Part shown: piece after piece, positions 1-64,000 of the stretch
Position numbering within the stretch: the stretch's first letter is position 1
Layout: each line of letters opens with the position of its first letter
DNA from: Candidatus Nitrosopumilus sp.
GTDB taxonomy: Archaea > Thermoproteota > Nitrososphaeria > Nitrososphaerales > Nitrosopumilaceae
Direction: 5' to 3'
Assembly: GCA_029864335.1 (NCBI GenBank)
Contig: JAOTTS010000010.1
Location: forward strand, 1-64,000
DNA: 64,000 nucleotides
Program-made: the position numbers and the translations under genes
Notes under the pieces: model-generated
Told to the model about the DNA's origin: nothing
The model's input: only the letters and a program-made list of their open reading frames with translations
Databases searched by the model: none

Positions 1-27
1 TCGTGGGTTCAAATCCCACTTCCCGCA
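1..27 (+). tRNA. tRNA, 3' end only (identity unknown)
   Basis: The window opens inside a tRNA. A T stem-loop with a five-base stem GTGGG/CCCAC and loop TTCAAAT is followed by the acceptor 3' strand TTCCCGC and discriminator A. CCA is not encoded. The anticodon lies before the window, so the amino acid cannot be named. The 5' acceptor strand should be GCGGGAA. Confidence 0.85.
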
Positions 28-32
28 CTTTA

Positions 33-1976
33 TCAAATATTTTCTAATTTTTTCTCAATGTTTTTTAAAAGAAGATCATTTACTATTTTGCCTGAAGCTT
101 TTCCTCTTAATTCCTTCATAACAATTCCCATTAATGGTCCAATTGATCGTTCTTTTTGATTTTTGACTATTTCTTGATTTTTTTCAATTATATCTATGAT
201 GATTTCTTCTACTTTTACTTCATCAATAGCCTCAATTGATGCATTTTTCAAAGCTTCATCAATTGTTTGGGACTTGCCAGACATGATATTCTCATAGATT
301 ATCTCAATTGATTCTTTTGCAATTTTTCCTTCTGCTAACAGTTGAAATGATTTTATTAAGTTCTCTTCTGTTAATAATTTAGAATTTAGCCCATTTCTCT
401 CTAAATTAGTAATTGTAGAACATAAAATTGATGCAACAAAAGTAGGATTGATTTTAATTTTTTCAACAATTTTTTCAAATAATTCAATATAACGCGAATC
501 AAAAATTTGCTCAGAAAGCTGAGAATTCAATTCATACTTTTTTTGTAATTCTAAAAGTGATTCATCCCATGATTTTGGAATATTTTTCTTAGCATTTTCT
601 AATTCTTGATTTGTAACTGAAATTGGGGGGATATCTGTTTCAGGATACATTCTTGACGCACCTGGACGTGGTCTTAAGAATACTGTTTCACCGGTCTGTG
701 TAGCCAATCTAGTTTCTGCAGGAACTCCTTTTCTTGCTTCTTCCAATCTATTGATAATTAAATTAATTGCAAAATCTATTTTTGAAGAAGGAGCTGCAAT
801 AATCAAAAATGCGTCATTTTGATTAACTTTTAAAATATTTTTTACAATTAAAATATCGTCCTCTTCAATTCCATAGTTTGGTAGTTCATCAGAATGAAAA
901 ACTCCTCCAATACCATAAAACTTTACTAATTGTCCTATCTCTTTTCCTAATCTAATTCCTTCAAATGGTGTATACCCAAACATTCCAGAAAAATTCTCAA
1001 TTTTTATTGCTTTGATAATTGAATTATCTTTTAATGCCTTTTGAATTATTTTAGATTTACAACTTTTCCAATTTTCCGTGATATCAAAAATATTTTCATT
1101 TTTTGAAATTCCATCAAAATCTGAATTCCTTAATTTTTTAGCAATTTTTACTAATCCAAACTGCCTTTTAGCCTCAAATTCTACTACTTTTTCTAATTGA
1201 TCCAATCGTTGAACTCCTTTTACTTCTACTACTCCTCCTCCATCTTTTACTGAAACATTGACATCTTGTCGAATTGATCCAATTCCTCTGGTTACTTTTT
1301 TGGTACTTCGTAGTAATCTACCTAAAAATAATGCAATTTTTTTAATTTTTTTAGAATCTCCTTCTACAGGATCTAATGCAATCTCTAAAAGAGGGACACC
1401 AAGACGATCTATACTATATTCTCTAATGTTTCCTTTGTCTCCAAGAAGTTTTGCTGCATCTTCTTCAAGACAAATTGATTGTACACCTACTTTCTCACCA
1501 TCAACTTCAATTTGCCCTCCTTGTGAAATTAACATAGTTCGTTGAAATCCTGTTGTATTTGAACCGTCAATAACAGTTTTTCTCATTGGATAAATTTCAT
1601 TAAAAATTTTTGAATTAAGTGATGTTGCAATTACAAGTGCAAGTTCTTTTGCATCATTATCTAAGTTATGGGGTGGTTCTTCATCTTGTTCAACTAAACA
1701 ACTACTTTCTGAATTTGCATAATAGACTATTGTTTTTGATTTTGATTTTTCAAACAATGCAGCTGGATCATATTCCCCCAATTCACTCTTAACTGCACGT
1801 AATTTCCTTTGAAATTTAATAGTATATTCTTCTGATTCAATTGGTTTACAATTACAAAATAATTTTTTGTTTGTTGCTAATTGTTGATGAATTTCTAATC
1901 CTATTTTTAATCCAATATCAGTTATAGAAAATTCTGGCACTTTATTCACTCTCTCAATTTGATATCTCTGATGCAA
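33..1976 (-). CDS. gatE: Glu-tRNA(Gln) amidotransferase subunit E
   Basis: GatE is the tRNA-binding and kinase-type subunit of the archaeal GatDE enzyme, which converts Glu-tRNA(Gln) to Gln-tRNA(Gln) in the cytoplasm. The protein starts with the GatB/GatE hallmark GLEIHQQL near residue 27. It has the family length (about 630-650 residues) and ends in a helical YqeY-like tail. It lies directly downstream of gatD and overlaps its 3' end by 23 bases if the ATG at 1976 is used. GTG codons at 1949 or 1940 would remove the overlap and give a start closer to other GatE proteins, so the start is uncertain. No lesions are seen. Confidence 0.95.
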   Translation of the reverse strand: MHQRYQIERVNKVPEFSITDIGLKIGLEIHQQLATNKKLFCNCKPIESEEYTIKFQRKLRAVKSELGEYDPAALFEKSKSKTIVYYANSESSCLVEQDEEPPHNLDNDAKELALVIATSLNSKIFNEIYPMRKTVIDGSNTTGFQRTMLISQGGQIEVDGEKVGVQSICLEEDAAKLLGDKGNIREYSIDRLGVPLLEIALDPVEGDSKKIKKIALFLGRLLRSTKKVTRGIGSIRQDVNVSVKDGGGVVEVKGVQRLDQLEKVVEFEAKRQFGLVKIAKKLRNSDFDGISKNENIFDITENWKSCKSKIIQKALKDNSIIKAIKIENFSGMFGYTPFEGIRLGKEIGQLVKFYGIGGVFHSDELPNYGIEEDDILIVKNILKVNQNDAFLIIAAPSSKIDFAINLIINRLEEARKGVPAETRLATQTGETVFLRPRPGASRMYPETDIPPISVTNQELENAKKNIPKSWDESLLELQKKYELNSQLSEQIFDSRYIELFEKIVEKIKINPTFVASILCSTITNLERNGLNSKLLTEENLIKSFQLLAEGKIAKESIEIIYENIMSGKSQTIDEALKNASIEAIDEVKVEEIIIDIIEKNQEIVKNQKERSIGPLMGIVMKELRGKASGKIVNDLLLKNIEKKLENI

Positions 1977-3243
1977 TATTTTTAAGCATAATTTTCTTTA
2001 CTTCTTCAATATTTTGTGAATTTCCTATTGCCCACATTGTCTTAACTAATGCCACTTCTGGAATCATATTTTCTAAGGGAATTATGCCTAGATTAAGTAA
2101 ATCACGACCACTTTCATAAACTGTCATTCGAACTCTACCGTCAATGCATTGAGAAGTCATGCCTAAAAAAATCCCTTCATCATTTGCTTTTTTTATACTA
2201 TTATACATTATCCTTCCAATATGGCCTAATCCTGTTCCTTCAAAAATTATTCCTTTGTAACCCATCTCAATAATTTTTTCTAATACATCTGGATCATATC
2301 CAGGATGATATTTTACTAATGCAACTTTAGTATCTAAGTTAATTCTTGGATAGAATTCATTTGTTTTAAAAAAATCTTCTTTAATATTTTTTTGAATTTG
2401 ATTTTCTGCAATTATGAATGCAGGATCATCTCCAATTGTTTGAAATGCACCTCTTTTACTAGTGTGATTTTTTCTTACTCTAGTCCCTATATGACATGCA
2501 ATTATTTCATCATTTTCATCATGATGCATCACAACATAGACGCCTTTAGTATTACTTGAAGTGATAAATTTTGTTGCACCAATCAAATTTAATGCTGCAT
2601 CAGATGAAGCACGATCTGAAGATCTTTGAGAACCTACAAGTACAATTGGTATTGAAAATCCTGCTAATGCAAATGAAAGAAATGATGATGTATAATGCAT
2701 AGTATCTGTACCATGCGCAATAATTATCCCAGCATAATCTGATTTAGAATATTCGTTTATCTTTTTAGCAATTTGCAACCAGTGTTCAGGCATTATGTTC
2801 TCAGAATATTCTGAAAATAAAACCTCTGCATCAATATTGGCAATTTTAGCAAGTTCTGGAACAGATGCATTAAGTTCTTCAGCTGTTAATACAGGGGTTA
2901 CTGAACCTGTTCGATAATCAATTTTACTTGCAATTGTTCCTCCTGTAGATAATAGTAAAATTTTTGGTAATCCTTCTCTTTTTTCTATTCTTTCTCTTTT
3001 TTCAATTATTTTTTCTGTAACTTGATTTTTCTCAATTTTTTCAATATTGGCAATTTCTAATCCTATATTGTATCCATTTTTTAATTTCAAAACAATATGT
3101 TTGTCATCGCTATGTTCATACCTTGGCATTATTATGCCTGAATACACAATATCTGTAACAATCTTAACAGAATCTCCAATTGCAATTTTATTTGCCTTTA
3201 GAAATTCTAATGAATTACCCTCATATCCTCTATATTCTGACAT
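1954..3243 (-). CDS. gatD: Glu-tRNA(Gln) amidotransferase subunit D
   Basis: GatD is the asparaginase-like subunit that releases ammonia from glutamine for GatE. A short N-terminal domain (about 1-90) precedes an L-asparaginase fold with the first catalytic Thr motif TGGTIAS at 100-106 and the second, HGTDTM, at 177-182. The extra N-terminal domain and 429-residue length separate GatD from stand-alone asparaginases. It forms a two-gene operon with gatE. The ATG at 3243 is the first good start. Confidence 0.96.
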   Translation of the reverse strand: MSEYRGYEGNSLEFLKANKIAIGDSVKIVTDIVYSGIIMPRYEHSDDKHIVLKLKNGYNIGLEIANIEKIEKNQVTEKIIEKRERIEKREGLPKILLLSTGGTIASKIDYRTGSVTPVLTAEELNASVPELAKIANIDAEVLFSEYSENIMPEHWLQIAKKINEYSKSDYAGIIIAHGTDTMHYTSSFLSFALAGFSIPIVLVGSQRSSDRASSDAALNLIGATKFITSSNTKGVYVVMHHDENDEIIACHIGTRVRKNHTSKRGAFQTIGDDPAFIIAENQIQKNIKEDFFKTNEFYPRINLDTKVALVKYHPGYDPDVLEKIIEMGYKGIIFEGTGLGHIGRIMYNSIKKANDEGIFLGMTSQCIDGRVRMTVYESGRDLLNLGIIPLENMIPEVALVKTMWAIGNSQNIEEVKKIMLKNIASEISN

Positions 3244-3275
3244 TTATGAGAATTAGATTTATTATTTTATTAAAA

Positions 3276-5462
3276 CTACCTGTAATAGGAAGCCACTAGT
3301 TTTTCGCCTAACTTTAGATCTTTTTGTTCTCTGACTTTTTTTACTGCTTCTTCAAAGTGTTTCATAGTAACCTTGGCATCAATAGTAGTTTTCTCAATAT
3401 CTTTTTCATCTGGATGTGAATCTAAAAATTCATGAATTACAAGAGACACTGCAGTATTTGCAATGGATGCTGTGTCTGCACCGCTGAGTCCATCAGTTAG
3501 ATCAGCAATTTTCTCAATATCAACATGTTGAGGATCACTCTTATCATCAATTATTGGAATTTTTGCTGCATTAATTTTCAAGATACTCTTTCTACTCTCT
3601 TTATCTGGAAGTGGAATCTGAATAATTTTATCAAATCTTCCAGGCCTTAATAATGCAGGATCTATCATATCTGCTCTATTTGTTGCAGCTAGCACAATAA
3701 CTCCATGCATATTTTCCATTCCATCTAATTCTGTAAGTAATTGACTTACAACTCTTTCAGTAACTGCTGTTTCTCCACCTGCACCTCTTATTGGTGCAAT
3801 GGAATCTATTTCATCAAAGAATATAACACATGGTGCAGACTGACGCGCTCTTTTGAAAATCTCTCTAATTCCTCTTTCTGATTCTCCTACCCATTTTGAT
3901 AAAAGTTCGGGACCTCTAACAGAAACAAAGTTTGCTTCACTTTGTGTAGCTACTGCTTTTGCAAGTAATGTCTTACCTGTTCCACTTGGACCATGAAGTA
4001 AGATTCCTCTTGGCATAGTATGTCCTAATTTATCATAAAGACCAGGATATTTCATAGGCCATTCAACAGCCTCTTGTAGCTCACGTTTGACATCTTCCAA
4101 TCCTCCAACGTCATCCCATTTCACATCTGGATTTTCTATGAAAACTTCTCTCATTCCTGAAGGTGTAACTTCAATCAAAGCTTTGAGGAAATCATCATTA
4201 TTTACAATCAATTTATCCAAAGTTTCTGGAGGAACTTTTTCTTCTTCTAAATTAAGAATAGGCAGTAACCTTCTCAGGCATTTCATTGCAGCCTCTTTAC
4301 AGAGATATTCCAAGTCTGCACCAACATAGCCGTGACTGACTGCTGAAATTTTATCAATATTAACATCGTCAGAAAGAGGCATGTTTCTACTATGAATTGC
4401 AAGAATATCTTTTCTTCCTTTCTTGTCTGGAACTTTAATCTCAATTTCTCTATCAAATCTTCCTGGTCTTCTAAGTGCAGGATCAATTGCATTTGGTCTG
4501 TTTGTTGCGGAAATAACAATTACTTTTCCTCTAGCTTCTAGACCATCCATTAATGACAACATTTGAGAAACAACTCTTCTTTCAACTTCACCAGTGACTT
4601 CTTCTCTTTTTGGTGCAATAGAATCTATTTCATCAACAAAGATAATTGATGGGGATTTTTCTCTTGCCTCTTTGAAAATTTCCCTTAGTCTTGCTTCACT
4701 TTCTCCGTAAAACTTACTCATGATTTCTGGACCTGAGATACTGATAAAATGTGCATTACTTTCATTGGCTACTGCTTTTGCAAGTAATGTCTTACCTGTT
4801 CCAGGAGGCCCATACAACAGGACACCTTTTGGCGCTTCAATTCCTAACTTTTCAAAAATTTCTGGATGTCTTAATGGAAGCTCAATCATTTCTCTAACTT
4901 TCTTAATCTCATCTGTTAAACCACCAATGTCTTCATAGGTAACTTGTGGAACTCCGCGTAATGTTTCTCCTTTTTCAGCAATATGGAAAACAGTTTTTTG
5001 AGTAACTAAAACAGCATCAGCTGCGGGAGTAACTCCAATAACTTGAAAAGTTAAACGTCCACCAAAATATGGGACCATTACATTATCACCTTTAATCAAA
5101 GGAACGCTTTCTAGGGCATCTGCAAGATATCTTTCATCAATTGGAGGAATTGCTTCTAATGGAGCAACTACTATTTTTTCTGCAGCAACTGCTTTTATTT
5201 TTCTAACAGAAATTGTATCACCAATTGCAATTCCTGAATTATTTCTTCCAAGTCCATCAATTCTGATAATTCCTTTTCCTTCATCAGATGGATACAAAGG
5301 AAGACATTTTGCAACTGTTCTTCTTTTTCCTTTAATTTCAATAACATCGCCTGTAGAGGCATTTAGAGTATCCATAGAATCATAATCTATTCTTGCTACT
5401 CCTCTCCCAACATCTCTGGTATATGCTTCAAGAACTTTGAGAGAAAGACCGCTTTGACTCAT
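3276..5462 (-). CDS. Cdc48/VCP-family AAA+ unfoldase
   Basis: This is a two-ring AAA+ ATPase of the Cdc48/p97/VAT family, which unfolds proteins for the archaeal proteasome. An N-terminal Cdc48 N-domain (about 1-180) precedes D1 with Walker A GPPGTGKT (218-225) and Walker B DEID (277-280), then D2 with GPSGTGKT (491-498) and DEID (550-553). Arginine-finger and SRH motifs are intact in both rings. The C-terminus ends SYYR, which looks like the HbYX motif used to dock on the 20S proteasome. It is transcribed divergently from rpl2. A TATA-like element lies about 26 bases before the ATG. Confidence 0.96.
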
Positions 5463-5481
5463 ACATAAATGCCCCCTGTCT

Positions 5482-5493
5482 AATTTTTATACC
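5482..5493 (-). promoter_or_regulatory. TATA box of the cdc48-like gene
   Basis: On the minus strand the sequence reads GGTATAAAAATT and is centred about 26 bases upstream of the cdc48 ATG at 5462. That is the spacing expected if transcription starts at or beside the start codon. Confidence 0.5.
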
Positions 5494-5531
5494 TTTGTGG
5501 CAATTTTCATAACTTACAATAGTATCACAAG

Positions 5532-5541
5532 CTTAAAATCC
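5532..5541 (+). promoter_or_regulatory. TATA-like box of rpl2
   Basis: The sequence CTTAAAATCC is centred about 28 bases upstream of the TTG start of rpl2 at 5565, again suggesting a nearly leaderless transcript. It shares a 102-base divergent intergenic region with the cdc48 promoter. Confidence 0.4.
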
Positions 5542-5564
5542 TCTTTCCGTAGGAAACGATCAAC

Positions 5565-6299
5565 TTGGGTAAGAGACCATTAGTTAGAAGACGTGGCCGT
5601 GGAGGAATGCAGTTTAGATCTACATCTACTGGTAAAGTAGGCTCAAAAGCAAATTATCCTCGTTTTTCACTTGCAGAACAACATAAAGGTGAAATTATCG
5701 ATTTGGTTCACGAACGTGGAAGAGAAGCACCATTAGCTAAAATTCGATTTGAAGACGGATCTGTTTCATACGTTCCAGCAATTCTTGGAGCTAAAGTAGG
5801 TGAAATTTTACAATTTGGATTAAAATCAAAGATTGAAAAAGGAAATGTAATCAGTGTTCAAAATATTCCTGACGGTACAATTGTCTGTAATATTGAAAAA
5901 CATTTTGGAGATGGTGGCGCTATAGTTAAATCTGCAGGTACTAATGCAACTATTTTCTCTCATGGTGATGAGGGAGTTACTGTTAAACTACCATCTGGAC
6001 GATTTACTACACTAAATCCAAAGAACAGAGCCATGATAGGTACTCTTGCTGGTGGTGGAGCCAGTGAACGACACTTTATGAGTGCTGGAAACAAATGGCG
6101 TAGTTTTAAGGCTAAAGGAAAAAAATATCCCATTGTTAGAGGTGTTGCTCAAGCAGCATATGTTCACCCACACGGTGGTGGTCGTCATCAACACGTCGGA
6201 CAAAGCTCAACTGTTTCAAGAGATGCTCCTCCTGGTGCAAAGGTAGGAAGTATTGCTGCTAGAAAGACTGGTAGAGCTAGAATTAAAGAAAGAAAGTAA
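5565..6299 (+). CDS. rpl2: 50S ribosomal protein L2 (uL2)
   Basis: uL2 binds 23S rRNA near the peptidyl-transferase centre. The protein has the expected length (244 residues), a basic N-terminus (GKRPLVRRRGRGG) and the conserved C-terminal loop HPHGGG at about 202-207, which includes the His linked to peptidyl-transferase function. The start is TTG at 5565: it gives the canonical N-terminus, and no ATG lies near. Unusually, the neighbours are cdc48 and an acylphosphatase, not the L23 and S19 genes that normally flank it in the S10 cluster. Confidence 0.97.
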   Translation: MGKRPLVRRRGRGGMQFRSTSTGKVGSKANYPRFSLAEQHKGEIIDLVHERGREAPLAKIRFEDGSVSYVPAILGAKVGEILQFGLKSKIEKGNVISVQNIPDGTIVCNIEKHFGDGGAIVKSAGTNATIFSHGDEGVTVKLPSGRFTTLNPKNRAMIGTLAGGGASERHFMSAGNKWRSFKAKGKKYPIVRGVAQAAYVHPHGGGRHQHVGQSSTVSRDAPPGAKVGSIAARKTGRARIKERK

Positions 6300-6348
6300 T
6301 TTCTCTTTAACCTAAAATTGATTAATGACTCTTTGAAATCTATCTTTA

Positions 6349-6627
6349 ATGTCAAAACAACGGATTAGAATTTTTGTAACCGGTAGAGTACAAGGAGTTT
6401 TTTTTCGTCAGACATTAAAAACAAAAGCAAAACAAAATGATGTTTATGGTTGGGTAAAAAATTTGAAAGATGGTCGTGTTGAATCTGTTTTAGAAGGGAA
6501 CACAGAAAATATTTCCAGACTAATTGAATGGGCTCATGGTGGACCTGCAAATGCAATTATTGAAGATGTAGAAATTCGAAATGAAAAATTCACTGGAGAA
6601 TTTTCAAAATTTGATGTTGTATATTAA
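6349..6627 (+). CDS. Acylphosphatase
   Basis: A small enzyme (92 residues) that hydrolyses acyl phosphates. The signature GRVQGVFFR at about 12-20 carries the phosphate-binding loop and catalytic Arg, and GWVKNLKDGRVE at about 34-45 carries the catalytic Asn. Length and motif spacing are normal. It follows rpl2 by 49 bases in the same direction. Its end overlaps the convergent gene at 6624 by four bases. Confidence 0.93.
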   Translation: MSKQRIRIFVTGRVQGVFFRQTLKTKAKQNDVYGWVKNLKDGRVESVLEGNTENISRLIEWAHGGPANAIIEDVEIRNEKFTGEFSKFDVVY

Positions 6628-6956
6628 TGGATTTTATCAAATGCATCTTTAATTATATTGCCAAATTCTAAAATTTTTTGTTTTTTGCTTATCTGAATAA
6701 TTTGTATTAGCTCTTTTCTACTTTTTTGAATTTTAATAATTACTCCTTCTTTTTGAGGTTCTATATCTGCAAACCATCTAAAAGTTATTGATTTACAAAA
6801 AACAACTCTATGCATCCTAATATCTTCAACTACATTTTCTCCTAAAGAGAAGCAAAATTCTCTAATGGAATCAAAAAGAGGTAATACTGAACTTGGAATT
6901 TGTTTCTTAAATTCTTCATAATTTCTTTTATTACCAAATGAGATTTTTCCTTCCAT
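6624..6956 (-). CDS. DUF5655-like domain protein
   Basis: A 110-residue soluble protein that I match by pattern to the DUF5655 family. Typical features are a central stretch around residues 40-60 ending in ITFRWFADIEP and a short basic C-terminus. These domains often occur in small stand-alone proteins of unknown role, and I cannot assign a reaction. It is convergent with acylphosphatase and has its own upstream region beside the SRP RNA 3' end. Confidence 0.6.
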   Translation of the reverse strand: MEGKISFGNKRNYEEFKKQIPSSVLPLFDSIREFCFSLGENVVEDIRMHRVVFCKSITFRWFADIEPQKEGVIIKIQKSRKELIQIIQISKKQKILEFGNIIKDAFDKIH

Positions 6957-6985
6957 GACCTTGCAATTTTGATTTAAATTATAAA

Positions 6986-7302
6986 GGTAGTAGATCTGCT
7001 GGCTCCAGTCTAGACGAATAACCCCATTTCAAGGCATACAAGATCCGCCACGTTGACGAGGAAGCGTGGATGCTCCACCTTAGGATTGCTCCCTCCCGGA
7101 CCTCATCCCTTTCGATGGTTCGGTCTTAGAAGTTATCCCTTCGGATATTTCTAGTCCTGCAACCACCCGCCTCGGCGTGATTTCATTTCCGCACACCAAG
7201 CGGGAATTACCCATCTAGAGATTTACCCAACAGTTACTGATCTCTGCATATAGCCGGTTTCAGAACAGGGCACGGCTGGCACCCTAATCCTACCTACTAC
7301 CA
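6986..7302 (-). ncRNA. Signal recognition particle 7S RNA
   Basis: This 317-base segment is much richer in G+C than its surroundings and has no open frame. On the minus strand it carries the SRP helix 8 signature GGTCCGGGAGGGAGCAATCC followed by TAAGG. Its ends pair: 5' TGGTAGTAG with 3' CTACTACC, as in archaeal helix 1, which closes the molecule. The length matches archaeal 7S RNAs (about 300-315). It would bind SRP19 and SRP54 for co-translational targeting. The ends are set by the terminal helix, so they may be off by a few bases. Confidence 0.93.
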
Positions 7303-7333
7303 TTTTTTCTAAAGAAAGTATGTTATATTTGCA

Positions 7334-8248
7334 TTAGGTTTGATTTTCTTTTAGTTTTAAAACCATATTGCAAACTGAGCATATGTTTCCAGTGCATTCA
7401 GTTCCACATTTTTCACAAGTTATTTTTTCTTTTGAATTTGAAATCTTTACAATTTGAGAAATTTTGAGAATTGATTGATAGAAATTATTTTTAATTCCAC
7501 TATGTTGGTTTTCTAGAGAATTTAGAAATTCACGAATCTCTGTTCTTATTCCTTCATTCATGTGTGGACATGGTTCTGATTGAAATGGAATGTCATTTGT
7601 AAATGCATAAAATACTATTTCAGATTCATATATCTCACAAAATGGTTTTATCTTTCTTAAAGAATTTGAAGATGTATCAGGATCCATCCATCCAATCTTA
7701 GTTGTATCTCCTGAAAGCATATTTATGACAAATGTTTGTAATGTGTCATCTAGATTGTGGCCAGTTGCAATTACATCTGCCCCAACATCTTTTGCTGCAT
7801 AATCAATTGCACGTCTTCTTAAAATTCCACAAATTGAACAAGATGAAGTTCTTTCATTTTCTCTTAATTCTAATGCTTCATCTAGTGTTAATTCAAACAA
7901 ATCTTTGTAAGAATAAACTTTGTGTTCAACATTTAATTCACTACAAAAATTCTCTACGATTTCTAATGCCTCATTTCTATATCTTGGAATTCCTTCATCT
8001 ATTGTAATTGCTATTATTCTAAAATTATGTGTAGATGCCATTTCATGAATAATTTTTAGTAATACTAAGGAATCTTTTCCACCAGAAACAGCAACAGCTA
8101 CTAATTCATTATATTTAATCATGTTATATTTCGAAATAGTCTTAGCAGTTTTTCTAATAATAGAGTTTGAGAAACAAGTTGAGCATAACTTTTGACCTGA
8201 ATATTTTCTTGTATAGACAGCTGGATTTTGGCAACTATCACAAATCAT
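7334..8248 (-). CDS. TtuA/Ncs6-family tRNA 2-thiolation enzyme (ATP-pyrophosphatase)
   Basis: An adenylating sulfur-transfer enzyme expected to make 2-thiouridine in tRNA. It begins with a zinc ribbon (CDSC at 3-6, CSTC at 22-25), then the PP-loop SGGKDS at 55-60, a central CSIC motif with nearby GHNLDDTLQ, and a second C-terminal zinc ribbon (CEKC, CSVC). This order of elements and the 304-residue length fit the TIGR00269/TtuA-Ncs6 group. Archaeal members usually use a Fe-S cluster on the central Cys residues. Which tRNA position is modified cannot be told from sequence. Confidence 0.88.
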   Translation of the reverse strand: MICDSCQNPAVYTRKYSGQKLCSTCFSNSIIRKTAKTISKYNMIKYNELVAVAVSGGKDSLVLLKIIHEMASTHNFRIIAITIDEGIPRYRNEALEIVENFCSELNVEHKVYSYKDLFELTLDEALELRENERTSSCSICGILRRRAIDYAAKDVGADVIATGHNLDDTLQTFVINMLSGDTTKIGWMDPDTSSNSLRKIKPFCEIYESEIVFYAFTNDIPFQSEPCPHMNEGIRTEIREFLNSLENQHSGIKNNFYQSILKISQIVKISNSKEKITCEKCGTECTGNICSVCNMVLKLKENQT

Positions 8249-8291
8249 GAATTTCTTGATATTTTTTCATTAATGATTCTTTAGATGGATT

Positions 8292-9488
8292 CTATATCGT
8301 AAACCATCCAGACTTCAAATATGATAAAGCAATATTAAGCCCAAATAGACAAAACGTGAATGCGTAAATTCCCCACATGACCACATTAACTGATTTGTCT
8401 GATATTTTTTTATCAATAATTGTATGAATGAATTTTCCTCCATCTAATATTGGCAGGGGAAGCATATTGATAATTCCTATGAAAAATGAAATCATCCATA
8501 ACCATAACAAAAACATTGAAACGTTAGGATCGTTCCATTCGATGAAATTCATTATTGGTTTGTAGGCAAATGTGTTGTCTCTCATAATTCCTATTAATCC
8601 TCTATCAGGATCTTCAGGCGATGGAATTATTTCAACACCAAATTCAAGTATTTGACTATCTCTTAACACTGTAACTGTTGCTGTTTTACCCGGATTCAAG
8701 CTGGGAAAATCAACTGGACTAAAGATCGGTATTCCATTAATTGATGTAATGATATCATTTGCAAGTAATCCAGCTTGTTCAGCTCCAGAATTTTCTATAA
8801 TTGATAGAATCAAAACTCCGTCAGGTAATTCATAAAATGTACTGAGAAGTGGTTCAGGTAGTACCATTGCAAAAAATGGATTTGTTAATAAAATAACTCC
8901 TAAAATAAATGCAAAAATTACGTTTGATGTTGCCCCTGCACCAATCACTCTTAATTTTGAAATCTTTTTTGCCTTTTCAAACTCTTCTTCGTCTGGTTCT
9001 ACAAATCCTGCAAACATTGCGATAAATATTGCAAATCCTCCTGTTTTGATCTTTATTTTTTCCAAAGCAGCAACTATTCCATGGGCTCCTTCATGAACTA
9101 CAAGAACAATTGGAATTGATAGTAAAAAATATGTAATTGATGATGCTGATGTTAATGTCACTCCTGGGATAAGTACTGTTAGTTCTGAGAATTCAGATTG
9201 TGCAACAAAAAAGTTTGACACATTATTGAGTAAAAACCAAAATGCAAAACCCATCATTATAAAACCTGCAATTACACTAGTATCTGCAAAAACTCTAATT
9301 CCTCTTTTGGTTCTACTGAGAATTTTATTTAGAACTGAGTTGACACCTTTGTTTTTGTACACTAAACTGTAAGCCTTTATTTCAAAACCATATTTTTCTA
9401 ATTTCAGAGATTTAGCAATAATAACGATTATGACCCAAGCAATTAAGACATAAATAATCGAATTTTGAGTAATAAAATCAAGTTCCAA
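8292..9488 (-). CDS. Site-2 protease family membrane metalloprotease (M50)
   Basis: A membrane-embedded zinc protease. From the start used here the zinc motif HEGAH lies at about 132-136 in a membrane segment, and the third ligand motif LDGGK sits near residue 360 in another. A PDZ-like domain lies between them. Six or so hydrophobic segments are visible. I chose TTG at 9488: the longer frame to 9551 would run into the divergent cutA gene, and the protein is strongly hydrophobic right after this codon. Substrates are unknown; family members cleave membrane regulators. Confidence 0.88.
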   Translation of the reverse strand: MELDFITQNSIIYVLIAWVIIVIIAKSLKLEKYGFEIKAYSLVYKNKGVNSVLNKILSRTKRGIRVFADTSVIAGFIMMGFAFWFLLNNVSNFFVAQSEFSELTVLIPGVTLTSASSITYFLLSIPIVLVVHEGAHGIVAALEKIKIKTGGFAIFIAMFAGFVEPDEEEFEKAKKISKLRVIGAGATSNVIFAFILGVILLTNPFFAMVLPEPLLSTFYELPDGVLILSIIENSGAEQAGLLANDIITSINGIPIFSPVDFPSLNPGKTATVTVLRDSQILEFGVEIIPSPEDPDRGLIGIMRDNTFAYKPIMNFIEWNDPNVSMFLLWLWMISFFIGIINMLPLPILDGGKFIHTIIDKKISDKSVNVVMWGIYAFTFCLFGLNIALSYLKSGWFTI

Positions 9489-9531
9489 ACTAATTGTTAA
9501 TTTTTTAAGGTACGTACATTTATCGGTTACT

Positions 9532-9843
9532 ATGAAACCTGTAATAATCATTTCAACTTATCCTAACAAAAAATCAATTTCTAAAATTGCAAATGATCTT
9601 GTAAAAAATAAAATAGTAGCATGTGTTAACTTTTCAAAAATTTCTTCAATTTATTCTTGGAATGGAAAAATTGAAAATACATCCGAATATCTTGCTATTT
9701 TTAAAACTATGACAAAAAATAAAAAATTATTAAAAAAGAAAATTTTGGAAACACATCCATACGATGTTCCTGAAATAGTAGAAGTTGATGTTACTTCAAT
9801 CAATAAATCATATCTTAATTGGTTAATTGACTCTACAAATTAA
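9532..9843 (+). CDS. cutA: CutA1 divalent-cation tolerance protein
   Basis: A small trimeric protein (103 residues) of the CutA1 family, linked to copper and other divalent-ion tolerance, with an uncertain molecular role. The family signature THPYDVPEIV is at about 80-89, and the N-terminal strand and Cys-containing turn VACVNF are present. It is divergent from the protease gene and overlaps the convergent pelA 3' end by four bases. Confidence 0.93.
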   Translation: MKPVIIISTYPNKKSISKIANDLVKNKIVACVNFSKISSIYSWNGKIENTSEYLAIFKTMTKNKKLLKKKILETHPYDVPEIVEVDVTSINKSYLNWLIDSTN

Positions 9844-10883
9844 GATTTAATTGCATATCGTAACAATGAAACTATTCCTCCCAAACCTGTAACTCTAAGG
9901 CCGATATCTGTAGATGCATCAACACTATAAATTTTAACTCCTTTACTTTCAGCATCATTGAAAAAATCCATAATTTTTTGCTCATCATTATCTTGTATTG
10001 CTTTATCTGAGAATACAAGGGATTCGACTGCACCCATTTGGTTTGCATTAAAAGTTTCATCAAATCCCATTGTAAACTTGTTGCTTTTTTTATTTGCAAG
10101 AAACATCACTTCATCAATAATAGCCGAAGCTCTGGCTAGTTTACTGTCTGACATTATTTCTTGCATTGCTTGAGATTTTGTAAATGTGTATATTCCATCT
10201 TCTCCACCTGAATCTATTCCTTCAACTACTTGAATCTTGTATTTTTGTGACTTTTCAATAAAATTTGCAAATCTTTTTTTTGTTTCACCGGGACCAAAAA
10301 TTATTATTGAATCTTCTTTTTTAGAAATAGAAAATATTGCTTGTTGTACCTGATCAAAGAATTTTTCAATGTTAAAATTGGTTTTGTATCTTTTGCCACC
10401 AGAACCTGAATAAATGTTTGGCATAAATTCTAAATGTGTTCCTCTTAATCTTGCAATTCCACAATCTGTAGTATCAATGGCTACAAGTACAAAAGCAATT
10501 TGATTATTGTTTGATTCTAAAAGTTTCTTCTCAATGGGTGACCATTTTTTCTTTAAAATTATAATTCCGTCATTTATTTTTAGAATAAATGAATGATGTG
10601 ATCCATGAGATATTGATTCATTATTTGATTCATAAATTGTACCACCAACTCTTAACCTATCCAAAACATCATCAAGAGAAATTTTTTCTACAGTTAATGC
10701 AATTCTAACTTTGATTCTTTCTCCCTTGTCTGGTCTTGAATAATCTTTATCTTGTTTTAGAACTCTTGTTGTATCTCCAACAACTTTGTCATCCTTTTTA
10801 ATTATTCGACGTAGATTCAAAAGATCATCAGAATCTTCTGGTATGACTGAAATTGAATTCTCATCAATAGTCTTTGTAATCAT
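9840..10883 (-). CDS. pelA: Pelota (aPelota, mRNA surveillance factor)
   Basis: aPelota (Dom34) recognises stalled ribosomes with aEF1A and, with ABCE1, splits them. At 347 residues it has the three expected domains: an Sm-like N-domain (1-130), an eRF1 domain 2-like part with FGPGETKKRF near 195, and an eRF1 domain 3-like C-domain. The GGQ motif of true release factors is absent, as expected. The ATG at 10883 gives the usual N-terminus. Confidence 0.95.
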   Translation of the reverse strand: MITKTIDENSISVIPEDSDDLLNLRRIIKKDDKVVGDTTRVLKQDKDYSRPDKGERIKVRIALTVEKISLDDVLDRLRVGGTIYESNNESISHGSHHSFILKINDGIIILKKKWSPIEKKLLESNNNQIAFVLVAIDTTDCGIARLRGTHLEFMPNIYSGSGGKRYKTNFNIEKFFDQVQQAIFSISKKEDSIIIFGPGETKKRFANFIEKSQKYKIQVVEGIDSGGEDGIYTFTKSQAMQEIMSDSKLARASAIIDEVMFLANKKSNKFTMGFDETFNANQMGAVESLVFSDKAIQDNDEQKIMDFFNDAESKGVKIYSVDASTDIGLRVTGLGGIVSLLRYAIKS

Positions 10884-10915
10884 AATAGTGTTTTAATCTA
10901 CAAAAAGAAAAGATT

Positions 10916-11404
10916 TTAGCTTGTGACTTTGTTAGTCTTTGTTTCTTCTGTTTTTTTCTTTAGGTAATTTTCAACCCAATCTAAAGTAAGAACACCTGAT
11001 TCTGCTAAATTTGTTAGGGAATTTGCAGAAGCTTCACCTGAAACTTTACCATTATTCCGTCTTAATTGACGCCATTTCAAAGATGTGTTTCCACTTTTTG
11101 AATTGTAGATTATTCCAAGAATGTCTCTTGCATTAACAAATGTAATATCTCTTATTTTTTTCAAAGTTACTTTATCAGCTGCTTCCACATAAATTGCTCC
11201 CATACTATCTTCTCTTTCGGCAAATACTTCTGAATCTTCTAAATAACTACGTGGAGCATAGGATTTACAAGTGCTTGAAATGATAAATCTTCTAAAACTT
11301 TCCAATGAAGCTGGAGTATCAATTGCAACCATTTTGAAAGATTGAACTAAGCCATTTATCAAGCTTCTTGAAAGACTCAATAGGAATCTGCCTGAATTAT
11401 GCAT
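10916..11404 (-). CDS. Hypothetical protein beside pelA
   Basis: I do not recognise a family. The protein is up to 162 residues and soluble, with a basic middle (KWRQLRRNNGK near 111-121) and a charged C-terminal tail. An alternative ATG at 11332 (residue 25) would remove a hydrophobic, Ser-rich leader that could otherwise look like a weak signal. It lies 32 bases upstream of pelA on the same strand and could be co-transcribed with it. Confidence 0.7.
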   Translation of the reverse strand: MHNSGRFLLSLSRSLINGLVQSFKMVAIDTPASLESFRRFIISSTCKSYAPRSYLEDSEVFAEREDSMGAIYVEAADKVTLKKIRDITFVNARDILGIIYNSKSGNTSLKWRQLRRNNGKVSGEASANSLTNLAESGVLTLDWVENYLKKKTEETKTNKVTS

Positions 11405-11500
11405 GCGGGCAGTGATGAATCTATCCCTTTGAAATGATGATGAGGATCTTGAGTTCTGAGCCTACCTTAGGTTTTTAATGTTTGATTTGTGCTAAAAAAT

Positions 11501-11920
11501 ATGAAATCTCTCACAGAATATCTTATATTTGAAGTTAAAACACGAAGAGCTTTTGTAAATATTACAAATGGTATTAGAAATTTAGTTACGAAAAGTAATG
11601 TTCAGGAAGGACTTTGCCTTGTAAATGATATGCATATCACTGCTAGTGTTTTTATTAATGACAATGAAGGCGGATTGCTTCACGATTATGAAAAATGGTT
11701 AGAACGATTAGCTCCTCACGAACCAACTGATCAATATGATCATAACAAAACTGGTGAAGATAACGCCGATGCTCATCTAAAAAGACAAGTTATGGGAAGA
11801 GAAGTTGTAGTTGCAATAACTAATGGTGAATTAGACTTTGGACCATGGGAAGAAATTTTCTATGATGAATTTGATGGTAAAAGACCAAAAAGAGTTTTAG
11901 TAAAAATAATTGGTGAATAA
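11501..11920 (+). CDS. YjbQ/UPF0047 family protein
   Basis: A compact protein of the UPF0047/YjbQ family (139 residues). Some members show weak thiamine-phosphate synthase activity; the true role is unclear. The conserved block [11 protein letters not shown] and the Glu/Asp-rich metal-site region near [10 protein letters not shown] are present. The frame is open from GTG at 11489, but the ATG at 11501 gives the usual short N-terminus. The gene is tail to tail with the small zinc protein at 11921. Confidence 0.9.
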
Positions 11921-12085
11921 TCATCCAAAGTCTGCATCGCGTTTTTGACTTTGTGATTCATTCTTTCTTGCAGCGGCTCTAAATTCTTCATCATGATTTT
12001 GAGGTCCGTGTCCACACTTTACACATGCAATTTTGAATCCATCTTTATTTTTCTCATATGTTTCACAGCCACAGAAGCATGCCAT
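11921..12085 (-). CDS. Small Cys-rich zinc-ribbon-like protein (54 aa)
   Basis: A 54-codon frame starts MACFCGCETYEK and contains a second pair CVKC with a nearby His, followed by a charged tail. The Cys pattern C-x-C-x-C then C-x2-C suggests a small zinc or metal site. It directly abuts the YjbQ gene end and lies 48 bases from the DtxR-family gene. Short metal-binding proteins of this style recur in the window. Function unknown. Confidence 0.65.
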   Translation of the reverse strand: MACFCGCETYEKNKDGFKIACVKCGHGPQNHDEEFRAAARKNESQSQKRDADFG

Positions 12086-12133
12086 ATTTGAATTTAATTT
12101 TTAAGATGTTATATCTTTTGGGATACAATTTCA

Positions 12134-12589
12134 CTATGCTAATTTACAACATTCACCCATTGGAATTTCATGATCATGTGGACATTTTCTTGGATGTTTT
12201 AACATTACACAAAGAGCATCTGTAAATTGCTTGTTCATATGATGTTCAATTCCACACACCATTTCTTCATCAATTTCTACTTTAAGTGCACTATCCATGA
12301 GAACTTCTAGTAATCGACTATTTCTCATCATACTTGCACCTATTCGCTCACCATCTTCTGTAAGTTTCACACCTGCTTTGTTGTAATTTACAAGATTTTT
12401 ACCATTTAATTTCTTGAGCATTTGGACAACGCTTGGTTGTCTGACATTGAGCATTTTTGCAATGGTGCTAATCTTAACATCTTCTCCTCTTTCTTTTATA
12501 TGCCAGATTGCTTTAAGATACATCTCTACATGTTCTGCTTCTGCAGTACCTACAAAAAGAGTCTCTTCATCTTCATTTAATGCATCCAT
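12134..12589 (-). CDS. DtxR/MntR-family metal-dependent transcriptional regulator
   Basis: A 151-residue repressor of the DtxR/MntR/IdeR type. A winged HTH occupies about 20-85 (helix with IAKMLNVRQPSVVQML) and is followed by the metal-binding dimerisation domain with HHMNKQF and the family tail HPRKCPHDHEIP. It is expected to bind Fe(II) or Mn(II) and control metal uptake or storage. The C-terminal SH3-like domain of long DtxR proteins is missing, as in MntR. The upstream TrmB-type gene ends two bases before this start, so the two are probably co-transcribed. Confidence 0.92.
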   Translation of the reverse strand: MDALNEDEETLFVGTAEAEHVEMYLKAIWHIKERGEDVKISTIAKMLNVRQPSVVQMLKKLNGKNLVNYNKAGVKLTEDGERIGASMMRNSRLLEVLMDSALKVEIDEEMVCGIEHHMNKQFTDALCVMLKHPRKCPHDHEIPMGECCKLA

Positions 12590-12590
12590 A

Positions 12591-13358
12591 CTATACCATC
12601 TTTGAATCTTTTAATAAATATTCAAAGTATTGACGTGCAAATCCTGCTAATCCTGCATGATCTGCCCAAATCGCTACTACATCTGAAGTGTTTGCACCTC
12701 CTATTTCAGGACCTAATAAAATAACAACATATCTTTTATCAGAAATTATGCCTCCACCAAACAGACCTTTTTTAATTTTTACAGTTGAAACACGTTTTAT
12801 TGCCTTGATTGACTCTTTATCTATTTTATCTGAAGTAAGTATTGTAATGTCTACTCCTTTATCGTGAAGTGATCTGAGTTTTGGTAATGCTTGTTTTACA
12901 AGATCCACTCCAGCTTCGGGTAATGCAATCATTACCTCATTTCTACAAGTATCTACCATTTCTAAAATTTTAGCAGCAATGTTGATTGCACCTGAAAGTA
13001 CCCAGATGTCTGGCCTTTCACTTGTTCCACTTTTTTCATATAATGGAACCAATTCATTTAGAATTACACTTTGATTTTGCGAAAAATCATTTTCCATTTT
13101 TTGTTTTGTTGTTTCTAATCCTGTAGAGGGCGATTTTGCAAAATATTTTGTTGGTCTTGAATCATCTGATCCAATCCAACCTTTATCTTCTAGAGTTCCT
13201 AACACTTCGTAAATTTTTGAATACGGTACTCCTGATTTTTGACTAAGATCTGATGCTGTTAACTCACCTGATTTGAGTAAAGCAGAAAATGTTCTAATTT
13301 CATAACTTGTAAGACCAATTTTTTCTAATGCCTTTCTTGTTTTATCTGATATACTCAT
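12591..13358 (-). CDS. TrmB-family transcriptional regulator
   Basis: A 255-residue protein with an N-terminal winged HTH (about 10-75; SDLSQKSGVPYSKIYEVLG) typical of TrmB, a short coiled stretch near 80-95, and a C-terminal PLD-like effector domain. The sugar-binding part of classic TrmB is not obvious, so the ligand is open. It is divergent from the tetraether lipid synthase across a short region and runs into the DtxR-type gene. Confidence 0.9.
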   Translation of the reverse strand: MSISDKTRKALEKIGLTSYEIRTFSALLKSGELTASDLSQKSGVPYSKIYEVLGTLEDKGWIGSDDSRPTKYFAKSPSTGLETTKQKMENDFSQNQSVILNELVPLYEKSGTSERPDIWVLSGAINIAAKILEMVDTCRNEVMIALPEAGVDLVKQALPKLRSLHDKGVDITILTSDKIDKESIKAIKRVSTVKIKKGLFGGGIISDKRYVVILLGPEIGGANTSDVVAIWADHAGLAGFARQYFEYLLKDSKMV

Positions 13359-13359
13359 A

Positions 13360-13394
13360 TGCGATCTAATCGATCAGTTTTGGTATTTAAATCA
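13360..13394 (-). promoter_or_regulatory. Promoter and possible operator of the TrmB-type gene
   Basis: On the minus strand a TATA-like ATTTAAATA lies about 30 bases before the ATG at 13358. Between it and the start codon is a short palindrome CGAT-CTA-ATCG (13362-13372), at about the predicted transcription start, where a repressor would block initiation. Autoregulation is an inference from position only. Confidence 0.3.
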
Positions 13395-13440
13395 GGCATG
13401 TCTAATTACTAAATTCCACACGGGGGTGAGTATGAAATGC

Positions 13441-13449
13441 ATTATATAC
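13441..13449 (+). promoter_or_regulatory. TATA box of the tetraether lipid synthase gene
   Basis: ATTATATAC is centred about 32 bases before the ATG at 13477, which would give a leader of only a few bases. It lies inside the longer open frame beginning at 13426 and so argues for the later start. Confidence 0.45.
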
Positions 13450-13476
13450 TATTTCAGAAGAATTTTGATTACAGGT

Positions 13477-15141
13477 ATGGCACTAATTCAGATATCCAAT
13501 CAATCAAGCAAAAATTTAGGTAAAAAGTCCACAATTAGATTTACTCAAAGTATCTGTCCAGATTGTAACATGATTCTGGATGCAGAAGTCTTTGAAAGAG
13601 ATAACAAAGTCTTCATGTCAAAGGTTTGTCCAACTCACGGCGAATGTGAGGAATTATACTTTGGCTCTTATGAAATGTACAAGAAATTCAGTACATACTG
13701 GATGGATGGAAAAGGTGCTCATTCTCCAAATGTAATGATTGACAAATGTTCTTGTCCAAATAATTGTGGATTATGCTCAAACCATCTTTCACATAGTGGA
13801 CTTGCAAACATGATTGTAACTAATAGATGTGATTTGACATGTTGGTATTGCTTCTTTTATGTAAAGAAAGGTCTTGAAGGCGCTTACATGTATGAGCCAG
13901 ATCATACTCAAGTCAGAGCAATGATGAAGACACTAAGGGCTGAAAGACCAATTCCAGGAAACTCTATGCAAATTACTGGTGGTGAACCAATGCTTAGAGA
14001 AGACATTGCTGATGTTATTAAAATAATGAAAGAGGAAGGTGTTGATCACATCCAAATGAATACAAATGGTATACGACATGCAATGGATCCAGAAGCAGCA
14101 AGAGAAGTAAGACTTGCTGGATGTAACAACTTGTATCTTTCTTTTGATGGTGTAACTGCAAGAACAAACCCAAAGAATCACTGGGAAATTCCATATGCAT
14201 TAGATAGTTGTAGAAAAACAGGTACCACTGTAGTATTTGTTCCAACAGTAATCAAATCAATTAATGACCACGAATTAGGTGGAATTATCAGATATGCACA
14301 AAAGAATATGGATGTAGTTCATGCTGTAAACTTTCAACCAGTATCATTAACTGGAAGAATGGGTAAAGGAGAACGTGAAAAATACAGAATCACAGTTCCT
14401 GACTGTGTTCAAAGAATTGAAGAACAGACAAACGGTGAAGTAACTGTAGATGACTGGTTCCCAGTTCCAAGTTGTATGCCACTAACAAATGTGATTGAAG
14501 CATTCTCAAGCAAACCAAAATACGAATTATCTATTCACTTTGCCTGTGGTGCAGGAACATATATCTTTGAAGATGCAGAAACAAAGAAGTTTGTTCCATT
14601 AACAAAATTCTGTGACATTCAAGGAATGTTAGAATTATTTGAAGATAAAGCAGAAGAGATCCGTTCTGGTAAAAACAAATACTTTACAATGCTTGAAGTT
14701 GTAAGAAAACTCAAAGGATTTGTTGACACAAAGAAACAACCAGCAGGATTAGATTTGGCAAAAATGTTCGGTAATATACTCATGAAGAGATCATTTGATT
14801 CAGTTGGTTCATGGCACGTCAAAGGATTATTCCTTGGTATGATGCATTTTCAAGATAAATACAATGAAGACTTGGAAAGACTACAAAGGTGTGATATTCA
14901 CTATCTTACTCCAGACCTTAGAATAGTTCCATTCTGTGCATTCAATGTAATTCCAGAATGGTATAGAGATAGAATACAAAAGAAATATTCTATTACTGTA
15001 GAAGAATGGGAAGAGCGAGAAGGCGTAAAACTTGAAGATGGTCTTTACCGAGGTCTTATGAGACGTGGAGCTGGTGATGAACTTGCTGCTGGTTGTGCAA
15101 AGAGTCAGATGTTCCATGATGCTGCACAAGCAACTATGTAA
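13477..15141 (+). CDS. tes: Tetraether lipid synthase (radical SAM, Tes family)
   Basis: A radical SAM enzyme matching the MJ0619/Tes family, which joins two archaeol tails to make the membrane-spanning GDGT lipids. From this start a Cys-rich N-terminal region (about 27-105, several CxxC motifs such as CPDC and CSCPNNC) precedes the radical SAM motif CDLTCWYC with cluster Cys at about 118, 122 and 125, then GGEP for SAM binding. A Cys-bearing C-terminal part follows (554 residues in all). Nitrosopumilus-type archaea make GDGT lipids, which fits. The frame is open from GTG at 13426, but a TATA box within that extension favours ATG 13477. Confidence 0.88.
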   Translation: MALIQISNQSSKNLGKKSTIRFTQSICPDCNMILDAEVFERDNKVFMSKVCPTHGECEELYFGSYEMYKKFSTYWMDGKGAHSPNVMIDKCSCPNNCGLCSNHLSHSGLANMIVTNRCDLTCWYCFFYVKKGLEGAYMYEPDHTQVRAMMKTLRAERPIPGNSMQITGGEPMLREDIADVIKIMKEEGVDHIQMNTNGIRHAMDPEAAREVRLAGCNNLYLSFDGVTARTNPKNHWEIPYALDSCRKTGTTVVFVPTVIKSINDHELGGIIRYAQKNMDVVHAVNFQPVSLTGRMGKGEREKYRITVPDCVQRIEEQTNGEVTVDDWFPVPSCMPLTNVIEAFSSKPKYELSIHFACGAGTYIFEDAETKKFVPLTKFCDIQGMLELFEDKAEEIRSGKNKYFTMLEVVRKLKGFVDTKKQPAGLDLAKMFGNILMKRSFDSVGSWHVKGLFLGMMHFQDKYNEDLERLQRCDIHYLTPDLRIVPFCAFNVIPEWYRDRIQKKYSITVEEWEEREGVKLEDGLYRGLMRRGAGDELAAGCAKSQMFHDAAQATM

Positions 15142-15191
15142 TTAGATTTTTTAATCCAATCCCTTAAAACCTCATTTTAATTTTCCATATT

Positions 15192-16268
15192 ATGAATATT
15201 GGAATAATTCATGGTTTTGTAGGAGGTGGTGGTGGAACAGAAGAAACACTAAATGCAATTCTTGATACGCTAGAGAAAACGGACCATAGTGTTACTTTGT
15301 ATACATTTTCAAAACCTAAAATAAAATCAAAAAAAATTCGAATTAAAACAATATTACCAATTACAATTCCCTTTTTTGGATTATATCAAAGAGTAATGGA
15401 GTCTAAACTTATTGCAAAAGCCAAAAATGAGGATATTTTAATTCAAGCATCGGGAGGACTGTGTATTCCTGTTAATCCAAATCAGAAAATTATTGTATAC
15501 TGCCATAGTGATTTTTCAAATGATTTAGAAAATAAATCAACAAAATACAAAGGAATTTGGTCATTATATTACAAACCATACCATAACATGATGAAAAAAT
15601 TTGTAGATAATTTGTCTAGCTCTAAAATCTTTCTTATAAGTAATTCTGAATTTATACATAATTCATTAAAATCAAAATATAATAAAAATTCAAAAATAAT
15701 CTATCCTCCTGTTAATCTAAATGAATTTAATTCACAAAATAAAAAAAATCAAATTGTTTCAATAGGAAGATTTTCAAAAGAAAAAAATCTTGAATTTGGA
15801 ATTAATGTGGTGTCTCAATTAAATTCTTTATATTATATCATTGGAAATACAAAAACAAAGTCCAATATTTTATACTGTGAAAAATTAGAAACTCAAATTA
15901 AAAAACTTAATTTAGAATCAAAAATTAAACTTTTAAAAAATATTAACAGAAGTGATCTAGTAAATTATTTGAATAATTCTAAGATATATTTTCATTGTTC
16001 TAATGAAACCTTTGGAATTTCTGTTGTAGAAAGCATTGCTGCTGGATGTATTCCTATAGTGCCTGATACTTCTGCTCATAAAGAAACAGTCCAATTTGCT
16101 GAATTAAGATATAAAGAAAATGATGAAAATGATGCTAAAAATAAAATAAAGAGTGCACTTAACGGCGAATTTGATCATATTTTAAAACCACTTGATAATT
16201 CAATTAAAAAATTCTCTAAAGAGAAATTCCAACAATTTTTTTTACAATTAATTGAAGAATTCGATTAG
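15192..16268 (+). CDS. Glycosyltransferase family 4 (surface glycan)
   Basis: A 358-residue GT-B fold glycosyltransferase. The N-terminal glycine-rich loop HGFVGGGGGTEETL binds the acceptor side; the C-terminal half has the nucleotide-sugar part with SIGRFSKEKN near 192 and the GT4 E-x7-E region ETFGISVVESIAAGC near 277. It resembles the protein at 20973 along its whole length, including IYF-CS-ETFGISV and the ending KENDENDAK, so the two are paralogues. It sits at one edge of the glycan island and is convergent with the RmlD-like gene (four-base overlap). Confidence 0.88.
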   Translation: MNIGIIHGFVGGGGGTEETLNAILDTLEKTDHSVTLYTFSKPKIKSKKIRIKTILPITIPFFGLYQRVMESKLIAKAKNEDILIQASGGLCIPVNPNQKIIVYCHSDFSNDLENKSTKYKGIWSLYYKPYHNMMKKFVDNLSSSKIFLISNSEFIHNSLKSKYNKNSKIIYPPVNLNEFNSQNKKNQIVSIGRFSKEKNLEFGINVVSQLNSLYYIIGNTKTKSNILYCEKLETQIKKLNLESKIKLLKNINRSDLVNYLNNSKIYFHCSNETFGISVVESIAAGCIPIVPDTSAHKETVQFAELRYKENDENDAKNKIKSALNGEFDHILKPLDNSIKKFSKEKFQQFFLQLIEEFD

Positions 16269-17002
16269 TTTTTTGTTATTTTATATTTTTTCCATTTTTC
16301 TGAATCTAGACTCATATCTATGGTAAGTTTTGGTCCCGAATAATCATTAATTGTCATAGATTTCACATCTGGTGTTGTCATTTTTGCTAATTCCAACATA
16401 GACATTTTTTTATCTCCTACTATGTGAACAATTCCATTCATATCTGAATTAAGAACATCTACAATTCCATTTGCCACATCTTCAGCAAAAAGATATGTTC
16501 CAAATCTGTCTGAAAATGCTTTGGGAAATGGCCATTTTTTTCTTGCTGTAAAATTTGTTCTAATGATTAAATAATTTGATAATTTTTTGACTTCCTGTTC
16601 TCCTAACAGCTTTGATAAAGCATAAAAGTTTTCTGGATATGGAATGGATGATTCTTTGTACATTCCAGCATTCCCATCAAAAATACATGCAGTACTTACA
16701 TAAACAAATTTTCCATCTGGGTTTGTCTGCAATAATACATCAACCACATTTTTTGTCCCATCCACATTTGTTTTCCAGGTTAATTCTTTTTCCTCTTCAC
16801 ACTTTCTTACACTTGTAATGGCTGCTGTATGTATTACAATATCGATTTTTTCTTTTTTGAAAAAATCCATAATTTTTTCTTTATCGGTAACATCTAATTC
16901 ATTATGGTTCGGAGTTAACGCATGATGGAATTTTTTCTTTAATTCAGAACCAAGTGCACCTGAAGAACCAGTTATTAAAATTTTTAAATCTTCCAGATCC
17001 AT
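16265..17002 (-). CDS. RmlD-like NAD(P)H-dependent nucleotide-sugar reductase
   Basis: A short-chain reductase of the RmlD group (245 residues). The Rossmann motif GSSGALG is at about 12-18, and the catalytic YALSK (Y-x3-K) at about 128-132. Its position next to a 2-epimerase and a CapE-like dehydratase suggests it performs the reductase step of UDP-L-FucNAc or UDP-L-QuiNAc synthesis, as WbjC or WbvR do. It lacks the cupin domain of CapF/WbjC, so it is closer in form to RmlD and WbvR. The exact sugar is inferred. Confidence 0.8.
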   Translation of the reverse strand: MDLEDLKILITGSSGALGSELKKKFHHALTPNHNELDVTDKEKIMDFFKKEKIDIVIHTAAITSVRKCEEEKELTWKTNVDGTKNVVDVLLQTNPDGKFVYVSTACIFDGNAGMYKESSIPYPENFYALSKLLGEQEVKKLSNYLIIRTNFTARKKWPFPKAFSDRFGTYLFAEDVANGIVDVLNSDMNGIVHIVGDKKMSMLELAKMTTPDVKSMTINDYSGPKLTIDMSLDSEKWKKYKITKN

Positions 17003-17028
17003 TCTACTCTAACATTATTTTTGAATTG

Positions 17029-18111
17029 TTAAAACTTTTGTCTCTCAATTTTACCTTGAAGAATATTGGCTACTCTATCTGAAGTCTTGTTATCTCCTAA
17101 CGATTCAATCCATTCTAATTTATTTTTTAATGATGTAATTAATTTTATAGATTTTACAAGATTGTCTGGATCTAAGCCTGAAAGAATATTCCCACCAGCT
17201 TCAATGTATTCCGGACGTTCTGTACTTTCCCTAATGGTCACACATGGAACACCAAAAAATAATGCTTCTTCTGGAATTGTTCCTGAATCAGTAACCAAAC
17301 AAAATGCATTTTTTTCCAATTTAGTAAAATCAAAAAATCCAAGTGGTTTGATACATTCTATCTCTTTAGGAATTTTTTTCTTAATCTTACTTAGTGTTCT
17401 TGGATGTATTGGATAAATCACTCTTTTTTTAAATTTTAAATGGATTTTTTCCAACCCTAAAAATACATTTGTCAAACTTTGAGGATCATCAATATTTTCA
17501 CTTCTATGCGCCGTTATCAAAAAATAATTGTTTGATTCTAGTTTCATTTTTTTTAGTATTGGACTTTGTTCAATTTGTTTCGTAAAATAATTAATTACTT
17601 CGATTATTGGATTTCCAACAACATAGATTTTACTTGGATGAATATTTTCTCTTATTAGATTTTCTCTTGAATAATTTGTATATGGTAAAAGAACTGATGA
17701 TAAATGATCTATCAAAACACGATTTTTTTCTTCTGGCATTCGAAAATCGTATGCTCGCATTCCAGCTTCTAGGTGAACAATCTTTACACCATGGTGTGAA
17801 GCTGGAATTGCTGCTAATCCACTATTTGTGTCCCCTAAAATTAATAAGATATCTGGTTTTTCTTTTAAGATTATTTTTTCACTTTTTTCTATAATTTCTC
17901 CAATTTCTTTCCCATAACAACCTGTGTTGATTTTGAGATTGTAATCTGGTTTTCTAATTTTTAGATCTGAAAAGAAAATTTGATTTAATTCTGGAGTAAA
18001 ATTCTGATTTGTATTAACCATAATATGTTCAAAATTAGCTTCTAATTTAGAAAAAATTCTGCTTAATCTGATTATTTCAGGTCTAGTCCCAAAAATCGAC
18101 ATTACCTTCAT
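17029..18111 (-). CDS. UDP-N-acetylglucosamine 2-epimerase-type enzyme (WecB/WbjD)
   Basis: A non-hydrolysing UDP-HexNAc 2-epimerase of the GT-B-like WecB family. Near the N-terminus is FGTRPEI; further on are HLEAGMRAYDFRMPEEKNR, ITAHRSEN and the UDP-binding TDSGTIPEEA. All the expected Asp, Glu and His positions appear intact. The frame is open from 18150, but the ATG at 18111 gives the usual start MKVMSIFGTRPE and follows a T-rich TATA-like stretch by about 25 bases. In this context it likely acts on the 6-deoxy-L-HexNAc intermediate (WbjD/CapG role); plain UDP-ManNAc synthesis is the alternative. Confidence 0.88.
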   Translation of the reverse strand: MKVMSIFGTRPEIIRLSRIFSKLEANFEHIMVNTNQNFTPELNQIFFSDLKIRKPDYNLKINTGCYGKEIGEIIEKSEKIILKEKPDILLILGDTNSGLAAIPASHHGVKIVHLEAGMRAYDFRMPEEKNRVLIDHLSSVLLPYTNYSRENLIRENIHPSKIYVVGNPIIEVINYFTKQIEQSPILKKMKLESNNYFLITAHRSENIDDPQSLTNVFLGLEKIHLKFKKRVIYPIHPRTLSKIKKKIPKEIECIKPLGFFDFTKLEKNAFCLVTDSGTIPEEALFFGVPCVTIRESTERPEYIEAGGNILSGLDPDNLVKSIKLITSLKNKLEWIESLGDNKTSDRVANILQGKIERQKF

Positions 18112-18245
18112 CAGTTTTGTTTGATAATCTGGATGAATTAAAACTTTCAATAATTTTTACAACCTAAAAATAGAAATTACTTTTGAAATGATATTCCCAT
18201 TCATGACAACTAATTTATTAATTCAATTTTCTAAATTATTTTAAT

Positions 18246-19250
18246 TTGAATTATTCTGATGTTCTAAACAGCAAAAATATCTTGATTACTGGAGGAACTG
18301 GTAGCTTTGGCCATCAAATGATTAAAGAATTAATGCCATACAAACCTAAGTCTATTACAATCTTTAGTAGAGATGAAGATAAGCAACATTCCATGAAAAT
18401 GGAATTGGAAAAGGAACCTATTTTCAAAAAAATGCAATTTATCATTGGTGATATTCGGGATTATGATCGATTGTATACTGTGACAAAAGACATTGATGTA
18501 ATTTTTCATGCAGCAGCTCTGAAACAAGTACCAACTGTTGAATCTTATCCATATGAAGCTGTTAAAACAAATATCTTTGGAGCATACAATGTGGTAAAAG
18601 CTGCAGTAGCAAGAAAAGTCAAAAATGTAGTTGCTATTAGTACTGATAAAGCTGTGAAACCAGTAAATGCTATGGGGATGACCAAAGCTTTACAAGAAAA
18701 AATTATGCTTTCTGATGATCTAACAAAAGATAGTACAAAATTTTGTTGTGTAAGATATGGAAATGTTCTTGGAAGTAGAGGAAGTGTAATACCATTATGG
18801 AATTCAAAAATAGAAGCCAAGCAACCTCTGCCAATTACTCATAAAGAAATGACACGATTTTTGCTTACATTATCTGAAGCTATAGACTTGGTTTTTTATT
18901 CACTCAAACATGGAAAAGGTAATGAAATATTTGTCAAGAAAGCTTCTGCTGCAAAAATAACTGATCTTGCATTAGCATATGCTGAATTAAAAACAGGAAA
19001 GAAAAATTATCCTTTAGAATTCATTGGGATCAGGGCTGGAGAAAAAATAGATGAAATCTTAATTTCAGAAGAAGAAATGCGGTGTAGTATAGAAAGAAAA
19101 GATCACTTTGTAATAAATCAAGAAGAAAAAGTTGATAAACTTTCAACAAAGAGTTTAATTTCACATGAATATTATGGTTCAGCTAACACCAAACATCTAA
19201 CTATAGATGAATTGAAACATATGATGAAAAAACTTCAATGGGTTGTATAG
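18246..19250 (+). CDS. UDP-GlcNAc 4,6-dehydratase/5-epimerase, CapE/WbjB-like
   Basis: An extended SDR enzyme of the FlaA1/CapE group (334 residues). The NAD motif GGTGSFG is at about 16-22 and the active-site block TDKAVKPVNAMGMTKA near 132-147. The usual catalytic Tyr of Y-x3-K is a Met here (MGMTK), a replacement known from CapE/WbjB and not from PseB/FlaA1. That points to the L-sugar pathway from UDP-GlcNAc. The start is TTG at 18246. The 2-epimerase and RmlD-like genes lie divergently to the left and complete the set. Confidence 0.85.
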   Translation: MNYSDVLNSKNILITGGTGSFGHQMIKELMPYKPKSITIFSRDEDKQHSMKMELEKEPIFKKMQFIIGDIRDYDRLYTVTKDIDVIFHAAALKQVPTVESYPYEAVKTNIFGAYNVVKAAVARKVKNVVAISTDKAVKPVNAMGMTKALQEKIMLSDDLTKDSTKFCCVRYGNVLGSRGSVIPLWNSKIEAKQPLPITHKEMTRFLLTLSEAIDLVFYSLKHGKGNEIFVKKASAAKITDLALAYAELKTGKKNYPLEFIGIRAGEKIDEILISEEEMRCSIERKDHFVINQEEKVDKLSTKSLISHEYYGSANTKHLTIDELKHMMKKLQWVV

Positions 19251-19324
19251 AAATATTCCTGTTTTCTAATTCTTCTCAAATCCAGTAATTAATTTAAAAG
19301 CATATGATTTTAAAAAATTATAGG

Positions 19325-19961
19325 TTATTTCTTGGCTTTTATATAATAGTAAGCATCACTAGTATTTTCATATGTGATTGAAAACTTTTGAAATAATTCA
19401 TCAGTTTCATTCTTTGTTCATGAATAAGTCTTATCATTGTAATATTCTACTCTTGGAATTTGTACATAAAATAATCCATCTTTTTTTAATACTCTAAAAA
19501 TTTCTTTTACATATGATTCCTATATTGGTTTTAACATATACTGAAAAGCAAGTTCAGAATATGCTAAATGAAAATAATCTGAATCAAGAATCTTTAGACT
19601 CTCCATCATTTACAATAAATTTTGCATTCTTAAATTCATTATTGTACTCCTTTGCTTTTTTTATCATTTCTGGAATAAAATCTGCACCTACATATTTATC
19701 AACATATGGTGCAACCCATTTACATATCCTACCCATTCCGCATGCCAGATTTAATATTTTCATACTTTTATCTAATTTTATATTCTGAGAAAAAATTAAT
19801 GCCTCCTTCTTTGTATCAAAGATTTTCTTATCAAATTGATCACATATTGATTCCATCACACTTTCTACATCTTTGCTAGCTGCTTTTTTCCAATATTTTT
19901 CAGTACGATCTGTAGGTTTAATAATTTTTTTTATCATGGATTTTACCTTTTTTACTATCAT
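19325..19961 (-). pseudogene. Broken class I SAM-dependent methyltransferase
   Basis: The first 125 codons (from 19961) encode a methyltransferase start with motif I LNLACGMGR and ADFIPEM, then hit a TGA at 19584. The rest of the fold continues in another frame as LDSDYFHLAYSELAFQYML, is cut by an in-frame TAG, continues as VKEIFRVLKKDGLFYVQIP, then meets a TGA, and ends at 19325. One frameshift plus two stops mean a real pseudogene rather than a single read error. It was probably a glycan or lipid methyltransferase. Confidence 0.8.
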
Positions 19962-20037
19962 GAATTTTATCTGTACATATTGTTTTATTGAACTTTTCTG
20001 TTCATAATTTTAATATCAAAAAATATGTCAAATTACA

Positions 20038-20904
20038 TTATTTTCTTTTAAGATACTCTTGAAATATTTTCTCTGATATAGATTTAGGAAGAATCTTAAA
20101 CATTTCATTTCGTATGCTATGTCTAACTCTTAAAGTAAGTGATTTTGTATTCCTAAATTTTTTTAACGCAATAATGTACTTTATTGATTCTGTTTTATCC
20201 AATTTATTTAAAACATATTTTCTAATTTCATTTGCATTCTCTAATGCTTTATCCATTTTTGCTACTGATAATTGAGTTTGATGAGCTCTATATTTGGCCA
20301 AAATTTTAGGAACAAGATGTAACCGACAGTTATGTAATAAACAAAAGCGTAACCATAATTCATAATCTTCTGCAAAACCAACTGATTCATCAAAATTACC
20401 ATATTCATCAAGTGCTAATTTATGAATTAAACTAGTTGTTCCATTTCCAATATAATGATCTAATAAAATAACATTGAAATCAAATGTGGAAAGATTATTG
20501 TAATTTGGCTCAATAAACTGTTTAATCACTTTACTGTTAGAATCAATAATATCATAATTTGTATATAGAATTGTATTTTTTTCATCTTTAATCTTTTCAA
20601 CTTCTTTCATTAATTCCTCGACTGCATTTAGGTACAAAATATCATCAGCGCTTAACCATTTGAACCACTGTCCTGTCATCTTTTTAATTCCTTCATTTAG
20701 GGCTGTTGCAGTACCTCCGTTTTTCTTAGAAATTATTTTGATTTTATCCTTAAACATATGTAAAATTTTTAAAGAATTATCATGTGATCCATCATCAACT
20801 GCAATAATCTCAATATCTTTATATGTTTGATTCAGTGCTGATTCTATACATTCTCTGAGATATTTCTCAGCATTATAAACAGGAATTACAATTGAAACTT
20901 TCAT
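20038..20904 (-). CDS. Glycosyltransferase family 2
   Basis: A 288-residue GT-A enzyme. It starts with the GT2 hallmark SIVIPVYNAEKYL, has VDDGSHDNS at about 36-44 and the metal/nucleotide motif SADD near 95, then WLR-type acceptor motifs (EDYELWLRF near 185). No membrane anchor is visible, so it works at the cytoplasmic face, adding a sugar to a lipid- or nucleotide-linked glycan. It precedes the GT4 paralogue at 20973 on the opposite side of a 68-base AT-rich gap. Confidence 0.9.
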   Translation of the reverse strand: MKVSIVIPVYNAEKYLRECIESALNQTYKDIEIIAVDDGSHDNSLKILHMFKDKIKIISKKNGGTATALNEGIKKMTGQWFKWLSADDILYLNAVEELMKEVEKIKDEKNTILYTNYDIIDSNSKVIKQFIEPNYNNLSTFDFNVILLDHYIGNGTTSLIHKLALDEYGNFDESVGFAEDYELWLRFCLLHNCRLHLVPKILAKYRAHQTQLSVAKMDKALENANEIRKYVLNKLDKTESIKYIIALKKFRNTKSLTLRVRHSIRNEMFKILPKSISEKIFQEYLKRK

Positions 20905-20972
20905 TTTACATCTTTTGTTCCATTTTTTACAAATTATTATTAATTTTTCAATTATTTACATCTTAATTTTTT

Positions 20973-22079
20973 TTAAATATTATTATTTCTATTTTCTTTA
21001 TTCATACGATTTTCCAAATCATCTAAATAATTAATTATATTTTTTTGAAAATTTTCTTGGGAAAATTTTTTTACATATTCTTGTAATTCTATCAAATACT
21101 TATCAAAATCTCCTCTTAGTGCAAATTCAATTTTTCTTTTAGCATCATTTTTGTCATTTTCTTTATAGCGCAACTTGTTGATAGGAACTATTTCCTTATT
21201 TGCCGTATTGTTAGGGACAATAGGAATACATCCTGCCATTATTCCTTCAATTACTGAAATTCCAAATGTCTCTTTGCTACTTTGGAAATATATTTTAGAT
21301 GAATTAAGCGAATTTTCAATTAAATCTCTTTTTGAATTACAAAATAATTCTATTTGCATTTGATCATTAGTTAACTTTTGAAGATGATTGTAATAATTTA
21401 TTTGTGATGAAAATTTTGCATTACCAAATATTTTGTATGGTATATTTAGATTTTTTATTACTTCTAAATTATATTCTAAATTTTTTTCAGGAGAATATCT
21501 TGATATTGTAATTATTCCATATTTTTTGCAATTATCTTTATTCCTTTCTTTTAGTTTTACTGGTGGGAAAATCACTTTTGATTCCTTTCCAAATATTTCT
21601 TTAAATTTTTCTTTTGTGTAATTGGAATTTGTAATTAATTGCACATTTACCTTTTCTAATAATTTCAGTTGATTTTTTAGTCGTTTTTTAATATAATTAT
21701 GATAGATTATAAATAATCCAGAATTTTTCTTTTGTGACTTCTTCAATTCTGATTCAAATGTTGAATGACAATAAATTATGATTACTTTTCTAATATTACT
21801 TAATACTAAATTTCCACTTGAAACAAAAAGTACATCTTCATTTTTTGCTTTTTTAAATAATTTTACAACTTCTAATAATCTCTGTAAGTTCCACCCTATA
21901 GGAAATGAATTTTTATTTACGTAACAAATTTTTATTTCAGAAGGAATTATAATAGATTTTGTTGTAGTATAAAGAGTCACCTGGTGTGAAGTATTTTTTA
22001 ATGCATCCAGCAGCGACAATGTTGTTTGTTCTGCTCCACCTATTACATCAAAAGAAGGATGAACTATTCCAATTTTCAT
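20973..22079 (-). CDS. Glycosyltransferase family 4, paralogue of the 15192 gene
   Basis: A 368-residue GT-B enzyme. The acceptor loop GGAEQTT is near residue 16. ISRYSPEKNLEYN near 190 and SSKETFGISVIEGIMAGC near 270 mark the donor site. It shares the same overall plan and tail (RYKEND-NDAKRKIE-AL-G-FD) with the protein at 15192, so one is a duplicate of the other. Similar archaeal enzymes build N-glycans in an ALG11-like way; the sugar is unknown. Confidence 0.88.
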   Translation of the reverse strand: MKIGIVHPSFDVIGGAEQTTLSLLDALKNTSHQVTLYTTTKSIIIPSEIKICYVNKNSFPIGWNLQRLLEVVKLFKKAKNEDVLFVSSGNLVLSNIRKVIIIYCHSTFESELKKSQKKNSGLFIIYHNYIKKRLKNQLKLLEKVNVQLITNSNYTKEKFKEIFGKESKVIFPPVKLKERNKDNCKKYGIITISRYSPEKNLEYNLEVIKNLNIPYKIFGNAKFSSQINYYNHLQKLTNDQMQIELFCNSKRDLIENSLNSSKIYFQSSKETFGISVIEGIMAGCIPIVPNNTANKEIVPINKLRYKENDKNDAKRKIEFALRGDFDKYLIELQEYVKKFSQENFQKNIINYLDDLENRMNKENRNNNI

Positions 22080-22111
22080 ATGACATATCTTGTAATCAGA
22101 TTCATTTGTTT

Positions 22112-22501
22112 TTATTGACCTTTGCCTTTTTCAATCCTATCTAATAATTGCCTAGTTTCATCTAATTCTTCTTTTGATATTTGTTTTAATTCAATATCTA
22201 TTAAAGTTCTAAACATTTTTGCCCATAATGGATTTTGCCTTAAAATTACTTCGTTTTCTATTTTAATCTGAGTTTTTCTATGCCATGCACCAATTAGTAT
22301 GGCTAATGGAATATAGATTAACACAAAAAATAAAGCAAAAACCCATAATTCACTAAAAACTTGATCTAAAAATTCTATTCTTTCAATTAGTAATCTGTGA
22401 AAAATTAAAACAAAATTTGCAAATGTTAGAAGAAAAATCAAGTAAACAGCGTGGCCTTGTCTAAAATCAAACCAGCGTCTTCTAAACCAATTTTGATTCA
22501 T
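22112..22501 (-). CDS. Small membrane protein with charged C-terminal tail
   Basis: I do not recognise a family. The 129-residue protein has two strong membrane segments (about 18-36 and 52-72), a basic N-terminus (WFRRRWFDFRQG) and a helical, charged cytoplasmic tail ending in ETRQLLDRIEKGKGQ. It follows the GT4 gene on the same strand side with a 32-base gap and may anchor or partner a glycan enzyme. Confidence 0.7.
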   Translation of the reverse strand: MNQNWFRRRWFDFRQGHAVYLIFLLTFANFVLIFHRLLIERIEFLDQVFSELWVFALFFVLIYIPLAILIGAWHRKTQIKIENEVILRQNPLWAKMFRTLIDIELKQISKEELDETRQLLDRIEKGKGQ

Positions 22502-22669
22502 TTATTTAATTTTTGAAAATTAGTTAATAACATTAGTGCAGTAAAAACATTCAGTCCCAACATCAAAAAGATGTGATTGTTATGTATCGTTGAGAATATT
22601 TCTCTCTTAAAATTATGTTGCATTATGTTCATATGATAATAAAATATATACTAAAATTTATAATAATTT

Positions 22670-23263
22670 ATGGATTGGCTAGGTAAAATTATCCAAAAGT
22701 ATGTTAAATCCGAATACACAGTTCTTGATTTAGGTTGTGGTATAATGAAATCAACTACTGATGTAATAGAAAAAATTGACAAGGATAAATATTCAAATTT
22801 TACAAGAAAAAAACGAAAAATCATTCATTCTCTTCAAAGATCACCTAAAATCCTTAAATGTAAATCACTACTTGGGTGTGATATTTGGCCTAAATATCTT
22901 GATGTATCAAAACAATATTTTCCGGTAATTAAATTAGATATAGATGAATTAGATAGATTTGTAGATGATAGCTTTGATGTAGTTTTATGTATTGATGTTT
23001 TAGAACATTTACTTTTAGATGATGCAATTTCAGCAATTAAACATATGAAAAGAATTGCAAGAAAAATTGTTGTTGTATACACTCCGTCTAAATTTGAATT
23101 CAATGAAGAACATGTTGAAAATGTTTGGAATTTAGGTGAAAATAAATTCCAAAAACATCAATGTTTTTTAAGTTCCGAGATTTTGAAAGAATTAAATTTT
23201 ACAATTTCTTTCCCTGAACCTGATCAAAATACACTTGCAATTTTTAAAAAAACTAATTTTTAA
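22670..23263 (+). CDS. Class I SAM-dependent methyltransferase
   Basis: A 197-residue methyltransferase. Motif I VLDLGCG is near 19-25, an acidic loop GCDIW near 68, and DVVLCIDVLEHL near 105-116. An insertion of about 35 residues with Lys and Arg runs separates motif I from the next strand. It lies in the glycan island beside a broken sulfotransferase gene, so a sugar or lipid substrate is likely but not shown. Confidence 0.82.
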   Translation: MDWLGKIIQKYVKSEYTVLDLGCGIMKSTTDVIEKIDKDKYSNFTRKKRKIIHSLQRSPKILKCKSLLGCDIWPKYLDVSKQYFPVIKLDIDELDRFVDDSFDVVLCIDVLEHLLLDDAISAIKHMKRIARKIVVVYTPSKFEFNEEHVENVWNLGENKFQKHQCFLSSEILKELNFTISFPEPDQNTLAIFKKTNF

Positions 23264-23286
23264 GTAGGTTTTTTAAAATATGTTAG

Positions 23287-24157
23287 ATGAAAAAATCTCT
23301 AAATCCTATTAGACGATTGATAAAAAATTGGTTAATTACTCATCCTAACGTAAATCCCTACAGATTGTCAAATGATCCTAGTTTCTATAGATTCTTTTCT
23401 GGTTTTTTTAATAAGATTCTTTCCTTAATTTCTTATAATCGGAGCACAAAAATGTGGTACTACATTGTATGATTATTTTATTCAACATACTACCATTTTG
23501 TCTGCTTCAAGAAAAGAAATTGGATTTTTTGATAGATATTTTAACATGAATCTTTATTGGTATAAATCTCATTTTCCATTAATTAGAAAAAAATTATTTG
23601 AAAAACAAAAAATTATTACTGGTAAGGCTTTACCTAATTATTTTTTTAATTTACACGCTTCTAAAAGAATTTATAAAAAATTTCTCAACATGAAATTAAT
23701 TGTTCTTTTACGAAATCCAATTGATAGAGCTTATTCTCATTATCAAATGCAAGTCAGAAAAGGATTTGAATCATTATCCTTTGAAGATGCTATAAAATCT
23801 GAAAATACTCGTCTATTAGAAGAAAAAGAAAAAATTATTGCAAATGAGAATTATTATGCTTACAATTATGAGATGTTCTCTTATTTAGAAAGAGGAATTT
23901 ATGTAAAACAACTAGAAAATTGGTTTAAGGTATTTCCTAAAAAACAAATTTTGGTGTTGAACACTGAAGAATTTGTTCAAAATCCTACCGATGCACTATC
24001 TTTAGTTTTTGATTTTTTAAATTTGGATGATTATAATATAATAAACCTTAAAAAAAGCAATGTAGGTAAATATCTTCCAATTAAAGAACCAACTCGTAAT
24101 TTTTTAAAAGACTATTTTAAATCATACAATATTCGTTTGTATAGACTGTTAAATTGA
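23287..24157 (+). pseudogene. Sulfotransferase, frameshifted with in-frame stop
   Basis: The C-terminal part (from 23465) is a PAPS-dependent sulfotransferase with the 3'-phosphate motif LIVLLRNPIDRAYSHY. The essential PAPS loop GAQKCGTT is encoded at 23441-23464 in the same frame but lies behind a TAA at 23426. The N-terminal 50 codons (from 23287) are in another frame, which crosses over after a run of seven T at 23403. At least two changes are needed to restore one frame. When intact it would have sulfated a surface sugar. Confidence 0.8.
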
Positions 24158-24300
24158 GATTTTAAATGGGATTAATTTCGTATTTTTTATAACTATAACT
24201 TTAATTGTATTATGCACAATGTTGTAACTTCTATGTTGATATGAATACCCGTTATTTTATTTATGATTTAATATAATTTGAAAAGAACATATTGTTTTTT

Positions 24301-25314
24301 TTAATTTAGTTTTGATTTTATAAAATCAATTGATTTTACAGGGGAAGGATCAATATTAGATATTACAGATTTATAGATACTTGTATAATCTAAAAAATAA
24401 ATTAAATTAACTAACTTTGATAAAATACTTCCATTTACTGAATATACTTCTTTAAAATCAATTTTATTTTCATAAAAATAATCTTTTATCACATTCCATC
24501 TTTCTTTGGTTTTTACATAATCATCTTCACCTTCTAACAAAATTGGTTGAACATATGATGGTTTTTCCCATGCAACTATTCCATTATGACAAGCTTCAAT
24601 CACATCTTCTGTCATTGCATGCATTTTTACATTTTCTTGTAGAGAGTTCTTGAATCTAATTGCTGCTGCTTGCAATCCTGATGGATAATAAATTAATGGA
24701 ATTCCAGTTATCCACTGTGCTATAGAAAGAGCAGGATTACTTTCAGTCAAATTTTTTGATGAAATAATCTTTTCCTGAGTTTCTAATTCTTTTATTGATT
24801 CATAAACATCATCTGTTTTTAAAGGAATAATGGGTTTTAGTACCTTTAACATTGAAAATAAAAATGATACAAAAGAAGCTCTAGGAGAATGAATCTGAGC
24901 AATTTCTCTAAACTCTATCTCATTTTCAATAGAATAATCTTTAATTTTACCACCTGATGAAAACGCAATTATTTTACATCCCATTTTATTCGATAGTTCT
25001 AATGCTGACAAAACTTCTTGAGTATTTCCTGACACGCTGGTAGATATGACAAGTGTTTTTGAATCTACAGTTTTTGGTAAAAGATACCCTTTGACAATTG
25101 ATGTATGTATATTAGTTTTAGATAGAATTGCTGCAATTATGTCTCCAATAGATCCAGAACCACCCATACCTGCAAATACTATGTGATTAACCCCATCAAA
25201 ACTGACTTGTTTTTGATTAGATTCAAAAGATTTGCGTGCAAGTTCAGGCCACATATCATACACTTTATGCATTCCTTGAGAATCAAATTTCTTCAATGAT
25301 ACCAAATCAAGCAA
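24301..25314 (-). CDS. Bifunctional phosphoglucose/phosphomannose isomerase
   Basis: A SIS-domain isomerase (337 residues) interconverting fructose-6-P with glucose-6-P and mannose-6-P. AGMGGSGSIGD near 49-59 and SVSGNTQE near 93-100 bind the phosphate. PRASF and a C-terminal His/Lys-bearing part complete the archaeal PGI/PMI pattern. It can feed fructose-6-P toward hexosamine and GDP-mannose pools used by the neighbouring glycan genes. The gene stands alone and is divergent from mtnA. Confidence 0.9.
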   Translation of the reverse strand: MLDLVSLKKFDSQGMHKVYDMWPELARKSFESNQKQVSFDGVNHIVFAGMGGSGSIGDIIAAILSKTNIHTSIVKGYLLPKTVDSKTLVISTSVSGNTQEVLSALELSNKMGCKIIAFSSGGKIKDYSIENEIEFREIAQIHSPRASFVSFLFSMLKVLKPIIPLKTDDVYESIKELETQEKIISSKNLTESNPALSIAQWITGIPLIYYPSGLQAAAIRFKNSLQENVKMHAMTEDVIEACHNGIVAWEKPSYVQPILLEGEDDYVKTKERWNVIKDYFYENKIDFKEVYSVNGSILSKLVNLIYFLDYTSIYKSVISNIDPSPVKSIDFIKSKLN

Positions 25315-25368
25315 TAGTTCATATGAAATTTTTGGTGATATAACGGTTCAACTATTTTATAAGTAATT

Positions 25369-25379
25369 ATTTTAAATAT
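25369..25379 (+). promoter_or_regulatory. TATA box of the mtnA-like gene
   Basis: ATTTTAAATAT is centred about 26 bases before the ATG at 25400, consistent with a leaderless transcript. Confidence 0.45.
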
Positions 25380-25399
25380 GGGGTAAAAATTTTTCATTT

Positions 25400-26458
25400 A
25401 TGGAACACAATACAATCATTGATTCCTCACTTCGAACTGTAGAATGGAAAAACAACAAAGTTGTAATGATTGATCAAACCAAGCTACCTAATGAACTTGT
25501 TTTTGTTGAATATGACAATTTTAATCAAGTAGCGGATGCCATTAAAACTTTGGTAGTGAGAGGTGCTCCCGCAATTGGTGTTTCTGGGGCATTTGGATTG
25601 GCATTAGCAGTATTACAAAGCAAAGCAACTACAAAGGATGAATTAATTTTAGATTTAGATGATGCAAGAAAAATTCTTTTTGCAACTAGACCTACTGCAG
25701 TAAACTTGGGTTGGGGATTAGAAAAAATTATGAAAGTTGCAAAGTCTGGAAATTCAGTTGAACAAATTAAAGAATTAGTAATTTCTGAAGCTAAAAAAAT
25801 GGCAGAAGAAGATATTAAAATAAACAAAGCAATGGGAAAGAACGGTTCTGTTCTTTTTGATAATAATGATACCATAATGACACACTGTAATGCTGGTGCA
25901 CTAGCTACAGTTGCATATGGAACTGCATTAGGTGTAATTAGAGCAACTAGAGAGAGTGGAAAAAATGTCAAAGTAATAGCAACTGAGACAAGACCAATAC
26001 AACAGGGTTCAAGACTAACAGTTTTTGAGCTGAAACATGACGGATTTGACGTTAGCTTAATCCCAGATACTGCTGTAGGATATTCTATGGCAAATGGATT
26101 AGTGAACAAAGTTGTAGTTGGTGCTGATAGAATTGTTAAAACTGGTCATGTTTTTAATAAAATTGGAACTTATCAGGTGGCAACTATGGCAAAACAACAT
26201 GGAATTCCATTTTATGTTGCAGCACCATTATCCACAATTGACTTGGAAACCAAAGCAGAAGATGTTATTATTGAGATGCGTAAAGGAAGTGAAGTCACAG
26301 GAATTGGTGACAAAAAGACAGCACCTGATGATATTAATGTGATTAATCCTGCTTTTGATATGACCCCGCCTGAATTAATTTCGGGAATTATAACAGAAAA
26401 AGGAGTGGCTAGAGATCCCTATGAAGAATCCATCCTAAAATTATTTCAAGCTAATTAA
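25400..26458 (+). CDS. mtnA: S-methyl-5-thioribose-1-phosphate isomerase family
   Basis: A 352-residue eIF2B-like aldose-ketose isomerase. RGAPAIGVSGAFG at about 54-66, HCNAGALATVAYGTA with the catalytic Cys near 158, ETRPIQQGSRLT near 197 and VGADRI with the catalytic Asp near 240 all fit MtnA, which converts methylthioribose-1-P to methylthioribulose-1-P in methionine salvage. Other archaeal relatives act on ribose-1,5-bisphosphate, but those are shorter and lack this N-terminal part. No other salvage gene is nearby. Confidence 0.88.
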   Translation: MEHNTIIDSSLRTVEWKNNKVVMIDQTKLPNELVFVEYDNFNQVADAIKTLVVRGAPAIGVSGAFGLALAVLQSKATTKDELILDLDDARKILFATRPTAVNLGWGLEKIMKVAKSGNSVEQIKELVISEAKKMAEEDIKINKAMGKNGSVLFDNNDTIMTHCNAGALATVAYGTALGVIRATRESGKNVKVIATETRPIQQGSRLTVFELKHDGFDVSLIPDTAVGYSMANGLVNKVVVGADRIVKTGHVFNKIGTYQVATMAKQHGIPFYVAAPLSTIDLETKAEDVIIEMRKGSEVTGIGDKKTAPDDINVINPAFDMTPPELISGIITEKGVARDPYEESILKLFQAN

Positions 26459-26497
26459 TAGAAAGTTTTTATTGTTTTTCAAACTGCACCATACAAT

Positions 26498-27136
26498 ATG
26501 ACTGCTGTCTCTGCACAAGCAATTGAGGATTCTTTAAAACAATGCATGGATCCTGAAGTCCCTCTAAACATTGTAGAAATGGGATTAATCTATGAAATAG
26601 ATGTTGCAGAAAATAATGATGTCAATATCAAAATGACAATGACCACACAAGGTTGTCCACTACATGAAACTCTCGTCCAAGATGCAACAAGATATGCCAA
26701 AAAAGTTCCAGGAGTAAATAATGTCAAAATAGACATTGTATGGGAGCCTGCATGGTCAATGGATAAAATGACTGATGAAGGAAAAATGAAATTAAAAAGC
26801 ATGGGTGCTGCTATGAATACTCCTGCACCCATTAATTATGAAACTGCATTACCTCAAGGTGTTGGAAAACTAGTACAACAAGAAGATGGTTCTATGGTGT
26901 TGGCAAACGAACATGAACAAGGATTTATGGTAAATCAAGCAATAGTTGATTTTTGGAAATCATGTAATGGACAACGCAAAGTTACAGAACTAGTAGAAGT
27001 CTTTGCACAACAAACAGGTCTTCAAAGAAATCAAGTAGAAAAAGAAGTCATACAGTTATTACAACAATTACGTGAAGGTGGATTAATTGCAATCGCAGGT
27101 CATCCTGACACCCTAAATGTTGAATTTAAAAAATAA
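26498..27136 (+). CDS. MIP18/PaaD-type Fe-S assembly domain fused to a PqqD-like domain
   Basis: Residues 1-95 are a DUF59/MIP18 domain with DPEVPLNIVEMGLIY (18-32) and the reactive Cys loop TTQGCP, as in proteins that help load Fe-S clusters. Residues 120-212 form a winged-helix PqqD-like domain (VNQAIVDFW, QLLQQLREGGLI), which elsewhere presents peptides to radical SAM enzymes. The join suggests an adaptor that brings cluster assembly to a client. It follows mtnA by 39 bases. The partner is unknown. Confidence 0.82.
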   Translation: MTAVSAQAIEDSLKQCMDPEVPLNIVEMGLIYEIDVAENNDVNIKMTMTTQGCPLHETLVQDATRYAKKVPGVNNVKIDIVWEPAWSMDKMTDEGKMKLKSMGAAMNTPAPINYETALPQGVGKLVQQEDGSMVLANEHEQGFMVNQAIVDFWKSCNGQRKVTELVEVFAQQTGLQRNQVEKEVIQLLQQLREGGLIAIAGHPDTLNVEFKK

Positions 27137-27138
27137 TT

Positions 27139-27786
27139 CTAAAAAATATAGTTTGAATTTGCACCATCAAAGTTTATTGTAACACCTGATAAATATTTTA
27201 TTTTATTTTCAATAATTGCTTTAACAAAATTCCCAATCTCTTCAGGCTCTCCAAGTCTTCTCATGGGTAGGGATTTTTCAAATTCTTTAACATTTTCTAT
27301 TAATTCTTGAGTTCTATCTGTATTGATTGGACCTGGAGCAATGTTGATGCAACTAATTTTTTTTTGAGCATATTCTTTACTTAATACTTTAAAAACTTCA
27401 GTAAATGCTGCTCTATATGCAGAAGATATTATTAATTTTGCATTTGGTTCTTTGATTACATTAGAACTGATCAAAAAGATGTATCCATTATTATTAATTT
27501 TGATATTCTGTAAAATGGTGCAAAATCCTAAAAATAATTGATTGTGATATAATTTCCAATCCCCTTCTGTAATTGCTGAAAATAGTTTTGGAGAGGGACC
27601 TCCAGTATTAAGAACAAGAATATCTGTCTGTGTATTTTTTTCTAAAAATTTTCTCACACTATTCAAATCTGATGTATCTATATCATTCTTAGATGCTGCA
27701 AAAACATCAATATTTATTGATTTGAGAGAATCTGAGATTGCTTTTCCTATCCCTCTAGAACCGCCAAGAACTATTGCTCTAATCAT
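27139..27786 (-). CDS. Short-chain dehydrogenase/reductase family protein
   Basis: A 215-residue SDR with the cofactor motif GGSRGIGKAI at 8-17, NTGGPSP in place of NNAG, and the C-terminal PGPINTDR. The catalytic Ser is kept (ISSN near 106), but the Y-x3-K site reads YRAAF, so the Lys is missing. Such changed sites are common in one FabG-like subgroup, whose activity is unclear. It ends three bases from the convergent PaaD-PqqD gene. Confidence 0.82.
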   Translation of the reverse strand: MIRAIVLGGSRGIGKAISDSLKSINIDVFAASKNDIDTSDLNSVRKFLEKNTQTDILVLNTGGPSPKLFSAITEGDWKLYHNQLFLGFCTILQNIKINNNGYIFLISSNVIKEPNAKLIISSAYRAAFTEVFKVLSKEYAQKKISCINIAPGPINTDRTQELIENVKEFEKSLPMRRLGEPEEIGNFVKAIIENKIKYLSGVTINFDGANSNYIF

Positions 27787-27875
27787 ATTTTTCCCAATAA
27801 ACTTGATAATTAAATTTTTTTACTACACAAAATACTTCTTATTAAAACAAAAAATACTTTCAAAACAGCTTTGTT

Positions 27876-27901
27876 TAGTCTTTGAGTAAAAACTAAGACT
27901 A
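27876..27901. repeat. Short inverted repeat before the AAA+ gene
   Basis: A perfect 7-base inverted repeat, TAGTCTT and AAGACTA, is separated by 12 bases. It lies about 130 bases upstream of the AAA+ gene and 90 bases upstream of the divergent SDR gene. It could be an operator, but chance cannot be excluded in AT-rich DNA. Confidence 0.25.
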
Positions 27902-28031
27902 GATTGGCTGCACAAACGCTATATTTTTTCACCAAATTGTTTGCATTAGCAATCTTGGGGGCTCAAACATTTTTTTATGAAAGTATATTCATGCTGAAGT
28001 CTTTGTGCAAGGAATACTTTATGGATGTGAG

Positions 28032-29648
28032 ATGCCGATGAATTATCCCTACGGTCTTTCACGTAATCCATATCCTAGCAGTCCTACTCCAACTGAAAAA
28101 GACGCCCAAATTCTGGGTGGAACCAGACATATCCAGGCCAAAGAATCAATATTAGAATGCATAACGGATCTATACAGACAATCATCCAAGCATCAATCAA
28201 ATGAAAACGACTTTAGACTAATCACCGTAATACAAGATGTCGGATGCGGAAAAACGCACCTTGCCTTGCACATCAAGGGGCTAAGAATGCGACAAAATAT
28301 TGAAAGCACCTATGTGGATTTGGCAACAATTTCACCTAAAACAAAGGAGAGTCTATATAATGCAATAATAGCAGGATTCAATCCATCTACATTTGAGGAG
28401 CTAAGAGAAAAATTCCTAAAAGATATATGTGATAAGGCAGACAAGGGTGATTTGCTAGCAAAAAAAGCCCTAGGTTATAGATTTGTAGATAAACTGGTGG
28501 GAACAACAATACAGGACAAAACTGAAGACATCCTGAATAATAAAAAAACGCATTCAAGTGAGAATTTAAAAAAATATCTAGCCTCTAACTATACCTCACA
28601 TGAGTCACTAGTAATTCAAAATATCATTGACAAGATATTTGAACCAATATCAAATCTAGATGAATTTTTAGGAAGACTGTCAGCCGTTTCCAAATTCAGC
28701 CATAATCTTCTTGGTAAAATCACAGTGTATACATTTGATGAACTAGATGCGGATCCCAGTTCTGCTGAAATTGTAAAATCAATAATCAATAGACACATTC
28801 CATCTTCTGCTGTGATGCTTATTGCAACCCCAGCTGAATATTCTGAAATCAAAGAAACCAACGTATCACTGTTTGACAGACTAGAAAAGGCAAACTATAA
28901 GATTGATCTGGCTGGTTCAAATTCAATAGATGAACTCTCTGAAATTGCAATCGAATACATCAAACAAAACAAAAAGAGTGAAAGGTTCACTAAAAAACAA
29001 CAAAATGACTTGACAGGTAAAATCAGAGTACTATGTGATGAATTTCCTGATTTCACAAGCGTGCGATCGTTAACAAATATTTTGTATCACGCCATGGAAA
29101 AATCTTCTCAATTAAGTCATGAAGAGATTTCTGAAGAAGCACTTGATGAAACTATCAAGAACGCATTCCCTGGGTTAAAGGTACATGACAGCATTCTGGA
29201 TGTCCCAATAGGGCAATTTTTGAAGTTACGACTAGAATCAGCAGAAAACAAATCACAATCAAAAATTAAAGAAGCAATTTCAAACCTTGTTAATTTTGCA
29301 CATGATACAGGAAAAATAACAAAGCCTGAAAATTCAAAACGAATGCTAGATGCAATTTACACTGATCAGTATGGGACAAAGATAGGGATTGCAGTAGTAA
29401 TGGGCAAGGATCACGCCAAAAATTCTACATCCATTGAAAATATTCTAAAAGCATCTGCCTTTGTAGACAAACTACTAATACTAACAAATACTAATCTTCC
29501 AAAAAATCCACAAGCTACGATCATTAACATTGATAAAGTAAAAATGGTTGATTTACTTTACTTTAGTAACAGATACTCTGATAACAAGATCCTGGAACCA
29601 GAAAATGAAAAAATTCATACCTTAGCCAAGACTATCTCTATTATCTAA
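28032..29648 (+). CDS. AAA+ ATPase of unknown function
   Basis: A 538-residue protein with a P-loop NTPase core. Walker A reads QDVGCGKTH near 68-76, with Gln where the first Gly normally stands. Walker B is VYTFDELD near 232-239, followed by a sensor strand VMLIATPAEY. The N-terminus YGLSRNPYPSSPTPT recalls the N-P-F/Y...P motif that leads into ORC/TniB-type AAA domains. The C-terminal 150 residues may be a degraded nuclease-like or regulatory fold. I cannot assign it to ORC1/Cdc6. Starts at 28005 (GTG), 28032 or 28038 are possible. Confidence 0.75.
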   Translation: MPMNYPYGLSRNPYPSSPTPTEKDAQILGGTRHIQAKESILECITDLYRQSSKHQSNENDFRLITVIQDVGCGKTHLALHIKGLRMRQNIESTYVDLATISPKTKESLYNAIIAGFNPSTFEELREKFLKDICDKADKGDLLAKKALGYRFVDKLVGTTIQDKTEDILNNKKTHSSENLKKYLASNYTSHESLVIQNIIDKIFEPISNLDEFLGRLSAVSKFSHNLLGKITVYTFDELDADPSSAEIVKSIINRHIPSSAVMLIATPAEYSEIKETNVSLFDRLEKANYKIDLAGSNSIDELSEIAIEYIKQNKKSERFTKKQQNDLTGKIRVLCDEFPDFTSVRSLTNILYHAMEKSSQLSHEEISEEALDETIKNAFPGLKVHDSILDVPIGQFLKLRLESAENKSQSKIKEAISNLVNFAHDTGKITKPENSKRMLDAIYTDQYGTKIGIAVVMGKDHAKNSTSIENILKASAFVDKLLILTNTNLPKNPQATIINIDKVKMVDLLYFSNRYSDNKILEPENEKIHTLAKTISII

Positions 29649-29761
29649 ATTTTCTATAATCTTTATGAATTTACCAAAGATGAAATTTTACTAATTGAAG
29701 AAAACCATTTTATTCTAAAATTTACGCCTGAGGTTATTTTTAATTAGAATATTTTTACTAC

Positions 29762-30022
29762 TTAGATTTCTTTAATTTCTGTAATTGTACCTAATACCGA
29801 ATCCATCTGAACTATTGCTTTTTTATCCTCCCATTCAAGTGCAACATACCAATCACCTGAATCATTATGATATTTTGTCTCTAATGTTTTGATATTTTCT
29901 GGTATCACATCATATTTTTTTGCAATTCCAGATATTGCAAGTGCAATTGCATCTTTTTCCTTTTCTAACCTTCTTTTCATTAAACCTATTCCTGGACTCA
30001 TATCATGACTACATCCTATCAT
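29762..30022 (-). CDS. Small conserved-looking soluble protein (86 aa)
   Basis: A short acidic protein with a helical first half (KRRLEKEKDAIALAISGIAKKY) and a beta-rich second half ending WYVALEWEDKKAIVQMDSV. The layout recalls PepSY-like or similar small alpha-beta domains, but I cannot confirm a family. It stands alone between the AAA+ gene and a membrane protein gene. Confidence 0.6.
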   Translation of the reverse strand: MIGCSHDMSPGIGLMKRRLEKEKDAIALAISGIAKKYDVIPENIKTLETKYHNDSGDWYVALEWEDKKAIVQMDSVLGTITEIKEI

Positions 30023-30120
30023 CTAATATAGTTAATTCATTAAATTACCCATAATGTTGAATTTTCCTAATTTAGGCCATTACAATATTTCAAATAGTCT
30101 ATTCATGATGAAATAACAAA

Positions 30121-30714
30121 ATGAAACTAATTCAAAAATTATCTAATTCTAGATTTGCAAAATCAAGCACACTTGTTTCACTAGTATCAATTCTAGCAGT
30201 TATTGGTTCTGTCATAGTAGTCTCTGCAGGTTTTTGGGATGCCATATCGCATCTTCAAAAAGAACCTGAATTCTTTTGGAGCCCATCTCATATTGTAGTG
30301 TACACTGGCGTCTCTATGACTAGTTGTGCTGCAATTATGGGATGTATGTTGATATTTAAAAAATCAGTTCATGGTTCTCTGAAATCTGGAATTAAACTTG
30401 TTATTACTGGTTCAATTCTCCAAATTGTTTCAGGTTTTGGCGATTCATTATCTCATGATGTATTTGGAATTGATGGGCTAATATCTTGGTCTCATCAACC
30501 ATTAGAATTTGGACTAGTTCTTGCATCCTTAGGAGGAATATTGATATTGAAAAACAGAGAACATACTAAACTCAAAGCATTTCTTCCTTTTTCAATTATA
30601 GCATTCTTGTTTTTTACAACTTGGCTACTTTTTAATCTGGTGTTAATATTTGGTCACACCATCCAATGTATTCAAATCTATGAAATATTTTCTTCAGGTT
30701 GCTCTATATTGTAA
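30121..30714 (+). CDS. Polytopic membrane protein, unknown
   Basis: A 197-residue protein with about five membrane segments (roughly 18-38, 58-78, 95-115, 125-142, 155-178). The first loop carries GFWDAISHLQKEPEFFWSPSHIVVY and a later loop DSLSHDVFGIDG, both with conserved-looking His and Asp that could bind metal inside the membrane. I do not recognise the family. It is convergent with, and overlaps by 37 bases, the next gene. Confidence 0.7.
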   Translation: MKLIQKLSNSRFAKSSTLVSLVSILAVIGSVIVVSAGFWDAISHLQKEPEFFWSPSHIVVYTGVSMTSCAAIMGCMLIFKKSVHGSLKSGIKLVITGSILQIVSGFGDSLSHDVFGIDGLISWSHQPLEFGLVLASLGGILILKNREHTKLKAFLPFSIIAFLFFTTWLLFNLVLIFGHTIQCIQIYEIFSSGCSIL

Positions 30715-31169
30715 TTTTTTATTTTCATATATGATACTACCATCATTCCTAAAGATCCTACTAGTATAGTAACTCCTGCTGGTATCATTTTCTGAGAATT
30801 TGTATTGCCAAATTCTATTTGCAAATCAATTTGATTTTTTGAAATATTTGTAATTTTTATAGTGTATATACCGTTTTCACTAAAATCAAAATATCCAACT
30901 GACATTTTTGTCTGAACTTTTTGTTCATCAATTACATTATCACCAGTATCTAATACCTGAACAAATACCTCTTCTCCTGTAAATTCAGGCATGTATAACT
31001 TGTAATATCCTATATCTACACCTGAAAATTCTGATTTTACTTCAATTGAATTTGATTGTTTTAGTAGAATTGAATCATGTACTTTTGCAGTTTCATTAAA
31101 AACTAATGATACCCAAATTATTCCTATAATTACCAATACTAGTGAAATCTTGAATGGTGATATCTTCAT
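30678..31169 (-). CDS. Membrane-anchored extracellular beta domain protein
   Basis: A 163-residue protein with an N-terminal signal or anchor (about 8-26), a beta-rich extracellular domain and a C-terminal membrane segment (133-150). The order anchor, beta sandwich, helix resembles emp24-like or CARDB-like stalks, but no family motif is firm. The gene ends within the 3' end of the convergent membrane gene. Confidence 0.6.
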   Translation of the reverse strand: MKISPFKISLVLVIIGIIWVSLVFNETAKVHDSILLKQSNSIEVKSEFSGVDIGYYKLYMPEFTGEEVFVQVLDTGDNVIDEQKVQTKMSVGYFDFSENGIYTIKITNISKNQIDLQIEFGNTNSQKMIPAGVTILVGSLGMMVVSYMKIKNYNIEQPEENIS

Positions 31170-31212
31170 TTCATGATGATGAAGAATTATTTACTTTATA
31201 AGATAATCTAAA

Positions 31213-31286
31213 GGGCTCGGAGGGCTTCGATCCCTCGACCTAGCGGTTCGAAGCCGCTCGCACTATCCAGACTGTGCAACGAGTCC
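31213..31286 (-). tRNA. tRNA-Arg (anticodon TCG)
   Basis: The minus strand folds as a cloverleaf: acceptor GGACTCG/CGAGCCC with one A-C mismatch at the third pair, D arm GCAC/GTGC, anticodon stem AGCGG/CCGCT with loop CTTCGAA (TCG), and T stem GAGGG/CCCTC. The T loop reads ATCGAAG rather than the usual TTCGAAT. No intron and no encoded CCA. The next base would be a U discriminator, which is unusual for Arg. Confidence 0.88.
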
Positions 31287-31330
31287 AAACAAGTAAGAAT
31301 TTAACAGGCCTAAATATCTGTCTAGATACT

Positions 31331-32506
31331 TTGAAAGTATCAAAAAAAGTAGTTGGTGTTGAATATGCAATTCGAGATATTGTTCTAGCTGCAAGAAAAG
31401 TAGAACAAAAAGGAATGCAAGTTGATTATCTCAACATTGGTGATCCTGTTCAATTTGGCTTCCAACCTCCTGATAATGTAAAACAAGCTCTGATTGATGC
31501 AATTAACAAAGGTGAAAATTATTATTCCACATCTGAAGGTATCTTAGAATTAAGACAAGAGATCTCTAAAAAAGAAAATGCAAAGGGTCTCTCAATTGGC
31601 GCTGATGAAATTTTAATCACTAATGGTGTTTCTGAAGGGCTTGATATGGTAATCTCCTCAATTGTAGAAGAAGGAGATGAAGTGCTACTACCTGGACCAT
31701 ATTATCCGCCATATGCTTCTTATGTTAGATTACATGGTGGCATTCCTGTAGAATTTGCAGTTGACTTGGATAATTCAACACCAAATATTGAGGATATCAA
31801 ATCAAAAATCACCTCAAAGACTGTTGCTATCTGTCTAATCAGTCCAAATAATCCAACAGGTATAGTGTTTAATGAAAAATCACTCAAAGAACTAGTAAAT
31901 ATATCAAATCAAAATAATCTATACATCATATGTGATGAAATCTATGATCAAATAATTTTTGATGAAAAGTTTGTTGGAATTGGAAAAGTTGCAGGAGATT
32001 CTCCTGTAATTGTTCTTAATGGATTCTCCAAAGTTCATCTCATGTCTGGATGGCGAATTGGATATATTGCATTTAATCAATCACCACAACTTGATGCATT
32101 GCGAGAACATCTTCCAAAACTAGCTAGAGTAAGAATTGCAACCAGTCTTCCAGTACAACATGCAGCTTTGGAATCACTTCGAGGCCCTCAAAATTACATT
32201 AATGATTTTGTCTCTGAAATCAAAAAACGCCGAGACTTGGTTGTAAAACGTCTCAATGAGATGCCTGGTCTTTCTTGCCCAAACCCAAAAGGTGCATTTT
32301 ATGCATTCCCAAAGATTGAAAACAATAGATTTAGTACTGATAAAGAATTTGTAACAAAATTACTAGAATCAAAAGGTGTTCTTACAGTTCACGGTTCAGG
32401 ATTTGGAGAAAAATATGGCAGTGGACATTTCAGACTAGTTTACCTTCCTAGTCTTGAAATACTAGATTCCGCAATGAATAAAATCCAAGACTTTGTTAGT
32501 CAATAA
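31331..32506 (+). CDS. Class I/II aminotransferase (AlaT/AspC-like)
   Basis: A PLP enzyme (391 residues from this start). LNIGDPVQFGF opens the fold, SPNNPTG near 175 and CDEIYD near 203 bind substrate and PLP, and the catalytic Lys is in NGFSKVHLMSGWRIGY near 236. The pattern fits archaeal alanine or aspartate aminotransferases. The frame is open from 31274, but that would overlap the tRNA-Arg gene; TTG at 31331 gives the usual N-terminus. Confidence 0.9.
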   Translation: MKVSKKVVGVEYAIRDIVLAARKVEQKGMQVDYLNIGDPVQFGFQPPDNVKQALIDAINKGENYYSTSEGILELRQEISKKENAKGLSIGADEILITNGVSEGLDMVISSIVEEGDEVLLPGPYYPPYASYVRLHGGIPVEFAVDLDNSTPNIEDIKSKITSKTVAICLISPNNPTGIVFNEKSLKELVNISNQNNLYIICDEIYDQIIFDEKFVGIGKVAGDSPVIVLNGFSKVHLMSGWRIGYIAFNQSPQLDALREHLPKLARVRIATSLPVQHAALESLRGPQNYINDFVSEIKKRRDLVVKRLNEMPGLSCPNPKGAFYAFPKIENNRFSTDKEFVTKLLESKGVLTVHGSGFGEKYGSGHFRLVYLPSLEILDSAMNKIQDFVSQ

Positions 32507-32901
32507 CTCCAAACTGAAAACTTTTTTGGAATAATTTCAATAATACAATCCGTATCATCTAGTAATTCTTTAGCAGATTTATTCTCTAATGTATCAAAGT
32601 ATTGTAAAAGAATTTTTTTTGCAATTGTTTTAACTTTTTTTTTATCTAAAATCAAATTGGCATCTCCTTGCCCCATTACTCCGTAAATATCAGGTGACTT
32701 TATTCCTACATCTACACAAAAAGCAACATGTTTGTTTTGTTTGACATTTTTTGCCTTTAAAGTTTTAGAATTTGTTCCAATATGAAATTTTTTTCCACTA
32801 TACCTGTACCAAACAGGAACAATGTGAGGTATTTTGTTTTTACCAATAGTTGATAACCGTAATACTTTCTGAGATTTTAGAAATTCATCTCTTTTACCCA
32901 T
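32500..32901 (-). CDS. PPOX-class (pyridoxamine oxidase-like) flavin or F420 protein
   Basis: A 133-residue split-barrel protein. LRLSTIGKNKIPHIVPVWYR at 14-33 and the following FHIGTNSKTLKAKNVKQN form the flavin/F420-binding strand pattern. Archaeal and actinobacterial relatives use F420. An NADP-F420 reductase-like gene lies about 230 bases upstream on the same strand, which supports F420 use. It is convergent with the aminotransferase (seven-base overlap). Confidence 0.83.
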   Translation of the reverse strand: MGKRDEFLKSQKVLRLSTIGKNKIPHIVPVWYRYSGKKFHIGTNSKTLKAKNVKQNKHVAFCVDVGIKSPDIYGVMGQGDANLILDKKKVKTIAKKILLQYFDTLENKSAKELLDDTDCIIEIIPKKFSVWSY

Positions 32902-33118
32902 GTTTTCTAAATCCCAATACTATCATAAAAATCCCAAAGCCTATCATTGCAGCAGAAACTTTCTCATTGGTAAATTCTGCATTTACTAAAAAATCCTCGA
33001 CAAATTCTGGTCCCCAAATCAATAACTGCTGAATTAGAACAATTCCACCCATCACACAAAATAGAATGCCTATTGCAGTAAACCAATTCCTACCACGTCT
33101 ATAGTATTCGTGACTCAT
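32894..33118 (-). CDS. Small two-helix membrane protein
   Basis: A 74-residue protein with two membrane segments (about 14-32 and 52-70) and a basic N-terminus (YYRRGRNW). No family is recognised. It overlaps the PPOX-type gene start by eight bases and lies 16 bases after the F420 reductase-like gene, so the three form one transcription unit. Confidence 0.65.
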   Translation of the reverse strand: MSHEYYRRGRNWFTAIGILFCVMGGIVLIQQLLIWGPEFVEDFLVNAEFTNEKVSAAMIGFGIFMIVLGFRKHG

Positions 33119-33134
33119 GATAAATGAAAAAGAC

Positions 33135-33806
33135 TTAGATGATTTTGATACCTGGATTCTTTATCTTGTTCCTAATCATTGCATTAAGTAACAATGGTGT
33201 AGACATTTCTGCAAGATATGACAATTCAATTGGTCCTAAGTAAATTGATCTTAGACCTTTGATTTCATCAATCAAAGTATTTACAACTTGAACTGAATCA
33301 TTGTCATCTCCACAAACAAATATGTCATAATCTAGTTGTAGAGTTGGATTTACTAATTTTTTCTCAGAAATCACATGAAATGCTGAAACCAATTTTGATT
33401 TATTTTTCATATGATTCAAAACAAGTTTGTATGAAAATGGTTTGTTTTCTTTAATTGAAACGCACTCAAATCCAACATCAGTCTTTGTCATTGGAACAAT
33501 AGGAGATACTACAACACAACTATCCTTGACTTCTGATAATATCCCAGAACATACCGAATCAATATTCTCATAAGGAATTGATAAAATCAAAACATCACTC
33601 TCTTTTGCAACTGAAACATTATCGTTTCCAGAAATTGATCCTTTGATTTCACCAAATGCTTCTTTTGCAAGTTTCGTATATTCAACTGCAGATTCTGATG
33701 CTCTTTCAGCATCTCTAGATCCAACTATTACATCGTGATTTTGTGACCATCTTAGAGCAAAACCTTTGCCCATGCCACCAGTTCCACCAATAATTCCTAC
33801 TTTCAT
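33135..33806 (-). CDS. NADPH-dependent F420 reductase (Fno)-like
   Basis: A 223-residue Rossmann enzyme. GIIGGTGGMGKGFALRW at 4-20 is the NADP loop, GSRD at 31-34 selects NADP, and the layout matches F420H2:NADP oxidoreductase (NpdG). It would pass hydride between NADPH and F420. It leads a three-gene unit with a small membrane protein and a PPOX-type protein, and is divergent from the phosphatase gene across 51 bases. Confidence 0.9.
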   Translation of the reverse strand: MKVGIIGGTGGMGKGFALRWSQNHDVIVGSRDAERASESAVEYTKLAKEAFGEIKGSISGNDNVSVAKESDVLILSIPYENIDSVCSGILSEVKDSCVVVSPIVPMTKTDVGFECVSIKENKPFSYKLVLNHMKNKSKLVSAFHVISEKKLVNPTLQLDYDIFVCGDDNDSVQVVNTLIDEIKGLRSIYLGPIELSYLAEMSTPLLLNAMIRNKIKNPGIKII

Positions 33807-33857
33807 GATTATTCATCTGATAATCTTATTATTATCTTTATTTGAATTCCAATCAAG

Positions 33858-34478
33858 TTGGGGCATATTATTTTCCTAAGGCATGGTCAGGCAAAAAACA
33901 ATACTGAAAGAATTTTAGCTGGTAGAACAGAAGGTGTTCCTTTAACTGATATTGGAATAAAGCAAGCAGAACATACTGCTGAATTACTTGAACAAATGAA
34001 TATCTCTACAATTTACTCTAGTCCAATTCAAAGAGCAAAACATACAGCAGAAATTGTTGGAAAACATAACTCCCTTGATGTAACCCTTGATGATCGTCTA
34101 ATTGAACTTGATATGGGAAAATTTACTGGTGTTCCATATGATGAAATTTTTACCAGTCATGGTAATGTCTTTATGAAATTTTACAACGGTGAATTAGAAA
34201 TAGCTCACAATGGAGTGGAAACTTTCTCTGAGGTCAAAAAACGAGTTTTGGGAATAGTTGATCATGTCATTGAAAAGCATCCTGATGAAAATGTAGTTCT
34301 TGTAACCCACATGGATCCCATCAAAGCAATGCTTTCTACAATAATGGATCTATCTCCTACTAATCTATTTGAGTTAATTATAGAGAATGCATCTCTAAAT
34401 CTCTTTAGAGAAAAAGATCGAAAGTTCTCTTTATCAGGACTTAATGTAATGCATCCATCTCGTTTCGATCTACGTTGA
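33858..34478 (+). CDS. Histidine phosphatase family protein
   Basis: A 206-residue enzyme of the phosphoglycerate mutase-like superfamily. The catalytic FLRHGQAKNN is at 6-15, a second Arg lies in SSPIQRAKHTAEI, the acid Glu in ELDMGKFTG, and the second His in VTHMDPIKAM near 152. It probably acts as a phosphatase (CobC- or SixA-like); the substrate is not evident. The start is TTG at 33858. Confidence 0.87.
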   Translation: MGHIIFLRHGQAKNNTERILAGRTEGVPLTDIGIKQAEHTAELLEQMNISTIYSSPIQRAKHTAEIVGKHNSLDVTLDDRLIELDMGKFTGVPYDEIFTSHGNVFMKFYNGELEIAHNGVETFSEVKKRVLGIVDHVIEKHPDENVVLVTHMDPIKAMLSTIMDLSPTNLFELIIENASLNLFREKDRKFSLSGLNVMHPSRFDLR

Positions 34479-34500
34479 TTTCTAGTAATCTTGAAAACCC

Positions 34501-34508
34501 TTAAATAG
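34501..34508 (+). promoter_or_regulatory. TATA box of the terminal oxidase operon
   Basis: TTAAATAG is centred 34 bases before the ATG at 34538, giving a predicted leader of under ten bases. The five genes to 38218 follow with gaps of at most 37 bases. Confidence 0.5.
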
Positions 34509-34537
34509 AAATTATTGGCCACGTCATTCAATCGCTA

Positions 34538-34798
34538 ATGAAGAAATTGGTCGGATTATTCTTGGTATTGGCAGTAATAGTAGTAATTCCAGCTATAGAG
34601 TCAGCATTTGCTGCAGGTGATGAACCTGGAGAATACCTCGATCGTAGAGCGGTTATTTGGAACTTATTTTTTAGAATGATGACAATAGCATTTGTAGTTG
34701 GTGCAGTAGTATCTGGTACTATGATTTGGCAATGTTGGAGATTTAGAGAATCACATCCAAAAGCAAAACCAACTGCATATGAGGGGACGGACTGGTAA
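34538..34798 (+). CDS. Terminal oxidase small subunit (N-terminal part of split CoxB)
   Basis: An 86-residue protein with a signal-like segment (4-24, ending ESAFA) and one more membrane helix (43-66), then a basic tail. Normal subunit II has two N-terminal helices before the CuA domain. Here the first helix is coded separately, two bases before the CuA-domain gene, so this is best read as the first half of a split subunit II. Confidence 0.75.
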   Translation: MKKLVGLFLVLAVIVVIPAIESAFAAGDEPGEYLDRRAVIWNLFFRMMTIAFVVGAVVSGTMIWQCWRFRESHPKAKPTAYEGTDW

Positions 34799-34800
34799 AA

Positions 34801-35232
34801 TTGAGCGGACATTCTAACTGGCCTGAATGGATCTATGTTGGTGTTGTAATTGCATTAATGGTTTGGGTAGGGGCAGAAGCTTGGGAAGCAGAAAGACTTG
34901 TGGAGCATGTTCCTGCAGATGCCAAAATTATCAAAGTTACTGGACAACAATGGTTCTGGACTTTTGAACATGAAGATGGTACCAAAGAAATTGGTGAATT
35001 ACATGTTGAAACTGGCAAGGCATACAAGTTTGAGATAGAATCCAAAGATGTTAATCATTCTTTTAACATTCATGATTATGTTATTTTGATGGATGCAATT
35101 CCTGGTAGAGTTAACACTGTATGGTTTGCACCAACTGATGTTGGAGAACATGATATTCAATGCAGAGAATATTGTGGATTAATTCACTATAACATGCGAG
35201 GCACATTATATGTGGAGGAACCATCATCTTGA
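34801..35232 (+). CDS. coxB: Haem-copper oxidase subunit II, CuA domain
   Basis: A 143-residue electron-entry subunit. One membrane helix (8-27) is followed by the cupredoxin fold: GQQWFWTFEHEDG at 48-60, and CuA ligands H86 (NHSFNIHD), C121, E123, C125, H129 and M132 (CREYCGLIHYNM). All ligands are intact. It lacks the first helix of usual CoxB, which the preceding small gene supplies. The start is TTG at 34801. Confidence 0.94.
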   Translation: MSGHSNWPEWIYVGVVIALMVWVGAEAWEAERLVEHVPADAKIIKVTGQQWFWTFEHEDGTKEIGELHVETGKAYKFEIESKDVNHSFNIHDYVILMDAIPGRVNTVWFAPTDVGEHDIQCREYCGLIHYNMRGTLYVEEPSS

Positions 35233-35269
35233 TAACGCTTTTATCTCAACTATATGGGGGAATTAACTA

Positions 35270-36796
35270 ATGGTTCTGGAACTCCAAAAGCCACGTCCAA
35301 TTTGGCAAATAATGTTTTCAACACATCATACTGATGTTGGTTTACTTTATCTAATTACATCAGTAGCATTTTTGTTCATGGGTGGTGCATTAGCTCTTGC
35401 AATTAGAGCAGAGTTGTTCTTGCCAGGTGCACAAATTATTGGTGATGCAATGACCTTTAACAGAATCTTTACTGTTCACGGTACGACATTGATCTTTTTG
35501 TTTATAATACCATTTGCATCTGCAGTTGGTAATTACTTTGTGCCAATTATGGTTAGATACAAGGATATGGCATATCCAAAACTCAACGCGATTGCATTTT
35601 GGATGATTCCACCAGCAGGTGCACTCATCTGGTTAGGCTTTGCAGACTTTACGTGGTATGCAACACCACCTTACTCTATTATCAGTGCTCCAGGACCAGC
35701 TGCTGACATGTGGATATTTGGATTAAAGATTTTGGGTATTTCATCAGTACTTGGTGCCATCAACTTTATCGTCACAATTCTCAAATGTAAACATCCAGAC
35801 ATGTCAATTGGACAAGTTCCACTTTTGGCATGGTCATTTTTGTCATCCTCTTTGATTATTATAGTTGCAATCCCAACATTTGCTGCAGCACTGTTAATGT
35901 TACTTACTGACAGACTTGGTGTTAGTGGATTCTTCAATCCTGCAATGGGCGGAGATCCAATTGCATATGCCCACTTGTTTTGGTTTACGTTCCATCCAGA
36001 AGTTTACGTACTAGTGATTCCTGCAATTGGAATGATGTATGAAATCATCCCAAGATTTTCAAGAAAGCCAATTTACAGTTACAACTCTGGAATCTTTGCG
36101 TTTGTATTATTATCTATAGTTGGATTTTCATCATGGGCACATCATATGTATGCAACTGGCATGTCATTTACTGAAAAAACAGTCTTTATGATAGGAACTC
36201 TTGCAGCAGTTCCAGCATCTGCAATGCACGTCTTTAACTTTATTGCAACAATGTGGAATGCTAGAATCAAATTTTCAACACCAATGATGTGGGCAGTTGG
36301 GGGAATTGCATTGTTCTTCTCTGCAGGTGCAGGCGGTGTCGCAAATGCTGCCATGCCATTAGACTTTTCAACACACGATACATACTGGGTGGTTGGTCAC
36401 TTCCACCTCTTTGTGATGGGCACTATTGCATTTGGTTCAATTGGTTATCTCTACTACATGTTCCCATATGTCACAGGAAGAATGTACAATGAAACAATGG
36501 GCAAAGTCCACTTTGTTATGTCATTCATAGGAACTGTACTGGTATTCTTTACACAACACGTACTTGGCTTGTATGGAATGCCAAGAAGAATTTTCGATTA
36601 TCCTCCAATTCCGGAATGGATTGCTATGAACCAGATTGTAACAGTTGGTGCCATGATTATTGGTGTCAGCATGGCAATCTTCTTGATAAACATGATTTAC
36701 AGTTCTGGAAAAGGAAAACTTGCAAATACCGAAGATCCATTCGGTGTAGGTGGCAAGTATTACTATCCATTTGAGGCAAAGAACCCATCACATTAG
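35270..36796 (+). CDS. coxA: Haem-copper oxidase subunit I
   Basis: The catalytic subunit of the aerobic terminal oxidase (508 residues, 12 or so membrane helices). Haem and CuB ligands are all visible: H70 (VHGTT), H242-x3-Y246 (FHPEVY, the cross-linked His-Tyr), HH at 291-292, and H377 and H379 (GHFHL). The Glu in HPEVY marks an A1-type proton path. It reduces oxygen to water and pumps protons, as the end point of ammonia-driven respiration if the host is an ammonia oxidiser. Confidence 0.97.
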   Translation: MVLELQKPRPIWQIMFSTHHTDVGLLYLITSVAFLFMGGALALAIRAELFLPGAQIIGDAMTFNRIFTVHGTTLIFLFIIPFASAVGNYFVPIMVRYKDMAYPKLNAIAFWMIPPAGALIWLGFADFTWYATPPYSIISAPGPAADMWIFGLKILGISSVLGAINFIVTILKCKHPDMSIGQVPLLAWSFLSSSLIIIVAIPTFAAALLMLLTDRLGVSGFFNPAMGGDPIAYAHLFWFTFHPEVYVLVIPAIGMMYEIIPRFSRKPIYSYNSGIFAFVLLSIVGFSSWAHHMYATGMSFTEKTVFMIGTLAAVPASAMHVFNFIATMWNARIKFSTPMMWAVGGIALFFSAGAGGVANAAMPLDFSTHDTYWVVGHFHLFVMGTIAFGSIGYLYYMFPYVTGRMYNETMGKVHFVMSFIGTVLVFFTQHVLGLYGMPRRIFDYPPIPEWIAMNQIVTVGAMIIGVSMAIFLINMIYSSGKGKLANTEDPFGVGGKYYYPFEAKNPSH

Positions 36797-36803
36797 GAGA
36801 TAA

Positions 36804-37772
36804 ATGAAAATGAGTCACGATAATCAACAAACAGTTTACAGGACAACACCAGCCAGAACTGGAAAAATGATGATAATTATGTTAGGAATTTGTATTGTCG
36901 GTGGAGTAATATTCTTCTCAATGTGGGATTATTGGATTTCACAACCACCTCCAGTTGTTGCAATGATGGCAGGCGAAGCAGACCACTCAGCACCAGCAGC
37001 ACAAACTGGAAAAACCATTACAGAGGATCTTGTGTTTATTGAATCATCAGACTTTAGGACTTTGGCATTTAATGCATTACCAGGGGAGCCTGACAACAAT
37101 CCAATAATTAACATGAATGTTGGAGATAAAGTTGTGTTCAATGTAGACAATGCCGGAAAATCATTTCACGCATTTGGTGTTACAAAAGACGCTGAAGGCT
37201 TTGGTGGACTAATTCCTGGTAGTGAGGTAGCATCAGCATCAAACCCATTAAAACCAGGAATGAGCGGAACTTCTGAATTTGTTGCAGGTGAGGAGGGAAC
37301 CTACTATTACATCTGTACAGTTCCAGGTCATAGAGAACAAGGAATGGTTGGAGAAATCATCATTGGTCCTTCACAAGGTGGTGGTACAAAAACTGCAGCA
37401 GCCCCAACTGGTGTATCGCATGACTTTACTTTGGACTTTGTAGAATCTAGTGATTTCAGAACTTTGGCATTTAACGCATTACCAGGAGAAGATGGACATA
37501 ATCCAGAAATTAGAGTAAATTCAGGTGATGAAGTAACTGTTACATCTAACAATCTTGGTAAATCATTTCATGCATTTGGAGTTGTTTCAAATCCTGAAGA
37601 CTTTAACAGTATAGTGATGAATTCAGCAATCGCAGCAGCATCAAACCCATTAAAACCAGGTGAGGGTGGAAGTGTTACTTTTACTGCTGGTGCGCCAGGA
37701 ACTTACTATTACATCTGTACTGTTCCAGGACATGCATTACAAGGCATGCAAGGTAATTTTATAGTAGAATAA
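36804..37772 (+). CDS. Membrane-anchored protein with two tandem blue-copper domains
   Basis: A 322-residue protein with one N-terminal anchor (22-42) and two plastocyanin-like domains facing outside. Domain 1 has ligands H122, C171, H176 and M181; domain 2 has H256, C305, H310 and M315 (CTVPGH followed by Met in each). The two domains share long near-identical stretches (SSDFRTLAFNALPGE, ASNPLKPG, TYYYICTVPGH), so they arose by tandem duplication. In an oxidase operon it is the likely electron donor to CuA, replacing cytochrome c. It follows coxA by seven bases. Confidence 0.93.
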   Translation: MKMSHDNQQTVYRTTPARTGKMMIIMLGICIVGGVIFFSMWDYWISQPPPVVAMMAGEADHSAPAAQTGKTITEDLVFIESSDFRTLAFNALPGEPDNNPIINMNVGDKVVFNVDNAGKSFHAFGVTKDAEGFGGLIPGSEVASASNPLKPGMSGTSEFVAGEEGTYYYICTVPGHREQGMVGEIIIGPSQGGGTKTAAAPTGVSHDFTLDFVESSDFRTLAFNALPGEDGHNPEIRVNSGDEVTVTSNNLGKSFHAFGVVSNPEDFNSIVMNSAIAAASNPLKPGEGGSVTFTAGAPGTYYYICTVPGHALQGMQGNFIVE

Positions 37773-37774
37773 TT

Positions 37775-38218
37775 TTGGCAATTCAATATCTTGCATTAGC
37801 AACAATGATTGTTTTATATTCGCTAATGTTTGTTGGAGGATATATTTCAGCAGCTGGACTTGGATTGACTTGTCCTGAATGGCCTTTATGTCCTGATGGT
37901 ATAATGCCTTCTGAAGAATATCTTATTGAGTGGATTCATAGATTTGTTGCTGCTACCACTGCGAGCTTAGTTGCTGCAACAATGATTGCAAGCTGGCTAA
38001 ACAAAAACGCTGATAAAAAGATCAAATTCACAAGCACATTTGCTTCTGCTTTAGTAATTACACAAATCACATTAGGTGCACTTGTAATTGATATGAAACT
38101 TCATGCTGTCCTAGTCGCAGTTCACCTTGGTGTTGGAATACTGTTGTTTTCAATGGTATTGTTGACCACATTGTTTGCATTTAGAATTTCTAGAATGACT
38201 ATAAAATCTACAATTTAG
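37775..38218 (+). CDS. ctaA: Haem A synthase, half-size (CtaA/COX15 family)
   Basis: A 147-residue membrane protein with four helices. GLTCPEWPLCPDG near 30-42 holds the paired Cys of CtaA, IHRFVAATTA near 54 and HAVLVAVHLGVG near 113 hold the haem-ligand His. Full-length CtaA has eight helices in two such halves; archaea often have one half and may act as dimers. It oxidises haem O to haem A for the oxidase just upstream and starts two bases after the blue-copper gene. Confidence 0.88.
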   Translation: MAIQYLALATMIVLYSLMFVGGYISAAGLGLTCPEWPLCPDGIMPSEEYLIEWIHRFVAATTASLVAATMIASWLNKNADKKIKFTSTFASALVITQITLGALVIDMKLHAVLVAVHLGVGILLFSMVLLTTLFAFRISRMTIKSTI

Positions 38219-38732
38219 ATTTTTTGAAAATTTTTGGCAAATAAATATAGATCATTATTCCTGTGAAAACTAGAGCACCCACAATTATTGCACTAAAGAA
38301 AATTATTCCAAATGGACTTTGGGTACCCATATTAAAAGTATAAGTAATAATGCCTTCTTTTCCACTCATATCATACAAATCAATCTTTACAATATGATTT
38401 CCTTGTTGTCTCCAAACATAATCAAAATCCCAATGAGAACCTTCGATGGATTTTGGAGGAATTGTATCTACCTGTTGACCATTAAAAAAAATTCGAATTC
38501 CCATTGTAAATCTATCCACTTCATTATACTCAAATCCTTCAGTTACTTTTACCAAAAATTGAGATGGTTCTCCAATTTGTGGAAATTCTGGTAATGTGGC
38601 TACCTGCACTCTATATCCTGCCTCAAATTGCTCTGCAGAATTAAACATCGAATGAGCATATGCTTCATCAAAAGCTGTGACTGATGAAAATATTAAAATC
38701 AAGATCAGATAAACTGATCGCTTTTTAACCAT
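38208..38732 (-). CDS. Secreted, C-terminally anchored protein, unknown
   Basis: A 174-residue protein with a signal peptide (7-26), an extracellular beta domain that begins AHSMFNSAEQ after the cleavage region, and a C-terminal helix (142-165) with a basic end. The His after the signal, next to oxidase genes, could bind copper, but this is a guess. It is convergent with ctaA, overlapping by 11 bases. Confidence 0.65.
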   Translation of the reverse strand: MVKKRSVYLILILIFSSVTAFDEAYAHSMFNSAEQFEAGYRVQVATLPEFPQIGEPSQFLVKVTEGFEYNEVDRFTMGIRIFFNGQQVDTIPPKSIEGSHWDFDYVWRQQGNHIVKIDLYDMSGKEGIITYTFNMGTQSPFGIIFFSAIIVGALVFTGIMIYIYLPKIFKKSKL

Positions 38733-38796
38733 TCAAAGAATATACTATTTTACATGAATATATTGTAAATCAATTATTTTACGGAAATCTTCAAAA

Positions 38797-38805
38797 CCTT
38801 TAAAT
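38797..38805 (+). promoter_or_regulatory. TATA box of the SRPBCC gene
   Basis: CCTTTAAAT is centred about 29 bases before the TTG start at 38830, matching a leaderless pattern. Confidence 0.4.
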
Positions 38806-38829
38806 CCTTATTGGCAAGAAACTCAATCG

Positions 38830-39432
38830 TTGACCCTCGTTACAAAATCAATCGATATTAAGACACCTGTAGAGAATGTTTTTACCTACTTTGCAAGACC
38901 AGAACACGTTTCTGATCAAATCAAAAATGACACAGTAGGCATGACAGTAGTTCCTATGGATATCAAAGAAGGAATGGGTGTTGGTACAACCTTTAGAATT
39001 ATCGGTGACTTTAGCGGTAAACGTCTAGAGTGGGATTGTGAGACAACTGAATTCATCAGAAACGAAAAGATTACAGCAAAACAAATTGAAGGTCCATTTA
39101 AGACATGGCAAATCACAAATGAATTCAAAGCATTAGGAAATAATCTCACTAGAGTAACCATGTCAGTAGATTATGAAATGCCATTTGGTCCACTAGGAGT
39201 AATCTTGGATAAAGCAAAATTTGCAAAATCTGCTGAGAAAGGAATGGAAACTGCTCTTTACAACGTTAGAGGTTTACTAGAAGGAAATGGCTCAATTCCA
39301 GTTTACATCACACTAGATGCATACCAAAAACTTCTTGCCGAAAAGAAAAAGATGAATGATGTTCCAGTTTCAACTGCACTTACAGCAATTATTGAAAAGT
39401 ACAATGAAATTGAAGCAAAAACCCAAAACTAA
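38830..39432 (+). CDS. SRPBCC-family (polyketide cyclase/START-like) protein
   Basis: A 200-residue protein. Residues 1-150 fit the helix-grip SRPBCC fold: IDIKTPVENVFTYFARPEHV at 9-28, FSGKRLEWDCE near 60, and an amphipathic C-terminal helix ending LEGN. A further 45-residue basic and acidic tail is not typical of the fold. These pockets bind lipids or haem-like ligands; the ligand is unknown. The start is TTG at 38830. It is the last clear core gene before the accessory region. Confidence 0.8.
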   Translation: MTLVTKSIDIKTPVENVFTYFARPEHVSDQIKNDTVGMTVVPMDIKEGMGVGTTFRIIGDFSGKRLEWDCETTEFIRNEKITAKQIEGPFKTWQITNEFKALGNNLTRVTMSVDYEMPFGPLGVILDKAKFAKSAEKGMETALYNVRGLLEGNGSIPVYITLDAYQKLLAEKKKMNDVPVSTALTAIIEKYNEIEAKTQN

Positions 39433-39491
39433 ATTTTCATTTATTTTAAAATCTTAAGATTAATAACAACTCTGGGCATATTCATTTTGGT

Positions 39492-39565
39492 GGGTCTATA
39501 GCGCAGCCAGGTAGCGCACCGGACTCTTAATCCGGTTGTCAAGGGTCCGAATCCCTTTAGACCCG
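39492..39565 (+). tRNA. tRNA-Lys (anticodon CTT)
   Basis: A complete cloverleaf: acceptor GGGTCTA/TAGACCC fully paired, D arm GCGC/GCGC, anticodon stem CCGGA/TCCGG with loop CTCTTAA (CTT), T stem AAGGG/CCCTT with loop TCCGAAT, discriminator G. No intron and no CCA. Its 3' end marks the left edge of the accessory region. Confidence 0.95.
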
Positions 39566-40057
39566 CTCAATTTTCAAATTCCTTGTGACAATGTTTACAA
39601 ATTTTTCTCAATATTATATCATCTAAGATGATATTTATTGTGAGATACTATTCTTTTTTCACTTGGTTTGTATTTACCTGTAACGATATAGTTGATAGCA
39701 TCACTCATAAAAACTGATGATCTCCAATTCTTTTAAGATAATGTAAGAATAAAGCCTCAACTAGTACACATTTAGTATTATTAGATTCAATTAGTTTTGG
39801 TCATCTTTCTTTGTATATTTTATTTGTGAATGTTTTGCATAGATTATGTAACTTCTATATTCTATATGGAAAATGGATTACTTAATTCCAATTCCATAGA
39901 GACTTAATTATTTTTGGGGAATAAAGTTGATGTCATTATTAGATAACGCATCACGAGGATTCACCCACCATTTCGGGAATTAAATGAGACGCAGATTGGT
40001 GTGAAAATTATGAATAAGAAGTAAACCTGATAAATATGTAAATTAGAATTTGAAATT
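39566..40057. other. Gene-free stretch after tRNA-Lys
   Basis: No credible coding frame or RNA is seen in these 492 bases apart from one tRNA-end-like repeat at 39951-40010 and a weak TTTTTGGGGAATAAA echo of it near 39912. The DNA is AT-rich with many stops in all frames. Confidence 0.5.
39951..40010 (-). repeat. tRNA-end-like repeat, copy A (degenerate)
   Basis: On the plus strand it reads CACGAGGATTCACCCACC, then a TTTCGGGAATTAAATGAGACGC segment and GGTGTGAAA. It matches the copy at 48040 in order and spacing: T-arm-like start, a CCACC/GGG block, GAC-CAG, GGTGTGAAA. The first part corresponds to the T arm of a tRNA on the minus strand. Confidence 0.55.
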
Positions 40058-40724
40058 GTGAAAATTGGAATAATTTGTGCAATAGTATTGTCCATTGCAA
40101 TGTTTGCAATTCCTTTCTCTTATGCTGAAGAAACAATTACATTTTTCATTCATCCTCATCTTGTTGACTGTGTAGGAATTGGACCACAGAAATGCATGCA
40201 AATTCGAGAAAACCAACACTCTGAATGGCTCAATTTTTATAACCACATTGAAGGGTTTTCATTTTCCCAAGGAAACTCATCAAATTTCTGTAAAAACAAC
40301 TGATGTTGAAAATCCACCAACTGATGCTTCAAGCAAAAAATATAAATTAATTGAAATAATTAAACAAGAATCTACAACAGATCATATTCCATACAAGAAA
40401 ACATGTGCACCTGGATTTGTTCCATTAGGAGAGATATGTGTTCTAAATGACAGATGCGGTTCTGGAATATATCCTGGAAAAGTGTGTGTCATGGATGGCA
40501 TAGAACAACCATATCTCAAACCATTACAACAAGGCAATGCAGGAATTTCAGCAACTAATATTATTTGTGCAGAAGGTTTGAAACAAATGTTCAAATCTCA
40601 TAATGGTTCTCCTGCATGTATCAAACCACAATCAGTTAATTCACTAAAAGAACGAGGATGGCAGACATTCATGCCAATCTTTGCATGTACACTAAAATAT
40701 GCACCCAGTATGTGGAGTGGATAA
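40058..40724 (+). pseudogene. DUF4377-like secreted protein, frameshifted
   Basis: Frame one (GTG at 40058) gives a signal peptide and the DUF4377-type start FIHPHLVDCVGIGPQKCMQI up to NHIEGF, then stops at 40303. A second frame carries on with HQISVKTTDVENPP, a Cys-rich part (CAPGFVPLGEICVLNDRCG) and ends at 40724. Dropping one T in the TTTT at about 40257 would join them into about 220 residues, so either a very recent mutation or a read error. Confidence 0.7.
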
Positions 40725-40787
40725 AAAGACTAATGGAAATAATTGTATGATTAATTCGGAACACATTACAATAAAACACCAAGGCGA

Positions 40788-41114
40788 ATGCCAATGAATA
40801 AAAAAATTGTAATGGGAATAGGAATTGCTGTAATTGCAATTGGGATATTTATTCTGACATTAACAAATCCCAACTTGAGAGAAAACAAAGATACATGGTT
40901 TGGTTTTATCGACACAAGTTCAGAACCTATTCCTCCTGTAACTCAACAAGACCTACAAGAGATGATTGATGAGTGGATGAACAATCCTGACGAAGATGAT
41001 ACAAAACAACGCATAGAAATCATGAAGGCATATTATATATTTGAAGAAACAGGACAGAAATTAACTCAAGAGAGAAGGGTTGCTGATTATGAATCAGATC
41101 AGGAAAATGGTTAG
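40788..41114 (+). CDS. Small membrane-anchored protein, unknown
   Basis: A 108-residue protein with one N-terminal helix (about 6-26) and an acidic outer or inner part rich in Asp, Glu and Gln (QQDLQEMIDEWMNNPDEDD). No family recognised. It overlaps the next tiny frame by eight bases (ATGGTTAG), an arrangement typical of coupled genes. Confidence 0.55.
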   Translation: MPMNKKIVMGIGIAVIAIGIFILTLTNPNLRENKDTWFGFIDTSSEPIPPVTQQDLQEMIDEWMNNPDEDDTKQRIEIMKAYYIFEETGQKLTQERRVADYESDQENG

Positions 41115-41220
41115 TCTTGATATACCTAGAGAAGAACTTGACCAATTAAGACAAGATATTCGTGAAGAGATCAAAGAATTAGGATTTGATTTAGATTCTT
41201 TGGATACAGATTCAAGTTGA
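41107..41220 (+). CDS. Tiny acidic helical protein (37 aa)
   Basis: A 37-codon frame, MVSLDIPREELDQLRQDI and an acidic end, predicted wholly helical. It overlaps the end of the preceding membrane protein gene, which supports translation. It may instead be the stump of a longer gene continuing into the broken frame at 41223. Confidence 0.35.
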   Translation: MVSLDIPREELDQLRQDIREEIKELGFDLDSLDTDSS

Positions 41221-41222
41221 AT

Positions 41223-41473
41223 ATGGCTACAGTTAGTCATTGGAATAATGGTGTGATGGATGATGAGGCATTTGTTCAAGGGATTCAATTTTTAATCAAA
41301 GAAAAAGTATTGCAAATCCCATCTACATCTCGGGCATAATTTCTGAAGATAATACAATTCCAACTTGGATTAAGAACAATGCTGGATGGTGGGCAGATGG
41401 ACAGATTGATGATGGTACGTTTGTAAACGGAATAAAATATCTTATTGAAAATGGTATAGTTCGTGTTTCTTGA
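41223..41473 (+). pseudogene. Remnant of a secreted repeat-domain protein
   Basis: Two frames hold adjacent copies of the same thaumarchaeal surface motif: HWNNGVMDDEAFVQGIQFLI in one, ending at a TAA, then IPTWIKNNAGWWADGQIDDG and FVNGIKYLIENGI in the next, ending at 41473. Such W-x-NNAGWWADG-I-D-x-FV-GI-YLI units are common at the C-termini of secreted thaumarchaeal proteins. The frameshift lies near 41335, and the upstream part of the protein is missing. Confidence 0.65.
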
Positions 41474-41533
41474 TTTAGATTTATCATAAACAAATAATCA
41501 CCAAGATTTACAGGATCATGGCTGAATCTCTCT

Positions 41534-41626
41534 GAGGAATCAGCCACCAAATTGGATAAAAAAAGTTACATGGGCTCACAGGGACTCTACCCCCATTTTG
41601 AGTATGAAAATAGACGCATTTAATCA
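41534..41626 (-). repeat. tRNA-end-like repeat, copies B1 and B2 in tandem
   Basis: Two units follow each other. B1 reads GAGGAATCAGCCACCAAATTG; B2 reads ATGGGCTCACAGGGACTC, then ACCCCCATTTTGAGTATG and AAAATAGACGC. B1 matches the unit at 50299, and B2 matches the unit at 50271, so the same two variants sit side by side at both sites in opposite order. Confidence 0.55.
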
Positions 41627-41684
41627 GAATCGATCATGATAATTGTGGTGTATTTTTTATTACCAAATTAAATTCTGACAAATA

Positions 41685-42503
41685 ATGTCCCAGTTAATAG
41701 AATTGATGAACATCCCAATTACTATAGATATAGAATCTACAATAGCAGATGCCACAAAAATAATGCTTGATAAAAAAATAAGCAGAGTTTTAGTAACAAA
41801 AAATGAAAAAATAACATCAATTGTAACAGAAAAAGATCTAGGGTTATTTCTTCTTAAAGATAAATCAGATAGAACATTACAACAAATCTCATTAAGCGAG
41901 ATAATAAAGCCAGTACTAACAATTTCTCAATCTATTATGATTCAAGAATGTGCAAAAACAATGCTTCAAAATAACATTGGTTCACTTGGAATAACAAATA
42001 ATGATAAAAATATTGTAGGCATCATAACAAAAACAGATCTTGTAAGAGATTTTGTAAAAAACTATCAGAATAAAACAACAGTAGGAGAATACATGTCAGC
42101 ACATTATTCTTGGGTTTCTTCAGATTCTGTACTTACCCAAGTTGTCTCAAAAATGTTAGAGGAGAAAATATCTCGTGTAATTATAAGAAATAAAGAAAAA
42201 ATTCCCATCGGCATCATAACATTTCGAGATTTATTCAATCTTGTAATATCTATGGGAATTCAAAGAGACAGAATATTCCTAAAAAGTTTTGAATCAGAAC
42301 ATGGATTGGGAGAAACTCTTCAATCTAGTGAAGTAATGCAAAATGAGATCATTACTGCAAATTATGATGACGATATGGTAAAAGCATGTAAATTACTTTT
42401 AGATAATAAAATTAACGGAGTGGGGGTATTATCAGATAAAGGAGATTTGATTGGAATTTTAAGCAAAACAGACATTATCAAAGCAATTGCAACTTTGAAC
42501 TAG
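41685..42503 (+). CDS. Protein with four CBS domains
   Basis: A 272-residue soluble protein made of two CBS pairs. Each unit shows the pattern of an A-x-x-M/L helix followed by SRVLVTKNEK-type strands (SIVTEKDLG, GIITKTDLV, GIITFRDLF, GILSKTDII). CBS pairs bind adenosine nucleotides or SAM and act as energy sensors. No effector domain is attached. It stands alone in the accessory region. Confidence 0.9.
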   Translation: MSQLIELMNIPITIDIESTIADATKIMLDKKISRVLVTKNEKITSIVTEKDLGLFLLKDKSDRTLQQISLSEIIKPVLTISQSIMIQECAKTMLQNNIGSLGITNNDKNIVGIITKTDLVRDFVKNYQNKTTVGEYMSAHYSWVSSDSVLTQVVSKMLEEKISRVIIRNKEKIPIGIITFRDLFNLVISMGIQRDRIFLKSFESEHGLGETLQSSEVMQNEIITANYDDDMVKACKLLLDNKINGVGVLSDKGDLIGILSKTDIIKAIATLN

Positions 42504-42805
42504 ACTCAATATGGATCAATGATCTGAACAAATGATTCATGAATATTATAAACAAATTGTGTATTACATGTATTATGAAAGATAACAATAACAATTCAAA
42601 TATATCTTGGGAAGAAATTAGAGGTCTAACTTGGATATTCACAGAAGAATAAGATTAGTTTTAGATTCAAGCTATTTCTGACTTGAATCTTCAGTGGAAA
42701 ATATTGCTTTGTTATGCATAAAATGATGTAAATTTTGTACCCCCAATGGTAAATGAGTCCATGGAGATTCGAACTCATCTATTTCAGAGTCCATAGATAA
42801 TTCTT
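42504..42805. other. Gene-free stretch with a tRNA-like repeat
   Basis: These 302 bases hold no convincing gene. A 25-codon frame at 42574 (MKDNNNNS start) is too short to support. The only structure is the repeat at 42740-42803. Confidence 0.4.
42740..42803 (-). repeat. tRNA-end-like repeat, copy C1
   Basis: It contains GGAGATTCGAACTC, a near-perfect tRNA T arm on the minus strand, between ATGGTAAATGAGTCCAT and CTATTTCAGAGTCCATAGAT. The segment matches the copy at 46542 over its whole length and differs from the GGGCCCAC-type copies. Confidence 0.6.
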
Positions 42806-43203
42806 TCATTTTAAACGACCCAATTTCCTAAGTTTTACTAACATATCTTCAATTTGTCGTACAGGATGTTTTAAGATTGATTCATACAAACTAGCAGTAT
42901 TTTTTTCCTTTAAGTTTAAATCGTATCTGTAACATTTCCAAAATACATTATTCAATAATTTTGAAGTTCAATTTTTGTAAAACTATCCAGTTTTCAAGTT
43001 TTCCAGATATCGTATGATTCTAACAACCCCTTAATTGCATGATTGTATTGTACCGATTGGGAGTTACGAATTTGGAGTATTTTCTTAATCTCTCGCTTCC
43101 TAAGAGTTGTTTCTACCTCAATTCTGTGTTTTGAACAGTATAATCCAGATTCCTGACAGGCATGACAGTGGAGAAACTTAGAATAGTCCATATTTGGCAC
43201 CAA
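42806..43203 (-). pseudogene. Possible broken Cys-rich protein gene
   Basis: The frame from 43203 codes for 69 residues with a zinc-like start (LHCHACQESGLYC-x2-HR) and stops at 42994. After the stop, coding-like sequence goes on first in the same frame (KLDSFTKIELQNY) and then in another (NNVFWKCYRYDLNLKEKN, LYESILKHPVRQIEDML), ending at 42806. This fits one zinc-finger-like gene of about 130 residues that has decayed. The family is unknown. Confidence 0.45.
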
Positions 43204-43231
43204 AAACCATCAGTTATAGAGTTATCGTATA

Positions 43232-43273
43232 AATCGTTCATTTTGGGGATAAAAATAGATGTAGGTATGAATA
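43232..43273 (-). repeat. tRNA-end-like repeat, partial copy D
   Basis: Plus-strand ATTTTGGGGATAAAAATAGA and TGTAGGTATGAAT correspond to the second half of the 48040 copy (AAATGGGGGGTGAAAATGGA, ACAGGTAGGTGTGAAAT). The T-arm half is missing or too changed to see. Confidence 0.4.
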
Positions 43274-43318
43274 CAATGGCACTCCATGTGAGATACCTTC
43301 AGATTCAAAATATTAAAA

Positions 43319-44647
43319 CTAGTTTTTTAAATGTTCAAGATACATTTTCATAAAATTAGTATCTATTACTGGTTTTAGAAAATTATTGTCTGATTTGAAG
43401 GCATTAATTGCTTCTTCGAGGGATGTAGGTAATTTTTTGATGTTAAGAGATTTCATTTTACTGGCTGTAAGTTTGTAAGTATTTACATCTACAGGATCAG
43501 GAGGTTGAATCTTCTTTTTTATTCCATCCAGTCCCGCTAGCAATATAGCTGATTCAACAAGGTAAATGTTGGACGTAGGATCAGGTGGACGATATTCTAT
43601 TCTTTTAGTTCGTGGATTCTTTTTATTATGTACAGGAATCCTGACACTAACTGAACGATTCATTTTCCCCCATGCAATATTAGTTGGAGCTTCATAACCC
43701 GGAACAAGTCGTTTGTATGATTGTATTGTAGGATTTGTAATTGCACAAAGAGATCTCGCATGTTCTAATAAACCTCCAATGTAATAATGTGCAGTTTGAC
43801 TTAATTCTGCATATTTATCTGAAGGATCATAAAATACATTGTAATTTTTTTTGTTTTTTGTTTTCCAGAGACTTTGATTAATGTGAACTGCTGAACCGTT
43901 ATCATTTGGAATAGGTTTTGGATTAAAGCTTGCAATCATTTTACGTTTTGAAGCAATTTCACGAACAGTTTTCACTCCTGTAATAAAAGCATCTGCCATT
44001 TCAGTTAAACCAGTATGTGATAGAACAATTTCACTTTGACCTGCAGTCGCCACTTCATGATGATGTGCTTTTGTTTTTATTCCAAATGTTTCAAGAACAT
44101 CACAGACCTCATCTCTGAAATTGGTTAACGTGTCAGATGGTGAGTCTCGATAATATCCTTTTTTTATTTGGATTGTATCTTCCAAGTTTTGAGATCCCCA
44201 AGGAGCTTCCTTTGATGTAATTTGGGAGTTTTTTTCCGTTGGATCAGGTTTATCAAACACAAAAAATTCTATTTCTGCTGCCCAATTACTAGAAAACCCA
44301 TTTTTCTTGGCAAAACGTTCAGCTTTTTCTGAAATATATCTTGAATCTCTTGAATATCTCCCTCCATCAAATCCCAGATGTATGTTTGCAAACATTCTTG
44401 CAGATTTGGAGACATAGGAATTTTGATTATTTTTGTAAGAATCAAAGTAATCAGGTAAGATTACAAAAGTTAAAGGATCAGGAATTAAGATAATATCTGA
44501 TTTCTCAATCTCTGTAAATCCCAAAATGGAGCTTCCATCTAAAGGAAAACCATCAACGAATGAGTCATTTGTCAGCTCTTCTGCAGGAATACTAAGCTGA
44601 TGAATTAATCCAAAAGGGTTACAAAATTGTAATCTAATCCATTTCAC
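43319..44647 (-). CDS. glnA: Glutamine synthetase
   Basis: A 442-residue type I-like glutamine synthetase, joining ammonia and glutamate with ATP. The N-terminal beta-grasp part (1-100, with FPLDGSSI) and the catalytic part are complete: AAEIEFFVF near 119, HHHEVATAGQSEI near 192, NPKPIPNDNGSAVH (the conserved Lys-Pro loop) near 245 and NPTIQSYKRLVPGYEAP near 310. No adenylylation Tyr loop is obvious. It sits in the accessory region, so it may be a second copy beside a core glnA elsewhere. Confidence 0.93.
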   Translation of the reverse strand: MKWIRLQFCNPFGLIHQLSIPAEELTNDSFVDGFPLDGSSILGFTEIEKSDIILIPDPLTFVILPDYFDSYKNNQNSYVSKSARMFANIHLGFDGGRYSRDSRYISEKAERFAKKNGFSSNWAAEIEFFVFDKPDPTEKNSQITSKEAPWGSQNLEDTIQIKKGYYRDSPSDTLTNFRDEVCDVLETFGIKTKAHHHEVATAGQSEIVLSHTGLTEMADAFITGVKTVREIASKRKMIASFNPKPIPNDNGSAVHINQSLWKTKNKKNYNVFYDPSDKYAELSQTAHYYIGGLLEHARSLCAITNPTIQSYKRLVPGYEAPTNIAWGKMNRSVSVRIPVHNKKNPRTKRIEYRPPDPTSNIYLVESAILLAGLDGIKKKIQPPDPVDVNTYKLTASKMKSLNIKKLPTSLEEAINAFKSDNNFLKPVIDTNFMKMYLEHLKN

Positions 44648-44814
44648 ATTAAATTTCTTAATTCTTTCATTTATTTTTTTAAAATTCGTGTCAAATTTTA
44701 AAATAACATACTTATTGATAACCTTAGTTGATAATACTCAATTTAGATAACTTAAATTGACAACATAAACTGTTTGTGTTAAATTAGAATTTATGTTCTA
44801 ATCTTTGGTTAGGT

Positions 44815-44843
44815 TCCTGAGGGTTTGAACCATTTTTGGGTAT
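44815..44843 (-). repeat. tRNA-end-like repeat, copy E
   Basis: CCTGAGGGTTTGAACCATTT followed by TTGGGTATG resembles the copies near 51420 and 51700, which also read GCTTGAA-C-TTTT-GGGT. GGGTTTGAACC is T-arm-like on the minus strand. Confidence 0.4.
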
Positions 44844-44955
44844 GTTGTTAGTAGCTTTTATCGTACCTATGACTGCATTTTCATTCAATGTTGCAGTTGC
44901 ACAGCCACGGAAGATGGCAAATTCACAGCAATTATTCATTAGAAATTACTTGTAA
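44842..44955 (+). pseudogene. Signal-peptide stump of a lost secreted protein
   Basis: A 37-codon frame, MLLVAFIVPMTAFSFNVAVA followed by QPRKMANS, looks exactly like a signal peptide with cleavage site and then ends. The mature protein is missing. It begins at the end of repeat copy E and runs into the convergent small gene. Confidence 0.35.
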
Positions 44956-45141
44956 CCTCTCCATCTGTGGACCGTGTTCATTTTTGAAAATAGCATAAAC
45001 CTTGGTAGATTTTATCTTTTTACATTTTTTTTGAATTATTAAAATTTGATCATTTTGCAATATTGTCGGGATGTCATCTTTTACTTTTTTCCATTTTTCA
45101 CCCAATCCAAAAGCAGATCCCTCCACCTCAGTTTCATCCAT
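44932..45141 (-). CDS. Small basic/acidic protein (69 aa), unknown
   Basis: The frame is open from 45150, but the internal ATG at 45141 makes an ATGGATGA overlap with the stop of the upstream gene, typical of coupling. The product has an acidic start (MDETEVEG), a Lys-rich middle and no family motif. Probably an operon partner of the 45134 gene. Confidence 0.55.
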   Translation of the reverse strand: MDETEVEGSAFGLGEKWKKVKDDIPTILQNDQILIIQKKCKKIKSTKVYAIFKNEHGPQMERLQVISNE

Positions 45142-45616
45142 GCTGTTCATCCTCTGTTTGTACCAACAACATTACTTTTGCCGGATCATCACCTAAACGT
45201 ACAAATGCAAATTTTTCCCCATCTAAATGAAATTCATACCCCTTATTCAATTCCATTTTTTCTGGATCAAAACTTATTCTATCTTTAATGACATTAATTT
45301 TGGAAGATATGATTGGTTTTATTATTTCATTATATGATATGTCATGAGTCTTCAATATGTCATATACATCAGGCAAGGAGAAAACAAATCCTATGTGAAC
45401 ACAATCCTTTTCGTCACATAAAATACAAAACAGCTCTCCTCTCTGAATAACGACTTCTGCAATTCTGTTCTTGATATTGTCTTTTAAAATTACTTTGTCG
45501 TCATTAAAAGATATTTTTTCAAGCTTTGGAGCATATCTTGCAAAAGCCTTGTCCTTTTGCATCATCTCCTCTATCATGTATGTTACATACCCTGAAAAAT
45601 CAGTAATACCTTTCAA
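45134..45616 (-). CDS. Hypothetical soluble protein (160 aa)
   Basis: A protein with a helical start, then alternating strands and a central CILCDEKDCVHIGFVFSLPDV segment, where three Cys and a His could hold metal. That stretch resembles the end of zinc-finger SWIM-like or similar uptake-protein regions, but nothing firm. It heads a two-gene unit. Confidence 0.6.
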   Translation of the reverse strand: MKGITDFSGYVTYMIEEMMQKDKAFARYAPKLEKISFNDDKVILKDNIKNRIAEVVIQRGELFCILCDEKDCVHIGFVFSLPDVYDILKTHDISYNEIIKPIISSKINVIKDRISFDPEKMELNKGYEFHLDGEKFAFVRLGDDPAKVMLLVQTEDEQHG

Positions 45617-46314
45617 ACGTAACTCTTTGTTTTTTTAAATGTACGTGTCATGTAATTTGTTATAAATACACTCAGAAAGAGTAGGAATGTTTTTGGCAGT
45701 AATTTTGTTGTTATCGTTCATTTTTTAAATCCTCAATTTTTCATCAATTTTTCTTTGAAAATTATTCCATTTTACAATCATTTGTCGATCTCCTTTGGTT
45801 TGACCATTTGTTTCCACTTGTGTTCCATCTGTAAATGTACTTCCCACCTGTGTGATGAATCAAGGGAAAAATGACAGATTAAACAGAGATTGGACATAAG
45901 ATCTAAGTTACTGATTATTACAAGTTAAGTGGATGGTTATTGTAAACTAAAAGAAATGATGGTTAACCAAATGGGCAATACAAGAGATACCTGCGATAAT
46001 ATCAGTTTTGATGTATTACTATTACCTATCAAATCTTGATGGTTTGCTGCAACAGAGGTAAAATATATCAAGAAATTAGGATTTTTTGCATTTAAAGGGA
46101 TGGATTATTGCGAAAAAATAGTGTTTAAAAAATGGGATTAGAAAATACTATTCATCCTGAATCATATTGCCATCTTTTAACTACAGAGCCATAAGAAATT
46201 TTTTCACTAATTGGCATAAACTTGTGAGGTTACCTATGAAATTAGTTCGAGATCTCAACTGATTTTCAAATATTTGTAATAACCTTCTATTTTTAATCAA
46301 AATTTACTATTCAT
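45617..46314. other. Gene-free stretch of about 700 bases
   Basis: No supported gene. A 40-codon minus-strand frame at 45725-45847 (start VGSTFTDGTQVETNG) has plausible composition but no partner or family, and may be a remnant. A run GATGAATCAAGGGAAAAATGAC near 45855 is a weak echo of the tRNA-end-like repeats. The rest is AT-rich with scattered stops. Confidence 0.4.
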
Positions 46315-46341
46315 GTGTCAAAATATTTTTTATATGAAGTT

Positions 46342-46524
46342 ATGAAAAAAACCACACTTTGGATTGGATGTAGTATAATTTTATTTTTAGTGATATTACC
46401 ATCAACTATATCTAACTCATATTCTCAAGTTAATGAAATAGATTCTTTAGAATCAAATTCTAAAATAAATTATGAAATTGGTGTTTACCTTCTCAATGGT
46501 AATTTCCATCGGATGATGGCATGA
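46342..46524 (+). pseudogene. Truncated small secreted protein
   Basis: From ATG 46342 a 60-codon frame gives a good signal peptide (MKKTTLWIGCSIILFLVILP) and about 30 mature residues (SQVNEIDSLESNSKINYEIG), then ends abruptly 17 bases before repeat copy C2. The frame is open from GTG 46315. It looks like the front of a surface protein cut off at a repeat. Confidence 0.45.
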
Positions 46525-46541
46525 TGTATGTCCTATTTGAG

Positions 46542-46610
46542 TCCCAAAATGGTAAATGGACCCACGTGGTTTTGGACTTGTCTATTTCAGTGGTTCATAG
46601 ATATTTTTCT
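46542..46610 (-). repeat. tRNA-end-like repeat, copy C2
   Basis: AAAATGGTAAATGGACCCAC then GTGGTTTTGGACTTGTCTATTTCAG and GTTCATAGAT align with copy C1 at 42740 over about 60 bases. Its T-arm core is more decayed than that of C1. It ends at the stop codon of the patatin gene. Confidence 0.55.
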
Positions 46611-48026
46611 TCAGGGAAAAAGTGGAATCTCAGAGATTTTCTCTACTTGATCCCAGTCAACTTTTATCTCTCCATCTTTTTTTCCAATAGTCATCAAATC
46701 TTCAATTGTTTTTTTGGAAAAGTCATAGTATTTGCCAGATATACTTTTTGTGTCATCTTCTCTTTCAATACGATGCACATAGACTCTAAATCTGCCTTTA
46801 AGAATGTCTTCATATTTTCTTTTTTGTCCTGAACGTTTTAGACTTGTAGTATTTTCTTTGTCCAAACCTGCAATTTCGTCTAATAATTTTATATCTTTCT
46901 TTTTGTGTATTAGCTGTTTTATTTTATCGATGTAATCCAGATAATCAGTTATCAAATTGAGTACTTTCTCATCGTACAATGTTTTGTCATGAAATATTAT
47001 GTCCCATCTTCTATCCTCTATGAAATCATTATCCTTTGGTATTGGATTATCTTTTAGTCTTCTGGGCCATAATCCAACTATGAAGACTTCAAGATCAGGT
47101 ATTTTATCAGAACCTTTTGTCTTTTGCCAATAATCTCTGTGATGCTGTACTAGTTCTCTTAGAGGGGTGTTACTCAAAAAGCTACCATCCCAAAAGACTC
47201 TTTTTTCTGGATTGTTTTTATCATCCAACTCTTGATGTTCATAGTTTTGTGGAAGCGCAACACTAGTCATCAAATGTTCTATTTGTATGCCTTTTGGATA
47301 CTCAATTATGATCTCTTGGGAGTCATCCCAATAATGAACTTCCGTATTATAGCTATCAAAAGTTACAGTCTTTCCTGATTGTACATCAATGGTTGTACAA
47401 AGGAATCTAGGTTCGTCTTTCTCAAAGCTGGTTAAAATAGGAAACTCTACAAATTTTTCTTGTTCCAAAAATTTTCCAAGGATGTCATTAGATATACGAT
47501 ATCTAGATCTTACTGCATAATCTAGAAATTTTTTATCTAACTCAAATCTTGTTGAAAACACATTCGGAGCACCATTTGCTACAAACTGTCTTGCAGAATA
47601 GTATCTTCGAGCTGTTTCACCTGGTGCAATGATTCCTTTAGAGAAATTGTTTAGGTTATTCCAGTATTTTGTAAAACCTGGCGTTTGTTCAACTAGTGTT
47701 TTTGTTTTTATTGTATTCCAATACTCTTCTAGTTTCTCTAGGGAATCACTCCACTCTTTGTTCTTTAAATAGTTAGTTAGTATGATTGCTCCATTTATTG
47801 CCCCTATTGATGTACCTACTATAATATCAAAAAGAAGTCTGTTTTCCTTTGCTGGCTTATTATCAATTTGACTAATCTTATCAAATAATGTACTAAATAC
47901 TCCTGTCTCATAGGCTCCTAAAGATCCTCCTCCTTGTAGGATTAAGGCTCTTTGTACAGCAGGAATTTCTTTTTTATTGTGATTATCTCTGCTCAAAACT
48001 ATTGTTTTATTGTCTCTATCATTCAA
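46611..48026 (-). CDS. Patatin-like phospholipase
   Basis: A 471-residue lipid acyl hydrolase. The oxyanion loop GGGSLG is at 32-37, the nucleophile Ser in GTSIG at 71-75, and the catalytic Asp in FWDGSFLSNTPL near 287. The C-terminal 150 residues are charged and mostly helical. No signal peptide is seen, so it acts in the cytoplasm or at the inner membrane. It lies between repeats C2 and F, and patatins of this length are more common in bacteria, so acquisition is plausible. Confidence 0.92.
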   Translation of the reverse strand: MNDRDNKTIVLSRDNHNKKEIPAVQRALILQGGGSLGAYETGVFSTLFDKISQIDNKPAKENRLLFDIIVGTSIGAINGAIILTNYLKNKEWSDSLEKLEEYWNTIKTKTLVEQTPGFTKYWNNLNNFSKGIIAPGETARRYYSARQFVANGAPNVFSTRFELDKKFLDYAVRSRYRISNDILGKFLEQEKFVEFPILTSFEKDEPRFLCTTIDVQSGKTVTFDSYNTEVHYWDDSQEIIIEYPKGIQIEHLMTSVALPQNYEHQELDDKNNPEKRVFWDGSFLSNTPLRELVQHHRDYWQKTKGSDKIPDLEVFIVGLWPRRLKDNPIPKDNDFIEDRRWDIIFHDKTLYDEKVLNLITDYLDYIDKIKQLIHKKKDIKLLDEIAGLDKENTTSLKRSGQKRKYEDILKGRFRVYVHRIEREDDTKSISGKYYDFSKKTIEDLMTIGKKDGEIKVDWDQVEKISEIPLFP

Positions 48027-48039
48027 AAGGATTTAAAAT

Positions 48040-48106
48040 ATGGGCCCACGGGGATTCACCCACTAAATGGGGGGTGAAAATGGATACAGGTAGGTGTGAA
48101 ATATTA
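48040..48106 (-). repeat. tRNA-Val-end-like repeat, copy F (best preserved)
   Basis: The first 19 bases with flank, ATATGGGCCCACGGGGATT, are identical to the tRNA-Val 3' end and flank at 52524-52542. The following block CACCCACTAAATGGGGGGTG, then AAAATGGATACAGGTAGGTG and TGAAA, is shared with copies A and D. On the minus strand this is a common arm followed by the tRNA 3' end. Confidence 0.7.
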
Positions 48107-48143
48107 TTTTAAAAAAATAAAAAAATCCAACCGAAGTTGAAGA

Positions 48144-48878
48144 TTATTTCATTCGTACAATGTCTATTTTGACAACTGGGTTACCCCATGCATGAACACT
48201 TTCAAGAAGATCTTCTCCGCCCATAATTCCTGGATGAGGAATAATTATGCCGTCTTCGGCAATTGCAGGATTACTTACACCAGTTCCTTCATCATCTGAA
48301 GAAATACCAATAACATCTTGACAAGGAGGTACTATGTCTGCAAAATCTTCTGTATTCATTTCAGTTCGTGCATCGTATACTTCTACATAGATAGTCTTTT
48401 GGGTTATTGGAAGTTTGACTGAGTCAATTCCTGCAAAACCATCATTTGTACAAACCAACATGCTTGCAAAAGAAAGATAGTTCATTTTACCTTCAGATGA
48501 TACCACAAAGGTCTCAGAATAACTCAAGCCTGTATTTCCAGGATCATTTGCTGGAACTAAAGGAGTTTCACCTTGAACAATACTCAAAATGCCTGATTTA
48601 CCTTGTAGCATATTGACTAGTTGTTCTGGATTTCCATTTTCAGCTAATTGCTGAATACCATCACTTGCCATCTCACCTACAGTAAAAAATCCTGCATTAA
48701 CAGAATGAGTTACTAAGAGAGGTGGAGTAATTGGTTGTCCAGGTGTAAGATTTGTAATGGTAACCTCATACATCTTTGATTTTGCTGCATTAGATTCAGG
48801 TATTCCTGCTATACTTACAACAGATAGCATTGCAACTATTGCACTTAGTGCAAGAATACTTGTATTTTTTGATTTCAT
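48144..48878 (-). CDS. Secreted spondin-domain protein
   Basis: A 244-residue exported protein. A signal peptide (about 7-32, ending ESNAA) precedes a spondin N-like domain: YEVTITNLTPGQPITPPLLV, SVNAGFF, LAENGNPE, SYSETFVVSS and FASMLVCTNDGFAG all follow the family order. These domains bind calcium or other surface molecules. It is the first of several envelope proteins between repeat F and tRNA-Val. Confidence 0.85.
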   Translation of the reverse strand: MKSKNTSILALSAIVAMLSVVSIAGIPESNAAKSKMYEVTITNLTPGQPITPPLLVTHSVNAGFFTVGEMASDGIQQLAENGNPEQLVNMLQGKSGILSIVQGETPLVPANDPGNTGLSYSETFVVSSEGKMNYLSFASMLVCTNDGFAGIDSVKLPITQKTIYVEVYDARTEMNTEDFADIVPPCQDVIGISSDDEGTGVSNPAIAEDGIIIPHPGIMGGEDLLESVHAWGNPVVKIDIVRMK

Positions 48879-48944
48879 TAAACAAGTTATTTGAAAAAAT
48901 TAACTTAAGGATTTATCCACTTTACACCCCAATCTTTTCTGGGA

Positions 48945-49247
48945 TTATCTTCGTGTAATCCAGACAAGAATAGACAAACCAATAGTCTGAATCACATTAA
49001 TGATAAACAAGTAATGTGCAACCATATCAGCTGACATCATCAACGCCTTATCATCCATGTAAAGTGTAGACCAGAATAATACAATCACAATATTTTGAAG
49101 CATTAACAAAGCAGCTACTAATACTAAACCAGAAGTATAGTATGATCTAATAACTCTCATGTTTTGTACATAAGTTGTAATTACGACTAGCAACAATACA
49201 ATGTTAAGAAATGCAGAGACCACTGCAGCTAGCATAAAGTCTATCAT
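48945..49247 (-). CDS. Three-helix membrane protein
   Basis: A 100-residue protein with three membrane helices (about 5-27, 38-60, 75-97) and very short loops. It lies 27 bases downstream of a winged-helix regulator gene on the same strand. Archaea often pair such small membrane proteins with an ArsR-like regulator, so they are probably one unit. Function unknown. Confidence 0.7.
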   Translation of the reverse strand: MIDFMLAAVVSAFLNIVLLLVVITTYVQNMRVIRSYYTSGLVLVAALLMLQNIVIVLFWSTLYMDDKALMMSADMVAHYLFIINVIQTIGLSILVWITRR

Positions 49248-49274
49248 GATTTATTTCTCCTGAAATTTGTTAAT

Positions 49275-49667
49275 TTACTTTGTTCCAATTTTTTGCATAA
49301 TCTCCTCTAATATGGTTTGGTTTTCTTTCATAATTTGTGTTAATTGATATTCTGCACCATAATCTTTTTCTGCTTTTGTAATCAGTTCATTTTTTGAAAG
49401 AATCTTTACATGATGCAAAATTGTTTTGTAATCTAAATTCATCACTGTTGCAATTTTATTTGCATTCATAGGGGAGTTTTTGAGTAAATTGAGTATTTTT
49501 GCTCTGTTAATTCCTCCTCTTGTGCCTGCAATAATAGACCAAAGTATCATTTTGAATCTAGGATCTGGTCCTGATTGTCCATTATCAGTTCCTGAAAACG
49601 AAAATAATCCTCGTGGAATAATTCCTGAAAATGAAAATACCGGTAAGGTAATTGTAGCTGTAAACAC
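49275..49667 (-). CDS. ArsR-like winged-helix transcriptional regulator
   Basis: The C-terminal 85 residues are a clear wHTH (TRGGINRAKILNLLKNSP, NANKIATVMNLDYKTILHHV, KILSKNELI). Before it lies a hydrophobic, Phe-rich stretch with two FSFSG motifs. The open frame reaches 49763 inside the DM13 gene; GTG at 49667 lies about 29 bases after a TATA-like TTTTTATAT and is my choice. The ATG at 49550 would leave only the wHTH. Confidence 0.75.
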   Translation of the reverse strand: MFTATITLPVFSFSGIIPRGLFSFSGTDNGQSGPDPRFKMILWSIIAGTRGGINRAKILNLLKNSPMNANKIATVMNLDYKTILHHVKILSKNELITKAEKDYGAEYQLTQIMKENQTILEEIMQKIGTK

Positions 49668-49728
49668 TGATTGTTCACATTTAGTGGAAGATATAAAAAA
49701 TGCCTTTTCAAATTTTTTAGTAATATTA

Positions 49729-50229
49729 TTAAGATAATTCTGCACTGCCAAACAAAACGCCAAATGCTTTACACCAAATTAAAACTTTGTTGTGTTTACT
49801 CAAATCAGTATCATCTGGAATTACATAATTTTGATTTCCTTTGTTCGCTTTTAATTCTCCTAAATTGATAAACTTCGATGCATTATCATCAATTGACAAG
49901 TAAACATACAAGTCTGGACCATTAGTTGATTTAAAATTCTCTAGTCGTAACACATTGCTTCCATCTTCTAATGGAATTGTATAGACATCACCTTGTGTAT
50001 CATGAATTCCATCACCAACACCAATAAATGCACCAGTAAAAGACATTGGAATAATATCTTCCATCGTAGTATCCTCCTTCATTATTTCTTCTTCCATCTC
50101 TGATTGAATAATTGCACCAGTGGGTATTACTTCATCAATAGTTGATTCTGTAAAATATGGAGACAATGCAAATGCTGAGATGATTCCAACTAGAACTAAT
50201 GCAATAGTAATTGCAAATAATTTATTCAT
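49729..50229 (-). CDS. Membrane-anchored DM13-domain protein
   Basis: A 166-residue protein with an N-terminal anchor (4-24) and an extracellular DM13 domain: VGDGIHDTQGDVYTI, LRLENFKSTNGPDLYVYLS, and the C-terminal KVLIWCKAFGVLFGSAEL with its single conserved Cys. DM13 domains are thought to take part in redox chemistry. The gene lies in the envelope cluster left of tRNA-Val and its 3' end overlaps the open frame of the wHTH gene. Confidence 0.88.
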   Translation of the reverse strand: MNKLFAITIALVLVGIISAFALSPYFTESTIDEVIPTGAIIQSEMEEEIMKEDTTMEDIIPMSFTGAFIGVGDGIHDTQGDVYTIPLEDGSNVLRLENFKSTNGPDLYVYLSIDDNASKFINLGELKANKGNQNYVIPDDTDLSKHNKVLIWCKAFGVLFGSAELS

Positions 50230-50270
50230 GATTAAATCATATAATTTTAGTATAAAGCATGTTTTCCAGT

Positions 50271-50350
50271 TCTCGCCCCCATCTTTAGGAGCAAAAATTA
50301 GTCCACGGAGATTCAGCCACCAAATTGGGCAATAAAAGGGACGCGGAATA
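50271..50350 (-). repeat. tRNA-end-like repeat, copies G1 and G2 in tandem
   Basis: G1 reads CTCGCCCCCATCTTTAGGAG, similar to B2 at 41580. G2 reads GTCCACGGAGATTCAGCCAC then CAAATTGGGCAATAAAAGGG and ACGC, similar to B1 at 41534 and to copy A. Confidence 0.55.
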
Positions 50351-50372
50351 AAAAAGAAAAGATGATTTGAAG

Positions 50373-50726
50373 TTATTTCAGCTTCAATCTAGTAGCTTTA
50401 CGGATTATTGCAGAATGATCTGCTCTAGCACTAGTAGTCAGATACAGAAGATTTGCCCTACCAATTGGTATTACTATACGTTTGATTTTACCATATTCGG
50501 CAAGAGCATATTTTCCTTTTCCAATCTTTCTTGAGAGTTGATTTCGAGCTTTCCAGATATTTGCAGATGTTTTTAGTGATTTTAGGCTCTCTTGTGCTGT
50601 TAAAAGATTTTTTACTCCTTTTCTATGGCCACTAGATTTTATTCTTCCATTCAAGTCAGTTATTGTTGCATAACGAATTGAAGGACTAATTTTCATAGCT
50701 TTTTCTTGAAAGCTTTGGTAATCCAT
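50373..50726 (-). CDS. DUF6659-like roadblock-type protein
   Basis: A 117-residue soluble protein resembling the thaumarchaeal DUF6659 group. IRYATITDLNGRIKSSGHRKGV opens a roadblock-like strand pair, and KRIVIPIGRANLLYLTTSARADH closes it, with a basic helical middle (RNQLSRKIGKGKYALAEYGK). Such proteins are thought to take part in signalling or small-GTPase control, but no partner gene is near. Confidence 0.7.
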   Translation of the reverse strand: MDYQSFQEKAMKISPSIRYATITDLNGRIKSSGHRKGVKNLLTAQESLKSLKTSANIWKARNQLSRKIGKGKYALAEYGKIKRIVIPIGRANLLYLTTSARADHSAIIRKATRLKLK

Positions 50727-50833
50727 TGAAAGATATTGATATCTTCTTTATGTTAAAGTTTTAAAAAATAAACAAGGGTTTTTTCCTTCCTAAAAAAATA
50801 AATAAATTTCATTTAAAGAATTGAACAATAAAA

Positions 50834-51393
50834 ATGAAAATTAGAGAAAGTGGAATGCCAAAGGAAAAGATCTGGGAAGGTTTTTTCAATCCTGTTAAAA
50901 TCCTCAAAATCCTAGGTATGAGTAAGAGTATTTGTGATGTAGAATTTGGCTGTGGTTTTGGTACATTTACAATTCCTACTGCAAAAATGATTAGTGGAAA
51001 AATCTATGCTATCGATCTTGAACCAGAAATGTTAAAGATCACTCGGAATAAAGTAATAGGAAAAAAATTAGAAAACGTTGTAACAGTACAACAGGATTTC
51101 CTTACAAAAGGGTCTAGCCTAAATTCCGAAAGTGTTGACTATGTTATACTTTTCAATATACTTCACGAAGAAGAACCAGAAAGACTTTTTGAGGAATCTT
51201 GGAGAATTTTAAAACCCATGGTATACTAGGAATTATCCATTGGAATTATGACCCCAAAACGGCAAGAGGGCCTCCTATGGAAATAAGGATAAAACCTGAG
51301 CAATGCATTGAGCTTGGAAAGTCATCAGGATTTGTTAATCCAAGTATGTATGATCTTAAACCATTTCATTATGGAATAACATTAAAAAAATAA
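50834..51393 (+). pseudogene. Class I SAM methyltransferase, frameshifted
   Basis: Frame one (50834-51229) has the fold up to EESWRILKP, with motif I VEFGCGFGTFTIP and AIDLEPEM. It stops at TAG 51227. Frame two picks up at once with GILGIIHWNYDPKTARGPPM and ends at 51393. One extra C in ACCCATGG at about 51218 would give a normal ILKP-GGILGIIHW join of about 186 residues, so check for a read error. Confidence 0.75.
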
Positions 51394-51412
51394 TTTCAAA
51401 AGTTCAATTCCT

Positions 51413-51500
51413 AAGAAGCTTGAATCATTTTTGGGTAAGAAAAAAGTTCCATGGGCCCACGGGGATTCACCTACCATTTCGGGAAAAGAAAAAGATTCCA
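51413..51500 (-). repeat. tRNA-Val-end-like repeat, copies H1 and H2
   Basis: H1 (AAGAAGCTTGAATCATTTTT, GGGTAAG) resembles copies E and I. H2 carries ATGGGCCCACGGGGATT, identical over 17 bases to the tRNA-Val 3' end, then CACCTACCATTTCGGG as in copy A. Copies H2 and F are the best matches to the tRNA. Confidence 0.65.
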
Positions 51501-51525
51501 TTTAGGATCCATGACTTTTCTAATT

Positions 51526-51636
51526 TCACTCAAATGACTTAGCAATCTTTGTAATTCGATGGCCACAATTTGCACAAAGATTACTTTTTTTATCAAATCT
51601 AAGTTCTCCACATTTGTCACATCTAGTAAAAGCCAT
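51526..51636 (-). CDS. Tiny zinc-ribbon protein (36 aa)
   Basis: The 36-residue frame starts MAFTRCDKCGELRF and has a second pair CANCGH, a complete four-Cys zinc ribbon (C-x2-C...C-x2-C) with a basic tail. A 60-codon frame overlapping it in another phase lacks any such pattern and is rejected. It lies next to repeat H. Confidence 0.6.
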   Translation of the reverse strand: MAFTRCDKCGELRFDKKSNLCANCGHRITKIAKSFE

Positions 51637-51693
51637 AATACATTCAAAACCAACTAAGAATTAAGAATGATCTTGATTTTGAACCAGAACTTT

Positions 51694-51719
51694 AGAAGCT
51701 TGAACCTTTTCTGGGTTAA
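51694..51719 (-). repeat. tRNA-end-like repeat, copy I
   Basis: AGAAGCTTGAACCTTTTCTG followed by GGTTAA shares the 11 bases AGAAGCTTGAA and the later GGGT with copy H1. Confidence 0.35.
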
Positions 51720-52229
51720 TCTAGATTCTTTGTAAAGGAATTATCTACAGTTGTGATTGTTAGTACGGTATCATCGTAAATCCTAAGACAATATTATGTT
51801 AAGAATAAAACATGACTGAGAAATCTTAATTTTACAAATTAAAGATTATTCGACGAATGGCTAGTGACCAAAAGGATCATTTAATCACTAGCTATAGAAG
51901 TTATCACATAATACTATTGATTTGGATATAAAAGACCATCTGTAACAAAATCAAACAAATGTTCATAATTACCACATTAGTATTTTTATTTCAAAGTAAC
52001 AAGCATTCTATAGATAGTAATCAACTAGTAAAAACATCAATGTGTAAACGCTGATGTTGGAACCAGAACATAGAGTTGTCCTTGGATAACTACTTGGTTT
52101 TTGTTACTATCTGTATTTACCTAAGAGAGTTCTAAACTCTTTGTTTTTCTAACTGTTTTTGTAGAAAAACCAAACAAACGTTTGGAGTTTACATAACACG
52201 CTCTTGTATTAGTTTAACATAATCATATT
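51720..52229. other. Gene-free stretch of about 510 bases
   Basis: AT-rich DNA with no frame over 30 codons that looks coding, no RNA-like G+C peak and no clear repeat. TATA-like runs are frequent but not placed before a supported gene. Confidence 0.4.
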
Positions 52230-52406
52230 ATGGTATATTCTAACACATTGTATTTTGCATCACACTTTGACAAGTTGACTGAAAAAGTACTCTCCACTTT
52301 TAATGTAAAACAAAAATCACAAAAAAATATTAATCTAGATAAAATCACACTTGCAAAAATTTTGTTTGTACTACGTGGAAAAGGACATCCTGAAGAACTT
52401 GACTAG
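52230..52406 (+). CDS. Possible small protein (58 aa)
   Basis: A 58-codon frame from ATG with a basic helical second half (NLDKITLAKILFVLRGKGHP). No family. It overlaps the next small frame by eight bases, which is the main support. It could be chance. Confidence 0.3.
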   Translation: MVYSNTLYFASHFDKLTEKVLSTFNVKQKSQKNINLDKITLAKILFVLRGKGHPEELD

Positions 52407-52497
52407 AACATATAGAAGAAGAGACACAAAATATCCCACGAGAGATGGAGATAGTAATCCTGTTTGTAGAGATCCAAACTGCAAGGATTGCACCTAA
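52399..52497 (+). CDS. Possible tiny basic Cys protein (32 aa)
   Basis: A TTG-started frame overlaps the previous one by eight bases. The product begins MTRTYRRRDTKYPTRDG and ends VCRDPNCKDCT, with three closely spaced Cys that suggest metal binding. It ends 28 bases before the tRNA-Val gene (opposite strand). Confidence 0.3.
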   Translation: MTRTYRRRDTKYPTRDGDSNPVCRDPNCKDCT

Positions 52498-52525
52498 AAG
52501 ATGAGTAAAAAGTATGAAGTTCATA

Positions 52526-52600
52526 TGGGCCCACGGGGATTTGAACCCCGGATCTTCGCCGTGTAAGGGCGACGTCATAACCGACCTGGACTATGAGCCC
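52526..52600 (-). tRNA. tRNA-Val (anticodon TAC)
   Basis: Complete cloverleaf on the minus strand: acceptor GGGCTCA/TGGGCCC (one G-U), anticodon stem TCGCC/GGCGA with loop CTTACAC (TAC), T stem GGGG/CCCC around TTCAAAT, discriminator A. No intron and no CCA. Its 3' end faces left, toward the island of repeats that copy this end. Confidence 0.95.
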
Positions 52601-52679
52601 AGAAACCTACCTTGTTAAAATCCATTTAAACTTTGAGACATGGGAAAATCTAGAAATTTGATAAAAAAATTAGAATTAC

Positions 52680-53693
52680 ATGAATACTTATAATTTTTTT
52701 TCCAGTCCTATTGGATTAGGGCATGTGACTCGAGATATTGCAATTATAAATAATTTTGAAAATATCTCAACAAACTTTGTAACAGGAAGTGGAGCTGCAA
52801 AAATTCTCAAAAATTTACATTTTACAGTTCAAGACGTATACAATCCTCCCTCATTTATTGTTGAAAATGGAACTCTAAAGAATTCAGCAAAATGGCTTTG
52901 GAATTATTATACCTATTACAAAGAATGCAAAAGTATCTCAGAGAAGATTCTGCTAACCGATAATCCAAATTTAGTAATCAGTGATGAAGATTTTGCATCA
53001 TTGACTGTTGCACAACAAATGAAAATTCCAACAGTACTTATTACTGATATCTTGGAGACTCATTTTACAAAAGGACTAGCATCATTAATTGAGAAAAAAA
53101 TGAACAAGTCAATGCAAGAAATTTGCAAAAAATGTGATCTAATAATTCTTCCTGAATATGGTGATGATAATGATAATATCAAAAGAGTAGGACCAATTGT
53201 TAGAACCACAAATTATTCAAGAGATGAATTACGAGAAAAATTCTCATTTAAAGGAAAAACAATTGTTGTTTCTATAGGTGGAACAGATGCAGGACTATTT
53301 CTAATTGAAAAAGCATTAGAATCTATTTCAAAAATTAATCAAGACATCAAAGTTATACTAGTATCTGGTCCAGCAGTTACTAGAAAATTTGAAAATGTTA
53401 CAAATTTAGGGTTTGTTAATAATTTACACGAAGTGATTTTTGCTGCAGATTTGTTAATTTCACTGGCTGGAAAATCAACAATAGATGAGGCAAATGCATA
53501 CGGCACACCAGCAATATTCATTCCAATAAAAGGTCATTTTGAACAAGAAGACAATGCTCGAGAACAAGGATTTGTTTTTGATGATATCAAAAGATTAGAT
53601 GCTCTAATTTTAGAAAAACTTGATGAAAAGAGAAATCAAATAAATGCCGATGGTGCAAAAATTGCATCTAGTATTATTAAAAAATTAATCTGA
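52680..53693 (+). CDS. MurG-like UDP-sugar glycosyltransferase
   Basis: A 337-residue GT-B enzyme of the GT28/MurG-like group. The N-terminal loop SPIGLGHVTRDIAII (9-23) and the C-terminal VSIGGTDAG and SLAGKSTIDEANAYGTPAIFIP followed by HFEQEDNA are the usual donor-site motifs. Archaea lack peptidoglycan, so the target is probably a lipid or surface glycan. It follows tRNA-Val and leads toward aspartate kinase, 45 bases away. Confidence 0.88.
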   Translation: MNTYNFFSSPIGLGHVTRDIAIINNFENISTNFVTGSGAAKILKNLHFTVQDVYNPPSFIVENGTLKNSAKWLWNYYTYYKECKSISEKILLTDNPNLVISDEDFASLTVAQQMKIPTVLITDILETHFTKGLASLIEKKMNKSMQEICKKCDLIILPEYGDDNDNIKRVGPIVRTTNYSRDELREKFSFKGKTIVVSIGGTDAGLFLIEKALESISKINQDIKVILVSGPAVTRKFENVTNLGFVNNLHEVIFAADLLISLAGKSTIDEANAYGTPAIFIPIKGHFEQEDNAREQGFVFDDIKRLDALILEKLDEKRNQINADGAKIASSIIKKLI

Positions 53694-53738
53694 CAATCAA
53701 ATGCTTAATAGAAGGCCACTGAGTTTTGATAAGGTACT

Positions 53739-55154
53739 ATGACTAAACTAGTAGTTACCAAATTTGGCGGAAGTGCAATAGGCCCAGATGGTGTATTAAT
53801 TCCAAAAATTATTCAGCGTATCAATAATCTAAAAAAAGATTCCAAGGTTATCGTAGTTTTTTCTGCGCCTCTTACTATACACAATGGAAAAAAACGTTCA
53901 CTAACTGATGTTATTTTAGAACAAGGAAAAAATGCAGAGAATGGAAAAAATCCATCTCTAGAAATTGTAAAATCTACTTATCAGAAAATTCTTGAAATGG
54001 TAAATTCTGAAAACAAGGAAAATTGTAAAAGTACCATTAATTCTAATTTAGAAAAGGCCCAAAAAGCACTTGATGAAGCGTTTAATGCAAAAGAATTTGT
54101 TGATGAAGTTCGCTCAAAGGCTTTGGCATTCTCTGGTGAGATTTTAATGTCTCATGTAATGAATTATATTCTAAAAAGTAATGGCATAAAATCTGATTCT
54201 GTAGATTTTGATGATTGGCCAATAATTACAGATAATAATATAGAGTCTACTAATTTTCTCGCATCTAAATCTAGAGAAAATATGGATAAAATTGCACAAC
54301 TAGTAGATCAAAATGAAGTAGTTGCCATAGGGGGATTTATTGGGAAAACCATTGATGATGTTACAACCACATATGAGCGTGGGGGATCAGATAGGACGGC
54401 AGTAGATCTTGGAATATTATTTCACAAAAAATACGAAACAAGTATAGATTTTGAAAAAGATAGTGCAGTAGTTTCCGCAGATCCAAAAATTGTAGAATCT
54501 GATCTAAGAGAAGTTTTCCAATTATCATACAATGAAGCAAGACTAGCAGGAATGTTTGGAATGAAAATTTTAGATCCCATTGCAATAAAAGAAATTGTAG
54601 AAAATGGCATAGACCTACCAATAATTATTACAAATATGAATAATCCTGAAAAAATTACTACTATAAAGAGAGCGTTAAATGAACAAAAAGGACATCCAAT
54701 AAAAATTGTCACAGGAAAAGAAAATTGTGCAATCTTTAGAATTGAAACCAGTTCCATTCAAAAATTATTAACATCGTTAGAAAAAGACAAACGTTATAGT
54801 GAGTTTATAATATTGTCACCATTTACAAAAGATGGAATTGAGTTTTCTAGAATTTTATTTTTGGATGGAGATTATGTTAAGAGAAATGAAAAATATTTGT
54901 TAGGATTTGATTCTCTTGCAACAATAACATACAACAGAGGTGTAATTACACTAATCGGAGATGAGATGTGGAGAGTTCAGCAAGTTGCATCCAAGGCAAG
55001 TGCAAAAATTGGTGATGCTGGATTAAACATATTGAATATGGATGCACAAGAAGAAACTTCTCGAATTATTATTATTGTAGAAGATGCAGATGATAACATA
55101 AAAAATGCTATTAAAGCAATTCATCAAGAGATTTCAAAGATTAATTTTATTTAA
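53739..55154 (+). CDS. lysC: Aspartate kinase
   Basis: The first step of the aspartate family pathway (471 residues). KFGGSAIG at 7-14 binds ATP, then GEILMSHVM, GGFIGKT and the substrate block TYERGGSDRTAVDLG near 207. Two ACT domains follow (about 320-471; GLNILNMDAQEETSRI), which give feedback control by lysine or threonine. Intact with normal length. The stop codon lies eight bases before the structured RNA candidate. Confidence 0.94.
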   Translation: MTKLVVTKFGGSAIGPDGVLIPKIIQRINNLKKDSKVIVVFSAPLTIHNGKKRSLTDVILEQGKNAENGKNPSLEIVKSTYQKILEMVNSENKENCKSTINSNLEKAQKALDEAFNAKEFVDEVRSKALAFSGEILMSHVMNYILKSNGIKSDSVDFDDWPIITDNNIESTNFLASKSRENMDKIAQLVDQNEVVAIGGFIGKTIDDVTTTYERGGSDRTAVDLGILFHKKYETSIDFEKDSAVVSADPKIVESDLREVFQLSYNEARLAGMFGMKILDPIAIKEIVENGIDLPIIITNMNNPEKITTIKRALNEQKGHPIKIVTGKENCAIFRIETSSIQKLLTSLEKDKRYSEFIILSPFTKDGIEFSRILFLDGDYVKRNEKYLLGFDSLATITYNRGVITLIGDEMWRVQQVASKASAKIGDAGLNILNMDAQEETSRIIIIVEDADDNIKNAIKAIHQEISKINFI

Positions 55155-55161
55155 TGAAAGT

Positions 55162-55250
55162 GTGGCGTACGGGTTTTTACACCTGTAAGCGCCATCAAGG
55201 GTTTATTCTTGGACCATTATCTAGATTCAGTCCGGGCGTTACCCTAAACA
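55162..55250 (+). ncRNA. Candidate two-hairpin structured RNA (H/ACA-like)
   Basis: An 89-base G+C-rich island with no open frame. Hairpin 1 (55162-55195): GTGGCG and TACGGGT pair with ACCTGTA and CGCCAT, with a two-base AG bulge. Hairpin 2 (55198-55245): AGGGT pairs ACCCT, an internal loop (8 and 7 bases), then GGAC pairs GTCC. ACA lies at 55248, 14 bases after the upper stem, which is the spacing in archaeal H/ACA guides. A TATA-like TTTTATTTA lies just upstream. Family and target unknown. Confidence 0.5.
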
Positions 55251-55304
55251 CGCGATATTATATGTTATAATTTCTAGTATATAGAGCTGATCTATATAGA
55301 TAAT

Positions 55305-55511
55305 CTACATACGCTCAGATGCGTATAATAATACAATTCCTACTCCCAATATGGCGTACCACTTTAGATTTTTTTTATTCATGAAAATATTTGCTGAGCC
55401 TAAATCTTCATCTTTGTATGTAGTTAAACGAATTTTTCTCATCTCAAAAGCCTGACCTACTAATCCCACCACTAGAAGAATAATTGATACAAAACCCATA
55501 GTCCACTCCAT
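55305..55511 (-). CDS. Small two-helix membrane protein
   Basis: A 68-residue protein with two membrane helices (about 5-21 and 48-65) joined by a basic loop (RKIRLTTYKDED). No family recognised. It is convergent with the aspartate kinase and RNA region and divergent from ilvE. Confidence 0.6.
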   Translation of the reverse strand: MEWTMGFVSIILLVVGLVGQAFEMRKIRLTTYKDEDLGSANIFMNKKNLKWYAILGVGIVLLYASERM

Positions 55512-55576
55512 AACATAATTTATTATTTATCTGATATTTACTTTTCAAATTGGGTAAAAATGCAAAAAAAGATAAT

Positions 55577-55587
55577 TCTTTAAATTA
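55577..55587 (+). promoter_or_regulatory. TATA box of ilvE
   Basis: CTTTAAATTAG is centred about 27 bases before the ATG at 55609, so the ilvE transcript would start at or very near that codon. This helps choose it over the GTG at 55591. Confidence 0.45.
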
Positions 55588-55608
55588 GCAGTGTTTTTTT
55601 CGACTCCT

Positions 55609-56523
55609 ATGAATGAGGTTGGTAAAATATGGATGAATGGAAAACTTGTGCCATTCAAAGATGCCAAAGTCCATGTACTAACTCATGCATTACACTATTC
55701 AACATCAATCTTTGAGGGGATTCGATGTTATGATACCCCTAGCGGTTCAGCAATATTTCGACTACCAGAACATATTGACAGATTCTTCAAATCTGCAAAA
55801 TTATATTCAATGAAAATGCAATTTACAAAAAAAGAAATTTCAGATGCAATAATCAAAACTGTCAAAGCTAGCAGACTCAAGGAATCATATATTAGACCAC
55901 TGGCATATTATGGCTATGGAACTATGGGATTAACTCCTACTGCGAATAAGGTGGATGTTTCCATTGCATGCTGGGAATGGAAGATGGGAGAATCAAAAGC
56001 AGGTAAATTCTCTGGAGCAAAATGTAAAATGTCAAGCTGGATGAAAATAGATTCAAGATCTCAACCTATGCAAGCAAAAGCTGCATCAAACTATGCAAAT
56101 GCTGCACTTGCAAGAATGGAAGCATTAGATAATGGATATGATGAAGCTATCATGCTAAATTCACATGGTAAAGTTGCAGAAGGAAGCGCTGAAAACATAT
56201 TTGTTGTAAAAGATGACATTATTCAAACACCTCCACTTTCAGCAGGTGGGTTGGAAGGAATTACAAGAGATAGTATTATACAAATTATTGAAGAGAATAG
56301 CGGGTTTGTAATTGAGAGAGATCTTGAAAGAGATGATCTTTACACCGCTGATGAAATTTTTATGACTGGAACCGCAGCTGAAGTAAAATCAGTAACTCAG
56401 ATAGATCAAGTAAAAATAGGAAATGGAAAGATGGGTAACATCACAAAAGCACTTCAAAAGTCATTTACTGATGTGGTAATGGGAAAAGATGAGAGATTCT
56501 TGCCTTGGTTAATCTTTATCTAA
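55609..56523 (+). CDS. ilvE: Branched-chain amino acid aminotransferase
   Basis: A fold-type IV PLP enzyme (304 residues from this start) making Val, Leu and Ile from their keto acids. GKIWMNGKLVPFKDAKVHVL opens the fold, SIFEGIRCYDT follows, and the PLP Lys is in QAKAASNYANAALA near 155. GSAENIFVVKD and FMTGTAAEV are the other marks. GTG at 55591 is the longest start, but the TATA spacing favours ATG at 55609. Confidence 0.93.
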   Translation: MNEVGKIWMNGKLVPFKDAKVHVLTHALHYSTSIFEGIRCYDTPSGSAIFRLPEHIDRFFKSAKLYSMKMQFTKKEISDAIIKTVKASRLKESYIRPLAYYGYGTMGLTPTANKVDVSIACWEWKMGESKAGKFSGAKCKMSSWMKIDSRSQPMQAKAASNYANAALARMEALDNGYDEAIMLNSHGKVAEGSAENIFVVKDDIIQTPPLSAGGLEGITRDSIIQIIEENSGFVIERDLERDDLYTADEIFMTGTAAEVKSVTQIDQVKIGNGKMGNITKALQKSFTDVVMGKDERFLPWLIFI

Positions 56524-56564
56524 TTTTCCACGAAGTTTTTTACCCCCAAAATTGATTAAAAGTC

Positions 56565-56726
56565 ATGGATTCCTGTACTCCTGGTGAAACTCACGAAATC
56601 TGTTGGTTCTGTAGAAAGGGACGTCACGAAGATTGCATGAAAGAAATCCCTACACAAGGTAAATCCGATGGTCCACATGATTGCACTTTTGATACACAAC
56701 TTATTCCATGCAAATGTCCGCATTGA
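56565..56726 (+). CDS. Small Cys/His-rich protein (53 aa)
   Basis: A 53-codon frame with seven Cys and five His: MDSCTPGETHEICWFCRKG, HEDCMKE, PHDCTF, CKCPH. The pattern suggests one or two zinc or copper sites. It follows ilvE by 41 bases and has an ATG start. Similar small metal-binding proteins lie at 11921, 51526 and 62701. Confidence 0.6.
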   Translation: MDSCTPGETHEICWFCRKGRHEDCMKEIPTQGKSDGPHDCTFDTQLIPCKCPH

Positions 56727-56764
56727 ATAATTAGTATCAAATACGGCTTTGTTTGAATAATTTT

Positions 56765-57319
56765 ATGAGTTACAACAAGGAATTTTGGGACAAATATGCT
56801 GATGAAAATGAAGCAAGATACAATGAAGAGTTTTCAAAATACACCCGAGATTTGGCTACTTCTTTACATTGCACAAGCGTACTAGAGATAGGATGCGGTA
56901 CTGGAATCGACTTGAGGCTATTTCCAGACACTTTTCAAATACATGGAGTTGATCTTAATGATAATGCATTAGATATTGCAAAAGGAAAGATACCCTTTGC
57001 AAATTTTAAGAAAGCAAGTATTACTGATTTACCATTTGAGGATTCTTCAATTGATTTTGTTTTCACACATCAATTATTAAATTATTTAGATGATGATACA
57101 TTGGGTAAAGGAATTGAGGAAATGTATAGAGTTGCTAGAAAATATATAATGAATTGTGAAAAATTTGAAGAAACAGAAAAACAGATAGATGAAAATCAAA
57201 AATTTCGAAATGTATACAAAAGATGGTTAAACTACAATGTACGAATTGTAAGCAATGTAGATATGCATGAAGACATAGAACCTGATAAATCTAGATTTAC
57301 CCTATTAAAGAAATTATAA
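56765..57319 (+). CDS. Class I SAM-dependent methyltransferase
   Basis: A 184-residue methyltransferase with motif I VLEIGCGTGIDLR near 42, HGVDLNDNALDIA and the motif IV region IDFVFTHQLLNYL near 97. The fold is short at the C-terminus, ending after a KRWLNYNVR strand. The ATG at 56765 is preferred over TTG at 56753. The substrate is unknown. Confidence 0.82.
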   Translation: MSYNKEFWDKYADENEARYNEEFSKYTRDLATSLHCTSVLEIGCGTGIDLRLFPDTFQIHGVDLNDNALDIAKGKIPFANFKKASITDLPFEDSSIDFVFTHQLLNYLDDDTLGKGIEEMYRVARKYIMNCEKFEETEKQIDENQKFRNVYKRWLNYNVRIVSNVDMHEDIEPDKSRFTLLKKL

Positions 57320-57523
57320 ACTGTTTTTAATTTTAGAAACTTCTCCTGATAATCTAGAATCATCATAGTAAATATTATAGGATTATTTTTCACAGAAATT
57401 TTACTTAGATGCTGTTCAACAATATTTTTACAACTAACTAATTCCATACTCGTTCTTTTTTATTTAGTTATAAATAGAGACTCATATTTTATCTAGATTT
57501 CTCTCAGAAATTCCTGATCAGAA

Positions 57524-58107
57524 TCAATGAATTCTAAAATTCTCTTTTTTGTATATTTTTATCCCAAGTTTTCCTTCATCAAGCATTTCTTGAATTGTAT
57601 TTGCAATAAGATTAATGATAACATCTTCTAATTTGATTGGATCACGTTTGATTTGTAAATTATTTTTACTAGATTTTATCTCAATTACTTTTGTAATCTT
57701 AATTTTTTCTAAAGATTTTTCAATTAATTTTGATATGGAGATGAAAATTAATTTTATTGGAGAATTTCTTACATAGAGTAATACATTCACCTGGTTAGAT
57801 ATCCTGTCAATACTTTTCTAAATCAAATTTAATCGTTCTAATACTTTAATATCTAAAATTTTTGTATCTGATGGACTTTGATTAATCAAATCTAGATACA
57901 TTTTCATAACTGATAATAAGTTTCTCAAATCATACACTAGATTCCCAGCTTTTAGTAACTCATAGGCTTTTCCTCTACGAGATGTTCAAGATAATTTTTT
58001 TGTCTTATCAGTTCATCAGTTCTAATTTTGACTAATCGTGAAAGATTCTTGTTAATAATCAAAACAATAATTACAAATACTCCTAGCATAGTGACAACTC
58101 CTATCAT
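57524..58107 (-). pseudogene. Decayed sensor histidine kinase
   Basis: From ATG 58107 a membrane helix (VFVIIVLIINKN) and a linker (RLVKIRTDELIRQKNYLEHL) end at a stop. In another frame follows a DHp-like helix, VYDLRNLLSVMKMYLDLIN, with Tyr where the phosphorylated His should be, then a TAG, then the ATPase N-box region INLIANTIQEMLDEG. The G and F boxes are gone. At least one frameshift, one stop, a lost His and a truncated end mark a dead gene. Confidence 0.75.
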
Positions 58108-58434
58108 TAAGTTTTCAGCAGAAATTTACTCATCTATTTGAATTAAAACTGCAGTTAATACAGAATAGGCAGTTGAAAAATTCAAACAGGTGCAGATGAT
58201 TACACTTTCTTACACAACAATACAGTGAATCTAAAATTAAAACATAATTTCTTCAAAATTAAAACAACAAGAAATACTTGGAAAACATAAGAATCTAGGA
58301 ATGATTGTTATAACATGAATTGTTTTCCAAACCTATTATTCTACTACGCAGAACAGAAGCTTCTTGTTGTAATCAATATGTCAAAATAATATTTAAAATT
58401 GATCTAGATTTTTACCTGATGCTAACAAACAGAG
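58108..58434. other. Gene-free stretch of about 330 bases
   Basis: AT-rich DNA upstream of the decayed kinase, with no supported gene, RNA or repeat. It may include the lost N-terminus of the kinase. Confidence 0.35.
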
Positions 58435-58533
58435 CTATTTTCTAAAAAGAATCCAAATTCTATAACCAACAAAAATTCCAACGGCTATTATAATTAGTAC
58501 TGGCATAACTATTTCTTCTATATTTTCTTCCAT
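58435..58533 (-). CDS. Possible one-helix membrane peptide (32 aa)
   Basis: MEENIEEIVMPVLIIIAVGI and a basic end RIWILFRK make an acidic head, one membrane helix and a positive tail. The topology is consistent, but there is no other support. Confidence 0.35.
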   Translation of the reverse strand: MEENIEEIVMPVLIIIAVGIFVGYRIWILFRK

Positions 58534-58590
58534 GTTCCTCAAAGTAATTTGTATCATGCAGTTCTTAAAGTATAATGAAATAATCTACAC

Positions 58591-59042
58591 ATGAAAAACA
58601 TAGATGTAGGGGAGGCTTCAAGTAAAGACATTCCTATTATTCTTGGATTGCTTTATGAATTTGGACGTTCAAAATCACAAAAAGATTCTGATGCTGAATC
58701 CTTTAGAAAACTAGTAAAAAAATACATTACTGATTCTGATAAAAAAATTATTCTTGCACAATTTGATGATACTGAAATAATTGTGATGGTAAACATAATT
58801 TTTCTGTCAAGACTTAATCGAAATTCTTTGGAGTTGTACATTCCGGAATTAATTGTTCGTGAAAAATTCCAGAATCAGGGATTGGGGAAAACACTAATCA
58901 ATTCTTGTGTATCTATTGCAAAAGAGAAAAATGTCATAGAATTAGGCTCGAATCTGGTAATCAACGAAAGGAATCCCACAAATTCTATAAAAAATTAGGA
59001 TTTGAGCCATCTGGTCTTTCTTTTACAAAGGATTTGAATTAA
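58591..59042 (+). pseudogene. GNAT acetyltransferase, frameshifted near its end
   Basis: The first 125 residues form a GNAT fold with the acetyl-CoA loop REKFQNQGLGKTLI. Frame one ends at 58998, while the typical C-terminal strand, RKESHKFYKKLGFEPSG and SFTKDLN, is in the next frame and ends at 59042. The shift lies at about 58955-58965, not at a homopolymer. A single change would restore about 149 residues. Confidence 0.75.
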
Positions 59043-59083
59043 AATTATTGGATTTTCAAATAATTGAATACTGATTATTTTTA

Positions 59084-59914
59084 TTAAACAAATTTTATCG
59101 CACTATATCCTACAACAGAATCTGTATCTCCGGATACATCTCCACTAGTTGCATAACTAAGAAGTACTCCTTTCGTTGCACCTAAATTCTTACACGCAAT
59201 CATTGCAGAAGCAATTGCACCAAATCCACATGCTGTAACTCTTTTCTCTCTTAATACTTGATAAAATCGTTCAACATCCATATCCAAAATAGGTTCAATC
59301 AATGCTTTGTCTTGAAGATGGGCAAAAGAATTTTCTTCATAATGTGTAAAATCTGATGAGGCAACAATAATCGAATCTTTCTTTTTTGCAATTTCAGATA
59401 CTGCATTTCCTACATCTCTTGCAGTTTCCAAATCTTGTGCAAGTAAGATAATTGGAAGTATCTTAAATTCATTTGAAAGCAATGATTGCAACATTGGAAT
59501 CTGTACTTCTAAACTGTGATCTTGTGAATGCGAATAATTATCAATTTCAATAATATTCGATTTTTTTGTAATCTCTTGAGCAGAATCTGAATCTACCTCA
59601 ACTAGCCCTAATGGCGTCTTCCACTTTGCATCAATCATAGTTGCAGCATTTTTTCCAACCCCAAAATGATTTGGTCCTATAATGATGGCAAGTTCTGGAT
59701 TTTGTGATGATATAGCATTGTAAGAATGACATGCAGTAGGTCCAGAGTATACGTATCCTGCATGTGGACATACAACTCCGTAGATCTGTTCAGATGATTC
59801 TTTGATTTGCTTTCCTGGACCGTATTTGTGATCGAAACAATAATTTATCATATTTTCTAATTCTTCTTTTCTGCCTGGGTAAAATTGTCCTGCAACAACT
59901 GGTTCTCTAATCAA
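59084..59914 (-). CDS. MEMO1-family protein (AmmeMemoRadiSam system protein B)
   Basis: A 276-residue protein of the MEMO/LigB-like dioxygenase fold. Metal-site marks are HAGYVYSGPTACH near 51, GPNHFGV near 80, HSQDHSLEVQIP near 127, DFTHYEE near 190 and the Cys in TACGFGA near 232. Human MEMO1 binds iron or copper; the archaeal role is unknown. It lies 21 bases after AMMECR1, in one unit with it, divergent from the radical SAM gene. Confidence 0.93.
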   Translation of the reverse strand: MIREPVVAGQFYPGRKEELENMINYCFDHKYGPGKQIKESSEQIYGVVCPHAGYVYSGPTACHSYNAISSQNPELAIIIGPNHFGVGKNAATMIDAKWKTPLGLVEVDSDSAQEITKKSNIIEIDNYSHSQDHSLEVQIPMLQSLLSNEFKILPIILLAQDLETARDVGNAVSEIAKKKDSIIVASSDFTHYEENSFAHLQDKALIEPILDMDVERFYQVLREKRVTACGFGAIASAMIACKNLGATKGVLLSYATSGDVSGDTDSVVGYSAIKFV

Positions 59915-59935
59915 TATTTTCTATTCCACTTGATT

Positions 59936-60556
59936 TTATAAAAAATCATTAGATGATTCTCGAATAATTTTTCCATTTGGTGACTCTTCTTTAAATATGA
60001 CTCCTTCAAATCTAGATACATTGGTTGCTTTATCTTTCCATGCATCTTTATCAAGTCCAGCTTTTTTACACGTGAATTCTAGAAATTCTTTGACATCCCA
60101 ACCATACTCTATTGGAACTTGTGGTAAAAGCAAGCCTGATGTGTAAGCATTTTCTACAATTAACCCGTCTCTGCCAACTTTAATTATTGATAGATATTCA
60201 TTTGGAAAATCAACATTGATCTCAATAGGTGGAGTAAGTACTGTTACCTCAAAAACAATCTGATCTAATTCATCAGCATCTACTGATGTGAATCGAGGAT
60301 CTTGTGTAGCAGCAGAAATTGCAGCATCAACTAACCCATCAGCCAATTTTTTGACTGGAATTGCATATCCGATACATCCTCTCAATGTATTTCTTTTGTT
60401 AATTGTAACAAAAACTCCTGATTCAAAATTAAATTTTGAATTAAACTCCAAGTCATTAATCTTTGAATCATTTTTTAGATATTCTGTAACTGCTTTTCTT
60501 GCCATCTTGACTAATTCTTTTCCATCATAATTAGAAATTTGATTGATTTTCTTCAT
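59936..60556 (-). CDS. AMMECR1-domain protein (AmmeMemoRadiSam system protein A)
   Basis: A 206-residue AMMECR1 protein from this start. The six-residue family mark LRGCIG lies near 59-64 from the start used here. PIEINVD and a basic C-terminal region (KDKATNVSRFEG) complete it. The longest frame begins at 60646 inside the radical SAM gene on the other strand; ATG at 60556 avoids this and gives MKKINQISNYDG. It is first in a two-gene unit with MEMO. Confidence 0.9.
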   Translation of the reverse strand: MKKINQISNYDGKELVKMARKAVTEYLKNDSKINDLEFNSKFNFESGVFVTINKRNTLRGCIGYAIPVKKLADGLVDAAISAATQDPRFTSVDADELDQIVFEVTVLTPPIEINVDFPNEYLSIIKVGRDGLIVENAYTSGLLLPQVPIEYGWDVKEFLEFTCKKAGLDKDAWKDKATNVSRFEGVIFKEESPNGKIIRESSNDFL

Positions 60557-60590
60557 ACTTGTTAAATATGTAAAAACATAATAAAAAACA

Positions 60591-61661
60591 TTGACTAGTA
60601 TTCTTGGAAAAGAAGCTGAATTATATGAAAAACTTCCAAATGACAAGGTAAAGTGTACTGCCTGTGCACGATATTGTGAGATTGGTAAGGGGCAAATCGG
60701 TTTATGTGGAATTCGTGGAAATGAAGATGGTAAGCTACAGCTGTATGCATATGGAAAAGTAATTTCAGGTCATGTTGATCCAATTGAAAAAAAACCTTTG
60801 ATACATTACTGGCCTGGAAGTAGAGTGTACTCTATTGCAACAACAGGGTGTAATTGGCTCTGCAAATATTGTCAAAACTCCGATATTAGCCAGAGACGCA
60901 AAGTTGAAGGAATTGATATGACTCCTGATGATGTTGCAAATACTGCTGTAAAGTATGGCGCACATGGAATTGCATATACCTACAACGAACCATCTATTTT
61001 CATAGAGTTTGCACGTGATTGTGGAATTGCTGCAAGAAAAAAAGGACTGTTTAACGTTTTTGTCTCAAATGGATATGATACTCCTGAATCAGTTTCAATG
61101 ATGAATGAATTTCTTGATGGAATTACTGTGGATTTCAAAGGAAGTGCAGAGAAAGAATTTACAAGAAAATTCATTGGCGTGCCTGATCCTCAACCAATTT
61201 TTGATACATTATTAGAAATTCGAGACAAAACAAAAATTCATATTGAAATCACTGATCTAATTGTACCCAAAGTAGGAGATAGCATAGAACATGCCAAAAA
61301 ACTCTCAAAATTCATCTATGATGAATTTGGACCAGAAATGCCAATTCACTTTTTGAGATTTCATCCTGACTATAAAATGATGGAATATCCTAGTACTCCG
61401 ATTGAAATTTTGGAAAAACATTATCAGGTTGCAAAAGATCAAGGATTGAAATACGTCTATTTAGGAAATGTTCCTGGACACAAATGGGAGCATACGTATT
61501 GTTCTGAATGTAATGAAATAGTTGTAAATCGTTATGGATTCAGTATTCGTGGATGGCATCTTAATGAAAAAAACTGTTGCAAATTTTGTGGAAATAAAAT
61601 TCCTATAGAGGGGAAATTACAGGAAGGATACAAAGAAGATCGTTTCCAGTTTGTTTCTTAA
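60591..61661 (+). CDS. AmmeMemoRadiSam system radical SAM enzyme
   Basis: A 356-residue radical SAM protein. An N-terminal Cys set (C22, C25, C29, C39) precedes the SAM cluster motif CNWLCKYC with C87, C91 and C94, then YNEPSIFIEF. The C-terminus is a zinc-ribbon-like CSEC...CCKFC. This is the third member of the AMMECR1-MEMO-radical SAM set, here divergent from the other two across 34 bases. It starts with TTG at 60591. The product it makes is unknown. Confidence 0.93.
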   Translation: MTSILGKEAELYEKLPNDKVKCTACARYCEIGKGQIGLCGIRGNEDGKLQLYAYGKVISGHVDPIEKKPLIHYWPGSRVYSIATTGCNWLCKYCQNSDISQRRKVEGIDMTPDDVANTAVKYGAHGIAYTYNEPSIFIEFARDCGIAARKKGLFNVFVSNGYDTPESVSMMNEFLDGITVDFKGSAEKEFTRKFIGVPDPQPIFDTLLEIRDKTKIHIEITDLIVPKVGDSIEHAKKLSKFIYDEFGPEMPIHFLRFHPDYKMMEYPSTPIEILEKHYQVAKDQGLKYVYLGNVPGHKWEHTYCSECNEIVVNRYGFSIRGWHLNEKNCCKFCGNKIPIEGKLQEGYKEDRFQFVS

Positions 61662-61702
61662 TTTTATAATTAAATAATTCTGAAATAAAATTTTTAGAAA
61701 TA

Positions 61703-62281
61703 TTATTTTACAGTAACTAAAGCATTGGCCCATGGATGAATCATGCAAAAGTAGGTATATTCTCCTGCCTCATTGAATTTATGTGAAAAAGTTTCATTAG
61801 ACATTATCAATCCACTATCAAACAATCCATCTGGACCATCCACAATATTTCCACTAGTCACCGTATGTGCGGCTGAATCGTTATTTTTCCAAATTAATTC
61901 ACCACCAGTAAAAATTATCAATGATGGTGGATCATAACAAATACCATCATTTTCACAACCTGGAACAGATGTCCCTGATGGTATGCTGATTAACCTTGCA
62001 GGTAGTTTTGAAGAAGATAACTCTTTGGCTGTTTGACCAATTTCTTTAGTCTGTTCAGCTACTTGTTTAGTTTTTTCATACGTTTTCTCTACTATTTCTT
62101 TACCTGATTCTGATAATTCTTTAAGTTTATCTGTTGCTTTTTCAGTTGTTTCTTTAATTGATGTAGTTGTTTTTTCTACAGTTGGTGAAATATCTAAAGG
62201 AACTTCTGTTCCACCAGTAAATAAAAATCCTAAAGCAACTGCTACCACTACAGCTGTAACTCCCATACCTACTTTATCCAT
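61703..62281 (-). CDS. Membrane-anchored cupredoxin with coiled-coil stalk
   Basis: A 192-residue protein: an N-terminal helix (about 5-22), a Lys/Glu/Thr-rich coiled-coil stalk (about 35-90), then a plastocyanin-like domain. Copper ligands His (AAHTVTSG), Cys and His (YFCMIHPW) are present, but the axial Met expected five residues after the last His is Ala, so the site would differ from a normal blue copper site. An extra Cys pair (CENDGIC) may form a disulfide. The frame is open from 62290; ATG at 62281 is used. Confidence 0.88.
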   Translation of the reverse strand: MDKVGMGVTAVVVAVALGFLFTGGTEVPLDISPTVEKTTTSIKETTEKATDKLKELSESGKEIVEKTYEKTKQVAEQTKEIGQTAKELSSSKLPARLISIPSGTSVPGCENDGICYDPPSLIIFTGGELIWKNNDSAAHTVTSGNIVDGPDGLFDSGLIMSNETFSHKFNEAGEYTYFCMIHPWANALVTVK

Positions 62282-62395
62282 AGATGTCAATAAAATTTAG
62301 ATGGAATCTAGCTAGAAAAAACAATGATTCAATTATCATAAATGAGAATTAACAAAAATTAGAAACTATGAATTCGTTTAACTAAGCATTCACGA

Positions 62396-62512
62396 CTATC
62401 TACCTCCACCAAAGAACTGAAAGATCTGTCTTCTCTCATAAATTGTCACTAAAATTAAAATTACTAATCCTACAATCAAACTAATATCTTCAGAAAAGAA
62501 TTTTGCAGACAT
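62396..62512 (-). CDS. Possible one-helix membrane peptide (38 aa)
   Basis: MSAKFFSEDISLIVGLVILI continues the helix and ends RRQIFQFFGGGR. One membrane helix with a basic tail. It lies in a gap between the cupredoxin and stress protein genes. Supported only by composition. Confidence 0.35.
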   Translation of the reverse strand: MSAKFFSEDISLIVGLVILILVTIYERRQIFQFFGGGR

Positions 62513-62700
62513 TTCCCAAATGCCTCTCCAAAACTAATCCTATACCAGTAAGCAAAAGAAGAAGAGTACGTTTTGTAAAAACATTCTCTTTCAAGTAATT
62601 GATTTTCTTAATTTGGTATTTAGATATTTTTGGATTAAAATGACAGTTAATTTTCAAATATGATAACTTGGAATTAGTTTAACTATCAAGATTGAGACAC

Positions 62701-62829
62701 ATGATTATGAGGGATGATGTATTTTGTCATTGTGGCTCGTGTGGGCATGAAAAAACTGATGAGTGCTATACAAAACAATGCTCTTGTTGTTTGAGTGACC
62801 ATCAGGGTGCTTTTGGTAAAAATAAATGA
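62701..62829 (+). CDS. Small Cys/His-rich protein (42 aa)
   Basis: A 42-codon frame with six Cys and three His (CHCGSCGHEKTDEC, CSCCLSDH) that would bind one or two metals. Its TGA overlaps the ATG of the stress protein gene (ATGA), so the two are probably translated together. This coupling is the main support. Confidence 0.6.
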   Translation: MIMRDDVFCHCGSCGHEKTDECYTKQCSCCLSDHQGAFGKNK

Positions 62830-63251
62830 TTAAGAAAAAAATTAACAAAATATTGGTTGCACTTGATGGATCGAAAAATTCACAACGTGTATTAGATATG
62901 GGGATTTATTTAGCAAGAAAGGCTGATACTAAACTAATAGGCATCACTGTTATCTCAAATATTCCAAAAAAATATCATCATTTGAGTTATCCTGAAAAGC
63001 CTGTTTTGCTAGTTGCAGACAAAATGATGGAATCAGCCAAGAGAAAATGTGCCCAGAATGGAATTTTATTTGAAAGAAAGATCGATTTTGGAGATCCTGG
63101 ATCTAAAATTACAAAATTTGCTGAATCATTGAATTTTGATATTATAATAATTGGAACAAGAGGAATGAGTGGAATAAAGGAAAAACTTCTTGGGAGTGTA
63201 TCTAATCATGTTGTACACAAATCATCTATTCCAGTAATGATTGTAAAATAA
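62826..63251 (+). CDS. Universal stress protein (UspA family)
   Basis: A 141-residue USP domain. VALDGSKNSQRVL begins the nucleotide site and GTRGMSGIKEKLLGSVSNHV near 113-132 is the ATP-binding loop, intact (G-x2-G-x9-G-S). It is coupled to the small Cys-rich gene by a four-base overlap and convergent with a second stress protein. Confidence 0.93.
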   Translation: MIKKKINKILVALDGSKNSQRVLDMGIYLARKADTKLIGITVISNIPKKYHHLSYPEKPVLLVADKMMESAKRKCAQNGILFERKIDFGDPGSKITKFAESLNFDIIIIGTRGMSGIKEKLLGSVSNHVVHKSSIPVMIVK

Positions 63252-63266
63252 TATTACAAAAATTGA

Positions 63267-63695
63267 TTATTTTACAATAAGGATAGAACAGGGTGAATTA
63301 TTTGCTAGTTTATTTGAAACACTTCCAAGAAAGAATCTTGCAGCTTTACCGAGACCTTTACTACCAATAATTATCATATTGCACTGTTCTTTTTTTGCAA
63401 GTTTTGTGATTTCTGTTGAGACATTACCTTCTTTCATGACTATTTTTGAATCAACCCCTCGTTTTGTGGTTATTTCTTTTCCTTTAGTCAAAACTTTATT
63501 TCCAAACTTTCTTAAAATTTCAAGATATTCTTTTCTGTCTAATAGATTAATTGGAATTGATTTTTCAACTACATACAAAAGTATCAAACGAGATTGATAA
63601 TTTTTAGCCATTTCACATGCATGTATGAGAGCTTTTTCGGAATATTTTGAACCATCAAGGGGAACTAAAATATTCATGTAAAGCGATTTTTTCAT
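63267..63695 (-). CDS. Universal stress protein (UspA family), second copy
   Basis: A 142-residue USP domain with VPLDGSKYSEKAL at the N-terminus and the ATP loop GSKGLGKAARFFLGSVSNKL near 110. It is clearly diverged from the convergent copy at 62826, with which it leaves 15 bases. ATG at 63677 (MNILVPLDGS) is an equally good start. Confidence 0.92.
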   Translation of the reverse strand: MKKSLYMNILVPLDGSKYSEKALIHACEMAKNYQSRLILLYVVEKSIPINLLDRKEYLEILRKFGNKVLTKGKEITTKRGVDSKIVMKEGNVSTEITKLAKKEQCNMIIIGSKGLGKAARFFLGSVSNKLANNSPCSILIVK

Positions 63696-63771
63696 GTTGC
63701 TCTAAATGTTGTTCCATATTTAACTAAACTCTTTTTACTAAATTAATTTACCACGTATTTCTCAAAAACTT

Positions 63772-63921
63772 TCATTCTAGTTTCTTTATTTCTATGCGAA
63801 CTTTTTTGAGCTCTTTCTCCATTTTTTCTTTTTCTGCTTGTGAAATTGAATCATCACATAATTGCTGAAGAATTAAAAATTCTTTGTTCTTCAATGAAGC
63901 AAAATAATTAGATCCATCCAT
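63772..63921 (-). CDS. Small coiled-coil protein (49 aa)
   Basis: A 49-codon frame, first helical then a strongly charged coiled coil (ISQAEKEKMEKELKKVRIEI). It starts two bases after the stop of the upstream membrane gene fragment, so it probably belongs to the same transcription unit. Function unknown. Confidence 0.5.
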   Translation of the reverse strand: MDGSNYFASLKNKEFLILQQLCDDSISQAEKEKMEKELKKVRIEIKKLE

Positions 63922-63922
63922 C

Positions 63923-64000
63923 CTATCTTACAACAACTTTTACTTTGAAGGTACTCACAATCCAATAAATGGAGAAAATCAAAACTCCTACTGAAATAAA
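63923..64000 (-). CDS. C-terminal part of a membrane protein (runs off the window)
   Basis: The frame is open from the window edge and gives 25 residues: a membrane helix (GVLIFSIYWIVSTF) with a short basic end. The rest lies beyond 64000. The one-base gap to the next small gene supports a real gene. Confidence 0.4.
   Translation of the reverse strand, partial: FISVGVLIFSIYWIVSTFKVKVVVR

Follow-up and report, generated by a model that had tools for sequence, protein, structure and literature searches.

Introduction

H-type pseudoknots of the HLout type that carry an inserted hairpin are found, for example, in the preQ1-II and preQ1-III riboswitches. The kissing loops of HIV-1 DIS and similar elements, for their part, consist of six self-complementary nucleotides flanked by purines, which vary in sequence and yet stay palindromic. 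The Nitrosopumilaceae, the archaeal family to which the present locus belongs, are among the most abundant marine cells and drive nitrification. Homo-oligomeric RNA-only complexes have been described for OLE, ROOL and GOLLD in a paper that mentions kissing loops (PMC12286853), and a study of euryarchaeal non-coding RNAs contains thaumarchaeal start sites in its supplements (PMC5069720). In the papers searched, we came upon no description of the RNA discussed here and no described small RNA specific to Nitrosopumilaceae.

The locus lies in what we call the window, namely the whole stretch of 64,000 nucleotides that was analysed. An earlier note on this DNA had pointed to a G+C-rich island folding on the plus strand into two hairpins at 55162-55250, just past the aspartate kinase gene lysC. 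The island is indeed there, positions 55160-55249 having a G+C content of 0.48 as compared with 0.21-0.39 in the flanking non-overlapping 90-base windows, and both plus-strand hairpins were reproduced, the first of them with 13 pairs. The element sits between two convergent genes, 7 nt past the stop of lysC (plus strand) and about 54 nt from the end of a small minus-strand ORF. This ORF (55305-55511, minus strand) encodes a probable membrane protein of 68 amino acids with no Pfam match, which tblastn detected in 29 of the 33 loci compared here. Elsewhere in the window, at 6988-7299 on the minus strand, Rfam places the archaeal SRP RNA with 106.7 bits.

What we propose is that the element is, very probably, a gene for a small RNA, encoded on the minus strand and having its own archaeal TATA promoter. 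The suggestion in the earlier note of a small RNA was thus supported as to the gene, the strand being the wrong one. The gene would extend over about 93 nt (55162-55254, minus strand; 89 bits with R1, a covariance model built from 22 sequences on that strand), with a 5' end predicted to lie within a few nucleotides around 55254.

Strand assignment and the putative promoter

The choice of the minus strand rests mainly on the promoter, which we know from comparing sequences, with pairing statistics as the weaker evidence. A TATA box is located at 55278-55283 on the minus strand, at -29 to -24 and thus ahead of a conserved YGCGUGUU; it reads TATATA here and TAAATA in most relatives. On inspection, a TATA-like box about 27 bp upstream, at constant spacing, is present in all 17 representatives, which come from varied genera and differ in base composition. 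The A at -26 carries 1.7 bits in this set, and the box is kept even in the most G+C-rich representative (L112). A second set, that of pattern matches from genome_contigs, has a TATA-like hexamer at this place in 111 of the 117 listed, as against 4% of random windows. Some 15 bp above the box there is a palindrome, CTATATAG, in 15 of the 17 representatives; in the window this upstream element is ATCTATATAGAT (55290-55301, minus strand, approximately -47 to -36 relative to the 5' end of the RNA), and the exact ATCTATATAGATCANNTCT occurs a single time in the genome. We rejected the idea that the palindrome is an operator common to other genes, the exact copy being unique and the search with up to 3 mismatches giving 20 matches, the exact site itself included, as compared with 15 for the control. 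A co-evolution of this palindrome with the one in the loop, described below, was likewise rejected: one relative (L113) has an altered loop and an unaltered promoter. A terminator for the small RNA gene was looked for and none was found.

On the opposite side of the element, conservation among the 17 representatives does not extend past the 3' hairpin, and in relatives where lysC is set off by 130-1243 nt (9 of 33 loci) the DNA towards it is not conserved. The TATA-like box that had been noted just upstream on the plus strand turned out to be the last codons of lysC (INFI and stop). Having no conserved upstream promoter, and with conservation ending where the minus-strand RNA would end, the plus-strand reading was abandoned.

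Folding energies and pair counts gave a mixed result, and a choice of strand on either basis was dropped. The plus-strand fold of 55155-55262 has -31.9 kcal/mol (z -2.38, with 4 of 200 shuffles as good), and that of the minus strand (z -1.19, 27 of 200) is unremarkable at -24.1 kcal/mol, so that energy alone would not have picked the minus strand. Over 125 distinct sequences, the mean is -27.7 kcal/mol for the plus and -26.5 kcal/mol for the minus strand, with the minus strand better in 43. Three alignments were used for pair counts: A4, comprising 22 of 29 rows and replacing A2, in which the 3' hairpin was misaligned; A5, with 66 matches; and A6, which contains 46 of the 55 left after 11 matches of A5 had been dropped as weak, antisense or degenerate. 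Cells that are standard pairs on one strand only favour the minus strand by 10 to 4 in A6 and by 43 to 15 in A5, which had been fitted to the minus-strand model, and the plus strand by 19 to 11 in A4, with 15 of the 19 at one internal mismatch site. Wobble pairs favour the minus strand in 2 of the 3 alignments.

Predicted fold and covariation

All features below are on the minus strand. The 5' part of the RNA is a core domain (55197-55254; 82.3 bits and E 3.2e-17 with R2, the core model) that is shared with short paralogs. Its outer helix, S2, pairs AGGGU (55241-55245) with ACCCU (55198-55202); relatives have GC, CG or AU at the second pair, and UA, AU, GU or UG at the first. Enclosed by S2 is helix P3, formed by GGACU (55229-55233) and GGUCC (55211-55215), which is present in the minus-strand fold and in which 3 of 4 counted pairs are changed on both sides. 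Between P3 and S2 runs an A-rich strand, AAGAAUAA (55203-55210), with GAA and AAACC invariant in A6. After the core comes a 3' hairpin with covarying pairs (55163-55194). Its loop reads GTAAAA here and is a GNRA tetraloop in most relatives, namely GAAA, GTAA or GCAA on the minus strand in 21 of the 22 rows of A4, and of the unpaired positions there 40% are A.

The earlier note had named a loss of pairing in relatives as one result that would refute its candidate RNA. The pairing is kept. In A4, 99.0% of cells are paired and the covariation score is 0.128, compared with 0.055 for shuffled alignments (0 of 500 as high) and at most 0.078 for slid ones. In A6, paralogs included, 96.6% of cells are paired, and changes on both sides number 33; shuffled alignments give 8.8 (0 of 500 as many) and slid ones no more than 10.

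A further helix, S1, would join GCGU near the 5' end (55250-55253) to ACGC (55236-55239). Its pairs are formed in 99.5% of cells and nearly invariant, save one wobble and one mismatch (one S1 pair is broken in L006); given this near-invariance, the pseudoknot is a prediction that draws no support from covariation, and in the minimum free energy fold of the window sequence the 5' GCGU is paired elsewhere. Together, S1 and S2 are predicted to make up a pseudoknot of the H type, in which the first loop is U-rich and the last, L3, is the A-rich strand.

Two other readings of the same bases were considered and set aside. In one, hairpin 1 would pair alternatively with the repeated GGCGTTAC, which is not retained in L017 and in sequences of the L024/L025 type. 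The other was a short coding sequence within the RNA; on inspection, ATG-started frames vary among relatives in length and frame and in some are missing.

Comparison with guide RNAs and known families

The element had been thought not to be a tRNA, and neither ARAGORN nor the Rfam tRNA family (RF00005) has a match there. In fact, no Rfam 15 family matches it at the gathering threshold; at E<=10 the only hit is snoR11, which has 18 bits where the threshold is 50 and overlaps the end of lysC, and nothing appears at E<=1 at the element in L100, L101, L103, L107 or L112.

The more specific proposal was that of a box H/ACA pseudouridylation guide on the plus strand, and the observations behind it are accurate: the ACA does lie 14 bases past the upper stem, counted from its GTCC, and the internal loop of 8 and 6 nt can be seen on that strand. 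That said, archaeal H/ACA RNAs contain a K-turn or K-loop bound by L7Ae and have 8-11 pairs above the pocket (PMC4652768). Here, the upper stem (P3) has 4-5 pairs and so does the lower one; inspection revealed no K-turn or K-loop with G.A pairs, and the P3 loop is free of tandem G.A on either strand. An ACA or ANA box 14-16 nt past the upper stem is found on the plus strand only, the one opposite the conserved promoter, and the transcribed strand has ACCCU or ACCCA followed by UGAUGG in that place. The plus-strand ACA is the complement of an invariant UGU within the 5' GCGUGUU of the minus-strand RNA. The matching of the loop strands to rRNA positions beside a uridine, which the earlier note had recommended, was carried out with contiguous pairing required and on the rRNA region of a relative (G013), 16S and 23S rRNA having been searched for in the window's own genome bin and neither detected; no target was better than those of shuffled guides. 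The best plus-strand score was reached by 64% of shuffles with G013 guides and by 82% with consensus guides, and the minus strand gave no targets in the same scan. The absence of an Rfam match adds to these points, and of all the readings considered we regard the H/ACA guide as the least probable, with hardly any weight left to it.

Distribution, paralogs and loss

In BLASTN against 61 relatives, strong matches were confined to the same genus, with chance-level ones elsewhere. The covariance models reach further. Model R1 finds the RNA in 84 of 95 genomes of the genus (55 of 56 high-quality ones). In a sample of 250 genomes from the order it has matches in 78, all listed ones belonging to Nitrosopumilaceae. 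Model R2 finds the core in 191 of 250 genomes of that family (120 of 131 high-quality ones), in 17 of its 22 genera. Across the phylum, 64 of 398 genomes match, 61 of them in Nitrosopumilaceae and the other 3 with E-values of 0.012-0.045, which we count as chance, leaving no convincing match outside the family in this set. Finally, the exact core pattern is present in at least 119 stretches of genome_contigs; among the matches listed, all titles are archaeal and the genera include Nitrosopumilus, Nitrosarchaeum, Nitrosotalea, Nitrosopelagicus and Cenarchaeum. Carriage by viruses was considered and dropped, the pattern having 0 matches in viral_contigs.

The genomic setting is informative about one rival explanation, namely that the element is the structured 3' end or a processing signal of an mRNA, either that of lysC on the plus strand, as the earlier note had suggested, or, on the minus strand, that of the small membrane protein. 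The position in the window, between convergent genes and close behind the stop of each, is what one would expect of such a signal. However, at 9 of 33 loci a gap of 130-1243 nt separates lysC from the element, whose sequence is kept all the same, the small ORF was undetected by tblastn at 4 of 33 loci, where the TATA box is still in place, and paralogs of the core are located elsewhere, away from lysC. We therefore take this explanation to be improbable. The flanking genes for a class IV aminotransferase (ilvE-like) and an amino acid kinase (lysC) are kept at all 33 loci; since the RNA is convergent to lysC and precedes no gene, we make no regulatory claim from its neighbours.

The paralogs just mentioned are second copies in 6 genomes (L099-L104). 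None of them has the 3' hairpin, and therefore the core of about 56 nt is the unit. In 5 of the 6, S2 is CGGU or CCGU with ACCG; L100, L101 and L102 have a TTTAAAATACTAG stretch at the TATA position, and in L100 and L101 TTTTT follows right after the core. As a separate observation, a second stretch near ilvD is conserved in L100, L101 and L102, namely CATGCAAAATCCCG..TTGGTTTCCTTTAGAGTACTTCGAACTCAGGGGGTAGAGGTG, which lies on the same strand as the paralog core and about 80-250 nt downstream of it. It has no Rfam match (L100, L101), is not a tRNA (L100, L101, L102) and is possibly another unlisted RNA.

Judging from its distribution, the RNA is useful yet dispensable, being decayed or missing in some members of the family. 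Degenerate copies are found in place in G011, G101 and G114, and one among them (L116) is without the palindrome discussed below. Decaying copies beside lysC in some genomes of the same genus (L105, L115, L116, L344) make up a natural series of loss. When 8 family genomes without a match were checked, a decayed remnant was seen after lysC in one (G099), and lysC was present and the RNA absent in three (G302, G320, G279). Three others have only a distant LysC homologue (G098, G177, G328) and the last has none (G111); in these four, the locus itself may simply be missing.

The loop palindrome and a possible dimer

The apical loop of P3 contains the palindrome UCUAGA (55220-55225, minus strand). 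A palindrome of 6 nt is present there in all 98 distinct cores, in five versions: UCUAGA in 91, UCAUGA in 4, and CCUAGG, UCGCGA and AUCGAU in 1 each. In a set that overlaps with this one, and for which the loop played no part in the search, 117 of the 118 matches listed have it; the exception (L303) is without P3 sequence and is taken as a chance match, and L225 is cut at its edge. UCAUGA has arisen in at least 2 genera. UCUAGA can be changed at two positions in 135 ways, of which, by simple arithmetic, 9 are palindromic, and no single-change version was seen among intact copies.

A loop that changes and yet stays palindromic points to a kissing-loop homodimer. A hairpin with a 2-nt loop would not need a self-complementary centre and a kissing dimer would. 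In energetic terms, two copies of the window RNA cofold at -61.6 kcal/mol, as compared with twice -24.1 kcal/mol, the predicted dimer being an extended duplex; the duplex energy of UCUAGA is -5.2 kcal/mol and that of GCGCGC -10.9 kcal/mol. On the strength of the loop sequences, we believe that the RNA probably dimerizes through this palindrome.

Palindromes in both the promoter and the loop region could also mark a dyad to which a transcription factor binds, the element then working as DNA and not as RNA at all. Yet the dyad in the loop varies in sequence with its symmetry kept, and the distant strands of S2 and P3 covary, for which double-stranded DNA would have no need. A DNA element is accordingly, in our opinion, highly improbable.

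Discussion

Taking gene, fold and dimer as one joint reading, we consider it reasonably probable. The picture would be as follows. A non-coding RNA of about 93 nt would be transcribed from its own TATA promoter on the minus strand. In its 5' core, helix S2 would enclose hairpin P3, and the 5' GCGU, by pairing with ACGC inside S2, would close an H-type pseudoknot, one groove of which would hold the U-rich strand and the other the A-rich strand AAGAAYAA. A GNRA-type hairpin would come after the core, and two copies would join through the six-nucleotide P3-loop palindrome into a two-fold symmetric RNA.

What would such an RNA do? Most known prokaryotic trans-encoded small RNAs act by pairing with mRNAs, and a trans-acting antisense RNA that pairs by its loops, the palindrome being incidental, is for this reason a natural candidate, all the more as the gene appears independent and has conserved unpaired stretches. 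On the other hand, BLASTN of its own genome detected no extended complementarity, there being besides the RNA itself two short matches (E 0.636); the invariant bases lie inside the fold; and the loop varies in sequence with self-complementarity maintained. We hold the antisense role to be rather unlikely, if clearly ahead of the other rivals. Binding of a partner or ligand fits better, because the invariant bases would be buried in a knotted core and because of the symmetric dimer contact. The function that we tentatively favour, while giving it somewhat less than an even chance, is therefore that of a stable structured RNA which would bind a protein or small molecule via its invariant core, as opposed to an antisense RNA or a modification guide. 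Going one step further, one could imagine an obligate RNA homodimer, that is, two pseudoknotted cores held by a kissing loop, which would serve as a symmetric platform or sensor and might bind a ligand or be catalytic. This is a speculative and at present doubtful proposal; if it were true, the ammonia-oxidizing archaea would have a family-wide RNA class without a described relative in Rfam 15. In any case, a single-locus RNA spread over most genera of Nitrosopumilaceae, with its own putative promoter and a loop that evolves self-complementarily, offers a concrete target for RNA work in these archaea. Its carriers, all of this family, are ammonia oxidizers from both ocean and soil.

How does this RNA compare with known systems? 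With archaeal H/ACA guides it shares the architecture of a small RNA made of stem, internal loop and stem, but it has no K-turn, its stems are short, it has no rRNA target in the scan described above and its ACA is on the strand that lacks the conserved promoter. The likeness to preQ1-II and preQ1-III is one of predicted topology, namely the order of S1 and S2, a U-rich L1, and an L3 that is A-rich and has a hairpin inserted; unlike these riboswitches, however, the element has no Rfam match, is not a 5' UTR preceding an ORF, and possesses a loop palindrome and a 3' GNRA-type hairpin. As in OLE, ROOL and GOLLD, the RNA is proposed to assemble with its own copies, but those RNAs are large and bacterial, whereas the element is archaeal, measures about 93 nt and has a single proposed contact. 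Finally, the loop resembles that of HIV-1 DIS in having six nucleotides flanked by purines that vary and stay palindromic, with the differences that here it belongs to a cellular archaeal RNA and that the UCUAGA duplex is weaker than that of GCGCGC.
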